From: Fomitopsis serialis
Taxonomy: Eukaryota > Basidiomycota > Agaricomycetes > Polyporales > Fomitopsidaceae
Direction of reading: 5' to 3'
Length of the DNA: 64,000 nucleotides
Assembly: GCF_022376445.1 (NCBI RefSeq)
Contig: NW_025955017.1
Location: 183,475-247,474, forward strand
The position numbers and the translations under genes are program-made. Numbering within the stretch: position 1 is the first letter of the stretch; each line of letters opens with the position of its first letter. The notes below the pieces were generated by a model, which saw nothing but the letters and a program-made list of their open reading frames with translations, made no database searches and had not been told where the DNA came from. Positions 1 to 64,000 of this stretch are shown one piece after another.

Positions 1-523
1 TCTCGTTACTTAGTTATACCTTCTTGATCGGACGGCCCCTGGCGCGCGACCTGTACGCTATGATCGCCAGGCGATGGTTCCGCACTTGCCCCCTCGTGGC
101 GAAAGGAGAGGGACCTGTTTGGACGGTCGATGGACTTCCCTTGGACTATGGCTGTTGTTGTGTGCGCGAGGTGGATAGTGGGTTATGTATAGCTACTTAT
201 CTCCGGGACGTAATGGATGTTGGGTTATCTAGCTGCCAGCTTCGCGTGTCGTTGAAATACCTTGAAGAATGGGATACCGTTGGTGGTAGGGTATGTATGA
301 ATGGGCGAAGATCAACTGACTGCAGCTGCAGATATCATTGGAAAAGACTACTTGATACAATATGCCAACATAAGAGCGCGAATGCCGATGTGTGCGAATG
401 AAGTCCCAAGTTCGTATGCAAGACGACGATGAATGATACCTAGCTACCGTGAAGTCATAAGAGTCATAAAATGGGCGGTCCATCCCGCGGGCCGTCATAC
501 TGTACACTTCCCGCAAGCTCGCG
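1..523. other. No gene recognised
   Basis: Short open frames occur on both strands, but none has a recognisable motif or a splice-consistent continuation. This is the region downstream of the J-domain gene that ends at 524, and the window edge may cut a neighbour. Confidence 0.5.
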
Positions 524-2323
524 TCACGCCCGCCACCCCATCGCCTTCCGCAGATTCTGCCACCGCGACGGCTGCGCGTGCTCTCCCTCATTGAAGACGA
601 ACTCCCACCGGACGAGCAGGTCGCCCTTCCCGACCATCCGCCCGCCCTTGATGACGGGCATCCCCGCGCCGACGATCCGCGTGCCGTCCGCGCCCTCCGC
701 CAGCGTTCGCGGGATGCGCAGCGCGAACTCCTCGCCGTCCATCCCGAGCACGTACGCGTGGTCCGCGTCGCCCGCGCCGGGCGGGTGCTCCTCCCAGGGG
801 ACCTGCACCGCGGCGACGAGGTCGTCGCCCTGGCGCGCGAAGCGCGGGTGGTGCTCCTGCTCGACGACGAAGACGATGTCCTGGAAGGACCCGTCCGCGC
901 ACTCGTTGCCCATCCCCGGGACGATCACGCGCGTGCCCGTGCGCCAGGCGGGGTCGACGGGGATCGGGATCTTGACGGACTCGGTCGCGCCGCTGCGCAG
1001 CGTGCGCGTGATGCGGTAGTGGTGCGCGCGTGCGTGGTAGAGGTCGTCGAGCGTGAGGTGCAGCGGGAACGTCCAGTCCTTGGCCCGCCGCGGGTGCGCG
1101 GCGGGGTGGTGCGGCGAGCGCAGCGGCGGGATCGGCGTGCCGAGGTTGATGAAGTCGTAGTCGATCACGTCCGCGGACGTGCCTGTGCTGGATATTGTAT
1201 CGTCCAAGGGCGGGTCCGTGTCGAGCTTGGACCGTTTGGGGAAGAAGCCTGGCCTTCTTTGTGACGTGGTGCTGTATGCGTGCGTGTTCAAGTTCATTAA
1301 TGTGCGAGCGTGAATGATCGATCAGTGAGTATGCATGAGAATGTATGGGACGAAGGTGCAGCTGACCTGTCATCTGAACGTTGGCGGGTTTGACGCTTGC
1401 GAGGCCAGGTGAAGTAGGCTTCTGCGGTGTGCTGGGGATGAGTTGGAGAGTGAGGAGAGTGGGCGTCCTTGTTGTGACTACCCGGAGATTGCGCGCGAAG
1501 ATTGTCTTTCGATCGTGATGAGTGCTGCCTGCGCCCTTCATCTCTTGGACGGCGCTCGGTATGGGCATGATTTGCGTCCTCTGGAGTAGAGGGTGAGGAG
1601 TGCGCATCACTCCTCTCCTTGCTATGAGAATGCCTTCCGCTTCGCGAGTCGTCACGTAGATCCGACCGCGATGAAGTAGAGTGTCGGTCAGCGTCACTTG
1701 CTTCGTCTCGATGCGGCCTATCCTTGTGTAACTTGTTCCGTGTCGAGCTCTTCGGCGAAGACGGAGGTGTTGTGAAGGCAGTGTGTGAGCTTGACCGTCT
1801 ACGACAGGCGTCAATTGCTCGGTCTCAAGACCATCTAATCAGCACTCACGTTGAATGAGCGTCAGATTCGTTGTGGGTTCGTGAGTGCGAGGACTGGGCA
1901 TCCTCGCTTCTGTGTTCACGGGGAGAAGCGCTTGCGTCCGGCGCTGAACGGGAATGCTCCCGACGGTGACGCTTCTCAGGGTGAGGGCTACCTCGTCTCC
2001 TATGCTGATAGTACTCCAGCAAGACGGTATAGGCCTCGTTGACCTGCGCAGTCGCGGAGTTCAGTGTCCGCACTCTGACACACTAGACGGAGATACAGGC
2101 GCACCTCGATGAACTTTTGTTGCGCCTCCTCCTTGTCGACTGTATGGCGGTCCGGATGCCATTTCAAAGCCTGGTCATTGATCCCCGTCAGCACGCCGTT
2201 GTACAGAGAATGACACGAACGCACGAGTTTCTTGTACGCAGCTCTGATTTCCTCTTCCCCGACATCATCGGGCTCGAGTTCTAACGCCTCGTAATACCTA
2301 TGGCTTGGAATAGCGACCGGCAT
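524..2323 (-). CDS. J-domain (Hsp40) co-chaperone with long charged linker
   Basis: A spliced J protein read leftwards from ATG at 2323 to the stop at 524. The first exon begins MPVAIPSHRYYEAL. Removing an intron after AAYKKL joins it to ALKWHPDRH, which carries the HPD tripeptide that stimulates Hsp70 ATPase. A second intron after QKFIE joins it to VNEAYTVLLEY, completing the J domain. There follows a long Ser/Arg/His/Asp-rich low-complexity stretch (about 2073-1378), and then a DnaJ C-terminal substrate-binding region (about 1190-524) containing LTLDDLYH and GKGDLLVRWEF. There is no CxxCxGxG zinc finger, so it is a class-B type. It is much more diverged than the Sis1-type gene at 30.7 kb. 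The exon structure of the linker is uncertain. The family is clear; the specific client is unknown. Confidence 0.75.
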
Positions 2324-4757
2324 AGTGAGCGCAGAGGACAAGACGGTACGCGACAGAGAACGTGGCAGCTCAGTAAGGGGCACGAAGATTGGGTGTCGGT
2401 TGAGACGGGGACGCCTGCCACTCGGCTATGTTTTATGTATCTTGAAGTAATACGGAACGAGGCAGCGGCAAGATGTCACCGGATCTCCTGGTGTGGCTTC
2501 AGCGGCTCAGATCACCTTTTGGTGAACGCCTCTCCGGCCCACCTCGTGTTGTACACGCCGATCGGGTATGGCGTCGCTTTCGGTTGATATACCTTTGTGG
2601 CGTTGGTGGGCCACTCCCGATTCTTCCTTCCTGTATCCAAAGCTTGTTCTGCTGCGCAGGGTCTAGGTTACTGCGAGAGATCGAGCACAGCCCGTAGGTT
2701 GCACGTTGGTGAGGATGCCACTGTGTGGTGCCGGGTACCACTTCGCAACCGCACAGGGACACAACGAGGCAATTTATGGAGTGACACAGCCAGGCAAAAT
2801 CTGGCGCACAGGTGCAGGACCTACGCCGCGATATTATTCCCTGGTTTCCTCTTGCAGAACAGGCTGGACGACATTCCGAGCTGCATGGCCCGCCCTGGGT
2901 CGCAGATCATAACGGCATGACGCGCTCGATGAGCCGCGCGATATAGAATGATGCGCTGGTAGCGATATACAGAAATGAAATCGATGCGGGCACATTTGAG
3001 CATGACCCGCGGAGAGCTATAACAATGGTCGGTGCTAGTCGAGGACGCTTCGTGGGCGTGTGGGTTTGAGACGCGTTGGCCGGAATTCGAAACACGCGCA
3101 CCGCGAAAAGCACGTGGTCTCGATCGTGTCGCTGTCCGAGCCGGTGGCGACACTGCTCAGAGCAGTGCTCTCCGCTTTTCAATGTTGTCTTAACGGTGGT
3201 CATGCTCAGAAACCACCGTATGCGCGTTGTAGCATCCGTCTACCTCTAGGTCCGCTTTGGTTCAGGTATCAGTATGGTGCCATACCGCGGGTAGCATAGT
3301 ACGCGCGTGCATGCTCTAGTGGTCGACGCCTTACACCTAATCGTGTTGAAGTCTCCCCATCGGCAAGGCTAGGTGCAGTCGAGCTGTGAGTAACCCCAAC
3401 CTTGAAAATATCCGACCGATTTGACGTAACAATTTGTACACCGCTTTTGCTGCAGGAGATAACGCCCCATGCCGACACGACATGTACAAGGCCTGCCGTT
3501 TTCTCTGCACGGCCGCATCGATCATACATGGGTTGTCTGCTGCAGCGCAAGAGATCTAGAGTCTAGACACCGTCCGACTGAAGGTGAGCTCGGGTCATGC
3601 CCTCGCTTGACAATATATGAATACGCGCGGTCTACAACGCTTCCAGGGTTGCGGCGCATGCGTCCTGACGGCTGCTTGTGCACGACAAGCTCTCTTTTCC
3701 AGAAGAATGGCCATTGCCTTATTGTGCATCAGGAATTGCAATGTAGCGAGCGGCAGTCGATTTTCCTATCCGGCATATATTGACGTAGAAATGGTGATCA
3801 CCGCCGAGATGAACCCGCTAGGTAAGTCATAATGCACCTGTGCCGCGATACCCAAATATGCGGGACTGACCTGTTCAGGTCGCGCACGTCTGTCGTGCTG
3901 GCGGTCTGCGGCCGATTGCCCTTGACCGAACTCCATGATGGTCAGTGCCTCCGGGAAACCTCAAGCGACCCTTGCAGTCGGATTGGTGAGACGAAGATCA
4001 CCTTTCGTGTGCCCTCCGTGTCATCCTTGACTACAAGCCACAGGTATCTACGTTCGGACTCTCCATGATCAATGGAAACGGCCCATCCTGTATCCGCACC
4101 CACCACCCCATCGCCCTGCTTCTTCAGTAAGAGCCGAGGTTCGGACGCTCGCATCAGCCCCAGCTGCCTTGTTGTCTGCAGCCTGTCTGCGCCCTCACAC
4201 CACGCCCGGCATGTCCAACGGGCCCTTCTAGCGGCTCGGACAAGGTTGGCTCTCTCACCCTACGCCTGGACAATGTAACATGTTTTGCCTATCTCTGTTG
4301 TACGTTTTGTGTCAGCCGCAGACATGCCTCCGGAGAGCAGGTCATATATTGAAGCTGGAAGTTATGGCCAGTATGTCTACGCGTTCACCCGTCGGCGTCT
4401 AACCGACTTTCGTCCAATGGCTTCGACATGGTTCCTTGAGAATCGGGCCATTCTTTCTCATCCGTTGTGGAAATGCTTGCAGCTTCGTCTTACTTACACC
4501 CTGCCTACGCACCCAGCTGTGGTTCCATTACAGGAGTCACGTCGAGAAGGCGCAACATTGAGCTCTCATGGTGATGCCTACGCATCGATCGTTACTATTG
4601 TCGGTACATCACATTGCACGTCCTGTGTGCACAGTTTAGATTGCATTCGTGGGGCGGTAGCATTGAGTACTGTACAGCCCATCGAAGGTGGCGTCTCTGG
4701 CGATGCCCGTCCTTCCATTCACACTGCGCGGAATGGTCCATGTTCAACCGATCCCGT
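2324..4757. other. 2.4 kb without a recognised gene
   Basis: Only short overlapping open frames are present (up to 184 codons at 4285-4839, which runs antisense into the amidohydrolase 3' end). None shows a domain or consistent splice joins. It probably holds the 5' region of the J-protein gene and the 3' flank of the amidohydrolase gene. Confidence 0.5.
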
Positions 4758-7700
4758 TCAAAGCAGGTCTACGAGCGCTCGTCCAGAAGACACAACCGCG
4801 ACGGGTTTGCTGGATAAGTCGAACATCCCGCCTCCTTGATAGGCGACAAGGTCACCGCCGTCCTGGTCGACCCATTCTTGTACGCCCAGCAGTTTTTCGA
4901 GATTAGTCGAGACGAGTGCACGCGCCTGCTCTTTGGTGATGCGCCCGTTGCTCTCCAGTGCAGCCTGAGGCAGGCCAATTAAGCATGGCTGACACAAGGC
5001 CCATAGGTTATGTGCGACGAACCCATGCGGTTTCGAACCGTGTATTGACTGCCTGCCATGCATCGCGAATGCCAACGGCAACCGTTACCCCTGCATCCAT
5101 GAGAGTGACTAGGGAAGTATCGTTTGTAAGAGGCGGACCCGCCAAACTGAGCAGAAGGGACGCGCGTCAGTGTCGTGTTAGGCACGGCTATTAAGAAGCA
5201 CCTACATCCTGCGATCATCCCATGTCTGAGGGAAAGGCCTCGCGGGTTCCAGGATGACCCCCACGTTGGCTTCAGCTGGACAGTTGAAGCGACGACAAAC
5301 ACTAAGCGCAATAATACAGTACATGATTCCTTGTACCTACCAATTTGTCCCGCGATAAGATGTGCTTCAGTGGCGCGGAAGAAGACCATCTTCATGTAAG
5401 ATCCGCGAGCTTCCGCAATCTCGTCCTTGAGCTTCAGCAACGTGGCCATGATGTCGGCGCTCGCGACCTCAACAACCAACGGAATCGCGCCCTACACAAA
5501 CCGCTCAGCATTCGCTAGCTCCGGGGGACCAGCGGCGACGACAAGAGACGCACCTGGGCAGCCTTCTCGAACCAATGACCCGTCTCGGTATGATCAGGCT
5601 CGCCATTCATAGTAATCTCCGTAACGCGGCGATCTGGGTGCTAACGCTCACGCGGCTCGTAGCAGCGAAGGGAGCAGTGCGGCTGATAACCACATGGAGC
5701 GCGGTCACATCCTTGATTATGGCGCCATGCTCCAGTGCATGGGCAGACCCAGTGCGGAAAGTGACCGAGAGACCAGCGATGATACTTGAAGAGCCAGCGA
5801 AAAGGCTGCTCTTCTCCAGCGAAGAGGTAGCGTATGTTACGCCACCGCGGTGTGCCAAGCTTTTGAGCGACAAGGGACCAGTCAGCTTGCGCACGCACCA
5901 TGAACCATTGATCACGTACAGGGCATTCCGAGTTCCGAATTGCATTGCGTCCGCTGCGCGTACTACACCGCCCTCATCGCCCAGGATTGTCGGTACGTCA
6001 CCGTAAAATGGATCATATAACGCGCCATCCCCTGTAGACGGCTCGCCCGCAATCTCCTCGGTACCAAGCGGCGAGCCGAAGCTCATGATGCCCGGCATAA
6101 TGCTCCCTCCATACAGGTCTAGGACAGCATCTACGTCGTGTCCGTCGAGGGGCCTGCAGTCCTTTCCGGCGCAAGTGATCTTGCCCGCCTCAGCGATAAC
6201 GTTCAGAAGCGCACGTTCATCCAAGAGAGTGCTTGTACCCCCTCTGCCTCCGTGTTTCTTATGACTACCTCCCTGACGTTCTTGAAGACCACGCGCCCTC
6301 GGTGCTTCCTCGTATCGAGTGGTGGGAGTCCCTCCCACTTGACCGCTTCCTCCCTTTCCTCATCCCAGCTAGGAACGCTGGGCACTTCTCGGAACGCATG
6401 CCCTTCTTTGCCTTTCCCGATGACCACGCCGTCCTCGTCTGTGCCCACCTGCAGTATACCATCGATCCATACTTTCCGCGGTGTCGCGCCGAGCTGGAGA
6501 GGGTGAGAGTCCCAGAGGACGAGGTCAGCATCAGCCCCTTCTTGCAGGACACCGATGCGGTGCGACATGCCTGCGGCGGTCGCAGGTACCGCTGTGACGG
6601 ACGAGAGCGCCAGGTGCGGAGGAAGGCCTAACGGAATATCTCGTTAGACTCTGGATTCGTGACGATACAGACCACGGACCGAAGTAATGCGCCTGTTGTG
6701 CCTCAAACAAGAGGTAGCGACTGTTTAGAACGGGGTGATCTGACTGCAAGAAATGGTTAGGAGAGCGAGCTGTCAATCACCGCCAGACAACGCACTTTCA
6801 ACACGACGGGTATGCCATTATCTGCGAGGACGCGCGGTGCAAACTCTGAACCTCGGTAAGACTCGCGCTTGTAACGATGGTTGGTTGCGAATATGGCGAT
6901 GGCAGGTGTTCCGCCCCAGCTGTTGTGCATAGATAGGTCCTAGCGATATCCCGTGACTTGCACGAGAACTACTTACGTTCTTTTGAGTAGGTCAGGCACG
7001 AGCCATGCTTCTGAGGCATGATGGAAGGATGCAATCGGGAATTGGAACTCGTTGGTCAACTTACAGAACGGATTGAGAGTTGGGACGATCGACCAAAGAG
7101 GACTTTTGTAGACTCACTCGAACAATGTCGTCCAGATCCACTTCCTCATAACAGTGGTTGGCAATCTATCGCTGCCAATCAGTCGCGTTGTCCCGTATCA
7201 TCACATTCACACGTACCTTCACTCGCCCCCTGAGCACATCCACCAGCGCTCCCATTGTAGACTTTCTGGATAGACCTCACTCCGTATTTCCTCCCATAAT
7301 CCTGCTTCGGCTTTGACACAGTAAGCATCTTGCGCAAGTTTTATCTTCCGCGCCTCGTTGTAGGCAGATCGAAAGACCAAATTGCATCCATACGATTGCC
7401 ATAGCGCCTCAGGTTCTCTCCGCACGCTTGTCTATGTAAGCACGGAGTGTTGATCTCTTGATTAGCAAACAATTAAAGGGAATCTTACTTCATGTGTCTC
7501 CAGCGCATAGGTTGGTCGCGACCGGCTTCAGTACCATTCAAGCTATGTGGAGGCTCCAAGATCATAGACGTAGGTGACCTGTCGGAGGTCTTACGCAGCT
7601 TGAACATGAAGGCCTGGCCACCAATTGCGTTACCGCTTCCCGGAAGAACCTGCACAGATGTCACACCGCCAGCAATGGCCAGCATGAACGCGTCGTCGTG

Positions 7701-8362
7701 TGTATTGAATGCGTCAATGCTCCTCAGCCACGGTAAGACAGGACCGTGCCTAGAGTTGACATCAAACGCGCCGCGCATGAATGGCGCACTGAAAAGACCG
7801 ACATGAGAGTGGAGGTCAACTACAGTAGCCAAATGACAAGGAATCCTTGTCAGCGAAACAGCTCTGTGCGCAAGGTAAAGCACCACTCACCAAGCCCTGG
7901 AGTGACCCAAGCACCCTCCGCATCATATCTAACCACGTCGCTCCTGCCCGCATAGAACTTCTCGGGGACGTGGCCGACGGCCCTCACGATGCCTTTGTCG
8001 AGGTAGACGTCACCATATATGACCTCCGTGCCGTTCCATGCACCCGTCCATATCGTTGCATTTCTAATCAGCGTTGGCTGCGTACCAGGCTCGAATCTGT
8101 CCGACGTTTCTCGTGTCAGGAAATTGGTCGGTGGGCCTGGCGACTCGTGCAATGCAGCGCACTGCGACAGGATCGTTTGTGCGTTGGGCGGAAGCCGTTG
8201 GATGCGACGTGACCCGATGTCTTCTGAGGCCTGAAGAACAGTATATGCAAGGAACGTTGCAGCCACAAGTATCGTGTATAGCAGAGGAAGAAGTCTGCGC
8301 GCTGCAGTAGGACGACGAGTGCTGCTAGTAGTTGCGCTTGATGGTAGTTCATCACGCGCCAT
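4758..8362 (-). CDS. Membrane-anchored amidohydrolase (imidazolonepropionase-like)
   Basis: A long multi-exon gene read leftwards from ATG at 8362. The N-terminus has a basic cytosolic tail and one hydrophobic segment (LLPLLYTILVAATFLAYTVL), suggesting a type II membrane anchor. Next comes the composite beta-sandwich part (RNATIWTG, GDVYLDKGIVRAVGHVPE), then the metal-binding VDLHSHVG around 7820, with the HxH signature of the amidohydrolase superfamily. Later exons give LKSDHPVLNSRYLLFEA (about 6720) and GVLQEGADADLVLWDSHP (about 6530), which is typical of the return to the sandwich domain. Further C-terminal exons run to the stop at 4758. The predicted length is roughly 900-1000 residues. 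Several exon joins change frame, and at least one indel is likely. The substrate cannot be told from sequence: the family includes cyclic amidases and peptidases. Close fungal relatives are usually annotated only as amidohydrolase. Confidence 0.8.
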
Positions 8363-9174
8363 CGCGTCGCGGAGGGTTGTTGAAGTTGAGAAACACCCTG
8401 AGGATAGATAGCCCTTACAAATCGCGACGGTCCGGAAGCAGTATGAGTGCGTTCAGTGCGTGAGACACACGGTGACTTCGTGGCATTGTTCCTTGCTCGC
8501 GGATTATGGGCATGGCGTCATAACTATTTTGTGTGGTGTGATCCATGGATGATTTTCGCGCGCGAATGCAGTGATTTGGGAGAGAAGACGATGGTACCGT
8601 TGGCAAGTGCTCGTTTGAGCAGCGCGCCGTGTCTCGACCTACACGCTCACGTGACTAATCTCAGCGACCGTGTCGAGCTTCCTTGAAGTTGGCATATTAG
8701 ACAAGCCTAGTCCGCGGTCCACAGCATCACAGAGTGTTTCTCCAGTTGGAAGACGTACGTACGGAGCCGAAGGGTCACATTGAGATCTGCATTCAGTAAC
8801 CGCAACTGACGTGTGCTAAGATCGCCGTTGCGTACTCTGGCCGAGTCTGGCGGGCATGCGACAGTGCCGACGACCAGTGTTCTATGATGAAGGCCATTGA
8901 TGTGTGGTAGGGATGTATGTAGAAGGCGACAGGTGGCAGTGTACGTTGCTGAATGGCTTTCGTGTCATGACGTACATAGGTGTCAATAAGGTTATGCATA
9001 ATGTTATGAGGACAATGAGGAGAGTCTGAGATGAGGACGGAAGAAAGCGGTGGGAGGCGCTTGCATTGCTGTTGTCTTCTACCGGAAAGGGTGCAAGAGT
9101 GTTGAGAGATCAGAGGTCTTGAGGCCGTATGTAGGGCGACGGCTCTCCTCAGCGCCCTAATTAGGCGATGGCAT
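8363..9174. other. Intergenic, no gene seen
   Basis: About 0.8 kb between two leftward genes. It should hold the promoter of the amidohydrolase gene (start at 8362) and the 3' flank of the unknown gene ending at 9175. No repeat or conserved coding motif was seen. Confidence 0.5.
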
Positions 9175-11072
9175 CTAAGACAAGGGCTCGATCCAAGGAA
9201 CTTCGGTCGCACTCTCGTATCGAGCTTTCTTGAGCACTCGCCTCGCTTCTTGTATATCGCCGCGTTCATTGGCACGCGTCCACCTCGAAATGACGTCCTT
9301 CGCATCCGCCAATGACAAGTTGAGGAGGCCGCCGTGCCTACGGACTACCTTGCCTGTGAGAGCGGCAAGGCGTTCTTGCGCCGTCGCCTGCACCGCCTGC
9401 CGGAGGGTCTGGAACACCACGTCGTGTGGGCTGTCCGCCGAAAGATGGGATATGTCGTCTTCCTCAGCCTCGTACAGCTCTTGTTCCTCTTCGGGCGCCG
9501 CAAGCAAGATACGCCCTAACAATGTCTGGGTGTACATTTGATGCCGAATGTTGTTCATGCAGCGTGTCCATTGCTTGTGAAATTTGCTTCGCGGACTGAG
9601 TTATCTTTTTGATGCAGTGGCCCAACTGGAGCGTAGATGCTACGACGTGCCTCTATCGTCAATGCTACTGATACCGCGTCGAAGCGCAACGACGTACCAA
9701 GGCTCTTCCCTTCGCCACCCAGAATGGCAAGTCAGCGACCTCTACGTACTTCTCCAGCTGGTAGTCGTCGGAGCCGGCGAACGCCATCAGGTATGCGCGG
9801 ATCTCACCGACATACACCTGGCCCTCGTGAACCCATCCTCCCGTGAGACAGTCGTCTGGGGTAGGGAGTTCTTGCCAACTACCGTCCCCGTACCTGTTGA
9901 TGGCGTCACCAAATTTCGCCTGAGTCGTTGCCGGTGTCGTCTCCTCCAGAGCTACGACGATGAATGTCGCTGGCGATAGTACTGGCGGCGGCGCATCAGA
10001 CGAGGCCTGTGCGTCGGGTGCAGGTGCAGTAGCGTGAGACGATACGGAGGGCATGGCAGGCGTAGACGGCGTCTGCACGAAGGGTGCTGTGGATGCATCA
10101 GACAGAGAGAACGCTTGCGATTTGCTAGACGGAGACGTGGTTTGCCCCTGAAGAGACTGAGACGGGTACGAGTACTCCGTCAGAGGTGACATGCTGTCTA
10201 ATTCCGTGATTTCGTTGCCCCGGTCCACTGTGTGTTGCGAACTACCCGCTGAGTCATCGGACCAGCCGGGCCCCCTCTGCATGTCTCCGTCAGTGCGTGG
10301 CTGCACCTGCATATTCCCCAATGTCTATTGCCCAGTTAGCGGAAGTTTTCGAATATTGCAACAAGACACTTACCTTCCGCAAAGCGTGCTTATAGTCCTC
10401 CGTCGTGGCATTCTCCACCGACACCAGCTGCACCGCCTCCAGGCCCAGCACGACGTCAATGTGCGGAGGCTCGAAAGTGCGAAAAACTTCGACGTCAGGG
10501 ACCTCGACATGCAGTGTCTTGACAACCATCTCTTCGCAGGTGTCGCGTACTGTTGAGAACGCAGGGGATACAGGGCATCAAACGGCACGATGACCGATTG
10601 GATGACGGATTTCTGGATCAAAGTATTGATCGCTGGATGCATAGAACTCGCGGCCCCTACGACGATGGATTGGGTAGCAATGCTGTACGAAAACCTTCGC
10701 TCCGATTCGTCAATCCCAGAACAGCACGAGATCGATTGATTCTTACCAGAATACTGTACGATTTGAGGGTGTTCGATCAGGTATGCCTTCAGTTGTTGCC
10801 ACTCGTCCAACGAAAAAGGGGTCTCCTGCGGATACCTCTTTCAGTCATGTCCTTACGTACCTCGCGACTTTCGCACCTACCCTTACGATGTCGAATATGT
10901 TGGGGAAGTCGGGGCTGTCCAGAAGATCGCTGAGAACCTTGCGGATGAGAGGCTCCTTTCGCAGGGCCTTGATGTAGTCTTCCTCGCAATTCGACAACGG
11001 CGCTGAGACCACAGGAGCTATTTGCAATGTTGAATAAAAAAGTAGTTCAGCATGAGCAAAAATTGTACCCAC
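9175..11072 (-). CDS. Unknown multi-exon protein
   Basis: Protein-like frames on the minus strand join across plausible GT-AG introns. In order they are: an N-terminal exon near 11072 with NCEEDYIKALRKEPLIRKVL and LLDSPDFPNIFDIVRVG; an exon with ETPFSLDEWQQLKAYLIEHP; one with SIVVGAASSMHPAINTLIQK; one with EVPDVEVFRTFEPPHIDVVL; a Ser/Pro/Thr-rich stretch (about 10280-9960); and a C-terminal part ending at 9175 with a coiled-coil-like, Glu/Arg-rich segment. Near 10550 one change of frame is needed that no good intron explains, consistent with an indel. I do not recognise the family. The start is uncertain and the 3' end is supported by a long open frame. It may be more than one gene. Confidence 0.5.
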
Positions 11073-14000
11073 AGAGTTCCATATTCTGCAGCGACCAAGG
11101 GGTCGTCCTACCTCGCTTAACGGGTATGTAATCCGCAGGATTGAGCGAATTGTTAGAACAGCCTGTGTCCCGAGATCGGGACCGTTCGCAGGATTGGAGG
11201 TGGGAGTGAGCTATCTGAGGCGGATGATGTGGAAGCTGCGCGAGTGTGGACACGCTGCAAAGTTTCGAAGGTGTTATAGGATAAAGGAGATACAGTAGTC
11301 TCCAGAGTCCAAATGCAATGATTGGCCTCGAACGTTTGAACGACTTTGCATGGTTACATAATCGGATCGATCTCGCGTGTAGATCTTGTTGAACGCGACG
11401 CGTTAACCACGTGACGCCCTTGGATGAGACCTGACGCGGACATCGCGACGTTTTTGCGCCCTGTGCGACGCGTATGACTTCTGACATTCTACATCTTGAT
11501 GTGCACCTGTGCGCACGCATCCTTCTGACAGGTTATGTCGGTTCACGTCGCCAGAACTTGGACTACTGTAAACTCAATCCGTTTTACCGTCGTAAGTTAA
11601 TGGCCATTGACTCCTGGACCACTCACTGTCGGATACGGGGGATCCGGACAACTCTCACTGCAACATGTACACCCTAAACTCCCTTCCCAGTCGTGGGGCG
11701 GACCCGAAAAGCCAGCCTAATACCCTCAGTACTGGCCAGGTGTGACGACATACACAATGGTACAGCAGGTCAGGTCGAGGCTGGGTCGAGGTGAGTCGGA
11801 CTGGCAGTTGCATCTGGATAGCTGACAATTCATTCACGACAAGATCATCCTGTTATATGCCCACAAAGAAGCGTGTGTGCGTCTTCGCACAACACAGAAT
11901 AGTGTTCATGCGCCACCCGCTACTGGCCGTCGACGCTGGGTGAGCAGCGAGAGCAAGCTGAGACTGAGGTCACGATGGTTCATTGCGTTTACTTACTTAT
12001 CCCACGACGACTCCACATGAGCGTATGTTCGTAGTTCGAGATGCGTCGTGCCAGCGTCGTGCTCCGCATGCCGTCCACGCGCAAGGCAGACAATCATCAG
12101 CACCCCTGATGGAGATGAGTTTAGTCCAACTTGATCGCACAAGCAAGATTCACTCCCACTCGCGGTACAGATGCACCGGGTACCAGGTTTTTTTTTTTGC
12201 TGCGGAGGGCCATGCAGGCTACAACGAGAAGACGTGCAACTCGTTTCCTCCCGGAGGAAAATGCAGTAACGCACGAACTCCCATCGAGGAGAACAGTGTA
12301 GGACTCGACCGTCATCGCACGCGGAGCTATGCAGCTCAGTACGGCTTGTGTCTTGCAGCTCGACGACGTGCTCTGGTCCATACCCACTAAAAACCCCCGT
12401 TTGCCATGTCCACTAGCATCTTCGAGCATCGCATAAACGGACATGGCATGATGCATACGGTCGCCGTTTGGGGCTCGAGTGCCGGTGGAGGACTTGTAAT
12501 CTGATTGTTGTTGATGTTCGGCTCGGATGGATGATCTGCGACGACGGTAAGTACGCGTCTCTCGCGAGGAACGTGGTGGGCACTGACTATTCCATCGTTG
12601 CCAGGGGCGCCGCTCTCACTTTCATTGCGCGAGCGACGCCCCTCTACCCAGTATGGACAAGCGCTAGCACACAACGGTAGCCCGACGAAGCGAGCGTGCA
12701 CCGGCGGCGGGGACGTCCCCGTACATGACAATTCAGCATAACAACCCTGCACGAGCTTATTGACTGCAAGCATGTTATGCCCCGTCTGCATCGATGCACA
12801 ACGTTGGTGTCTCGTACGGTGCCTCCGGCACCCACTCTTTCGCGGGCTACCTCAGACCGGAGGCTGGACCCTTTCGCGCGAAGTACGACGTACCGGGTTC
12901 ATGTGTCCTTATGGGGACTTCAGTGAGGATTTGGGATGCACTCGCCGCGGATCGTTAGAATCCTCGACGTCGAGGCATGGCCTGCAGTGCAGGTTAGTCA
13001 TGGTGCACCACTCAAATAATGACCAGTACTCACGAGGCCATGCCTTTCCACCCGTACGACACGATAAGCTAGCCTCGTGGTCACCCGCCAATCTGGCGGG
13101 TCACGACCAGTCAACGGCGGGACGGTCCCCGTAGAGAGTACGTGCACCTGGCCACAGCGGAGTGGCGCTCCTGACCCTTGGCGCACGACCACACTACAGC
13201 TGCTTCCGACTACCCTGCAGCTTGGGTAGCCGGGCCCTAGCCCCTCGCGTTGGAGGACGCATCGGACTGGACGGTCCCTTCTCAAATCGCGCAACGTACG
13301 GGTGTGCCCTCAATGGGTCTTTGTTTAGGGTGCCGCGCATAGACACGCATACGGGGCCGGTGGCGGGCGACGCACACGTCTACGAATTGAGGTGAGCATA
13401 TTGGGTACTCATGCCACAGCGCTGAAAGCTTACGCCGTTGAAGTGGGTTCACTGGCACTAACCCTTTATCCATGGCTCTCTGTTCCGGTCGACGATACAG
13501 GTGTGGCGCAGATATGGTGTACCGAGGTCGGTGTCGAGAAAACAGATATGCACAAAAAACGATACCGGTGAGTAGTCATCGCATGATATCCGAGAAGGGG
13601 ACGTACATATGCCCACCAAAGGCACCGCGCCAGGTGCTGCATGGTCACATATGAGCCAGTCTTCTTCGTCATCCTACCGTGCCAGTGAGCCCAGTGGCCC
13701 GTCGTGGACAGGACACGCTTGTCGAGGACCTTTATGGCCGTCAGAAGCCAAGAGGGATGAGGGACAAAGTGGCGTCCGGACGAGGCTTATATGCGGGTCT
13801 GTGGGTCCATGTTTGGTTGCGAACAAACAGCCAGCCGCCATGCTATTGTCGGCCATTTCGAGTCAGCCTTGTTCTCGATTTGGGCGTGTGCTTGTGCCAC
13901 TCGTCGTTATCGATCATCTGAGGTTGATAGAAGCGCAAACAGCATGGCGGGCAGTGTTCATCATCATGGGTTCGGCGAACCGGGCGACATCTTGTTTCTG

Positions 14001-15259
14001 CTGCGCGACGCTACTTCGCGGAGGGATCATGGCATGGCTGAACTGCCGTGACTTGGCAACCTGATCCTGGTTATGTGTTTGATCATTCCCCAGTCGTACT
14101 CGCGGATGGATGTAGGCTTTGATATCCCTACTTTCTGCAGGAAAGGTCGGTTCCTGGCCTGAAGTCAGCCATAACATCGACGAAATTGGACATCGCCTAT
14201 CGCGGGTTCTGCGCTGCCTTTGCCTGCCTTTGCCACGCATATTCGGGCTGACATGGCGCCCGGCGGCTCAGTGTGGCTCTTCTGTTCCTTTCGTGGTCCG
14301 TCATTTTGACATCAGGCACGATCATGATATTCAAAGAGGATATGCACGTCCCGGTGGTGAATCTCGTGACCGCCTCACGAGCTCGACTGGGACATAAAGC
14401 AGTTAAGTGGTGTGTTTCAAATCGAACCTCTACTCTTTGCGTCCCTCTTTGCCAGCGCGATTGCGGATATTGTAATGTCGACACCACGACTCATATCACA
14501 AGACGGGTCTGTATAGAGCGTCTCCAATGCCTGTAAGTACATCATATCGCATATACCCATCATTTTACGAGTGTCTTTAGGCTCAGTTGAGAACTGCGAA
14601 CTCCTCCCGTCAACTCACGCCCCATTAGCTGCGGTACGTGCTCCCAGCCTCAGGGACAGTAGTTCGACATCAAAGTACCTACGTCTCGGAAGATCTGCAT
14701 ACCACTACTGAGGTGTAGTGATGAGTTTAGTCTAATGGTTCGCGTTTAATATTCGTGTGAAGAAAATCTAGTCCTGTCACTGTGAATGTATCACTTCCTC
14801 TGCGGTCATCGTCCGTCTTCCGTTGAGGTGAGCGCTGCCTGAGCCACATCGCGTAGTGCTACTGGCGACGTGGGAAGGACACTTGAACTCTATGCTCGGA
14901 CGCCTATCCCGTGGCGCACGACATTCCCAGCCGCTTACCAGTCCGTGCATTGCGGACCAGAATAACGTTAATGTTGACATTTGTACCCGCCGTGGCGCGC
15001 TCCGATCGGCAATACCTGCACCATATGCGAGACTTCTGTGAGTATCATTGCATACATTCGTGCGCCTTGTCGACTTCCTGACTTTGCCGCCATGCTATCT
15101 ATCAAGACCCTGAAAGTGGTCTTCTCGTAGACTATACAATGCAAACCTACCTGCTAGTGTCGAACTTTAAGTGACGTGCTTGCGGGGCACGTTATAAAGT
15201 AAAACCTTTGCTCTTCCGTCAAGCCGTACTCTGTACTAGGGCTTGAGACGTTCTACAAC
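11073..15259. other. 4.2 kb without a recognised gene
   Basis: Many short open frames (up to 151 codons at 13609-14064) with no family motif, no consistent splice joins and no agreement between frames. A GC-richer block lies around 12540-13480, and an uninterrupted run of T occurs at about 12188. It could contain degraded repeats or a fast-evolving gene, but nothing can be supported. Confidence 0.5.
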
Positions 15260-17408
15260 ATGATCCCTTTGCTGCTCATACTCGCGTCGCTCACCTGCGT
15301 ATTCTATGCCTTCCGACCCAGGAACGACTCGATGCGACGGAAGTTACCACCTGGTCCAACGGTGTCCCATTGCTGGGTAACTTACTTCAATTGCCTGCCT
15401 TACGACCACACCGAAGGTAGGACGTCGCCTTTATAATCGGCCCTTCTGTTTCTGACGCTGACTCGTAGTTTTTGGAATGGGCCTCTCAGTATGGGGAGAT
15501 ATTTTACCTCAAGCTGGGCGGGCAAGACGTAGTGGTCCTGAACACAGCAGAAGCGGCTGATGAGCTCTTGTCACGTCGCAGTCATAACTATTCTAGTCGG
15601 GCGACCCCGCATGTGGCTCAAGACATCCTGCGCGGTGGGATGGGCCTTGCATTCTTGAAGTATGACACTCCTTGGAAGGTCCGTTGGAAATCAGAGCTCG
15701 GTTGCTTCGACTGACTTGGCGATAGGTGGCCAGAAAAGCTCTGCAAGGCGCGCTTGGACCCGGGCCTTCGAAGCACATTCGCCCAAACCAGGAATGCGAA
15801 TCCCGCGTGCTTCTCTACGACTTGATTTGCCACGGGAACAAGAGTGTGTTACAAGCATCTCCGAGAGTCTACATGGAGAAGTCTTGGATAATCACTGGTT
15901 CGCACCAGTGAGGCGGTATGTGAGTATGATGGTTTCGCTTAGCGTGCTCAGTCCACATAATCGGCGCTGTGTAGGCGACGAGTGTTACTCTGTATGCGAT
16001 GTATGGCAAGCGAGTCCCCCGCTTCCTCAATAACCCTAATCTGTGAGAACAGGTCTCCGCTTCGAGCAAATTGCACCTATTGACCTCTGAATCTTAGTCA
16101 CAAAATATACGACATCGTCGACAATTCTCCCAAATGTCGCAGCCAGGAAATTATCTGTGAGTAGGCTGTCAGTTCGATGACGGTGTGGAATGCTGTGCTG
16201 ATATCACGATGGCTATGTACAGGGCGGATGTGTTCCCGCTGATACGACGTCTCCCAGACTTCTTAGCGCCATGGAGGGTTAAAGCTCATGGATTGCATCT
16301 ATGGTCAGTATCTCTCCATGGATGAACCGCAGTGAATTGTTCCGATCTAGTGTTGCAGGGAAATGGGCCTCTGGGGAGGACTTGTTGATGAATGCAAGGT
16401 GGCACTACGAAGTGGAGAGAACCGGCGTGGGTTTGTCTGCTCGTATCTGACTGCACGCGCGGCCGCAGGTGAAGAAAATGCTCCCGGAAAAGGTTTGACG
16501 AAGGGCGGATGGATACAAGATGACTTCCTCGCGTGTAGTGCCGGATCTGCCCTAGAGGCGGGCTCCGATACCACGGCTAATACTATAGTAACCTTCTTGC
16601 TCTACATGCTCAGCCACCCGCATGTGCTCCAGAAAGCACGAGCGGAGATCGATGGCGTGGTAGGGCCGAACGTATGCCAGACTTCGACGACGAAGAACGG
16701 CTACCATATCTGGTGGCTTGTATAAAGGAGACCCTGAGACATCGGCCAGCCACTCCTCTAGGTATGCCCGCCGCTCTCTCTAAGCACATGTCCCTCGCTG
16801 AGGAGTGATTGGAAGCGATCCCGCATGCGACAGTCGAAGATGACTTCTACAAGGACTACTATATCCCGAAAGGATGTACTGTGATCGGGAATGTGTGGGC
16901 CATACATCGGGACCCCGAACGCTTCTTCAATCCAGCGCGTTCATCCCAGAGAGATTCTATCAAGAAGGCAAGCCGACACAGTTCAATAGTGGTCCAGTAT
17001 CGACCGAACGCGATACGTAATTATCACCTTGTCTCGCTAAGTACCTGTCGTGCTGATATTCCATCGTCAGCTATGGGTTTGGATGGGGCCGGCGGTTCTG
17101 TCAAGGCAGTCACATCGCAGAGGCATCGCTCTTCATCACTCTCTCGCGCATCCTTTGGGGTATCGATTTCTACGCGCCGCTCGATCCCAAGACCAAGCAG
17201 CCCATCTTGCCTGACGTAGCGAACGAGGAGAAGACGTGGAGCGAGGCTTCCTCAGTGTGCCACACGCTTTCAACATCGGCTTTGCCCCACGATCAGCCAA
17301 ACACGCAGAGCTCATCCGGAAGGCGTTCGACAATGTCCAGTCCGATGGCAGACCATGGGGTTGGAAGGAGATGACCGGTGAAATCGAACGGTTACCGTGG
17401 TCGCTATG
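15260..17408 (+). CDS. Cytochrome P450 monooxygenase
   Basis: A haem-thiolate monooxygenase of the microsomal fungal type. ATG at 15260 starts a hydrophobic anchor (MIPLLLILASLTCVFYAF), followed by the proline hinge RRKLPPGPT. Conserved elements in order: the I-helix oxygen-binding motif EAGSDTTANT (about 16560); the K-helix ExxR within IKETLRHRP (about 16720); IPKGCTVIGNVWAIHRD (about 16860); PERF (about 16950); and the haem loop FGWGRRFCQG (about 17080), whose Cys is the iron ligand. The last exon ends at 17408. About nine exons are needed. Single-base losses break the frame after PPGP (about 15350) and elsewhere, so as assembled the gene is interrupted. It resembles basidiomycete P450s annotated as O-methylsterigmatocystin oxidoreductase-like, but neither substrate nor CYP family can be assigned. 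No biosynthetic cluster is evident around it. Confidence 0.85.
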
Positions 17409-17539
17409 AATGCATGTTGCAATGGGTCGCCCTCAATGTCCGGTATTAATGGATTCGCTTGAAGCTTGACCGTCGTTGACCGCGTTTTGCTCGTAAATAT
17501 GACCACTGCACTGCACTTTCGAATGGCACTCATTCGCTT

Positions 17540-17865
17540 CAGGTTGTGCAGGCCGCTTGTAGTGCCTCTGAGATCGCAGACGGCGTACTCGCGGTACAGG
17601 TTTCGCAGAACTTCGCAAGCTTATCATCCCATGGTACTTAGCTTGAACTCATCTTCCTTCTCGTTCTCGCGTAGAAACTGTCAACGTCGTCGGCGGCAGC
17701 GTCGTGTTGCGAGAATGAGAGTTGACACTCAGGTGTGACGCCCTCAGAATGTCAAAATCGGACCTGCATCCACGCACCACTTGTTCCGAGGAATCATGGT
17801 CGAGTACATTGGCGTGGAAGTGGGACACAAAATCCAAGACACGCACAGGTTCGGAATTCGACAAG
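17540..17865 (-). pseudogene. FRA10AC1 5' fragment (duplicated, broken)
   Basis: Read leftwards, this piece contains SDFDILRASH, followed at lower coordinates by a decayed version of the next exon (NLYREYAVCDL-like, with frame changes and altered sequence). The same exons are intact at 28.0-28.24 kb. The copy stops inside the gene, so the zinc-binding and C-terminal parts are absent. It lies directly downstream of the P450 gene and at the edge of the 2-kb duplicated block. This is a truncated pseudogene created by segmental duplication rather than an independent gene. Confidence 0.75.
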
Positions 17866-18174
17866 TTCGGAGCACGCGTGGTGTCTCGAGCAATATGCGG
17901 TCATCCCGGGCCTTTACCGCGCCAGGTATCCATTGGCCACACATGATCCGTGATTCATGTGGTAGGTCAGTGGTAGGACCAATATACATAGCATATGCTC
18001 GACGAAAATCTGTATCGATGAACAAACTATATTCCCAAAACAAAAACTGAGGTAGAATAGAGGGTCCGTTTCCGAAGGGAGAGACGATAAATGTCAGTCA
18101 ATAGTAGTGAAATAGTCCATGGTCCAACCCGCTAGCTCGAGCTTCAACCAATCCCCAGGAGAAATGCGCTGACA

Positions 18175-18903
18175 TTAGCCATCGTACGGGATGACAAAGA
18201 CATCCACGCCGTAGCACGTGCTATAGTCGTAGTAGTCGCTGTTGTTGCTGTTCGCCTGGTACACGAGGACGTTGCTCGTGTTCGGGACAGATTGGCAGAG
18301 CGAGAAACTGTCCGCGTCGTTGTTCACCGCCAGCAAAACATCACCGTTTCGCAGCTGGAATGCGTATCTGTCAGTTAGCTGCTTGGCAGGAGGGTTGACT
18401 GTCGACTCACAGCAGCACAATAGATCTTCGGGACGTCTCGGCCGGGCTCGGTGGGGAGCACGAGGAAGCCGACCTCTGCGCCAGAGGCGATGTCGTAGTC
18501 GTATGCTCCCAGGCCCTGCTCATCTGGGCCGGGATTAGGGTAGATCGCACCACCCTCAAGGGAGAAGTACGGCCAATCGTTGGAATGCCACTCCGCATAC
18601 GTCTGCGCTTATGGGTCAGCGATCCGAAACCCAGTAGGAAACCAATGCACTTACGGAGATCGCCCAGTAACTCGCCTCTGGACTTGTCCCAGGGGGACCC
18701 CACCCGAGGACGAGCGGCGCACCGGAGCTGTTGGTGTTCGGGAGCGTGGTGTTGTACGCCGTGAGCGTGAAGTTGTACGTCGGGGTGTCGGTGGAGCCAC
18801 TACCGAACCCCGCACAAGATGCGCCCGTCTGACGAGTGTTCAAAGCCGGGATGGCCGACACGGACGCAGCGAACAAAGCAACGATGGCGCCGAGGGCGAA
18901 CAT
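18175..18903 (-). CDS. Secreted protein of unknown function, copy 1
   Basis: ATG at 18903 opens a clear signal peptide (MFALGAIVALFAASVSAIPA), followed by a mature protein with TGASCAGFGSGSTDTPTYNF, NTTLPNTNSSGAP, LVLGWGPPG and EGGAIYPNPGPDEQGLGAYD. It ends STCYGVDVFVIPYDG at the stop 18175-18177. Three short introns are evident, one with donor GTAAGTGC near 18655. The predicted mature protein is about 190 residues, with few cysteines and several N-glycosylation sequons. A close paralogue lies at 28646-29377. A TATA box sits about 90 bases upstream of the start. I do not recognise a named domain; it looks like one of the many lineage-restricted basidiomycete secreted proteins. Confidence 0.8.
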
Positions 18904-18990
18904 GACTGGCAAACGAAGAGCAAAGGAGAAAAAAAGGGTAGCTGGTGAAAGGAGCGGAGCTCTTGAGCATATGTTCCTCGACATACTTGC

Positions 18991-18998
18991 TTTATATA
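18991..18998 (-). promoter_or_regulatory. TATA box of secreted-protein copy 1
   Basis: Minus strand reads CGTATATAAAGCAAG about 90 bases before the ATG at 18903. The same element is kept in copy 2. Confidence 0.5.
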
Positions 18999-19934
18999 CG
19001 TTTCTTGGTTCCGATCGGTACACACCCGGGCCAGAGGGCAATGACGGGACGTCTGCAGATCTTACATATCACGGTCAGTGATCGCCGTCAGTGCTGTATG
19101 CCCCAGCCATAGTGCGACGGTCGGCGCACTGGCCGTGGTGTGCACGTTCGAGACTTTTGAACAGGGAGAGCCAAGACCTCCTCCTATGCCTGGCTGAAGG
19201 TGAACGTTGAGCATCATTGAGATGTCACGAGGGTACGCTCGGCTTCAGGGCACCGACGGGAAAGACAACTTGATGGCGCGGGCAGCAACGCCCGCGAGCG
19301 GTGGATAACTGAATGCTCGACACATAGGGTTTCGTGGCGGTGCTAGGTCCATAGTCACGGAGTGACTTGAAGTACGGATTGCGCACTGTCACCATATGAA
19401 GTCATCTCATGGTACCTGGCGTTCGCAAGAAAGCCTCACCTGTAAGGGAGGGGTCATGCCCGCATAGTTTGAGTACACGATATATTTCGGTCTGGGCACG
19501 AATGTCATGACGGTTTACAGTCCCGGTCTCGTCAACCGGACGAATGCACTCGGTCTCAATGCGGTGAAGGAGACGGTGACACCTAGCCACCGCGGTAGCC
19601 GTGGGTCCTCAAGTTGGCTGGCTACGTGGAACACGACGACTGTCGCTGTAATCCGCCTGGCCATACGTATGTACTAGCAATGATTGGAGCAAGCCTTGTA
19701 GAGAGCGTCAGCAAGCTAACTTGAAGTAGCACAGTGCCAGTGTCACTTACGCTCAACGAGCTTTCCCCCAAGACCGTTGGACATTGCCGACGTGCTCATA
19801 CATACTAGGCGTCCAGTATTAAATACCGAGAGCGTCGTGGAAGCTTGGCCAGAAGCAGATTCACTACTAGATGATGGTTGTGGATGATCTAGCAGGACGA
19901 CCGCGTTAGCGCTCGTTGAATATGACTCCCATTT

Positions 19935-20318
19935 TCAAAATGCACTCATTTGCTTCAAGTTGCGCAGACTCGCTTCGCCTCGCTCCACGCCTCCACCATC
20001 CGTCTTGTCTCCAGCGTACGACTGCGGTCCCACCCACGAACTGGCTAGGTTATGCAAATTCTCCTCCGACGCCTGTACAATGGCGGATTCAACCATCTCA
20101 AGAGCACGTCCTTCCTCGTCCAGCGAGCCCCGCGCACCGTTATCCCTGCGTCTTCGCGGTTCTGCACGTCGGACGCCCAGGAGAGCAATGTGCGTTATCT
20201 TCATGTTCATGGCTTCCGGGTCTTGTATGCTTTCCATCGCGGATGCTGTCGACAAAGATAGGAGAGGCCTTCCTATCACAGTGTTTGTGTTCGGTCCTCT
20301 TCGGCCCCGAAGGCGCAT
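19935..20318 (-). CDS. Possible small hypothetical protein
   Basis: An open frame of 127 codons, with an inner ATG at about 20238 (MESIQDPEAMNMK), rich in Arg, Glu and Ala. It contains a helix-like stretch RALEMVESAIVQASEENLHN and ends at 19935. There is no known motif. It lies upstream of and divergent to the carbonic anhydrase gene (start 20584), so the two would share a promoter of under 350 bases. It could be chance, since another frame is also open here. Confidence 0.3.
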   Translation of the reverse strand: MRLRGRRGPNTNTVIGRPLLSLSTASAMESIQDPEAMNMKITHIALLGVRRAEPRRRRDNGARGSLDEEGRALEMVESAIVQASEENLHNLASSWVGPQSYAGDKTDGGGVERGEASLRNLKQMSAF

Positions 20319-20583
20319 GACTCTTGTGTAGTGGGAGATGGCGCGAATGGTGACGTAGCGCGGTTTAACGTTCGCTATAGCGAGTGCAAACGACCCTTAT
20401 CCACAGGATAGCGCAATGGTTCGCCATCGCACACCCCACCTCGTCTTATAGCCAGCGAAGAGAAGTCATATTGACGCGCATCGACCACTCCAGGGCCAGT
20501 TCGCTCTTCCTACCAATCTAGCCAGCGAGTCTAGCACGGCCGGCAAGCACGACAACCCACACGCGCACCAGACTCGCACAACA

Positions 20584-21305
20584 ATGTCCGCAGAATTCGT
20601 GGAAGCCAACGAGAAGTACGCCGCCACGTTCGGCGAAAAGGGCAAGCTACCAATTCACCCGGCGAAGAAGCTCGCAGTCGGTGAGAGCGTACCTACGCGG
20701 TTCCGCGAACGGCTGACTGACTTGTGTACGCGTGGGTAGTAACGTGCATGGACGCTCGCCTGGAGTGAGTGTTGTCTCGCTGGGAGTTCGCAAATGGACC
20801 TGACTGACCGCGGAACAGTCTGTACGCGCAGCTCGGCGTCAAAGAGGGCGACGCCCACATCATCCGCAACGCCGGCGGAATCGCGTACGTCCTCAATTCT
20901 CACATCCCTTCTATCGACTTACCCCTTCCTTCCTCAGAAAAGACGCCCTGCGTAGCATCATCATCTCGCAGCGCCTGCTCGGCACGCGCGAGATTGCCAT
21001 CATCCACCACACGTCTTGCGGCATGCTCTCCTTCCAGACGCCCCAGCTCCGCGCGATCGTGAAGGAGTCCGACCCCTCGAACCCCGCGCTCCAGGCGGTC
21101 GACGAGATCGACTTCCTGGAGTTCCCGAATTTGGAGCAGAGCGTGAAGGAAGATGTGAAGTGGTTGAAGGAAAACCCCCTCGTCCTGCCTGAGACGCAGA
21201 TTTCGGGGTGGGTGTATTCGGTGGAGACCGGGAGGGTGAGTCGATGTCACGCTCTCCGATCAATTAGCTCATGCGATCGTGTATTAGGTTCGCCAAATCG
21301 TTTGA
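20584..21305 (+). CDS. Beta-carbonic anhydrase
   Basis: Zinc enzyme interconverting CO2 and bicarbonate. All exon joins can be read. Exon 1 (20584-20680) encodes MSAEFVEANEKYAATFGEKG and is followed by a short exon with CMDARL, holding the first zinc Cys and the Asp-Arg dyad. The next exon begins DLYAQLGVKEGDAHIIRNAG, and a long exon carries REIAIIHHTSCGML with the zinc His and second zinc Cys. A last short exon after the intron at 21239 encodes VRQIV and the stop. The total is about 170 residues with no targeting signal, so it is probably cytosolic and of the short, plant- and bacteria-like subclass seen in fungi. It is convergent with eIF6, 318 bases away. No frameshift is needed here, unlike several neighbours. 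Confidence 0.93.
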
Positions 21306-21622
21306 GTCGTCGCAAACGAGAACGAACAATATGGCTGCGTCTGTACACCTCCCGCGGACAGCATCTAACTGAATCTATAGCGTACAAGCCTTAAATGTAA
21401 CCGTTCATCTTCTTGCCTTGCTTTGCACTCGCATCGTAAGTTATGATGAAACAATGAGTGCGGGTGATACTGAAATTGCGAGTAAATCTACAATGACAAT
21501 GTATCGATACAAGTTGATTGTCTGCTGCTGCTGTTGCTGCCACCAAAAAGTCGAAAGCGAGGACCAGATCATACAGGTATCCAAGAGCGATGTCCACATG
21601 TACCAGAACCCACAGCCCGAGC

Positions 21623-22588
21623 TCACGCCCAGCTGTCGATGAGGGAGTCGCGCATCTCCCCGATGACTGCCGCTTGATTTTGTCCTTGTAGCTCTGATTT
21701 GCAATATGCGAATGTCAGAATATGGAAGAGAGAGAGAGGTGAGGCAAGAAGACGCACTGAATGCGGCTTCGATGACGCTGATCTCTGTCGCGGTTGTGTC
21801 GAGGCCAGTGAATGCGCACCAATCATTCACGACAAGGCCTGCACCGATGACGTCTGAGCCACGATTTACCGTGCCAGCCTTCGGGGACGCATTAGGTCGA
21901 AGGAATTTGTGTACAGTAAAACACAAGCGCTCACCACCAGTGGGATCTGCAGCAAGCTGCTGAGCTCGTCCTGATCCTGCACGCTCGTCTTCGGATGCAC
22001 GAGCCCGCCCTGGTTCGTGATCGCACAGTAGCTGCCTACGAGCACGTTGTCCGCGATCGTCTGGCGGAAGACCTCCACCTTGAGCACGTCCGCGATGATC
22101 TCCTCCGTCTCGCGGTCGACGTCGGGGTGTACGAGTGCGACGTAGTCGTTGCACGCGATGACGTTTCCGAGCGCGGAGAGCCGTTCCTCCACTCGCTGGA
22201 TCGCGACAGCCTCCGGGAGCGAGTTGCGGAGGTGCTGCAGCTCCTGGTCGGTCGTTGTTGATGGCACGAGCAGACCGTGGCGGTTCCCTTTGCAGGTTGG
22301 GTTACGAGATGAGACAGAATGCAGTTGTAAGGAAGCGCACCTGCTGTGAGCCGACCATAATGCGTGTTCCGCCTATGCTCGTGTGGACGATGGGGACGAC
22401 ATCGCCGAGCTCGGCCTCGAAGGCGGAGTAGAAGTTGGTGCTGCCCTGGATGGCCGTCAGGCAGTAGCTGTTCGTCAGCTTGGAGAAGACTCCGATGTCG
22501 CTGCTGTTCTCGAATTGGATGCCTGTGTGTCGCTCGATCAGTGCGCCTGTCCTCCGAGCAGGCTGCGAGCGATCTTACGGGTGGCCAT
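21623..22588 (-). CDS. TIF6: Translation initiation factor 6 (eIF6/Tif6)
   Basis: Ribosome anti-association factor needed for 60S biogenesis and nuclear export. ATG at 22588 encodes MATR and an intron follows. The next exon gives [20 protein letters not shown] and [20 protein letters not shown], then [55 protein letters not shown], a penultimate exon with [20 protein letters not shown], and a final exon ending [10 protein letters not shown]. This matches the family end to end over about 245 residues. Near 22356 the expected segment GTRIIGRLTA can be read only if one base is restored; as written the frame and the splice phase do not agree. Because the gene is essential in yeast, an assembly error is the simplest explanation. 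It is divergent from NDUFAF7 with 360 bases between starts. Confidence 0.93.
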
Positions 22589-22948
22589 GTTGAGGGGGCT
22601 TGTCTGAACGTTAGGTCGTCTCTGTGTGTGCTTGAGGTTGAGGAGAAGCGAGAGGGAGTTGGTGGGGTGTAGAGGACTGTGGCGGATGGAAGTGCAAATT
22701 GACGAGGCGTATAAAACGGCTCTCTGCCACAGGCTGGAGAGACGCCGCGACTGCCGACGCGACTCGGACCAGCGCGGTCACGGTACCGAAAGTGACTATC
22801 GTCCTCCCACCAACTGTCCGCTCGACGGTCGGACCACAGCCGCATCATCCATCTGACTCGCTCTCTACGCTTCGTATCTGACTCGCTGCCGATACCTCGC
22901 CTTGCTGCTGGCGACCCCTGGGCGTTCTGACACTTCGGAGTCAGAGCC
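22589..22948. promoter_or_regulatory. Shared divergent promoter region, eIF6 / NDUFAF7
   Basis: A 360-base interval between two oppositely directed starts, so both promoters and 5' leaders must lie here. No clear TATA box was seen, which suits two housekeeping genes. Confidence 0.5.
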
Positions 22949-24681
<1,733 letters not shown>

Positions 24682-25286
24682 GACTACGTGGGTGCGGTAA
24701 GTACATGTCGCCACCGTAACCGCCTATGTGCAAGAGTGCAGCGCTCCCCTGGAGCCATGTTTCTATGTCATTTCGGACGTGGATGGGCTCTGCATTTGTA
24801 GTAGGATATCGAGGCTTGGAGGTCGTTTGCCCGTATATCTCATCTCCGGGCGACCCATGTCTCGATGACCTTCCTTTCTGCACGCCCTCTTATGCCCTAC
24901 AGGTAGATATTTTTCCTGTAGACATAGTATCACGAATCTTGCTGGTCGATGCTGGAGGTTCGTTCGCGAACTTGAGGTACGCTAATACTCATGTGCATGC
25001 ACCAGATTGTCACCCGGAGTGGGGCTTGTCCAACTCCTTCGACTATCCGTCTTCATTACGCTCATACAGTGGTATATCGCTATAGCCAAGCTAATTACGC
25101 CGTAGATCAAGTTATCATTGTGTTGTCGTTCAAACTTCAGTATGTATCTCGGCAAGATCTAGCGATCGCGCGTAGGGTCGTGGGACAAGCGCCATCACGG
25201 TGTTCAACATGATCTTCGTATGTTACCGAGCTACCGGTGCGATCGCGCTGTGACTTTGAGCGCGACTCCTGCATCAGTCAGATACG
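24682..25286. other. Intergenic, no gene seen
   Basis: Short open frames only. It contains the 3' flank of NDUFAF7 and the promoter side of the coiled-coil gene starting at 25287. Confidence 0.5.
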
Positions 25287-26427
25287 ATGGATATTTCCGA
25301 GAAGCAGCAGCAAATCCAGGTGAGTACTCGACTCATCCCTCTCAAGGGAAAGGGAGATACTATCTTACCACTGCTTGCAGCCACTGCCGGCCCCGGGCCA
25401 GCCTCAGCCAAGTCGCCAAATATCCACCACGATCCAGCGCGCAGCGGATGACTTCGTCCGCCTCATCGAGAGCGAGAAGGTCAAGGCGCGCGAGCCCTTG
25501 CAACGACAGCTCGCGGCGCTCGAGCACGATCATGCTCAGTTCCGCGAGCATGCTGCCACAACGCTGGACGCAGCGCTCACGCGCGTCGGCTCGGTGGACG
25601 ATGAGATTCAGAAGGTGAAGGAGGTGTTGGCCGCTCGGGAGAAAGAGATCGAGAACATGCGACAGGTCGTCGCGGCGCGCGATCGCGATATTACACAGCT
25701 GCGCGAGCAACACATGAGCTTGGGAGCACCAGGGACTGACCGGATTAGCGGCAGCCAGCATCAACGCGAGGGCGTGGAGGTACAGGTTCTGCGCATGCGG
25801 GAGGCTTTGGAGAAGGAACACAACGAATTGGTTGCGAGCAAGAACGCGCAGATTGAAGCGCTCAATGCCCACATCGCTAAGCTAGAGGCTGAACTAGTCG
25901 AGCTGCGCTCAAAAGACGAGGATATCATGATGGCCGAGGCGAGCAGGGACTATCTCAACATAGATGAATGCGAGCAGGTGAGTGCATCCTACGTTAATCA
26001 GAGAAGCAAGTGACAAATTGTGTGGTAAGCATAGCACGACGGCCTAACGCCATTCGCGGACTGCTCAATAGTGCTGTCTGCTCCCTCTCCTGTTGAGGAA
26101 GATAAAGAGGACAAGGACAGCCTATTCTCGGGGTCTTTCTCTCCAGGTGCTATTTATCTGGAGTTCTCGGCAGCCCCAGACGAGCTTCCATTTCCTGAAC
26201 CTTCTACTCCTGAACCTCAGCTCCCTGAACCCCTGCCACTGCCTCCCGTCACCAATAGTGATATATCCGAGTCGGAGGAGGAGCACCCCTCTGTAATTCG
26301 AAGTGAGCCACTTGTGTTACGAATACCTGACTTTCCGTACAAGCCTAAACGATTCAAACCCGATATTGTGCCACTTACGGAGGAGGAGGCGGCGCGTTGT
26401 TGTTATGTGTCGCGGCGGCGTAAGTAA
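25287..26427 (+). CDS. Coiled-coil protein with acidic Pro/Glu-rich C-terminus
   Basis: Three exons with good splice sites: 25287-25319 (MDISEKQQQIQ), 25381-25977 and 26035-26427. The acceptor at 26034 is chosen because it keeps frame; the later AG at 26071 does not. Residues about 40-200 form a long heptad-type coiled coil (EKVKAREPLQRQLAALEHDH, QKVKEVLAAREKEIENMRQ, ALEKEHNELVASKNAQIEAL). The C-terminal third is acidic and proline-rich with repeated PEPxxPEPxLPEP, ending in a basic patch (YKPKRFKP, VSRRRK). The predicted length is about 340 residues. There is no enzymatic motif. It is probably a structural or scaffold protein; the family was not recognised. Confidence 0.75.
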
Positions 26428-27695
26428 AGATGAGACCAAGTGTTATCTACATGGATTGTGTACCGTACTATGACACTATGGAGTGCATTGAATGCGGACA
26501 CAGTACGATACTAGGCATTTCTTATACTCGACTGATTATCTTATTGCATACGCCCTGGTACTTACCTACATACGGTCTACTGCTACTGTATCAATGACCT
26601 TGCTTCTGACTGCAAGTCCTGCCTATGAAGTCGTGGATGGCGCGTTCCTGTTCTCGAGAACTGGATCGATGTGTGAGCACTTGAGCAGTGTACCCGCTGC
26701 GACCCGTCTCAGTCCGTAGGTTGTCTCTGTCTCTCATCGATCCTCTCCTCTCACGAGCCAGCTACCGAGCGTTCGAGCAAGAAACCGATCCAACCAAAAA
26801 TGCCCATGAGCGATCTCGGGGAATGACGTTGTCCTCTAGATCGTTGCACACAGTACGACCTCTCGAGCGTATCGACCGCGAGACGCTCCGACGTGAGCAC
26901 AACACCAGGGGCTTTTTTTCTGGCACCGCGATGCGCGGCCGCGTACTACGCATCAGTGGGGTGTGTGTCTGTACCAGGCCCAAGGTCCCTTGAACGTTCA
27001 ATCTGAACGCATCCCGCCGGCGCGCAGGCCTTTCGTAATGAACCTCGATGACACCGAAGATGTAGATGTCCTCGGTCATCTCGTCGTCGCAGTTCAGCTC
27101 ACAGGCTGAGGCTGAGATGTCATTAAGTACCCCACGGGCGGAGCCGACCTCGCTGCCCAACAGCCGAGCAATTCCAAAGCAGCATGAACTCCAAGAAGAT
27201 CATGTCGGCGGGTCTGGGCGCGGAACTATAGGCTAAAGCAGGGGCGGTTCAGCCATCAACGTTCAACGCCATCCCACCGTTGCCGGCGAGCGACATTTCC
27301 TTGGGGTACTTCGTCGAGCCGGTGAAGTGGATGCAGTCCTTCATGCAGGGTTGCTAGATGGCGGGGGAGATTATGTGCCTGAACAAGAAGTATCGCGTCG
27401 ATTATGAGGCAGATTTGCGATAGGGATTCTGCATGTATCGGTCGACGGTGGACGAGGTGGCCAAGGTGGTGTTGTTGTAGTAATTTGTGAAACTCTTCGC
27501 GACTGCTTGTTTGATGACTCGATCTGACTTTCTGGCAAAAAACATCCGCCTCGTATAAGTAAGAGAAGTCATGCACATGACAAGGTCAGACTTCGCGGTC
27601 AGTACCTAGTCCTACCGTGACGACCGTGTGGCAGAGGGATACGCGCCTCTTGCACTTCCACCTTCACCTCCCACTCCCCTGCCGCGCCGCTGCCT
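26428..27695. other. Region with possible decayed coding remnants
   Basis: No intact gene. On the plus strand at 27000-27480, interrupted frames with protein-like runs (RPFVMNLDDTEDVDVLGHLV, LGYFVEPVKWMQSFM, MCLNKKYRVDYEADLR) are broken by in-frame stops, suggesting an old pseudogene of unknown family. The rest shows nothing recognisable. Confidence 0.4.
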
Positions 27696-28243
27696 CTACT
27701 TCTCCTCCTTCGTACGCTTCCACATGAGCTTCTTGAGACATTTGTCGCACAGCACGACCTTGACCAGCGCGAACTTGTCCTCTCCACTCTCGACGTAAGA
27801 GAACGGCAATTCTAACGTCTTGAGCGACGGCCTGAGCTCGTCGACCGCGCGCTGCTCGTGCAGGGGACACCGCGTGTTCCCGCATGTCGTCTCTCCCGCG
27901 CCGGAGATTACCTCGGATTCTGTGCGCCAGCGGAGGGCAAACTGCGGGTTGTGAGTTCAACTGGGTGCGGCCCAGAACCGAGAGGGAAGGGCTACTTACG
28001 TTGCCCGACTTGTAGTGCTTCAGGTCGCAGACGGCGTACTCGCGGTACAGGTTCTCGTAGTACTTCTTCGCAAGCTTGTCATCCCATGACAACTTGGACT
28101 CATCTTCCTTCTCGTCTTCGCGTAGAAACCTGTGTCGAACGTCGTGTCGCGAGAATGAGAGTCGACACTCAGGCTTACTTATGTGACGCCCTCAGAATGT
28201 CGAACTCGGACCTGCCTCCACGCGCCACTTGTTTGGAGGACCA
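27696..28243 (-). CDS. FRA10AC1-family protein (5' end not resolved)
   Basis: Nuclear protein of the Fra10Ac1 family, found in eukaryotes and associated with spliceosomal fractions (family knowledge). Three exons join cleanly. 28179-28243 contains SEFDILRASH. 28000-28129 contains FLREDEKEDESKLSWDDKLA and KKYYENLYREYAVCDLKHYK. 27696-27941 contains FALRWRTESEVISGAGETTC, GNTRCPLHEQ, SYVESGEDKFALVKVVLC and DKCLKKLMWKRTKEEK. The paired CGNTRC and CDKC cysteines are the family's zinc-binding-like pattern, and introns are 49 and 58 bases. The C-terminal tail is shorter than in animals. The start codon and first exon lie beyond 28243 and were not identified. The 5' exons are also present, broken, at 17.5-17.9 kb. 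Confidence 0.85.
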
Positions 28244-28645
28244 CTGTCGAGTACATTGGTGTGGAGAGTGAAAGACAAGAGCCGTGCGCTCACAGGTTCG
28301 GAACCCGACAAGTTCGGAGCGCGCGTGGTGTCTAGAGCGCGGACAGTATGGGCGCTTGAGCGATCATCCCGGGGCCTTTGCCTCCTCCAGGTTTGGCACA
28401 CAGGCAGGATCCGCGGTCCATATGTGGTAGGGTCAGTGAGTAGAACCAATATAAACAACATAGGCTCGATGAAAATCAGCATCAACTATGTAAACTATTA
28501 TTTCTGAACGGAAACTAAGATATTAGAATAGAGGAGTCCGTTTCCGAAGGGAGAGACGATAAAGTGACAGGCAATCATAGTGCAATAGTCCATGGTCCGA
28601 CCCGCTAGCTCGAGCACAACCAATCCCCAAGAAAACGCGCCAACA

Positions 28646-29377
28646 TTAACCGTAGTATGGGATGAGGTAGACATCTACACCGTAGCAAGTGCTGTAGTCG
28701 TAGGTCTGACTGTTATCGGCGTTCGCCTGGTACACAAGGACGTTGTTGGGGCGGGGGTCCGGAACAGCCTGGCAAAGCGAAAAGCTGTCCGCGTCGTTGT
28801 TTACCGCCAGCATAACATAATCATCACGCAGCTGAACCGTGCTCATCAGAAAGCTGTCAAGCAGCGGGATTGGGTGTCGACTCACAGCAGCGCAATAGAT
28901 CTTAGGGACGTCGCGGCCGGGATCGGTTGGAAGCACAATGAACCCAACTTCCGCGCCAGAGGCAATGTCGTAGTCGTATGCTCCCAAGCTCTGTTCATCA
29001 GGCCCGGGATAGGGTAAAGTGCGCCACCCTCAAGGGAGAAGTATGGCCACTGGTTGGAATGCCACTCCGCATACGTCTGCGAAAGTGATCAGCGACGCAG
29101 AATACCAATAGGAAACCAAAGCGCTCACCGAGATCGCCCAGTAACTCGCCTCTGAACTCGTCCCGGGAGGACCCCACCCGAGGACGAGCGGCGCACCGGT
29201 GCTGTTGGTGTTCGGGAGCGTGGTGTTGTGCGCCGTAAGCGTGAAGTTGTACGTCGGGGTGTCGGTGGAGCCGCTACCGAAGCCCGCACATGATGCGCCC
29301 GTCTGACGAGTGTTCAAGGCAGGGATAGCCGACACGGACGCAGTGAACAAAGTAGCGATGGCACCGAAGGCGAACAT
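28646..29377 (-). CDS. Secreted protein of unknown function, copy 2
   Basis: Paralogue of the gene at 18175-18903 with the same exon layout. ATG at 29377 opens a signal peptide (MFAFGAIATLFTASVSAIPA). The mature part keeps TGASCAGFGSGSTDTPTYNF, LVLGWGPPG and GPDEQSLGAYDYDIASGAEV, and ends STCYGVDVYLIPYYG at stop 28646-28648. The exon before the last intron differs from copy 1: the Gln-Leu-Arg-Asn-Gly-Asp start is altered and the intron border is shifted, so one copy may have changed splicing. The promoter with TATA box is kept. Function unknown; both copies look intact. Confidence 0.8.
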
Positions 29378-29457
29378 GACTGACAAAACGAGGAGAAAAG
29401 GAGAGAAAGATTGGTCGAAGGAGCGGTGCTCTTGAGCATACGTTCCTCGCACACTCG

Positions 29458-29466
29458 CTTTATATA
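29458..29466 (-). promoter_or_regulatory. TATA box of secreted-protein copy 2
   Basis: Minus strand TATATAAAG about 85 bases before the ATG at 29377, at the same relative place as in copy 1. Confidence 0.5.
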
Positions 29467-30040
29467 CGTTTCTTGACTCCGATCGGTGCATACCTGGGTC
29501 AGAGGGCAATAACGGGACGTCTGCGATTTACATATCACGGGCAGTGATCGCCGTCAGTGCTATGTGCCACAGCGCGACGGTCGGCGCACTGGCCGTGATG
29601 TGCACGTTCGAGGATTATGAACAGGGAGAGCCAAGACTTCCTATGCCTAGCTGAAGTTGAACGTTGGGCATTGAGGTGTCACGAAGATACGTCCGGCCTC
29701 GGGGCACGGGGAAGACGAATTGATGGAGCGGGCAGCAGCGCGCGCGATCGGTGAATGTTTGATACGTAGGGTTTCGTGGAGGCGCCAGAACCATACTGTA
29801 GTCACAGTGTAAGCACGGATTGCGCGCTGTCACCATATGAAGTCGACCAGTGGTGTCTGGCATTGGCGAGAAAAGCCTAACATGTAAGAGAAAGGTTATT
29901 CCCGCATAGTACATGACACCCTTCGGTCTGTGCACGAATGCCATGACAGTTTGAGTTCCAGTCTCGTCCAAGCGGACGAATGCATCCGGTCTCAAGGTGG
30001 TGAAGGAGACGGTGACACATAGCCATCGTGGTATATGCAT

Positions 30041-30691
30041 TCTTTTCGCGTGTCTCATCGTGACATACCGTGCGTCTTAACCGCTAGCCTATCAGAGATG
30101 ATGTCTGTTGCCGTAGTGTTCGTCAGCAGGGACCAGCTGCTCCAGATCCAAGGCCACTCACCTACTTACGAGAATGCTTCAATTCCCGAGCTGATGATAT
30201 TCGCAGCGGAGCGAGATGTCATGCATTTTAGCTAGCTTGAGTGTCACTGGGCATTTACGGCCGTGTATGCAGAGGTACATCCGAGCCAGGGCGAGAGACC
30301 ACGCAGTGAAGCCATGCGATATGTACGACGACGTTCAAAAAGATGCAAGCCTTCGGCAAGCACCGTGACGAAATGGTGCTCTCACGAGAAGGCGATCTAT
30401 ATGCGGTGGTGCGGAGACATCCATACTGGGATGCAGGGGAGACCCCGCAGGCCGGCCTGGACCGGAGTGGGAGATGCCACTGAGGGGCGGGACGTCACGG
30501 TGCTCCCGACCATGTTCTGGTATGTTCTGGCAACGCCGCCATGGCTGGCGCGAATTCCAGCCCGCCCCGTCGCCGCTCTACTTATTGCCAGCACAGCGCT
30601 CTCGCGGTCCCACATATACGTGACGACCTACCAGATACCACTTTCCCCGCTCCCTTCTTTCCCAACCACATACCACACTAGCTGATCCATC
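30041..30691. other. Upstream region of the Sis1-type gene
   Basis: No gene seen. At 30513-30529 the motif TGTTCTGG occurs twice with TTC cores exactly 10 bases apart, which fits a loose (step-type) heat-shock element. This is weak evidence but sensible for an Hsp40 promoter. Confidence 0.35.
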
Positions 30692-32006
30692 ATGGGTACG
30701 GACTACTACAAGTTGCTCGGCGTAGACCGCAGCGCCAGGACGACGACATCAAGAAGGCCTATCGGAAGATGGTACGTACAGCTTGATTGGTTTTGTCCGA
30801 ATCTGGCTGAATTGCCTCAATCAAGGCCTTGAAATGGCATCCCGACCGCAACAAAGGGTCTGACGAAGCCACCAAGAAATTCAAAGAGGTCAGTCGATAG
30901 CTCGGTTGCGTAGCCTCGCATTCTGAACTTCCCGCTGATCATCGTCTGTTAGATCTCCGAAGCCTTCGAGGTTCTCAGCGACAAGCAGAAACGAGCCGTT
31001 TACGACCAGTTCGGAGAGGAGGGCCTCAAGGGCGGAGGCGTACCGCCACAAGGCGCAGGAGGCCCTGGCGGGGGCGGCTTCTCCAATTTCGGCGGCTTCC
31101 CCGGTGGGACGTTCTCCTTCTCCACGAGCTCACCAGGCGGTGGAGGCTTCCAGAGTAGCGGGTATAACCCAACAGACCCCCAGAAGATATTCGAGTAAGT
31201 GCATACGTGCGTTCACTGTCAGCGTATATTGACGCTCGCGCTCTACAGGGCGTTCTTCGGTGCGGGAGGTCTGGGTGGATTGGGCGGCATGGGAGGTATG
31301 GGTGGCTTCGGCGGCGGCGGTGGTCGCAACCGCACGGGCAGCATGTTCGCGAGCGAGGATGACGACATGAGTGGATTCCCATTCGGCGGCATGCCCGGTG
31401 GCATGCCAAACGGTCGCTCAACACCCCGCACCGGTGCGCGGAGACCATCATCCCCAGCACCTTCCGCAGCACCCTCCGAGATCACTCGTCCGCTCAAGGT
31501 ATCATTAGAGGACGTCTACGCGGGCACAAGCAAGCACCTCAAAATCGGGCGGAAACTGCTCAGCGGCGACACCGAGGAGAAGGTGCTCGAGATCAGGTGC
31601 AGCCGGATGGAAGAGCGGCACGAAGGTGCGCTTCCCGCGCGCGGGCAACGAGCAGCCCACGGGCGAGGCGCAGGACCTCGTGTTCGTCCTCGAGGAGAAG
31701 CCGCACGACCGGTTCGTCCGTGAGGGCAACGACATCGTGTGCCACCTTCGCTGCCGCTTGTCGACGCGCTCGCTGGCGAGGGAGGCCGACGGACGGTGGA
31801 GCATCTCGATGGCGGAAGCTGCAGGTGACGATCCCAGCGGCGTGGTGAAGCCCGGGCAGAAGACGGTCCTGTCGGGCGAGGGCATGCCGATTCGGAAGGA
31901 GGGTGCGGTACGGAGGAAGGGCGATCTGATCGTTCAGTGGGATGTAACCTTCCCGGACCGGCTTACACCAGCACAGAAGGAGGGCGTCCGGAAGGTGCTG
32001 GGTTAA
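30692..32006 (+). CDS. SIS1: Sis1/DNAJB1-type Hsp40 (frame broken by indels)
   Basis: Class-B J protein, Hsp70 partner for folding and disaggregation in cytosol and nucleus. ATG 30692 encodes [15 protein letters not shown], then a one-base loss near 30737 disrupts [10 protein letters not shown]. Later exons are [20 protein letters not shown] (HPD present), [20 protein letters not shown], the Gly/Phe-rich region ([35 protein letters not shown]), then CTD1 ([20 protein letters not shown]), and CTD2 with [39 protein letters not shown] and [13 protein letters not shown]. It stops at 32004-32006. At least five single-base losses are inferred (about 30737, 31594, 31607, 31754, 31817-31835), nearly all where a doubled base is expected. 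This pattern suggests assembly error, although a true pseudogene cannot be excluded from this sequence alone. Confidence 0.85.
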
Positions 32007-32485
32007 TAATACACAGCTATTCATGGAGGACTTGACGGACGTTTATCGCATTCACTATGTAGCAATTATCGTTGTAGTATTCTAGATACTCCTCACATTA
32101 TATGCATATTTCGCTCACCTTGCTAGCATCAGAGCCTTGATCAGAGCGACATATACCGTTCATGTCTGCGACACGGTCAGTGGCATTGTCGGTAGAAAGA
32201 CTAGAGAATCTGCGACGCATTCACATTTGACAGTTGAACGATTGTTGACGCTGACAGCATGCCAACACACTGAGTACTGGCACAGGCAACGTCTGCCCGA
32301 CTGCTCCAATCGCTTTTCTTTCAAATCCATTTCATGCATAATGCCTGCTCAGGCGTTCCCCAGATCACTTGACATTCATCATGGCTTCTCGACGTTATGT
32401 AAGTTACACAGTTAGTTGTTCACATACACTACCCTCGCCGGACCACTCGTCTCAACGAACAATACAGCACTCTTTTGCCAGTATC

Positions 32486-32969
32486 CTAGCAGTTGTTGCC
32501 TCCGCAGGCTCCCTGTCAGAGGGCACATTATCAGCATCGCATTCAACCGCTTGCAAGCCGGAGCAGAGTCACGCACTCCGACGAAACGGTAGCTCTGGTC
32601 GCTCGGGTTGAGCGTCTTGCAGAACCCGGTGGCCGTGAAGTCGTAGCCGACGTTCTGGCAGGTGCACGTCCCGTCGCCGGAGGTGATGACGAGACAGTAC
32701 TGGTTGTCGCCGCTGGTGCCGAGACCGTCGTCGGGGATGTAGACGGAACCGCGGCCGGCCTCGCCCAGGCAGCCATCGTTGCGGATGTCGACGCCGATGC
32801 CGCCATTCACGGAGCAGGCGTTGTCTGAGCGGATTGAACGTATGTCAGCTCAGGACCATGGAAGAGGACAGGCATACGTACCATCGAAGAAGTTGGCGGA
32901 GAAGTCGGCCTTGACGGGAGCGAGGAGAGCAAGGGCGACGGCGGAGGTGATGGTGCTCGAGAACTTCAT
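32486..32969 (-). CDS. Small secreted protein with eight cysteines
   Basis: Three exons with exact joins: 32882-32969, 32577-32824 and 32486-32512, giving 120 residues. The signal peptide is MKFSSTITSAVALALLAPVK(A). The mature part contains DDNACSVNGGIGVDIRNDGC, YIPDDGLGTSGDNQYCLVIT, GDGTCTCQNVGYDFTATGFC and the end SYRFVGGACGGNNC. Eight Cys residues would allow four disulphides. It resembles lineage-specific fungal secreted cysteine-rich proteins; I do not recognise a named family, and nothing in the sequence shows a toxic activity. It is convergent with the Sis1-type gene. Confidence 0.8.
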
Positions 32970-34635
32970 TGTTGTTGGACGCAGATGGATGTGGTGGTTT
33001 TCTGAGACAGCGTGCTTTGTGATGAAGAGCTATGGGCTCACTCGCAGGCTCTTATATAGCATTTGGTATGACTTCAGGACGGGTCACTGGGACGGCTGGA
33101 GACCGTCAGTTACATGTCGTGACTATGCCGTGACTGAACTCACAGCGCATCCTCCTGGCTTCCTCCGAGTCGGACGTCGACCATTCTCTGAACCACCCCT
33201 TCCCGACGCATCGTGCAGGTTTCAGGCGGTGTCGAACTCTACGCAAGAACGTCAATCACCCACCCGACTCCCCAAGGATCCAGTGTCCAGGCGTACCGAA
33301 GCTAATTTACAGCAGTGCAGCACCACAGGAGGTTGCGCTCGTCGGACACGACTTGGGACACGACTTGGGACAGTACTGGGCTGAAATGCGCCTGACACGA
33401 CTGCACGAAGCCGACCCTTTGTGAGCCCAATGATATTTGCCAACGCAAGGCCTTTCGCGTAGAGGCGTCGGTGTCGAACCTCGGGAAAAGCGCGTTTGAT
33501 GCGCCCAAGATTTGCAAGACAATCCGGATGAATCGTCAACCACTGTATAAGTGGCTATGTCATTGACGGGCGCGGCGATCTTCTGTGCGGACAAGGTGGA
33601 CGTGCATGTGCCGGTGAGGTCGCGCATGACGTTTGTTCTGTCAAGCAAAGTGACTTCTCGAACTGCATCGCGGCGCATGTTCACTGCGGCAGCGCCTACA
33701 GAACCAACTTAGGCTTCCTGGCTGTGACATCGAGACCCGTGGGCGATGCGTACTTGGAGTAAATTGAGGTGCACTGGAGGGTCATCAATGGGTATTAATT
33801 CCAAGAAGCATGCGTGAGCCACGCACAGTGTATGTGACCTGGGTCAAGGTACCTTTGCGGTGTTGGAGTTGGAGTCCATCTTTAATGCATCAGCTGAATG
33901 TCAAATCGTCAGGACATTGAATTTGAGGGTCTGGGATTGCACCGGTGCTCTTACGCAGTCGAGCGCTTAAGGGACCCATTAAGCTCATCGGCAGCTTCTG
34001 TCAGAGCAGTCATCGGACGCAGACACGACACGACAGATGCTTGAAATTACGTCTACATTGGAGTGTTGCCGATTTGAACTAGTCGCGATGTCCGAGGCGC
34101 AGACAGATCGACGAACCCGAACCCCTGAACATTGTCATGATTAGCGACTCGAATTTGTACACGATTACCGAGGCAAATGCAAACGTCCCCAGACGAAGAC
34201 ACGAAGGGTGTAGAAAACATACCGGGACTCCGGGCCATGATAGCAGGCCTAAGAGAACGGCGCCAGCAGACCCGCTTTTGCTGGTTGAGGAGTTATAGAT
34301 ACTAAATAAAAGAGCCGATACGTTAGCAGGAGAAGGTGCACAGAAAGCAGATAACGGAGACATCGCCCTGGTTGTGGAGGTCACTGTACTCAAGCAACGC
34401 CAACAGCGCCTCTTTCTGCCAAAATTCGCCTGCTTAAGTTAGTAAGGAATCTGAGAGTTAAACTGAGTACCTGCACAAATAGGAGATGCACCAGCGTAGA
34501 CAACATGATCCGAGCCATAGATGAAGTCCAGATATAGCGCGGCCTTCGACATAAAGACATGAAAAATCTTTCAGATCTACGCCCATTTGTTAAGGAAGCG
34601 CAGGAGGTTGTTCCGACTGAGGCGGTCTCCACGGT
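32970..34635. other. Intergenic; small tandem repeat at 33345-33368
   Basis: No supported gene. A 12-bp unit GACACGACTTGG is repeated twice at 33345-33368. Hydrophobic minus-strand frames at 34050-34630 look faintly membrane-protein-like but give no consistent gene model. Confidence 0.4.
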
Positions 34636-34960
34636 GGGGCGATCTCCTTTACGACGAGCTCACCAGGAAGCGGAGGCTTCCAGAATGGCGGGTACAACCC
34701 GACAGACCGCCAGAAGGGTTTCTAACTCTTCACTGTTGACACATACGCTGACGACCTCGTTCTACAGGCAGCTCTTCAAGTTCGGTATGAGAGGTTCTGT
34801 GGTATTTAAGAAGCATTGGAGGGATGAACGCCATGGGGGGCTTTGGGGGCGGTGGTGGTGGTCGCAATCGCATGGGCAGCTAGGAGGATGGATTGAGCGG
34901 GTTCTCGTCTGGCAACGTGCTCGGTAGAATGACAAACGGTCCAAGTCCCGTCGCGCCAAC
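34636..34960 (+). pseudogene. Decayed fragment of the Sis1-type DnaJ gene
   Basis: This segment matches the end of the Gly-rich exon, the following intron and the start of the next exon of the gene at 31105-31400. Shared pieces: ACGACGAGCTCACCAG, CGGAGGCTTCCAGA, CGGGTACAACC, an intron-like stretch ending CTCGTTCTACAG, then CTCTTC, and later the GGTGGTGGTGGTCGCAATCGCATGGGCAGC block. Stops and deletions interrupt it. The intron is retained, so the copy arose at the DNA level and not by reverse transcription. Confidence 0.75.
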
Positions 34961-35008
34961 CGAGTCGATGAAAGCGTATAGTTACTAGAAAGACACAACT
35001 TGAGCCGG

Positions 35009-37333
35009 AGTTGACTCCCAGTGGAAATCAGACCTGCTGGGAGATGCTCCAAGCTGCTCTGAGCTGCGCGGTGGGGCCGCTGTCAAAAGAGCATCTGCGA
35101 GCAGCTCTGAGCAGCCTGGAGCAAGAAATTTAGACTTTTCGCATTTTTCTAGATGCTCGGAGCTGCTCTGAGCGTGAAAATTACGCGTATGCAGCTGGGA
35201 GCAGATCCGGGCATATTGCTAGATGCTCCTGTATTGCACTAGCTGCCATAAGAATAATACATTTATCGTGCCCGCATCCTGCGCCGCCTGCGCCCTGCAT
35301 ACCGCGCCCGCGCGCCCACACCCTGCATACCGCCCGCATACCACGCCCGCCGCCTGCATACCACGCCCACACGCTCCCGCCCAACCACCCCACACACCAC
35401 CTGCATACTACGCCCGCCCGCTTCCTACGTACCGCACTCGCGCCCGTTTCACGCCTTCGTCTCACTCGCATACGCTGGCCACTTGCCGACATTTCCGAGT
35501 CTTGGCAGTTGCGCTTCACTTCACCTCGGATTTCTTGCCTTGATTCACCAACGCGACCGGCTCCTGCTGATTCAGTTCAATCGAGCTCGCACACACCTTG
35601 TTCGCCTTACGAATCGCGATGTGTGGCGGCGGCAGCTGGTACTACCTGTTCGCCATCTCGTCGAGTGCTACACGACCTGTGGGGTCGAGCACGATGCCAA
35701 CACTGTTGTGGCTCGTCGGGCGCTGATGTTCTCTGGCTGGGGCTCGGACCTGCCCTGGCAGCCCAATAACACTCCCAGGACGACTACCCAGCCGGCTTAT
35801 GGACTTGCGCTCACCAGGGAACGACTGCTCGTAGTCGTGCGAAATCTCCTCCACGGGCAAATTTCGATGGACCTACATTTGACGGCGGGAGCATGTGCTT
35901 CGGGTACGGGTTTGGCGACGTCGAACGCCAGTCGGACGCTGGCAGCGCCGCGCCGGCGACGATCTCCGCGGAGCGACGATAGTCGACCGAGTTCCTGCGA
36001 CCACTCCGGCTCGATCCGTCTGGCGGCGGCGACAGCTTGTTCGCCGTGGCGTCCCGCTTCGTTGGCGACGGGCTGGAATCCGGATACGCGCCCTGTGGCT
36101 GGTACTGACTCTGCCGCCGTGTGCTGCGTCTTCCTGTTTGAGCGCGACCATCTGCTGGGCGAGCGGATCGTCGTCTTGCCCGACGTCGAGCGGCGCGGCT
36201 ATTTTGCTGCAGCCCCTCTGTCTTCGCGGGTCGCGTGAGGGATCCACAGGATAAGCCCGCTCGCCGATCTTCAGCATCGTCTCTGCAGTGGGGTCAACGG
36301 GCGGGCGAACACAGACGGGCGAGCGAGCATGGAGACGGGCGAGCAAGTGCAGAGATGGGCGAGCAAGTGCAGAGACGGGTGAGCAAATGTAGTGACGGGT
36401 AAGTGAGTGTAGAGACAGGCGGGTGAGCATAGAGAGATGGGTGGGCGAGTGTAGAGACGGGCGGGCGAGCATAGAGAGATGGGCGAACAAAGAAATGGGC
36501 AAGCGAAGAAATGGGCAGGGGTGCACAAACACTTACGGGACGCAGATCGCGTTGCTCGGCGCGCCAGCGATCCTTACAATGACGTTCACGGGTCTCGCGC
36601 GAATCATGCCAACGGATGGATGAGCGGGTCGGTGAGCGGGCGCCGGGTGAGTCAACCAGTTAGGGAACGAACGGGCAAGTGGGCAGTCAGCTAAGGTGTG
36701 AATGAGACATGCGGGCAGGATGCCAGGCGAGCAAAAAGGTGTGCGGTCAGGCACTTGAAGAAGGCGCGTGGCAAGTCACAAAGATGCGTGGGCGAGCGAA
36801 AGACTCGTAAGCGAATGAGACGTGCAATACACTGGCAGGAGGGCGAACGGGCGGACAAGTCTGTAGTCAGGTGGAGAAGTGAGCAGGTAAGCGCAAGGCC
36901 GCCACGGCAGGCGGGCAGTAGACAAGCAGCGGGCAATTGAACAAGCTAGGTGATGGTGGTGGTAAGAGCCTGAGAGAGAGGGGCGAGGGCAGGAAGACGA
37001 CGACGGCCGTCGCTGCAATGAGATTACGTCATACCAGAGTGGGCGGGAATATCACTGCTATAAGTAATGCGCATCGCGCGGTGCGACCGTAAGTGCTTAA
37101 CGCAAGGGGGCAGACTCGACAGCGGTATCGTTAGGCTACAGCCCCAAGTCAGAAGCAAAAGACACTAAGCTCTAATGATATTATGAGTTAACTCGTGGAG
37201 AAGCTGTCATTTAGTGACTTTACTGTAAGCCGTCAGCAGCTCGGAGCAGATTCGAGCAGATTCCGACGACGCGCGCAGCTCAGAGCAGCTCCGGGCATCT
37301 CCCAGCAGATGCGCTTTTCATTGGGGTTGACTG
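35009..37333. mobile_element. 2.3-kb element with imperfect terminal inverted repeats
   Basis: The left end (AGTTGACTCCCAGTGG, CTGCTGGGAGATGC, GAGCTGCGCG) is matched on the opposite strand by the right end (AGTCAACCCCAATG, CTGCTGGGAGATGC, GAGCTGCGCG). The inverted repeats are about 60 bp and imperfect. Several further copies of the near-palindrome GAGCTGCTCTGAGC lie just inside the left end, like subterminal transposase sites. The interior has no recognisable transposase. It carries GC-rich low-complexity DNA and a minisatellite, so it is probably non-autonomous. A clear target-site duplication was not found and the exact ends are uncertain. Confidence 0.6.
36296..36500. repeat. Degenerate about 20-bp tandem repeat
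   Basis: Variants of GAGACGGGCGAGCAAGTGCA recur about ten times in a row. Long open frames with Cys/Leu/His-rich translations here are produced by the repeat and are not genes. Confidence 0.8.
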
Positions 37334-38339
37334 TTACACGTTAGTGCATATAGGGCCGGTGGCGATCGCGGTCCCAAGGGCGCAGTTCGCGACGGATAGT
37401 GGCGGTGGCTGAAGCGCTGAGGCCGAGGCCCCGGCCCGTGGAGGGTGGCTGGCGGTCGCCGCACCGAGGTGCGGCCCAGGAGCGTAGAGTCTGCAATCGT
37501 CTACGACGTCCACACTCTGCCTTTGTTCATGGCTGTCATGCACTGCGAAACTGAGGATTTCAAGACAGGCAAACAAAGAACAGAGCAACATTTTAATATC
37601 GCCTTCGCGGGCCCTGCAAAACCGACGTCACTGCTGCTTTCTTGTCTGAGTCCTCCTCTACTTAACAAGGTCATGTTTAGGGTGAGGCTGCGCGAGACTA
37701 AGCCCACGACTCTCACTGGCGGCTTAGTACTGATCTCCAGCCGCCAAACCCCAGTGTCAGCTAGTAGCAATTCGCTATGGTGCGTCGATACTGTATTATA
37801 TATGACATTCGTTCAAGTTGTAGGCGCTGCATGCAAGACCCCTGGCTACCGTGTCCTCTTCAGGCACGATCTACCCAGGTATGCCCTCCGCTCGCGTTCG
37901 GATCATGACTGATCACAAAATTGTTTCTTAAGCAGAAACCTACTATTAGTGTGTGCGCCTCCACTATGTGCGCCTCCACTGGGGCGCTGAAATGATCAGA
38001 GGTTGGTCGGTTATACAATGAACCATTCTGCCATCCTACCGTCATTGTGTCACTCCGACTTTGCGACCACGACAAATGTGCACAATCGGTAAACTTCCTA
38101 CGTACCGCTAAGTACTACTGGCATCTGCTATCACTCCCATCGGCTACTATGAAATAGCTGAACCGGATACTAGAGTCATGCCGCCAATGCGGGAAGACGG
38201 GACTGATAAGTAGAGGTGTCAAGTTCGCGGCCACCTTCCCGGAAATTGTGTAGTCTATCGGACCCCCGTGTAACAAGACGGGTTACCGGACTTGCTACTG
38301 GGAGGGGTTCGGTCACTCAAGGTACACTCACGTGACGGG
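37334..38339. other. No gene recognised
   Basis: Between the inverted-repeat element and the LTR. Open frames up to 155 codons (37445-37912) have no family motif. Near 37945-37985 a short direct repeat (TGTGCGCCTCCACT) occurs twice. Confidence 0.4.
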
Positions 38340-38686
38340 TGATCAGTCCGTTGGTTTAGGTTCGGTTGAAGTGGTTGTATTACTGACTACGTTAGCGTAA
38401 CGAGTAGTAATACGAGGGAACGCGCGAGAGAGAGAGGGAGAGGGAGAAGTGAGAGTAAAGGAAACGGGAAGGTACTTTGGCCAGCAAAGCGTGTCGAACC
38501 TCAAGAACTCTTCTTCCTTATATACTCGTATAAGGATCGCCTTAGCGCCTGGCACAGCCTGTACGAGGCGATGCCTTGTAGCTACTAGACGAACGTCGTA
38601 AGTTCCAGCGAGTTCTCTACGGTTCGAGATGAATGCAGAATATACATTCATGTACTAGATTATAATATACATACTGAGTCGTTACA
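38340..38686 (-). mobile_element. Probable LTR of a minus-oriented retrotransposon
   Basis: Read on the minus strand, the segment starts TGTAACGACTCAG, contains a TATA box (TATATAAGG) near 38520, and ends in CA at 38340. It is directly preceded by a purine tract (GTGAGGGGGGGTAAT at 38687-38701), the expected 3' LTR junction. The length is about 347 bp. No second copy was seen to the right, so the element is truncated or this is its only surviving LTR. The left end is an estimate. Confidence 0.55.
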
Positions 38687-38701
38687 ATTACCCCCCCTCA
38701 C
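38687..38701 (-). other. Polypurine tract next to the LTR
   Basis: Minus strand GTGAGGGGGGGTAAT, immediately before TGTAACGACTC. This is a typical plus-strand primer site of LTR retrotransposons. Confidence 0.5.
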
Positions 38702-38820
38702 AAAGAAAGCGAGGTCTCCGAGTCGAGGGAAAGCAGGTAACGAGATATCAGTGTATCATGACGCGTAAAGAACGTGAGGCATAACTAAGATGCACAGTAT
38801 CCAAACAATCAGTTCAATCC

Positions 38821-39979
38821 TCACTGACGGGACCCTATCCTTTCTCCGTCCACCTTCTTGATGTGATCGAGAAACGCGCCCGCATTCCCGTGGTATTGCG
38901 GAGCACAGACGCGCAACTCGTCGATCTGGTGCACGAAGAGGTAGGGGCGTCCTCGACGGGCGCTGCCATGCCAGTAACGCTCGACGGCGCGTAACCCGTT
39001 AGCGTAAAGCGGGATGTCGACGTCGCGGAGCCATTCGCGGTTGTTGTTGACACAGTAATCGATACCGTGCCGGTGAACGACGTGCTTGTGAACCCAGTTG
39101 ATCGCGAGTCGAGGAGGAACGGGAGCGGAGCGGCGTCCAAAGAGGAATTGATCATGCAGAGCGGTAAGACCGGCCTTGAGCGAGCTGAGCTCATATGGCT
39201 TGATCTCCTCGAGGGCGCGTGCGACGCCGAGCTGGTTAAGGGAGAGGAAGTAGAGGATGTCGTGGAGGTTCTGCGGCGAAAGGGAGAAGGCGTTCAATAT
39301 CGGGGTGCGTAGGCGCCATGGACGATCGGCGATCGAGACTCTTGGCTGTCCCGAGGCGATCGTGGAAGACGGATGGTTGACAGCGCGCTCCGTACGTCCG
39401 ATAGGTCGACTGGCTCGCAGGAACTCTTGACGCAAGACCGCGGCGTACGACGGCGGTGGTGTGCTCCGCCGCGCCGCTAGGACAACGTCACCGTCCATGG
39501 GGACATCAGCGTCGCTCCCGTCGCGTGCCTGCAGAGACGCGGAGGCGGAGCGATCCGCCAGGTTGGCCTGTCCGTCCGACGAGGTCAAGACCGAAGTGGT
39601 GTCCGACGCGTCAAGCACTGGGACGAAAAGAGTGAGCACCATGATTCTCGTTGTACCATCAGGTCAACTCACTGTGTCCCGTCGGCCTGACAGACGCGTC
39701 GCCTGCGACGCGTTCCGGCTTCAAGAGCAGTGGGGTATCTTCATCGACCTCGCCAGGCTCGCTGTCGGACTCGGGTAACGACACAAGAGGCGGCATCGAA
39801 GAGAACGACATTAAGGAAGGGGCGGGCGAGTTGGGGCGAGTGAAAGGTGAGCGAACTTCGTTAACGACGTCGTCTCGTACTGAAGTCGCGCTAGGGATCG
39901 TAGGCACGGCGGACGGACTAGCAGACGACGCGGCCGAGTTGATGGCCAGAACGAGGTTGTCGAGAAGAGGCGTAGCCAT
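38821..39979 (-). CDS. Unknown spliced gene between gypsy Pol and the LTR
   Basis: Two exons, 39673-39979 and 38821-39617, joined by a 55-base GT-AG intron that keeps frame. The start is MATPLLDNLVLAINSAASSA and the total is about 367 residues. The N-terminal half is Ser/Pro/Asp-rich and low complexity, including RRSTPPPSYAAVL (a PPxY late-domain-like motif). The C-terminal half is more ordered (LSPQNLHDILYFLSLNQLGV, WVHKHVVHRHGIDYCVNNN, PLYANGLRAVERYWHG). A TATA box (ATATAAAG, minus strand) lies at about 40127-40134. Its end is 120 bases from the polypurine tract, so it could be an extra retroelement ORF downstream of Pol or an unrelated gene. No named domain was recognised. Confidence 0.6.
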
Positions 39980-40332
39980 GTCGAAGAGGAAGGGAAGTGA
40001 AGAGGAGACGAAAAGTGTAGGTTGGCAAAGAGCAAAGGGGAGAGGAGCGAAGAGCGAAAGGGGAGGAGCGAACGGCAAACTTCTGGTGGGACCAGGAGTG
40101 GGGATTGCAGTGAGTTCCCTCGCGTCTTTATATCTCGCATGTGCGTGACGACTGAAATTCAATAGACGTGACTGGTAAACCGTGTCTGCAAGACGAGCAG
40201 TACCTTGTTCCTTGACATTGGAATCTGCTTGCCAGTAATGATTTAGCGCAGTGAGTCGGTTTCAATATTCATCTCCGTCTTCCTACAATGTCTGTGTGGA
40301 GCTCCCTCGTGCTTCCTTCGGAAATGAACGCA

Positions 40333-43300
40333 CTAAATTGTGAGTTGATGCTTCGTCTCGTATTGTCGGACCAAACGAGATGCCCCGACGAGCAACTCAT
40401 CGCGAGTCAACCATTCCCGCTCGTGTTCCGGCATCCCTACGAAATTCACCAGATACCAGTGAACATCGTTTCCTGTCCGACGGTCGGTGCGTCGATCGTA
40501 GTCAACTATCTGATCAATTTCGTAGTGATTATCCTCGCCGTCCACCACAATTGGTGGTGGTATGGTTCGCTTGCGTTTCGAAAACTCGTCTGGCGAGTCC
40601 ACATATTTCTCAAGATATTCAGCATTTATAGCGTCGTGTATATCAAACTGCGGTGGTAGGTCCAGTATATAGGAATTGTTGTTCAGCTTCTCCTTGACAC
40701 GAAACGGGCCAATCCATTTTGGCAGTAACTTACGTGTTTTGCGCTTCTTCTGCCATGGAGGGTTCAAATGTTTTGTTGAAAGCTTGACCAACTCGCCGAC
40801 CTCGAATATGATCTCACGACGTTGAGAGTTAAAATGTTTCGCTTGATTCTCTTGGGCCCTGCTGATTGCGTCTTCTGCAGATCGAACCTGAGCATGAACA
40901 TGCTCAAGGAAGTCGTCAACCGCGGGCAAATGGTCACCATCGTTGTCGGTGATATTATGGAGAAAACGCGGCGCAAATCCGTAGTCCAATTCAAACGGAC
41001 TGAACCCAGTCGAGGCGTTTACACCCCGGTTGTAGGCGATCTCCAAAACGGGCAGTAAGTCAATCCAATTCTTCTGGTCATACTTGATATAGTGACGAAG
41101 CATATCCTTCAACACACGCACCATGCGTTCAGACTGGCCGTCTGTTTGAGGATGATTCGCAGTAGACATGGCAAGTTTCGTGCCAAGACGCTTGAACAGC
41201 GTGCGCCAAAATCGTGAGGTAAATTTTGAGTCCCTGTCGGATATTATCACCTGAGGTAAGCCATGTAGCCTTACGACCTCGCGAAAAAACGCCTGTGCGG
41301 TGTCTTCGGCTGTGTCCGATCTCTTGACTGGAATAAAGTGAGTATGTTTTGTCAGTTTGTCCACCACGATCATGATCATATCGAGTCCATTAGATGTTAC
41401 TGCAAATGGACCTGCGAAGTCCATAGTGACGGTGTGCCATCTGCCCGGCGCAATCATGTGGGGCAGTAGCAACCCAGCGGTCTTCTGATTCGATGATTTG
41501 TTTAGCTGACAGGACTCACAGGAACGAACGTAAGAACGTACGTCCTTGCTAAGTCGGGGCCAATAGTACGTATGACTAACCGCATTTAGTGTTCTGTCGG
41601 CACCCGCATGGCCCGATAGTTCGGCATCATGGAAATCATGTAGAATATCGAGTCGCAGGTCCTTATGTCGCGGAATGCATAGGACACGACCCTTCCCGGA
41701 GGAGTGTCGACGGAACAGTAGGCCATCCTCAACTTCATAGTTCTGAAGGTGAGCCCGTGGTTTGTCTTGCTCAAATAATTCCAATATTGGCGCGAAGTAT
41801 TCATCCTGCAGATATCCGTCTCGTATTTCCTTGAGAAAGGCGGATTTTGGTAACATCGTGGTAGCAGTTAACATCTCCGCGTCGGCTTGTGGTGCGGAGC
41901 CGGGTATCGGTGCACGCGAAAGTGCATCGACGTTCGAGTGAGATCGTCCTGGCCGATGTTCGATTCTCGCGGAATGTTGGTATGGAAGTAATTCGAGTGA
42001 CCATCGTTTAAGACGACTATTGGTCCCTTTGTAATTCCAGATCCATTGCAATGCAATATGATCCGTAACGATTTTAAGCTCAGATGTCCCATCTATGTAT
42101 GGATGAAACTTTCGTAAGGCCCAGACCACTGCCAGACATTCCAGCTCAGTCGCACTGTAACCCTCCTCTGCTGCAGATAACTGGCGAGAGATGGCGGCGA
42201 CCATGTGCTCCTTGCCGTCCTTACCTATCTGAGCTAATACACCACCAATGCCGATTTTGGATCCATCGGTGTATATTAGGAATGGTTGCTCGTAGTTTGG
42301 ATGGGCAAGTATGGGCTCTTCTGCCAGCCTTCCACGCAGCGTCTCGAAAGCTTCTTGGCATAGCGCCGACCATATGAATGGCGTCTCCTTCGACAGCAAT
42401 GCTGTCAGGGGACGTGCTATCTTAGCATAGTCGCGAATGAAGCGCCGATAATACCCAGTCATGCCCAAGAAGATCTGTACGTCCTTGACCGTTTTTGGGG
42501 CCGGAAACTGAAGGATTGCACGGACATTTTCTTCCTTCATGCCGATGCCCAAGCGACTGACATGATGTCCCAAGGCGTGTATTTCTTGGTAGCACACATG
42601 AGATTTAGTCAATGAAAGCGTGAAACCGGATGCTTCAATTCGATCCAGCACCTGCTCAAGGTGTTTAAGATGATGCTCAAGGTCGGCGGAATATACAACT
42701 ATATCATCAATGTAGACTACAGCGAACTTCCATTTAATCTTTCCCAGGACTTTGTCCATTGCACGTTGAAAGATCGACGGCCCATTTCGTATGCCGAACG
42801 GCATTCGTTTGTATTGGTAAAGTCCTTGATGAGTGCGAAACGCGGTCTTCTCGCGATCAGCCTCATCAGGGATGCCTATCTGGTGAAAGCCAGAATTAGC
42901 ATCAAAGGTAGAGAAGAATCGCTTACCTTCGAACTGATTTAGGTAGTCATCAATCCGAGGCAGTGGATATTGATCTGGCTTTGTGACTGCATTCAGCTTG
43001 CGAAAGTCTATGCAGAACCTGACCTTGTCCTTTTGTGCAATGAGCACAACGTTCGACGCCCAAGGCGACTCTGACTCTTCAATGACATCATCAGCGAGGA
43101 GCTTTGCTACTGTCTCCTCGATGATCTGTCGTCCTTTAGGGGACGCATGATACGGAGCAGTCGATATTGGAGGCGAATCCCCTGTCTCGAGCCGGACTTC
43201 ACCCACAGTCGTGTTGCCCAGCTTCCGTGAACCGTACGCGAACGCGTGTCGGTGTCGAGTCAGGACCTCAAGGACTTGTTCTCGCTCTTTGGGGTTAAGA

Positions 43301-44469
43301 CCAGGGTTGATATCTATATCAGTTAGTGCTCGGTGAAACTCTTGTAAGTCCTTCTTATCAACTATACTGGCCGTGTTGGACTCACTCACCCGAGACGTCT
43401 TGCTGACGTCTACTAACGGATGAATGGTACCGAGGATATCTCCGATGTATAGCGTCATCGGGAAAGGTTCCATGTTGACGACCTGCACATGATGTTGAGG
43501 CGAAGAAGACTTACCTATACTTTTTGCTGCCGAAATCGCCTTGAAGCCATCCTTCAAAGGTTCTGGTTCCAAGTAATATAGCGGTGCTGGGATTGGTCCT
43601 ATTATCTTCGCCGGGATTTGCGCGGAATGAAACGCTCTTACTGTGAACGTCTCTGCGACCCGCATTGTGGTCAACTGCTGTTTCCGACAGACCATACTCG
43701 TAACTATGTTCTTCCCGCCTTCGGCGCGGAGAACCAGCTGTTGATTTTGGAGGTTAACGACTGCATTGTAGAAGTCCAAAAAGTCGTTACCTAGTATGAT
43801 TCGAGAGTCCTGAGCAGGATTCATGTACAGCTTCGTGGGGAGAATATGGTTCTGTCCCTTTAGATCCGTAACAGTGAGATTGAGAGAGATGTACGAAGTG
43901 ATAAAGCTGTTACCGGAAACGCCATGTAGTTCTATAAGCGGGCATTGTTGTCTCACTGCCTGCGGCAGAAACTTCTGGAGTATCGAACGATCAATCAGCG
44001 ATATTGACGATCCTGTGTCTACCAGAGCCCGAAAAGCCCGGTCAGAGTTAGACCCATCGATCGCAACCTGTATAAAAGCTGGTGTCTTACTCATAAACGC
44101 GGAAGCGTCCGGCCCTGTGTCTTCATTTCCGCTTACGACTTCTGGAAGAGTTTGTTTATGAGTCGTCTTCTTCTGATCTGATAAGGTGCACTTTGTCGGC
44201 TGCTTCTTCTTCAGGACTCTCCTTTTGGGAGTAGTGCCTTGTATAGGAATACTAGTCTTGAGCGACTGACCTGCTGAGGAATCCGTGACATCGCGAACCA
44301 TTCGTCGAGTCATGATGGTGTTTGTATCGGCCACTAGGTACGCATTTGCCGAAAGGCTCGTAGCGTCCCCTTCTTCCTCTGAATCATACTGATCGTATGA
44401 TGTTTCTGCTTCGTCTTCTGGTTGCTCGTCTTCGGTGCACACCAGGCAGCGTCTTTGCCCTATAATCAT
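40333..44469 (-). mobile_element. Ty3/gypsy chromovirus Pol polyprotein (gag missing)
   Basis: A single 1378-codon frame without stops. In order: aspartic protease with VDTGSSISLID (about residue 150); reverse transcriptase with PLPRIDDYLNQF, HQGLYQYKRMPFGIRNGPS and the catalytic YIDDIVVYS (about 585); RNase H with LIYTDGSKIGIGG, ATELECLAVVWAL and TDHIALQWI; integrase with the HHCC zinc finger (SGHAGADRT ... CESCQLNK), catalytic Asp in TMDFAGPF, Asp in ISDRDSKF and Glu in TDGQSERMV; and a C-terminal chromodomain (HYEIDQIVDYD ... HWYLVNFVG ... REWLTRDEL). It is an intact, probably young fungal chromovirus Pol. No Gag with a CCHC knuckle lies upstream (beyond 44469), so the element is 5' truncated or rearranged. 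Confidence 0.95.
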
Positions 44470-44860
44470 AGAGTAACCGACGTGCCGAAACCACCAATGG
44501 TATAGGGCCAGCCGACGGCGGCCGACGCTTTATACACAACCCACACCCGTTGATTGGCCAACCGTCGGCTACAAAAGAAACCGAGCGGCTGTACGCAGCT
44601 TGTACTAGGGCGCGTCTACGTGCGCGGCGCCAGGCCCTTGCAAGAGGCGGGCATTTCATGCGCGGATTGCGCGGCGGATTGGCCATGATGAAGACATCTA
44701 CCCGGGTCGGCCGGGCTTTCTTTCGCAGCGAGCGCATTGCCTAAGTGACAAGTCGACTGGGAGAAAGCGAGCTGAGTGTCGCAAACACTGAATATATGTA
44801 GTGGTGTAGCCAGAACGTGTGTAGTAGTACTACGGGATAGTAATGTGGGCGGCGCCCACC

Positions 44861-45538
44861 TCAAATAACATCCCGCCCGTCTTCCTCGAACAGATCCTCC
44901 ACGTACCGCTCTAAGTCCATCGCCTGCTGCTCCGTCGACGCCCAAACTGCCATGTACCATACTAAAGGAGCGCCCTGCTGCGCGCTCGACACCTTCGACG
45001 CCGTCACTAACAGGCCGGTGCGCTTCACGTACGCCTCGTAGTGCACCCTGAAAGATTCAGTAATGGAACCTAGAATGAAAGAAAAGGCAACGTACCACGG
45101 GTGAGGCTTCATGTCCTCGACGATCCACCGTATGCTAGCCAATGCGTCGTGAGGCGCGAGCGAGCGGGGCATGGCAGGCGCATCCTCGCTGGGCCGGACG
45201 TAGGAAGGCGGCGCGAGTGCATCCAACGGGAGAGCCGCCGTCTCGTATGCGGGCGGCGGCGGGTATTGCGGGGGTGCGCGCCGCGCGGACCGACGGATTG
45301 CGGGGTTTCGGCGGAGCTCAGCGCCCGCAGCCGGTGCGACTCCAAGCGCGGAGTGAGCGACGTCAGTGGCGGGAGTCCCTGGGGTGTCGGCGTGGCCGGC
45401 CGCAGGAGCTATCGAAGTGGCGGCGGCCAGAGCAAGCGGGGCGGTATCGTGCGAGACGGGGTGGAGCGATGGACGGATACGAGCGCCGCGTGGGGCGGGA
45501 CGAGGGGAGGCGGGGGCTGAGCTCGAGGAGTCGGTCAT
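44861..45538 (-). CDS. Unknown spliced gene (209 residues)
   Basis: Exons 45096-45538 and 44861-45047 with a 48-base intron (GTACGT ... TTTCAG) that restores frame through a split Trp codon. The N-terminal two thirds are Ala/Pro/Ser-rich and disordered (MTDSSSSAPASPRPAPRGAR, PPQYPPPPAYE). The C-terminal part is ordered: HDALASIRWIVEDM, VHYEAYVKRTGLLVTASKV, LVWYMAVWASTEQQAMDLER and a final acidic YVEDLFEEDGRDVI. There is no known domain. Flanking repeats with the core GCCGAC lie on both sides (about 44495-44570 and 46046-46170), so it may be carried by a DNA element. Confidence 0.5.
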   Translation of the reverse strand: MTDSSSSAPASPRPAPRGARIRPSLHPVSHDTAPLALAAATSIAPAAGHADTPGTPATDVAHSALGVAPAAGAELRRNPAIRRSARRAPPQYPPPPAYETAALPLDALAPPSYVRPSEDAPAMPRSLAPHDALASIRWIVEDMKPHPWYVAFSFILGSITESFRVHYEAYVKRTGLLVTASKVSSAQQGAPLVWYMAVWASTEQQAMDLERYVEDLFEEDGRDVI

Positions 45539-46044
45539 GGGCGAGATGTTGCGTTGGGGACGTGGGAGAAGCGGCGGTCGCCCTGCAAGTTTAAGTGGTA
45601 GAATGAGGAGGCGCGCAGCCCCAGGGTACTCGCGATCACGTGTTTCCCGATCGACAGGTATGATGGATCCACGGGAAAATCAAGGGTTTCAAATTGCGCG
45701 CGGTTGCGGCGCATTGCACTGCGCGGCCGCGCGGTGCTCGCGGGGGAGTCGAACCCGCCATTCTTTGCGCGGGATCGCGCAAACTGGAATGCCATTGGTG
45801 GGGCAAACATCGGCCCACAGGCAGTAAAACGCCGGCGGGGCGGCGGATCGCTCGCGGGATGGCTGGGGCGCCAAATGGGCGCTCCCTCGCTGCGCTGTGG
45901 ATCGCCCGGCCGCCCGCCGTCACCGCCTGCGGCAACGCGGGCCCTGTCTCGGTTACGTCCCCATCGCAATCGGTCACACGCTCTGTTCGCAGCACGACGA
46001 AGCCCGTTCAAAACGGGCAGTGAGAAAGCGCCGGCCACCAACGT

Positions 46045-46084
46045 GACATTGGCTGCGCCATTTCGCACTGGCGCAGCCAATGTC
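46045..46084. repeat. Perfect 16-bp inverted repeat with 8-base loop
   Basis: Arms GACATTGGCTGCGCCA and TGGCGCAGCCAATGTC pair perfectly around TTTCGCAC. Next to it are two further TAGCCGAC motifs (about 46103 and 46144). It could be a transposon terminal hairpin. Confidence 0.8.
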
Positions 46085-46398
46085 GGCTAGCGAATGACAT
46101 CGCAACTAGCCGACGCCCGCTCCCCGAGGACCATTGGCATAGCCGACGTTGGGCGGTCGATCAACGTTAACCATCCACGCTCGTCAGCCAAGATCAGCCA
46201 GGGCATAGAAGTCAACTCAATATTATTTTATTGATCACTACTACTGTACAGAACAGCGCTAGCTAATCATAATGTACCGTAGAAACGTGCGAGCTACCGT
46301 CTGCCCAGTGGGTGCGCGCAGCAGGCTCTCTCCCGCTCGTCCTGTTCGTACTCGGTGGCCTGGCTCCTCCTCGGGCTAGGATGCGGCACACTCATCCT

Positions 46399-47069
46399 TC
46401 ACGGGCGTATGCGCGTCGAGCTGGGGTATGCCCGGCTGTTGCTCGGCAGGCCATTGCACGCCGCGCCGGATGCCTGGTGGACTGTTGCTTGTCGCAGTGC
46501 TGCTCGTTGAGCTGCGCTGTACCGAGCATTATGTACGGCGAACTGGCCCGCGTCGTACCCGTGCGCGTCGGTTCGTGATCCGTATCTGTTAGGCGGCCAA
46601 TTCTTCGATGCCAGTGGGTCCGTGCGCGGTATGGGTTTGCACCAACGGGCTTGTGTCGTCGGCTGGTCGCGCGCCGTCAGATTTCGCATGCACTCACACT
46701 CCGTCTTCGTCGATATCTCGTACTTCGGGCCGTACACCTCGTCCCAGTGCTGCAAGTCGATGTGGCGCGGCGTCCGTGGGATGAGGAGCAGGAATTCCAC
46801 GTAGAACACCGAGTCAGAGACCGTGCGGCAAAGGCGGGGGAGGAGCGGCTTGCCGCGGTTCGCCGCAGAGAGTGCACGCCAAACGAGGTAGGTGACGAGC
46901 GAGCGGTTAAGGCAGTTGGTGGAGAGGATACGCCGCGCGAGGTGCTGGAACCGAGCGAACCGGTAGGGCCGTCTTCGTCGGGCTCGTCTCTGTCCAGTCG
47001 TCCTGGTGGACAATCACTTGCCGGGGTTGGCAATGGGGTCGGGATGGACAGCGGTGCACTCACCTGACA
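46399..47069 (-). CDS. Possible broken or spliced gene of unknown family
   Basis: A protein-like minus-strand stretch contains ARRILSTNCLNRSLVTYLVW, LLPRLCRTVSDSVFYVEFLL and HIDLQHWDEVYGPKYEISTK. A second frame upstream (Ser/Pro/Asp-rich, SIPTPLPTPASDCPP, RLDRDEPDEDGPTG) is probably its N-terminus, with one indel or an unseen intron between them. There is a slight resemblance to a cyclin box in the helix pattern, but not enough to name it. Its layout, a disordered N-terminus followed by an ordered C-terminus, resembles the two other unknown minus-strand genes nearby. Confidence 0.3.
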
Positions 47070-48609
47070 TGCTGACCCTGCGGCCGCAACCCACGGATGC
47101 GCGGGTGAGCAGGAGATGAGGCAAGCGTGACTTGGTATGTGGTGAATGAGTGAGCGAGCGCGAGAGGGCAGAACTTGGGGGTGAGAGCGGCGCGCGGGTG
47201 GGCAAGCGAATGAGTGAGAGGATGGGCTGGATGCGCGAGCTGGTGGACAAGTAGGCACCACGACTCGGAGCTTTAAGCTCGTCAATGCGCGTAGCAACAG
47301 AAGTCGTTATATAGTAGGTACAGAACAGAGGACTCACATTTGGTTTTCGTCTCTCTGCTTAGCCCTCGCCCATCGCTCTTGCTCCTCATTCTTGTGACTT
47401 CTCCGTCTGGACTCGTTTTGCGCTTGATCCCGTCGTGTTCGAGCTGTGGAACGGTACGAGTGCCTCAAGCGCGTCGCGACAGTGTTCCAATGCACGTGCC
47501 GTCCGTTACGGAGTGGCCCATCTGCGTGTACTACAGTCATCGACGGCTCCTTGAGACACCCCGGTCCTTGAGACAGCGGGCTTCAGTGCGTGCTCAGTGA
47601 AGCCTGCTAGCCTAGAAAAATGACAACAATTTGCTTACCGTTGTCATGTACCTACTGAGACCGTGTTTGCGATGGTGCGAGCGCTGGTCGCTGCACGGTA
47701 TGTCGAAGAACATGGAAAACCACATTTCATGAATTTCATTACCCGATTTAGCAAGTACCATTACATAATCATACCGGCCCATAATCCCTACTATGCGGAA
47801 CGGCGCGAAAGTGGGGGTTAAACACAAAGGAAGTTTCCTTTGTACTGTCAGTGATCATTCCAATGGTTTGTAAGGATATTTCACTTGAGGAAAGAGTCTG
47901 GAAGAGCCATCTGCACTGATGAGCACTTGGGATAGTTACCATTTTAGGCAGGTGTCTCAAGGACCGGGCAAGGTCTTGATAAGAAAAATCGCGACTGATC
48001 TCCTTAGTGTGCAACGCTCGCTCTATGGATAAGGATACAATTTTTTTGTAGGATGCCTTGGACATGCCTGATTGTGCGTACACTGTCCGATCTCGAAGAG
48101 TACGCGGTGTTCCGATGCAAGACGCCAAACGCGATTTGGGCGTCTCAAGGAGCCGTCGATGACTGTATATGTGTAACCTGCAAGGCGACGGAAAGCCGTT
48201 GATTCCCCTTCCAGCCTTGAACGACGAACCCTCGTCTCGGTACGAAGTTGGCAGCTCTCGCGCGGTGCTATTTGCTAACCCTGAGCCCCAACAGGCACGG
48301 CACTCATCGTTGCGGCGCTCGTCTCGTCCTACGTTTGGGTCCGCTTGGCAGCCTTTTCGTTCGTCGCAAGCGCAACGGTAGAGTCTGTCGAGAGGCGCAT
48401 TCAGCGAGGCGGGAAGGTTATTGGAAAGGCGGTGCGAAGTGTCCGATCGGAAGGGGCGCCGCCTCATAAGGCGGCTGCGGGCGTCGCGGCGGAGCCCACC
48501 GCGGGCGAACTGATTGCTGTCGTTCGATGGAGCCCAGACCAAGCACAGCGTACACTGGGATCTCAATATTATACAACATTGACTAGTTGAACACAGTATA
48601 CGAAGACGA
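47070..48609. other. 1.5 kb without a supported gene
   Basis: A 307-codon minus-strand open frame (47769-48692) overlaps the chromodomain exon in another frame and has no motif, so it is not accepted. Near-identical short blocks at 47530-47570 and 48095-48165 (GACGGCTCCTTGAGAC and its reverse complement) form an inverted pair about 600 bases apart. Confidence 0.45.
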
Positions 48610-49205
48610 TCAGCATGGGCCCATGCTCTCCCAATACTCGTAATAGGCGGGCATGCCGGCGACGTTGTCCCTAGGCTCCCAAGTCGTCTCATCCCACTTC
48701 ACCTCATAAGTATAAATGAATTCAGAGCCCCGCCTGACCATCCGGTGGCCGATTATGCGCTCAACGTCATAGAAGGACGATCGGCCGGCGTCCATCAGGG
48801 GACCCTGGTTCGGAACTGGCGGGCCATCGTCAAAATCGTCAGACTGACAAAGGTACGGACCTGCCAGAATCAGCACAGGCCAGGCTGAAGTGCTGAGGGT
48901 ACTTACCGGCTTCAAGATTCTCATTGAAACAGAGCCCTTCGAAATACCCACCGCTGCGGAGCTTGCCCTGGATACGAGGCGGGTGAGAGGCGGTGATAAG
49001 TCGACTGCGCGCGACTTACCAGTACCTGCTTCGGCTTTCGAGGGCGAAGCGATGCGCGCCGTTCAGAAGCGCGCTGAGCTGCGTCGGGATCAAATGCCAA
49101 TCGCGGCCTTTGCGGCACCCGAAGCGGGTTTGCGAGCACCGAAGATCCAGTGCGAGCAGCCGCCGCTTGCCGGGCTCGCGGACTCAACAGAGCTCGATCG
49201 AGCAT
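48610..49205 (-). CDS. Small chromodomain protein
   Basis: Three exons that join in frame with GT-AG borders: 49020-49205 (MLDRALLSPRARQAAAARTG ... LRPRKPKQVL), 48907-48967 (GKLRSGGYFEGLCFNENLEA) and 48610-48860. The last contains a chromodomain: FYDVERIIGHRMVRRG, YTYEVKWD and TTWEPRDNV, then MPAYYEYWESM and the stop. The aromatic cage positions (Tyr, Trp, Trp) are present, so methyl-lysine binding is plausible. The total is about 165 residues with no integrase or reverse transcriptase nearby in frame. The chromodomain is not the same as that of the gypsy Pol at 40.3 kb. It could be a stand-alone heterochromatin reader or a domesticated chromovirus tail. The upstream DNA is a minisatellite. 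Confidence 0.7.
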
Positions 49206-49264
49206 CGCAGGTATCTGTATAGGTGCGTGCGCCGAAGGAAAAGGTGGCGATGCCGGACGGGAGG

Positions 49265-49640
49265 GAAGCGAGTCAAAGACCGGCGAGCGGGGAGGGGGAA
49301 GCGGGCAAAGATCGGCGAGCGAGGGGGAAGCGGAGCATAAAGCGGCGAGCGAGGAGGGGAAGCGGGCAAAAAGAGGTGACGAGGGGGGAGAGGTGACTGG
49401 GGGGGGGAAGCGGGCAAAAAGCGGCGACTGGGGGGGGAAGCGGGGCAAAAAGCGGCGAGCGAGGAGGGGAAGCGGAGCAAAAAGCGGCGAGCGGGGGGGG
49501 AAGCGGGCAAAAAGCGGCGACGAGGGGGGAAGCGGGGCAAAAAGCGGCGACTGAGGGGGAGCGGGGCAAAGATCGGCGAGCGGGGGTGCGGGTGCGGGGA
49601 AGGCGGGGCAAAGACCGGCGAAGGAGGATAAGCCGGCCGG
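49265..49640. repeat. G/A-rich minisatellite (about 25-30 bp unit)
   Basis: Repeats of the type GGGGGAAGCGGGCAAAAAGC with GGCGACGAG or GGCGAGCGAG spacers, about 12 copies. All three frames stay open on the minus strand, giving false Pro/Ser/Phe-rich open frames up to 253 codons. It sits in the promoter region of the chromodomain gene. Confidence 0.85.
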
Positions 49641-50241
49641 CCAGGAACACGCGCCGGTGAAGCCGGGAGAGCCCTAGAAACAGGTGGAGGAGGCCTTGCC
49701 GGGAGGGGGGAAAGAATGGGTGCGGGAGGCCCCAGGGGAGGCACCAGCAGGTCGCAATAGGGGGGGGCGGAATGGCCATGCCAGCCGAGTGACGTGGGAA
49801 GGGGGGAGGTGCCAGAACTGGAGCGGGTGGACCGCGGAGAGGAGGAATGCCTGTGTCTTCGTTGCCGCCGAGATGCCTCGCCGGCCGTCGAGCTCCTCCA
49901 ACCATCACCTCTATGAGGGCAATTGTCACCGAGTGAGTGTCCCACCGAGCCGAGTTACTCACCGTAGCTGCCACGGCGCCTCTTGTGGGGAGTTCGATCA
50001 GGACCCATATTGCCTATGGGCTGCGCAAGACTGACGCCGGTTAGCGATGAGTCGCTCAATTATGGCATCCACGGAGCTTACACATACCTGTGGTATGGAA
50101 TGGGCGAATGGCGACCGCCGCGGGGCAAGCGGGAATTGGCGACGGTCAGGTCGGAAGCCACACAGATTCGCGACGCGCGGGCGCTGATGCGGGTGAAACA
50201 CGCGTGGGAAGCAATCACGTGAATTTGATGCGCTGTCAAAC
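49641..50241. other. No gene recognised
   Basis: G-rich DNA next to the minisatellite with uninterrupted runs of G (for example 49757-49763). No coding evidence. Confidence 0.45.
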
Positions 50242-50541
50242 ATGCCTGAAGATTCCGCGGCTTACATAGCCGTTGACTCAATTGCGCCCCTCCGCCTCTA
50301 CACGCCACACAACGCTCGACGGCGTCTCACAGTTGACGGCATGTCGAAGCCCGCCATCTCGGAAGACACGGCTAAGGTCGTGAAGGACAGCACCGGCTTT
50401 CCGCCGATAACGGAGGAACAAGTACTCCTCCTTTCCGCCTACGTACATGCAGCGATTGAGGCACCGGAGGCAGAGCGTCCGGCCGCGCAGCAAGCGTTGT
50501 GCACTCTTATGGTGAATCCCACGAGACTCATCCTCGAGTAG
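50242..50541 (+). CDS. Possible small or N-terminal ORF
   Basis: A 99-codon frame with helical character in the second half (ITEEQVLLLSAYVHAAIEAP, RPAAQQALCTLMVNPTRLIL). It lies 180 bases before the open frame of the next gene in the same direction and may be its first exon, but no convincing splice pair links them. No known domain. Confidence 0.35.
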   Translation: MPEDSAAYIAVDSIAPLRLYTPHNARRRLTVDGMSKPAISEDTAKVVKDSTGFPPITEEQVLLLSAYVHAAIEAPEAERPAAQQALCTLMVNPTRLILE

Positions 50542-50723
50542 GTTACTCATTCTTCGCAGAAGAAACATTGGTATGGCATCGTGCAGGCGGCTAATGCAGG
50601 CAGTTTGAAGATGCCCCCTTTGTTGGCTTCCGCTCTGTACCTTTTACTATTGAAAACAGAATTTAATCTTGACATTAGGGCGGATTTCTGCCCCCTCCGA
50701 CGCAGATACCTGAAAAGTATATT

Positions 50724-53685
50724 GTGGCTATGGACATTGAACGCTATGCGGCGCGTGCGCACGAATGGTGGAAGCCAAGTACGCCATCCCTTAGCGTCTT
50801 GATTCACTCGCTTACAAGCGCTTCAGAGACGGCCGTCGACCCGTCTCAACCAGCGCGGAGGGAGAAAGGCCCACTGCGGGACCCTCGGATGGTAAGGATT
50901 TGGTATTCATTACTCAGTCTTGCTAGAAACTTACAAGGGGCTGACTCCGCAGAGGTCGGCACCGCCACCAGTAAGAAGCGGACTCGGCCGATGGACTCAG
51001 CGCCGGTTGGCGAGGCGGCCGAGGGCGTGCAGGAGAAGAAGCGGAAGCGCATTAATGTTGTGAAGCCACCCGATGTCGTCAAGAGGGGGCAGGGGTTGGG
51101 GAAAGGCGGCAAGGCTGGGCTCAAGTCGAGGGCCCGCGTCGGCTCGGATGAAGAAGAGCCATTGGCAATGGCCGAGGGGATTCACGGCCGCCAGACAAAT
51201 GCGGGGAAGGGGGCCGCGGATCGCAAGGAGGCCGGGCCCTCCACAGCGCTAATGGAGGTCGACCGAGAGGAAGAGGTGGCGCGCGCCGACGGCAACGGGG
51301 GTACGGCGCCTCCTGTAAAGGCGCCTGTGTCGGTGCAAGTCAACGCTTACGAACTGGCCGAATCAAAGGCGAGGGTTGGGGACTTGATTCATCCGGTGAG
51401 TTGCGCCGCTTTCGGTTCACCAGCGGACCCTGATGATTTAGCCCGTGGAATGCGACCGCTGCCTCCACTTGGGCAAAACGTGCCTCTACGTTGTTGGGGC
51501 GCACAAGAGGAAGCCGACCCACAAGGTCGTGATGGCTCGCTGCACGGGCTGTCAGACAGCTAAATCGGCCTGTTCGCTCGTCCCGCGCCACATGCACGAC
51601 GGGCGTGTCTTCAAGAACAGCATCGCAGGGACGGCCGCCGCCGAATGGCGAATGTGGGTGGCCGACCGGAAGGCCCAGCGCCTACCATACCCGGACCTGC
51701 CGGTTTGGAATGGGATACAGGGGAAACCCGGTTCTTGGGTCGTCGACCTGGATACCTGGGACAATACGGATAAACGGGTCAGCGACAAGCTGATGGACTG
51801 GGTCGCCGTGCGTCGGTCCGCCTTAGCACGGGGCCAACTTATAGAGCCTCCCAAGCTGGACAGGAAAGGCGACACGGAGAGCGAGCCAGAGAGCGACGAG
51901 GAGGGTCACAAGGCCGAGCCAACTTCGAAGAAGCGGAGTGCCCGGAAGAAGGCGAAACTAGTCGGCCGAGGGATTTCGCCCGACAAGCCAATTGATCTCG
52001 ACGAGGACGCCGATGTGATCAATTTGATCGAAACGCCCGCGGACGAAACGGGTGGCGAAGGCGTCGTGCCTGTTCCCGAGGCGGTGAGTTTGCCCCAACA
52101 TCTTTTTGAACCAGTCCTCATGCCTCTCCGTAGCCGAAGCGCCCACCATCCCACGCCGCTGGGAAGAGACCGGCGTCTTCTCCGGAAGCAGCTCAGGCGC
52201 ACCAAGAGGACGACGTCATCTCGATCTCAGATGGTGACGAGCAGACTGACGCGTTCGCCGGGCTGATTAGAATGTCGCCCGTGCCATCATCTCCAAGCGC
52301 AGCCCACGCGGGCCCTCCCTGTCTGTGCCCCAGACGTCGGCCACGCCGTCGGTTCCCTCCCTGTCTGTGCCCCAGACGTCGGCTACGCCGTCGGTTCCCT
52401 CCCTGTCTGTGCCCCAGACGTCGGCCACGCCGTCGGTTCCCTCCCTGTCTGTGCCCCAGATCGGCCACGCCGTCGGTTCCCGCACCATTGAGTTTACAGG
52501 CAAGGCAGGAGGCGGAGGGTTACATCCGGTTCCTGGCGACGCAGGGTGTAGCTACGCCGCAGGCCTCATTCAATCCTGCCGACGCGTGGGCGAGTATCAT
52601 CCTCTTCCTCAAGTATGAGAGCGAGAGGCACGCAGTGCTGCAGGCGAGGGTCGAAGAGGTGGCCAATGGCCCAGCGCCGAGCACTGGTCCCACGTGGTCT
52701 GAGGTGGACAAGATACGCGACGAGTTGGCTCTCACAACGGGGGATATGGGGCAGCAAGTCAACCAGCTTCGCGAGGAAGTCAACCAGCTTCACGCGGAGA
52801 AGGCGCAGCTGGAGGGCGTCATTGCTGACATTTCAGCCGACATTGCGACGATGAGGAGTGGAGTCGAGCAGGCGTGCACACTGCGCAGCGACATAGACCT
52901 TGTCAAGGGGGGACACTCCAGGCGATGGATTTGACTCTGGAACGCGTTCGAGAGATCGAAATCAAAATTCGCGACGACATTAATCGCGTGGTCAGAGTGC
53001 CCTCGGCTCCGCTGAGCCCTCTGACTCCAGTGCGCCTCCTAACATCACCACCGTCCCCCACCGCTTCCGAGGGCGCGGAATCCGTTATTTTCGCCCCTCT
53101 TCCAGACTCGATCCCCCGTCCAGCTGACGAGAACAAAGCCCACGACACGCTCTCCCTCCCGCACCGGGCTCGCTACTTCCGCCGTTGCCAGAAGTTGACG
53201 AGCCAGTCGAAGACGCAGCCCCCACATATAAGAGGGCGCTGCCGGCAAGCCGGATCTCAGCAGGCGCAGCGCCTGGCTGGAATAGGCCCACGGGCTGGGC
53301 CATGAGATCCCCCGCCGCCGTCGCCTATTTGTCGGGTTCGGCGTCTCTCCCAGAGAGACCGCGCACACTTTCCCCCGTATCTCTGAGTGTTGAGCAACCC
53401 GACGTTGCAAACGGCCGTACGCGCACGGCATCTACCTCCTCAGCAGCGCGGGCCACCGCTCAGGAACAAACGGAGCTCGACGCGTTGTGGAGGCGCGGAA
53501 AGCCGCGAGGTCATCCAATCGCCCCTCTACTCGGTGGTCCGACGTATAACGCTCAGGGCTCAGGAAGGAAGCGCCCCCGAACCGGCGAGATCGACGAAGA
53601 GAGCGACCAGCTGGCCTCCGAGTCCGAGAGCAAGACGGCGCCCGATAATCAGGCTGGGGAGGAATTGATGGACCAGGGGGAATAA
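50724..53685 (+). CDS. Large disordered protein with Zn2Cys6-like cysteine pair
   Basis: Exon 1 (to 51395) is Lys/Arg- and Pro-rich with nuclear-signal-like KKRKR. An intron 51396-51441 joins it to PVECDRCLHLGKTC and, 19 residues on, CTGCQTAKSAC. Each is C-x2-C-x6-C, the spacing of a Gal4-type Zn2Cys6 cluster but with a longer middle loop. Then follow ordered segments (AEWRMWVADRKAQRLPYPDL, WVVDLDTW), acidic and Lys-rich stretches, a second intron 52084-52130, a 42-bp repeat region, a coiled coil (GQQVNQLREEVNQLHAEKAQ) and a Ser/Pro-rich tail ending at 53685. Frame changes near the repeat and at about 52915 and 53190 suggest indels. It may be a transcription-factor-like protein. Because a LINE reverse-transcriptase remnant follows directly, it could instead be the ORF1 of that element. 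Function unproven. Confidence 0.55.
52313..52485 (+). repeat. 42-bp coding minisatellite, about four copies
   Basis: The unit CCCTCCCTGTCTGTGCCCCA plus GACGTCGGCCACGCCGTCGGTT is repeated four times, the last with a 2-base deletion. One frame gives the 14-residue repeat PSLSVPQTSATPSV, but the frame continuous with both flanks gives Cys/Arg-rich text instead. Confidence 0.9.
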
Positions 53686-53789
53686 TGCCCAGCCTTTTCA
53701 GCAGCATCTATATCATGTATTTTTAACTTACGCTAGCACTGAGATTGCTTATCGCACGATCTGGATGAACTCATGGTTATATATGTCAA

Positions 53790-54350
53790 GAACACGTACG
53801 CGCTGCCAAGAAGGCGCACTGGGATGCGTGGCTCGAAGAGGCCGACGCGAAGTCGATCTGGACCGTGGGGAAGTACATACGCTCAGGCTCGAACGATGGC
53901 AGCAAAAGCAGAGTGCCACCGCTGCACCGCCAGGGCAGTGCTCGACTGGAGCGCGAGAACGAGGCGAAAAGCCGCGTCCTCTACGAGACGTTCTTCCCAC
54001 AACCCCCACCAGACCTCGAGCTCCCAGACCCGGACGCTGAACACTACCCTCCCCCGGCCTTCAAATTCGCACATGTCTCGGACCATCAGATCCACGCTGC
54101 CTGCCACCGCCTCAAGGAGTTCAAGACACCCAACGAGGTTTACAAACGGTGCGCAGATCTATTAGTCCCCTTTCTCGGCTGCCTCTTTCGCGCTACGTTC
54201 GACCTGCACTACTAACCAGAGGAGTGGAAAATATCCACAACAGTCGTGCTACGCAAACCTGGGAAAAGCGACTACTCGGTTGCGAAATCCTACAGGCCTA
54301 TAGCTCTCATGAGCTGTATGGCCAAGATCCTGGCTTGAAGCGGCGCCGAG
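53790..54350 (+). pseudogene. LINE (Tad-like) reverse-transcriptase remnant
   Basis: Fragments in different frames read AKKAHWDAWLEEADAKSIWT, GKYIRSGSNDGSKSRVPPL, SRVLYETFFPQPPPDLELPD, HAACHRLKEFKTP, YKRCADLLVPFL, LFRATFDLHYY, PEEWKISTTVVLRKPGKSDY and SYRPIALMSCMAKILA. These are the linker and the first reverse-transcriptase blocks of non-LTR retrotransposons common in basidiomycetes. There is no endonuclease domain before it and the RT stops before the catalytic xxDD block. Several indels and a stop make it a dead 3'-truncated piece. Confidence 0.85.
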
Positions 54351-54915
54351 AACAGACACCACAACACTCCCATTCTCATCTCACCCCACTCGACTATACA
54401 CACCCCCGCCGGCGCCCATTGCGTAACTCGCGAATTGCCGCAAGACAGTGACGCCGGTGTCCAATATCGCCGACGCTGCCTACTGTTCCGTTTCGACCAC
54501 AGGTTCAGTGGGTGTGACATGTGACAGATGAACTAGGGGCCCGAATTCAGAACCCTCTGTGACCAGTGGCGGGTCGCCCCCACCATTTTAGGTCGGTACG
54601 TCCCGGAGTACCCATCTGTGACATGTGACAAGAGAACTAAATGTCTATTTCAGAAGGCTTGTGAGACGTGACTGAACCCTTGGTCGAAACGGGACAGTAT
54701 CCCGCGGTGGGTTCCAAGTGGGTTCGACAACCATCTAGGCATAGGCGCCGGCATGGGCCGCCCAGGCTGCCGCGCTTCGGCGCCGATCACGGGCGGAATC
54801 GTGCTGATCTGATCAGCGGCCACTACCCGGCGCTAAAGTTGGGCCGTTGGCGTTGTTCGACTTCTGTTTTCGATTCACTCCTACTTCCTCTTCCCTGACG
54901 CTGCCGCGGCCCAGA
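54351..54915. other. Upstream region of the dioxygenase-like gene
   Basis: No gene. The sequence TGTGACATGTGACA-like occurs twice (about 54517 and 54616), each followed by AACTA, a short direct repeat 100 bases apart. Confidence 0.4.
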
Positions 54916-56271
54916 ATGAAGAACCTCACAGGTAAGTCTCCGTCTCGGTGAATGTCACGGGCTAACACCGCACGCCTTCAGCGTTCGAACTTGTACAGAC
55001 AGCGTCTGGCGTTCTTCACGCACAGACGATGTTGGCTATACGGAAAATCCATAAGGCGCGCAATGGCTACGGCCTTGAGATGCCGTCCGAAATCGAGAAC
55101 AACAAGCCAGATCGCTTGTCTGCATCTTTGACGGCTGAACTTGCCTTCGCTGCGAGGTTACTGGCGCATGCTATGTGCGACGGCTGTACGCGATCAACTG
55201 AACCTAGCTGTTTTGGAGATGCTCACGCAGTAGACGCAGATGTGTGCACCGAAATAGATGCTGTCAGGTATTGCGATCGGCTCAAGGCGGTTCACGACCA
55301 CCCAGAAGGAGACGACAAGATTTTGCTTCGATATGGAGGATCGAATGGCCGCAAGAATGAGGCAGCGAGCCTTCCTTGCACGTTTTCCGACAAATTCGGG
55401 AAAATCATCCTCTGGTACCTGCCCGGCATTCTGCTGCCTTCTCGCCAGGTCTGCGAAGTGACGCCCTCCTCTTTCCCACCACTGATATTCGATGCAGAGG
55501 AAAATCGTGGACGCATTAGACGGCGTGCCTCGTCAGCTCCAGGAGAACGAACAGAAATCCAGCGAGACGCCCCGCAGTTGGCCCACACAGGAAGGACTCT
55601 TCCGCCAGTCGCCCGAGGGATCCCGGGAACGCCCACTTTCGCGCCCGCCTGGTATTACTCGCCGAACCCGGTGCGCGTGTGCGCCGCCTCTCAGCGCTGG
55701 CTTGGCTACTGACTTTGGCGCAGATCGGTGACGTGCCCCCGAGACCATCGACCACTCTCACGGGAAGGAACTGGAACTCTGGCCAGCGATTTCTTGACAA
55801 CATGGCAGAGACTAATGCGCTCATCGCGGCGATCATCTCTGTCATTCACCCGGAACAGTACCAGCTCGGGATGGCCTGTCGTTCTCGCGCTGGGGAGGAG
55901 GAGGGCCTTCAAGAGGTCATCTCCCACTGGGCGTCGTGCTTCACCGGGTTGGCGGTTGTCCGCAATCGGGTATGTCCAGAGCACTTTGACAACGGCAGCC
56001 CTTACGGCTCTTACGACGTCGTGGCGACATTGGGCCGGTACAGTGGCGGCCGCTTCAACCTTCCGAATGGCCCTATTGACCTCGCACAGACCCCGGGACT
56101 ATCACCGCCTGTTCCACGCGCATGGTTCGGCGTGAGGTTGATGACGCCAAGGGCCGTCACCTCTATTGCTCATGGTTCGTGGAGGAAGATGTATTTTCGT
56201 GGGCTGAGATACCGCAGATCGATTGGTCCACCATAAGGGATGTTTTACACGGACTTCATATCGTCGACTAG
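54916..56271 (+). CDS. TET/JBP-like 2-oxoglutarate dioxygenase, mobile-type
   Basis: Exon 1 is 54916-54931 (MKNLT). An intron leads to 54982, which continues AFELVQTASGVLHAQTMLAI, KARNGYGLEMPSEIE, CTRSTEPSCFGDAHAVDADV, AVHDHPEGDDKILLRYGG and LPCTFSDKFGKIILWYLPGI. Next come a short intron near 55450 and a variable middle. The C-terminal part contains RNRVCPEHFDNGSPYGSYDV, ATLGRYSGGRFNLPN, then after a frame change near 56097 TITACSTRMVRREVDDAKGR and HLYCSWFVEEDVFSWAEIP, stop at 56269-56271. The H-x-D (HFD) followed by SYDV.ATLG..SGGRF.LPN fits the fungal TET/JBP-like double-stranded beta-helix (from memory of the family). The second metal His seems to be replaced (VRREV). At least two frame changes are needed. 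Members of this family spread with DNA transposons in basidiomycetes. DNA-base oxidation is possible but unproven here. Confidence 0.6.
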
Positions 56272-56760
56272 CTGGCAACAGTCTCGTTTGTTTGTTTGAT
56301 TTGTTTCTTCCCTTCATTGTCGCTGAGGACGAAGCCCCATGTAACCATCCTTATCTTAAGAGAGGACGCGGTGTCTCCACTGCGTCGACATCTCGGCTTC
56401 GTGATTGCATGCATGGCCCCGAACTCCGCATCCACAGCAGCCCCACTGTGTACCGTCCGTACACGTGACTTCGCCACTTTGTCTAATATCCTACTCATTC
56501 TCCTCTTCCCTATGGTTCGTCACCTTGCTGTCCATATGCCCGCCTCTCCGCCCTTACCTATATGCCTCTTCGCCTTACATTTGACCTATAAGTATGCTCG
56601 CCCTTGTCTTGTACTTAACGGTAGACGAGGTCACACGTGACCTGAGCTGTAATAGCGTAGTCTGCTGATATTTCTCGTTTCTCGTTTCCGCGGCTACGAC
56701 CCCAAGCAGCAGTCTTTCAACCAGAAGCTCGGTTGGGACGCCGGACCGGTATACAAGCGC
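56272..56760. other. No gene recognised
   Basis: Convergent 3' flanks of the dioxygenase-like gene (+) and the MYND gene (-). T/C-rich short frames only. Confidence 0.45.
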
Positions 56761-57266
56761 TCAGACTGACCGCACTACTGGACTCTCGTTGCTGCTGCCG
56801 ACACCCTCAACATGTCCGGCGCCACTGACCCATACGAGCTCTATGAGCATATGCACCCGTCCGAGCTTGGCACCAGTATCGGTAGTGGCATGGGTGGCAG
56901 GGAAAGTTTGCGCAGGAGGCAGATAATGGGCGCGAACGCATTCCACGGCAGCATCGGAGATGGTGAGCTCGTGTTTGGTTAGGAAGCCGTGTAGATCTTT
57001 GTATCGTTCGTCGGAATTCGAGATCGTCTTGAAAAGAGCACGCGACTCTTGGTTCAGCTTGCAGATCATCTTGTGCAGTGGCCAGGCAGCCTTTTGGCAC
57101 TGCTTGTCCTGCAGAGTCCACGGGCAACGTATCAGCTATAAGCACGACAAGCACCACTAGAGGCATGTAGACATGAGACGAAACGCACACAATACTTCTC
57201 CATCTTACACGCAGCACATCTTCTCAACACCACACCCTCTCCGCGGGTTTCGAGCAATACATGCAT
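56761..57266 (-). CDS. MYND-type zinc finger protein (small)
   Basis: Two exons joined in frame: 57189-57266 and 56761-57108, intron 80 bases. The protein starts MHVLLETRGEGVVL and then has the finger RCAACKMEKYCDKQCQKAAW, PLHKMICK, matching the MYND pattern CxxC...YCxxxCQ...W..H...C (the outer CxxC pair is only partly present). After it come LNQESRALFKTISNSDERYK, LHGFLTKHELTISDAAVECV, ending at 56761 with about 141 residues. MYND fingers bind proline-rich partners. Basidiomycetes carry many such single-finger genes of unknown role, and the protein is shorter than most, so it may be truncated. Confidence 0.65.
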
Positions 57267-58415
57267 CGCCGACTAAGAGGCGGGCTAGGGCATCGGATCC
57301 GCGGTTTGAATATGGATGGTTCTGCGCGTGATGAGGTGCAGTTTGCTCAGCAGTCGTTCTGGACAGGATATCCATCGAAGTACACGCTCGGTCAATGCAA
57401 GTGTTGGATGTGCGTTACTTTGCGAGAGAGGTAGCGACGGATGAGTAGTAGGATGGTCTACCGTCAGATCTCAGATCTCAGATCTCATCCGTCCTCCTCG
57501 GGCGCTAACGATATGCACAGGCCTCGGTACTTACGCGATAGTACAACTTAGCAGTCGAAACCTCACGATGGCGCACAACAACCTCTCTAGCTGTTTGTTG
57601 CGCGTTCTTTCTCACATCTGCTGGCCCTTCTACGGTTTCTACGTATAACGCACTGGCACAACGTTTGCCGTTCAAGTTCAGCGTTCACTGAACCACGGCA
57701 CTGGCAGTACAGCGTCGAGTCTCCTACTGTCCCAGATCAAGGTGATTGTTGCGTCTGCCAGTGATTTTTTGAGAGTACCGACGTGCTCATGCAACTAGCA
57801 TGGCATTCAATAGAGCATATAGGAGGTAGCATCAAATGACCCGCAACTTGGTTAGATCATGAGTGACTGCCTCGGCCACGCCTCACCCTCGTTCCAGACT
57901 GACACTGTCCTGTATCGACTTGATGGGAGTGAGACGGCGGTTCTTCGATCCAAACAGGTGTCTACCGGCCGCGAGATGTGCGGTAAGTGCAGTGTTTGTT
58001 CAGCGGTAGTTGTACTCGACTTGACAAAATGTGGATCACTGCACATCGGCAGGTGCTGCGGAAAGGGCATCTGGCATTGATCTAAATCACATCAAGTCAT
58101 TTGGTAATGACCATCGTGCCTCAACGTGCCTTCCACCCTCAGATGCAGCCATATACGTCGTCTTCTTTGGGGCCTCAGGATTACATGGCACCAGAGTTCA
58201 GTCGCGTCTGACCCAGACGACTCGGTAGGACAATCCTCTCGCGAGACGCTGATTCTGAACGACACAGTATTACAACCGCCACATCGATCAAACATGTACT
58301 TTGATGACTACAACCGCAGTTAGCGTAGGATGCCGCATCTCAAGTTCCCATCAGGGCGGTGCATGATATCAGAATTCAGCCGCGCCCCCGAGCAGCCCCG
58401 AGCGTGTCCCCGCAG
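57267..58415. other. Flank of the TIR element; no gene recognised
   Basis: Short frames only. Three tandem copies of AGATCTC occur at about 57466-57486. Confidence 0.5.
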
Positions 58416-58424
58416 GATGGATCC
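58416..58424. repeat. Target-site duplication, left copy
   Basis: GATGGATCC, identical to 63955-63963 and directly abutting the inverted repeat. Confidence 0.8.
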
Positions 58425-58558
58425 TAGTCTCGAACCCGCCTCTCACGGACACCCTAAAAGGGAACCCGTCCGTGAGAGTCTGGACGAGAACGAGCGCCCT
58501 AGGGGACCTTTGCGTCTCGCGACTCGCGGGGGCGCTTCACTCACTCGCGCGTCGCGTC
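58425..58558. repeat. Left terminal inverted repeat (134 bp)
   Basis: Pairs with 63819-63954. The two differ by a one-base run-length change (GGGG versus GGGGG) and a small change near position 103. It contains an 11-bp hairpin, CTCTCACGGAC (58440-58450) with GTCCGTGAGAG (58468-58478). Confidence 0.93.
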
Positions 58559-58633
58559 TCTCGCCTTTGAGGCTCGCGCGAGCGTACAATCTCGACCTTG
58601 GCTACATATCTTCCACTAGACTGCAATAAATCA

Positions 58634-61471
58634 TGCCGTTATCCTATCTTACTCGATCTGTGCGAAATACCGGCTATCTGACACTCGTTGACGACTCGGA
58701 TGAGCCCGAAGCATTGAGCTCTATTGCCGAGTTCGTCACCACCAGTGGAGGCGATTGAGGTCGATGACCTGCCGCCGGAGCCTTTCGGTACACTGCCGGA
58801 CTTCCCAGAGGATGACGAAGGAGACCTGAGCTATGTACCAAGCCATGGTCTTCCTGCGCGGCGCCGCAGTGACGAGGAGAAGGCGTTCGCAGTACTGAAA
58901 TTCATGCGGGAGAACCTCCCGCTTTTCACTTCGTACATTCCTCATGACGCTGTTCTCCTCGAACTCCGGAGGTATCAAGAACTATGTGAATACATGGAAG
59001 GGCAATGGTGGAATCCCGGAGCTGCTGGAAGTGCTCTGGTCGATGTCTGGACTGCGGGACGAGGACGTATGCAGCTGGGTCGCAGAGAGAGCAGCGAAGA
59101 TATGTGCACGGGAGGCAGGCTGGCTCACAGACAGAGCTGCGGAAGGACCGCATACTGTGTATGCTGAACGACTTCGCTCGCCAGCGACAACCGTGTCTGT
59201 CGCACAGCTGAAGTCCTTCCGAATCGAGGACCTCACGGCAGCGTATTCCAAGACTATGCCTCGGACTCGGATGATCATGAAGGCAATCATCAACAAGGAG
59301 AACACAGCGAGGGATAGCGAAAGCCGGAATCCAGACGATGTGCGTGTGTTTCGGGCCTAGCTGTTTAGACCTGTGCTTACAGAGTATTGCATATAGGGGT
59401 GCACATTGGCGACATCGATACTGTTGAATCTGCGTAGCCAGAAGTCCAACGTACATCAGGTCATCAATAGCATGATCCTATGGATAACCGTGCACCGAAG
59501 CGCCTCGTCCAGATGCTGAATCGCTTCGGTGTCTCTGTGTCTTATGATCACCTATGTACCTCTATCCTGGTGCTCTCGGCGAACGCACTTCGCATCGCAC
59601 GCAAGATCGCCAACGACCCCCGAAATATGATCATGCTGCCATACGACAATTTCAACTGGGTCTCCGGTGTGTGGGAGACATCAGTTCTCCACGGTGCTGT
59701 ACAGCATGACCAGGTATCCGCGATGGTCATCAGCCTCACCCTTCCTGAAAGTGGGACCGCACATCGCCTCGCAAGTGTTGAGCGTTTCGAAGCATGCCGT
59801 GGGACTCGTCACCGGCTGCCTGCACAGACAGCCTTGCAGGACATTGTGCCGAGTGAAGCAGACCATACTGCCTTCCGTGACGCAGCTATCAGCCATGTCA
59901 TGATGATTCTGGTGGACGAGGTTGCGGGATTTGCGGGTTTCCGTGCAAGTGTTCCAGGGCTTGTTGACCCCGATGCGATTCCCGTACGCAAGACCGATCG
60001 CCATTACCTACCGACGTTCGACCAAGAGCAAGGGTCGACACGCGGCAACATGGCCGTGTTGAAACACTATTTCATCGATGTACTGCAGATCCCTAAAGCA
60101 GTCTTCGAAGATACAATGTTCTTCGTTCTTGGGACCGGCTCACAACTGCACGCGATCGGGCAGCGCAGGACCAAAGAGGAGTCGATCGCTCCGATTTCAG
60201 GGCGGACCACCTCTCAAGCCTCGCTATGACGAGTGGGCTTATGCATGTATGCTTCAACTTCATCCAGGCATGTGCCAAAAACCTTTGGGGCGGAGCAAAC
60301 AGGGACACAACGAGCCTTCAGACACTCCGTGATTTGCTCCGAAACCGGAGCGAGATCAATATCCAGAAATTCGACTTCTATGCATGGCTGCGTTTCTTGG
60401 ATTGTGTCCTACGAGCACTCGTGATTTCCGCTGCAGTCTCAACCCTCGCTCAAGGACACGACAGAGCTCTCCTCGCAGAGACCAACAGCAGCCGAATTCC
60501 GGACCATGTGCGAGACGATCGTCGATACATATGTCATGTCTTCACCAGATCGTCTTGAGGCCGACGGAATCAAGTCGGTCAAGGGAAACACGACCTCGGG
60601 CCATGCTGCACTCACAATGTTTGATCTCATGACACTACGAGAGATGCGTCATGCTATCAAGCACGGACATCCGACTCGGATCCTACGGATCCTCAAATTC
60701 TGGACACCCATGTTCTATGCAGGGCGAAGCTACAATTATGCCCACGAATGCATGGAATTACTGCACAACCTGATACATGACTGGCCAGAGGATACCGCCA
60801 AAGTCCTCTTAGCCAGCATGCTCGTCAATACAACTGGTGAGCCTGATGGCTTTCTCGAGGCAGATCTGGACGTCGAACACCTCAATTTACGCATCAAGAA
60901 CCGCGCGCATGGCACGAATGCCACACCCGAGATGCTCTGCAAAGTCACACCATCACTTGGTCACGTAAGGGACTTGACAGATCGTGTGTACAAGGAGACA
61001 GGTGTGCGCGACGTGAATGAACACCATGCCAAGGTGCAGCAACATACCGACATCCGGCTCCTTGCGAATCACCTTGTCACGTCGCACGCACTGTCATTCG
61101 CTCTCGACCAGGTGTCTGAGCATGCCATCACCGATCTCTTTCGAACTGGCCTTCATCAACTGGCCGGCCCACATGGCGGCCATGCGAAGCACCTTCTCCG
61201 ACACCGTCTTCGACTCCGTTCTCGTCATGCAGATGAATCACATGGGGACACGCACCCGGAGAACTCTGTCGAAGACATCACAGAGGCGGAAAATGAACTG
61301 GCAAATGCCGAAGATACATTGGACGGAGCCGAAGTCATGTTGCACACTCACAGCGACAATGGTCCGATTAACGGCTTCGAACACGCGCAGGAGAACGAAC
61401 TCGTGGATCTGATAAGAGCAGGAGAGAATGGATTGAGGTCAGGTAGTCCATACAATGATTATGAAGCGTAG
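58634..61471 (+). CDS. DUF6589-type protein of a mobile element
   Basis: A long basidiomycete protein read in pieces across one clear intron (59342-59399) and several one-base frame changes. The N-terminus is acidic (EAIEVDDLPPEPFGTLPDFP). Then come TFLMTLFSSNSGGIKNYVNT, RTRMIMKAIINKENTARDSE, APKRLVQMLNRFGVSVSYDH, LPYDNFNWVSGVWETSVLHG, QHDQVSAMVISLTLPE, YLPTFDQEQGSTRGNMAVLK, DTMFFVLG, LSSLAMTSGLMHVCFNFI, RNRSEINIQKFDFYAWLRFL, CETIVDTYVMSSPDRLEADG, MREMRHAIKHGHP-like text, MFYAGRSYNYAHECMELLHN, DLDVEHLNLRIKNRAHGTNA and LAGPHGGHAKHLLRHRLRLR, and an acidic tail to 61471. This order matches the DUF6589 family as I recall it. Repeated Asp/Glu-bearing motifs (YDNFNW, VLGD-like, DLDVEHL) could form a nuclease centre; this is only a suggestion. 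Frame breaks at about 58919, 59482, 60129 and 60450 lie mostly in base runs. Confidence 0.75.
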
Positions 61472-61548
61472 GGAACGGCAGACCGTCACGGTCTGCGGGT
61501 GACTACACTAGCTCGAGCTTTCGTAGCACCGGCTGATTGTCCGTCACT

Positions 61549-63645
61549 CTAGTGTCCTGCGAATTTCGACTTAGTCCTGAATGTATCATCAATAAAAAGG
61601 TCATGCTCACCATGTGTTTCGTCATGGCCTGTCCCAGTATCACCCACTGCACGAAGAGCTGCCTGGATAGCGTCGAAGAGCGGCTCCGCCAAATCATCCC
61701 AGTGGATGATATGTGTCAACGGGTACAGGTCGTCAACTCGCCGAATAGCACCTGCATGGTCGGCGACGGCCTCGAGATCCTTGTCCGAGATGAGCGATTT
61801 TGGGCCGTACAATGGCCAGCGGGAGCGCCATCGCTCGCGCCACTCGTTGTCCCGCCAATCCTGCAGACGTGCGAGCACCGTCTGCTTCGCATTTGTGGAC
61901 ATTTGGCGCTCCGCGCGCCGCGACTCGTCTTCTGCGGGATTGACCATCACGAACTCGAACTCGCGCGGAGGGATGAGCTGGGGGTAGCAATTGGAGCAGC
62001 AGAGACGACGTGGTACTAGATGGGCACTATCAGATGGGCGTGGGGGTTCTCGAGGTAATGATCAAAGACGGAGTCGCAGCAGCGCTCTGTCTGGACCAAC
62101 TCGATTATCCCAGGGTCCTCATGGCCAGGCTTCTGCGGACTCAATTTGCCTCCGCGCTCGAACTTCTTCTCTGCAATGAAATAGCCTACTGCAGTCATGC
62201 CGGGGCTTCTCGCACCACGCCCACGGCGCTGGTCCGCTTTTGCCATAGTGAGACCACTGCAGAGGTACTGGATGACTCGCTTTACCAACGGAAAATTCAT
62301 GCCTGCGCCAAGCTTTTCGGTCGACAAGAGTATCCGCGTCCGTCCTGTTTTGAAGTCTGCTAGTGCTCGACTCTGATGGTCCGGAGATAGGCCGGCGTGC
62401 AGGATGTCGACCGCACTTCCGGGAAGGGAGAGGTCCTCGAGCTTCTGTCGGAACCAATAGAGCATTTCGGTGAGCAGTGTTGTGTCATCACAATAGACAA
62501 TTGACTTGTCCAGGTCTGCGAGTGACTGTCCCCCACGCGGCAACACAAATCGGAGGTCCTTGAAGCTCTTCACATCGTGCTCCATGTGTATGACAACTGT
62601 CGAGAGCTCCGGACGGAAGTTTCCGATGTTGAAGAGGATGTAATCATCCTTCATTCCCACATGCGCAGTGAGTGACGCCCGATACAGCGCAGGCAGAGTA
62701 GCCGACATGGCGATCAATGGGGTCATACTACCCACAGTCGTTCGCAGCTGATGCATCCGGCCATACGCAGGACGCCAAGTGTCCGACTCGTGAACGCAAT
62801 GCGCTTCGTCGATGAAGATCGCGACGAGCTGGCGCTTGTACCACTCGGAGTACAGGATCTGCGCAAACACGGGCGACTCCAGCATCTCGACGCAGACGTA
62901 GGTCACGCGATAAAAGCCACTCGCAACCTGTTCAAGGGTTGCTGAGTCCTTGCGGCCTGCATGTATGAACACCGACGGGATACCCAGTGTGTTCGTCCTG
63001 TGATCGCAGTGACATGAACAAACGGTTATAACATAAGCAGATGTGTGCGGACTCACTGATTCTGACCTTCCTCTCCGAGGCTCGTAAAAGGTGTGATAAC
63101 GAGGACTACACCGCGATCCAGAGTAAGGAGCGGGAGAGTCCATAGGAGAGACTTGCCGAAGCCGGTCGGTGCAATCACGCAGATGTCCCCACTGCGAGCG
63201 AGAATTGCATTGGAGCACTCCATTTGAAGCTCTTTGACCTCTCCCTCGAGCGGGATAGCTTTTGCACCGCGAGCAAGCATGCTCCACTGTGTTCTCAGGA
63301 GTGGGTGGTCGGATTGATCTTGGGCGGAAGATCGCACTCGAATGCGAAGGCCTGGCGCCGACGCCGTCCTGGAGCGTTGAGAGAGTATGGTTTGTAGGGA
63401 GGGGGTTTCTCTTTGAGAACGTAGCCATTGCGGTAGAGAGCGTGGTGATTCTTGGCCTTCGAGGCGAGTGGTGATATGCGACCCGGCGAGTCGGAAGGAC
63501 TGCCCCTCGACTGCTCACGAGCAAGAGACTGGCCACTGGCCTGAACATGGCGGGTTGGCGAGTGAGGTGTAAGGAGCTGGCATTGGTCGACGAGCCTGTC
63601 AATGGTGTACGTGGGCATGTGTGGATTGCGAGTCCTGCTCAGCAC
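61549..63645 (-). CDS. RecQ-type DEAH helicase of the TIR element
   Basis: SF2 helicase read leftwards. The N-terminal exon frame holds the Walker A motif IAPTGFGKSLLWTLPLL (about 63160). The intron 62998-63056 splits a Gln codon. After it come GIPSVFIHAGRKDSAT, YVCVEMLESPVFAQI, motif II IFIDEAHCVHE, motif III MSATLPA, KSIVYCDDTTLLTEML, ILHAGLSPDHQSRALADFKT, STEKLGAGMNFPLVKRVIQY and motif VI DQRRGRGARSP. The C-terminal part (from about 61990) has a Cys cluster (LCCSNC) and a tail with WRDNEWRERWRSRWPLYGP, stop at 61549-61551. A frame change is needed near 62025 and probably near 63330. The upstream start (63645 or 63337) is undecided. It resembles the RecQ-like genes that are multi-copy in basidiomycete genomes. 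Confidence 0.85.
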
Positions 63646-63818
63646 GACGACGCTTGCGAGGTGGAGGCCATACTGCAGCTTGCATTTTACAGCTCCGAAG
63701 AGCTCTAAACGCGTAGAAAGACAGCCACGCGGGTTTCCGGAGACAAACGAATGGATTGCAGTTAAAGAAGGGTATTATACATCGCGCCGCACACGCAGGA
63801 GAGCGCGATGGTACAGGC

Positions 63819-63954
63819 GACGCGACGCGCGAGTGAGTGAAGCGCCCGCCGCGAGTCGCGAGACGCAAAGGTCCCCCTAGGGCGCTCGTTCTCGTCCAGA
63901 CTCTCACGGACGGGTTCCCTTTTAGGGTGTCCGTGAGAGGCGGGTTCGAGACTA
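63819..63954. repeat. Right terminal inverted repeat (136 bp)
   Basis: Reverse complement of 58425-58558, with the same internal hairpin (63901-63911 with 63929-63939). It lies within 180 bases of the helicase start and probably contains its promoter. Confidence 0.93.
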
Positions 63955-63963
63955 GATGGATCC
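63955..63963. repeat. Target-site duplication, right copy
   Basis: GATGGATCC directly after the TIR terminus GTTCGAGACTA. Identical to 58416-58424. Confidence 0.8.
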
Positions 63964-64000
63964 GAAGGCTGCGCCGACGATAAAAGCGCGAGTGCGGCAC

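Follow-up and report, generated by a model that had tools for sequence, protein, structure and literature searches.

A recently mobile DNA transposon with DUF6589 and RecQ-type helicase genes in Fomitopsis serialis, probably of the AcademH kind

In this work, we show that the 5,530-bp element at positions 58425-63954 of the window (the whole stretch of 64,000 nucleotides of Fomitopsis serialis DNA that was analysed) is a real, recently mobile DNA transposon, and that its two genes, encoding a DUF6589 protein and a RecQ-type helicase, are transposon machinery. The element is likely to be an autonomous AcademH-type DNA transposon, in which DUF6589 would serve as the transposase and the RecQ helicase as its partner. 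The features of the element are as follows.

58416..58424, no strand: left target-site duplication GATGGATCC (sequence)
58425..58560, plus strand: left terminal inverted repeat (TIR), start TAGTCTCG (inverted-repeat analysis, BLAST)
58435..58483, no strand: palindrome in the left TIR, arms 58435-58450 and 58468-58483, 88% complementary (inverted-repeat analysis, folding)
58633..59339, plus strand: putative DUF6589 exon 1, deduced from the C235 copy (237 codons there); the window frame is broken by small deletions
59340..59396, plus strand: putative DUF6589 intron (GT-AG)
59397..61471, plus strand: DUF6589 exon 2 including the stop; proposed transposase, with a YDN motif at 59642 and an E motif at 60869
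59480-60229 and 60506-61471, plus strand: frames holding the PF20231 match in two pieces (Pfam)
61549..62997, minus strand: exon 2 of the RecQ-type helicase, with DEAH and Helicase_C; the window frames are broken, and the C235 copy has its stop about 75 bases further inward
62998..63056, minus strand: putative helicase intron (GT-AG)
63057..63337, minus strand: predicted first part of the helicase, Walker A (GFGKS) (frames, Pfam)
63819..63954, minus strand: right TIR, end CGAGACTA (inverted-repeat analysis, BLAST)
63896..63944, no strand: palindrome in the right TIR (inverted-repeat analysis, folding)
63955..63963, no strand: right target-site duplication GATGGATCC (sequence)

A sequence-only reading of this DNA had claimed nearly identical TIRs that end at a perfect 9-bp direct repeat, and both parts of this claim were confirmed. 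The TIRs of about 136 bp gave 98.5% identity over 137 positions with 2 gap openings by BLAST, the inverted-repeat analysis resolved the arms into pieces of 82 nt (100%), 31 nt (97%) and 29 nt (100%), and the element is bounded on both sides by the perfect 9-bp duplication. The inverted repeats are far beyond chance. When the 28-base terminus was searched for in the 66.2 Mb genome with up to 3 mismatches, it was found at 12 places, all of them ends of element copies or of two miniature copies, and the reversed control gave none. Between the TIRs, the DUF6589 gene (plus strand) and the DEAD/Helicase_C helicase gene (minus strand) are convergent, with one intron per gene placed by GT-AG signals, not by transcripts. 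The protein families named in the same reading also stood, DUF6589 and DEAD/Helicase_C by Pfam and RecQ by PDB matches, the best match of the helicase being 4tmu RecQ (E 1.7e-11), followed by RECQ5 and WRN; in the frames scanned for domains, none besides DUF6589 and the helicase domains was found. The 77 bases given for the distance between the convergent stops hold for the window copy; in the C235 copy the distance is 151.

The insertion seen in the window (contig C523) is present on three further contigs, C390, C674 and C235. The C390 copy is 100% identical to the window over 6,500 bp and the C674 copy over the shared 2,853 bp, and the C235 copy is 99.7% identical, with 2 mismatches and 16 gap openings; these four copies are probably haplotypes or assembly duplicates. 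Contigs C523 and C390, identical over the 6.5 kb compared, both end 37 bases beyond the right duplication (window 63964-64000), which looks like an assembly duplication broken at the element. The copy on C556 is a separate insertion, 99.66% identical, with different flanks and its own duplication CGTACACGT. In both C235 and C556 the element is 5,545 bp long, and the window copy lacks 15 bases present there, in 12 one- or two-base deletions that break both gene frames, and has zero substitutions of its own relative to these two copies. Since C235 and C556 keep the 15 bases and an open DUF6589 frame (exon 2 reads through 692 aa in both), we read the broken frames of the window as probable assembly deletions. 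The helicase frame is 631 aa long in C235, where one base near 62041 differs from that in C556 and the window; in the latter two the frame stops early near this position.

Elsewhere in the window, a 1,378-aa open frame at 40333-44469 (minus strand) represents the coding region of a Ty3-type LTR retrotransposon with protease, reverse transcriptase, RNase H, integrase and chromo domains. Tandem arrays were observed at 52313-52481 (42-bp unit, 4.1 copies, 96% matches) and, purine-rich with units of about 30 bp, at 49263-49586.

The window and C556 insertions, with different flanks and each with its own 9-bp duplication, bear out the claim that the element is a DNA transposon, as do empty sites at two loci. 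Joined flanks of four insertion sites were used to search the genome for empty sites. For the C556 insertion, an exact empty site was found at C540:7338-7837, matching 500/500 bases with a single copy of the 9 bp, and for a relative of the element on C124 another lies at C467:4747-5091 (345 bases at 100%, query 156-500, spanning the junction). The joined flanks of a C4 insertion were spanned only by diverged copies (84 and 82% identity), and the search gave no empty site for the insertion of the window itself. Among the 19 distinct insertions with both ends read, the duplication was 9 bp in 11, 10 bp in two (both C4 elements) and 8 bp in three (C632, C52 and C94); no exact duplication was found at the remaining three (C54, C77 and C17/C46), both ends having been read. 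These 19 comprise 14 DUF6589-bearing elements and the short ones on C2, C54, C34 (one), C94 and C17/C46, the last pair counted once as its flanks are common. The sequence-only reading had held that a lack of duplications or of empty sites at other copies would speak against its proposal; the search revealed other copies and duplications as well as exact empty sites at two loci. Two miniature elements of about 100 bp (C2:355535-355637 and C54:36490-36584) hold little beyond the ends of the window element, the C2 one (103 bp) flanked by a 9-bp duplication of its own, GGGGAGCGG, the C54 one by none.

The association of the two genes was surveyed across the genome. The PF20231 search gave 93 hits, merged to 47 places, and the element's own helicase as a query gave 38 hits at 36 places. 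From 29 of these places, DUF6589 is no more than 10 kb away, with about 1.5% expected; of the 141 Helicase_C hits, 29 are near DUF6589 and 112 elsewhere. A helicase hit within 10 kb (Helicase_C together with four own-helicase places) accompanies 34 of the 47 DUF6589 places, several of which are assembly duplicates and hence not all independent. Among the 13 without a helicase, five start at most 2.3 kb from the contig start (C150, C264, C444, C49, C674), two consist of the last exon only (C279, C710), and the other six (C163, C23:75420, C62, C623:81712, C778, C801) have no explanation. All 14 DUF6589-bearing elements with both ends read (window, C556, two on C4, C124, C34, C632, C64, C156, C1, C48, C52, C162, C77) enclose a helicase hit, and exact 8-10 bp duplications were found in 13 of them, C77 being the exception. 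The gene order within the pairs is convergent or divergent. Because the pairing inside TIR-bounded elements is systematic, DUF6589 and RecQ are transposon machinery; the proposal that they form the content of one transposon type thus held good for the genome studied, where they are constant in many such elements, and the survey of their co-occurrence between TIRs that had been suggested gave the counts above. A further DUF6589 group, divergent and marked by the motif GDGLTFER, was also observed (C556:82406, C49:831, C501:226775 and C23:75420; loci L037-L040). Helicase hits lie beside its C556 and C501 members; the C49 member, at a contig start, and the C23:75420 member have none up to 10 kb away.

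The ends of these elements were located in two ways. Those of the window, C556, two C4, C124, C34 and C632 elements came from repeats and duplications, not from TAG patterns; those of C64, C156, C77, C1, C48, C52 and C162 and of the short elements were found by TAG patterns, so that their TAG start is by construction. The C124, C34 and C632 elements are 71-79% alike in the aligned coding pieces and 70-91% with the ends included. The left ends of C64, C156 and C77 fell within small stretches predicted from the C124 geometry; that of C1 lay outside and was located later by pattern. The pattern TAGNCTCGN{3,8}CCAGYC proved unspecific as a sole end marker (48 hits vs. 26 in the reversed control) and was dropped in this role; pattern matches were used only as inverted pairs, most of which flanked a known gene pair or had a duplication of their own.

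AcademH, of the Academ superfamily, was reportedly described by Kojima in 2020 (Mob DNA 11:15). In print, AcademH comprises helicase-encoding DNA transposons of animals and fungi with duplications of 9 or 10 bp (PMC10045372), is low-copy in Basidiomycota, Ascomycota and Mucoromycota and has DEAD and Helicase_C domains (PMC10799480); non-autonomous Academ elements are reported for Marasmius oreades (PMC8290104). Shared with AcademH are a DNA transposon bounded by TIRs, a helicase of the DEAD/Helicase_C type, duplications of 9 or 10 bp and occurrence in fungi; the difference lies in the 8-bp duplications, which make up 3 of the 16 exact ones. Since the helicase gene and the 9-10 bp duplications match the AcademH description, the element, judged by this analogy, probably belongs to AcademH, and its kind is therefore probably already known. 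The label "candidate new" given to it in the sequence-only reading is not supported, AcademH being in print with a helicase and 9 or 10 bp duplications (PMC10045372, PMC10799480).

It is unlikely that the DUF6589/RecQ elements form a separate, undescribed superfamily merely resembling AcademH. Such a superfamily would account for the absence of a match between DUF6589 and any other Pfam family, for the two genes being separate and facing each other or away, and for the occurrence of 8-bp duplications; yet the DEAD/Helicase_C helicase, the duplication length and the fungal range agree with the published account of AcademH. Very unlikely is the explanation in which DUF6589 and RecQ serve as cargo, or as a partner of another kind, and the transposase is encoded elsewhere. 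Short elements with the same ends have no room for genes, such as that on C2 (103 bp, own 9-bp duplication), and must therefore be moved in trans, as this explanation would have it; against it, both genes recur in 14/14 elements, across divergent families and different gene orders, and no other domain was found in the scanned frames.

Kolobok elements target TTAA, which was present at none of the 16 exact duplications. Mutator-like elements (MULEs) have long TIRs and duplications of about 9 bp, as has the window element, which differs in its helicase partner and in having no MULE domain: 11 DUF6589 proteins searched against Pfam at E up to 5 gave neither this domain nor any other DDE family or known transposase domain. 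In fungi, KolobokH carries a RecQ helicase, which lies downstream of the transposase domain (PMC9587614), a likeness to the present fungal DNA transposon, but the DUF6589/RecQ elements have 8-10 bp duplications and convergent or divergent genes. Taken together, a KolobokH or Mutator-like identity of the element is hardly credible, and we return to the AcademH-type reading.

In this reading, the DUF6589 protein is most likely the transposase. It comprises about 929 residues if the exon 1 (237 codons) and exon 2 (692 aa) of C235 are spliced as proposed. In the numbering of exon 2 of the C235 copy, the invariant residues among the 11 open frames aligned include D84, N85, G246, D247, G281, H284 and Y449, at only 17-25% identity between the window family and the frames of ten other loci. 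The DN is kept in all 23 script-aligned loci, and the GD is invariant among the matches listed. A strict pattern placed a D...E[HLN] motif in an N..G context at 17 of the 30 loci, duplicates among them (18 at the face value of the regular expression, L039 looking spurious), leaving 13 in which this strict pattern gave no E motif. The E of 'KYAxE', considered as the third acidic residue, was dropped in favour of that in D...E[H], as it is missing in some members. In C235 the presumed acidic residues are D84, D247 and E495, with spacings of 163 and 248 residues, the first (D1-D2) being long, and the Pfam DUF6589 match begins at residue 144, downstream of the first acidic motif. The motif arrangement agrees with that of a DDE transposase in which a long insertion precedes the E; DDE catalysis is presumed. 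According to PMC9587614, a C/DxxH between the second D and the last E is a signature of hAT/P/MuDR/Kolobok/Dada; DUF6589 has an invariant GxxH (G281, H284) 34-37 residues after D247, where G replaces C or D, and no sequence match to these families is detectable. For the single pair that was usable, dN/dS was low (0.23/1.85); in the other five pairs dS was saturated (4.8) or not computable. A PDB profile search with DUF6589 gave nothing convincing (two matches, E 1.3 only), and a scan of viral_contigs and genome_contigs with the DUF6589 alignment revealed no relative. None of the 5.39 million papers searched names DUF6589, and no link between it and Academ appeared among the matches listed; its role as a transposase is possibly new.

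Many ends carry, beginning 11-16 bases inside, an inverted pair of about 10-20 bases. When 14 termini, the two window-family ends among them being near copies of each other, were folded as DNA, at most 2 of 200 shuffles were as stable in 12 of the 14. The right ends of C64, C156, C1 and C77 had been preselected by a hairpin scan that required an inverted match of at least 8 and are therefore not independent support; without these four the count was 8/10. Weaker folds were obtained for the C4 right end (9/200 shuffles as stable) and the C632 left end (18/200), and the left ends of C1 and C48, folded without shuffles, also fold weakly. Among the control windows, 4 of 42 were at z -1.7 or lower, the lowest being -3.5. 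The two ends of one element may hold different stems, both pairing (C4, C124, C52), and compensatory pairs were few (3/25 in four ends, 1/21 in three). Either a dimer that binds two sites in inverted orientation or recognition of a hairpin may explain the palindromes; that the stems can differ between the left and right end of an element inclines us weakly towards recognition of structure. Palindromes near the ends, kept paired while their sequence changes, may be new. A literature search on palindromic ends gave nothing about AcademH among the matches listed.

According to the proposed mechanism, DUF6589 would recognise the ends by their 5'-TAG start and the palindrome some 11-16 bases in, excise the element and join it to the target DNA, where strand breaks staggered by 9 bp (by 8 or 10 in certain relatives) would give rise to the duplication. 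The RecQ helicase, a partner from the same element, would most likely unwind or remodel the palindromic ends or the strand-transfer intermediate. We infer movement by cut-and-paste rather than by copying, the helicase's step and a place within AcademH by descent. As a doubtful but distinct extension, the ends might be recognised as structures, RecQ opening them so that hairpins or cruciforms form on which DUF6589 acts, in a DDE-type system unlike ordinary cut-and-paste.

In the genome studied, DUF6589 genes and their RecQ neighbours should count as genes of transposons and not of the host, and a Pfam family of unknown function gains a likely role. The element is a recently mobile transposon with exact empty sites, and through its palindromic ends it makes the part played by a helicase in eukaryotic DNA transposition open to test. 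If the structural recognition of the ends were true, transposition by DUF6589/RecQ would be of the DDE type, with structure guiding the recognition of the ends.
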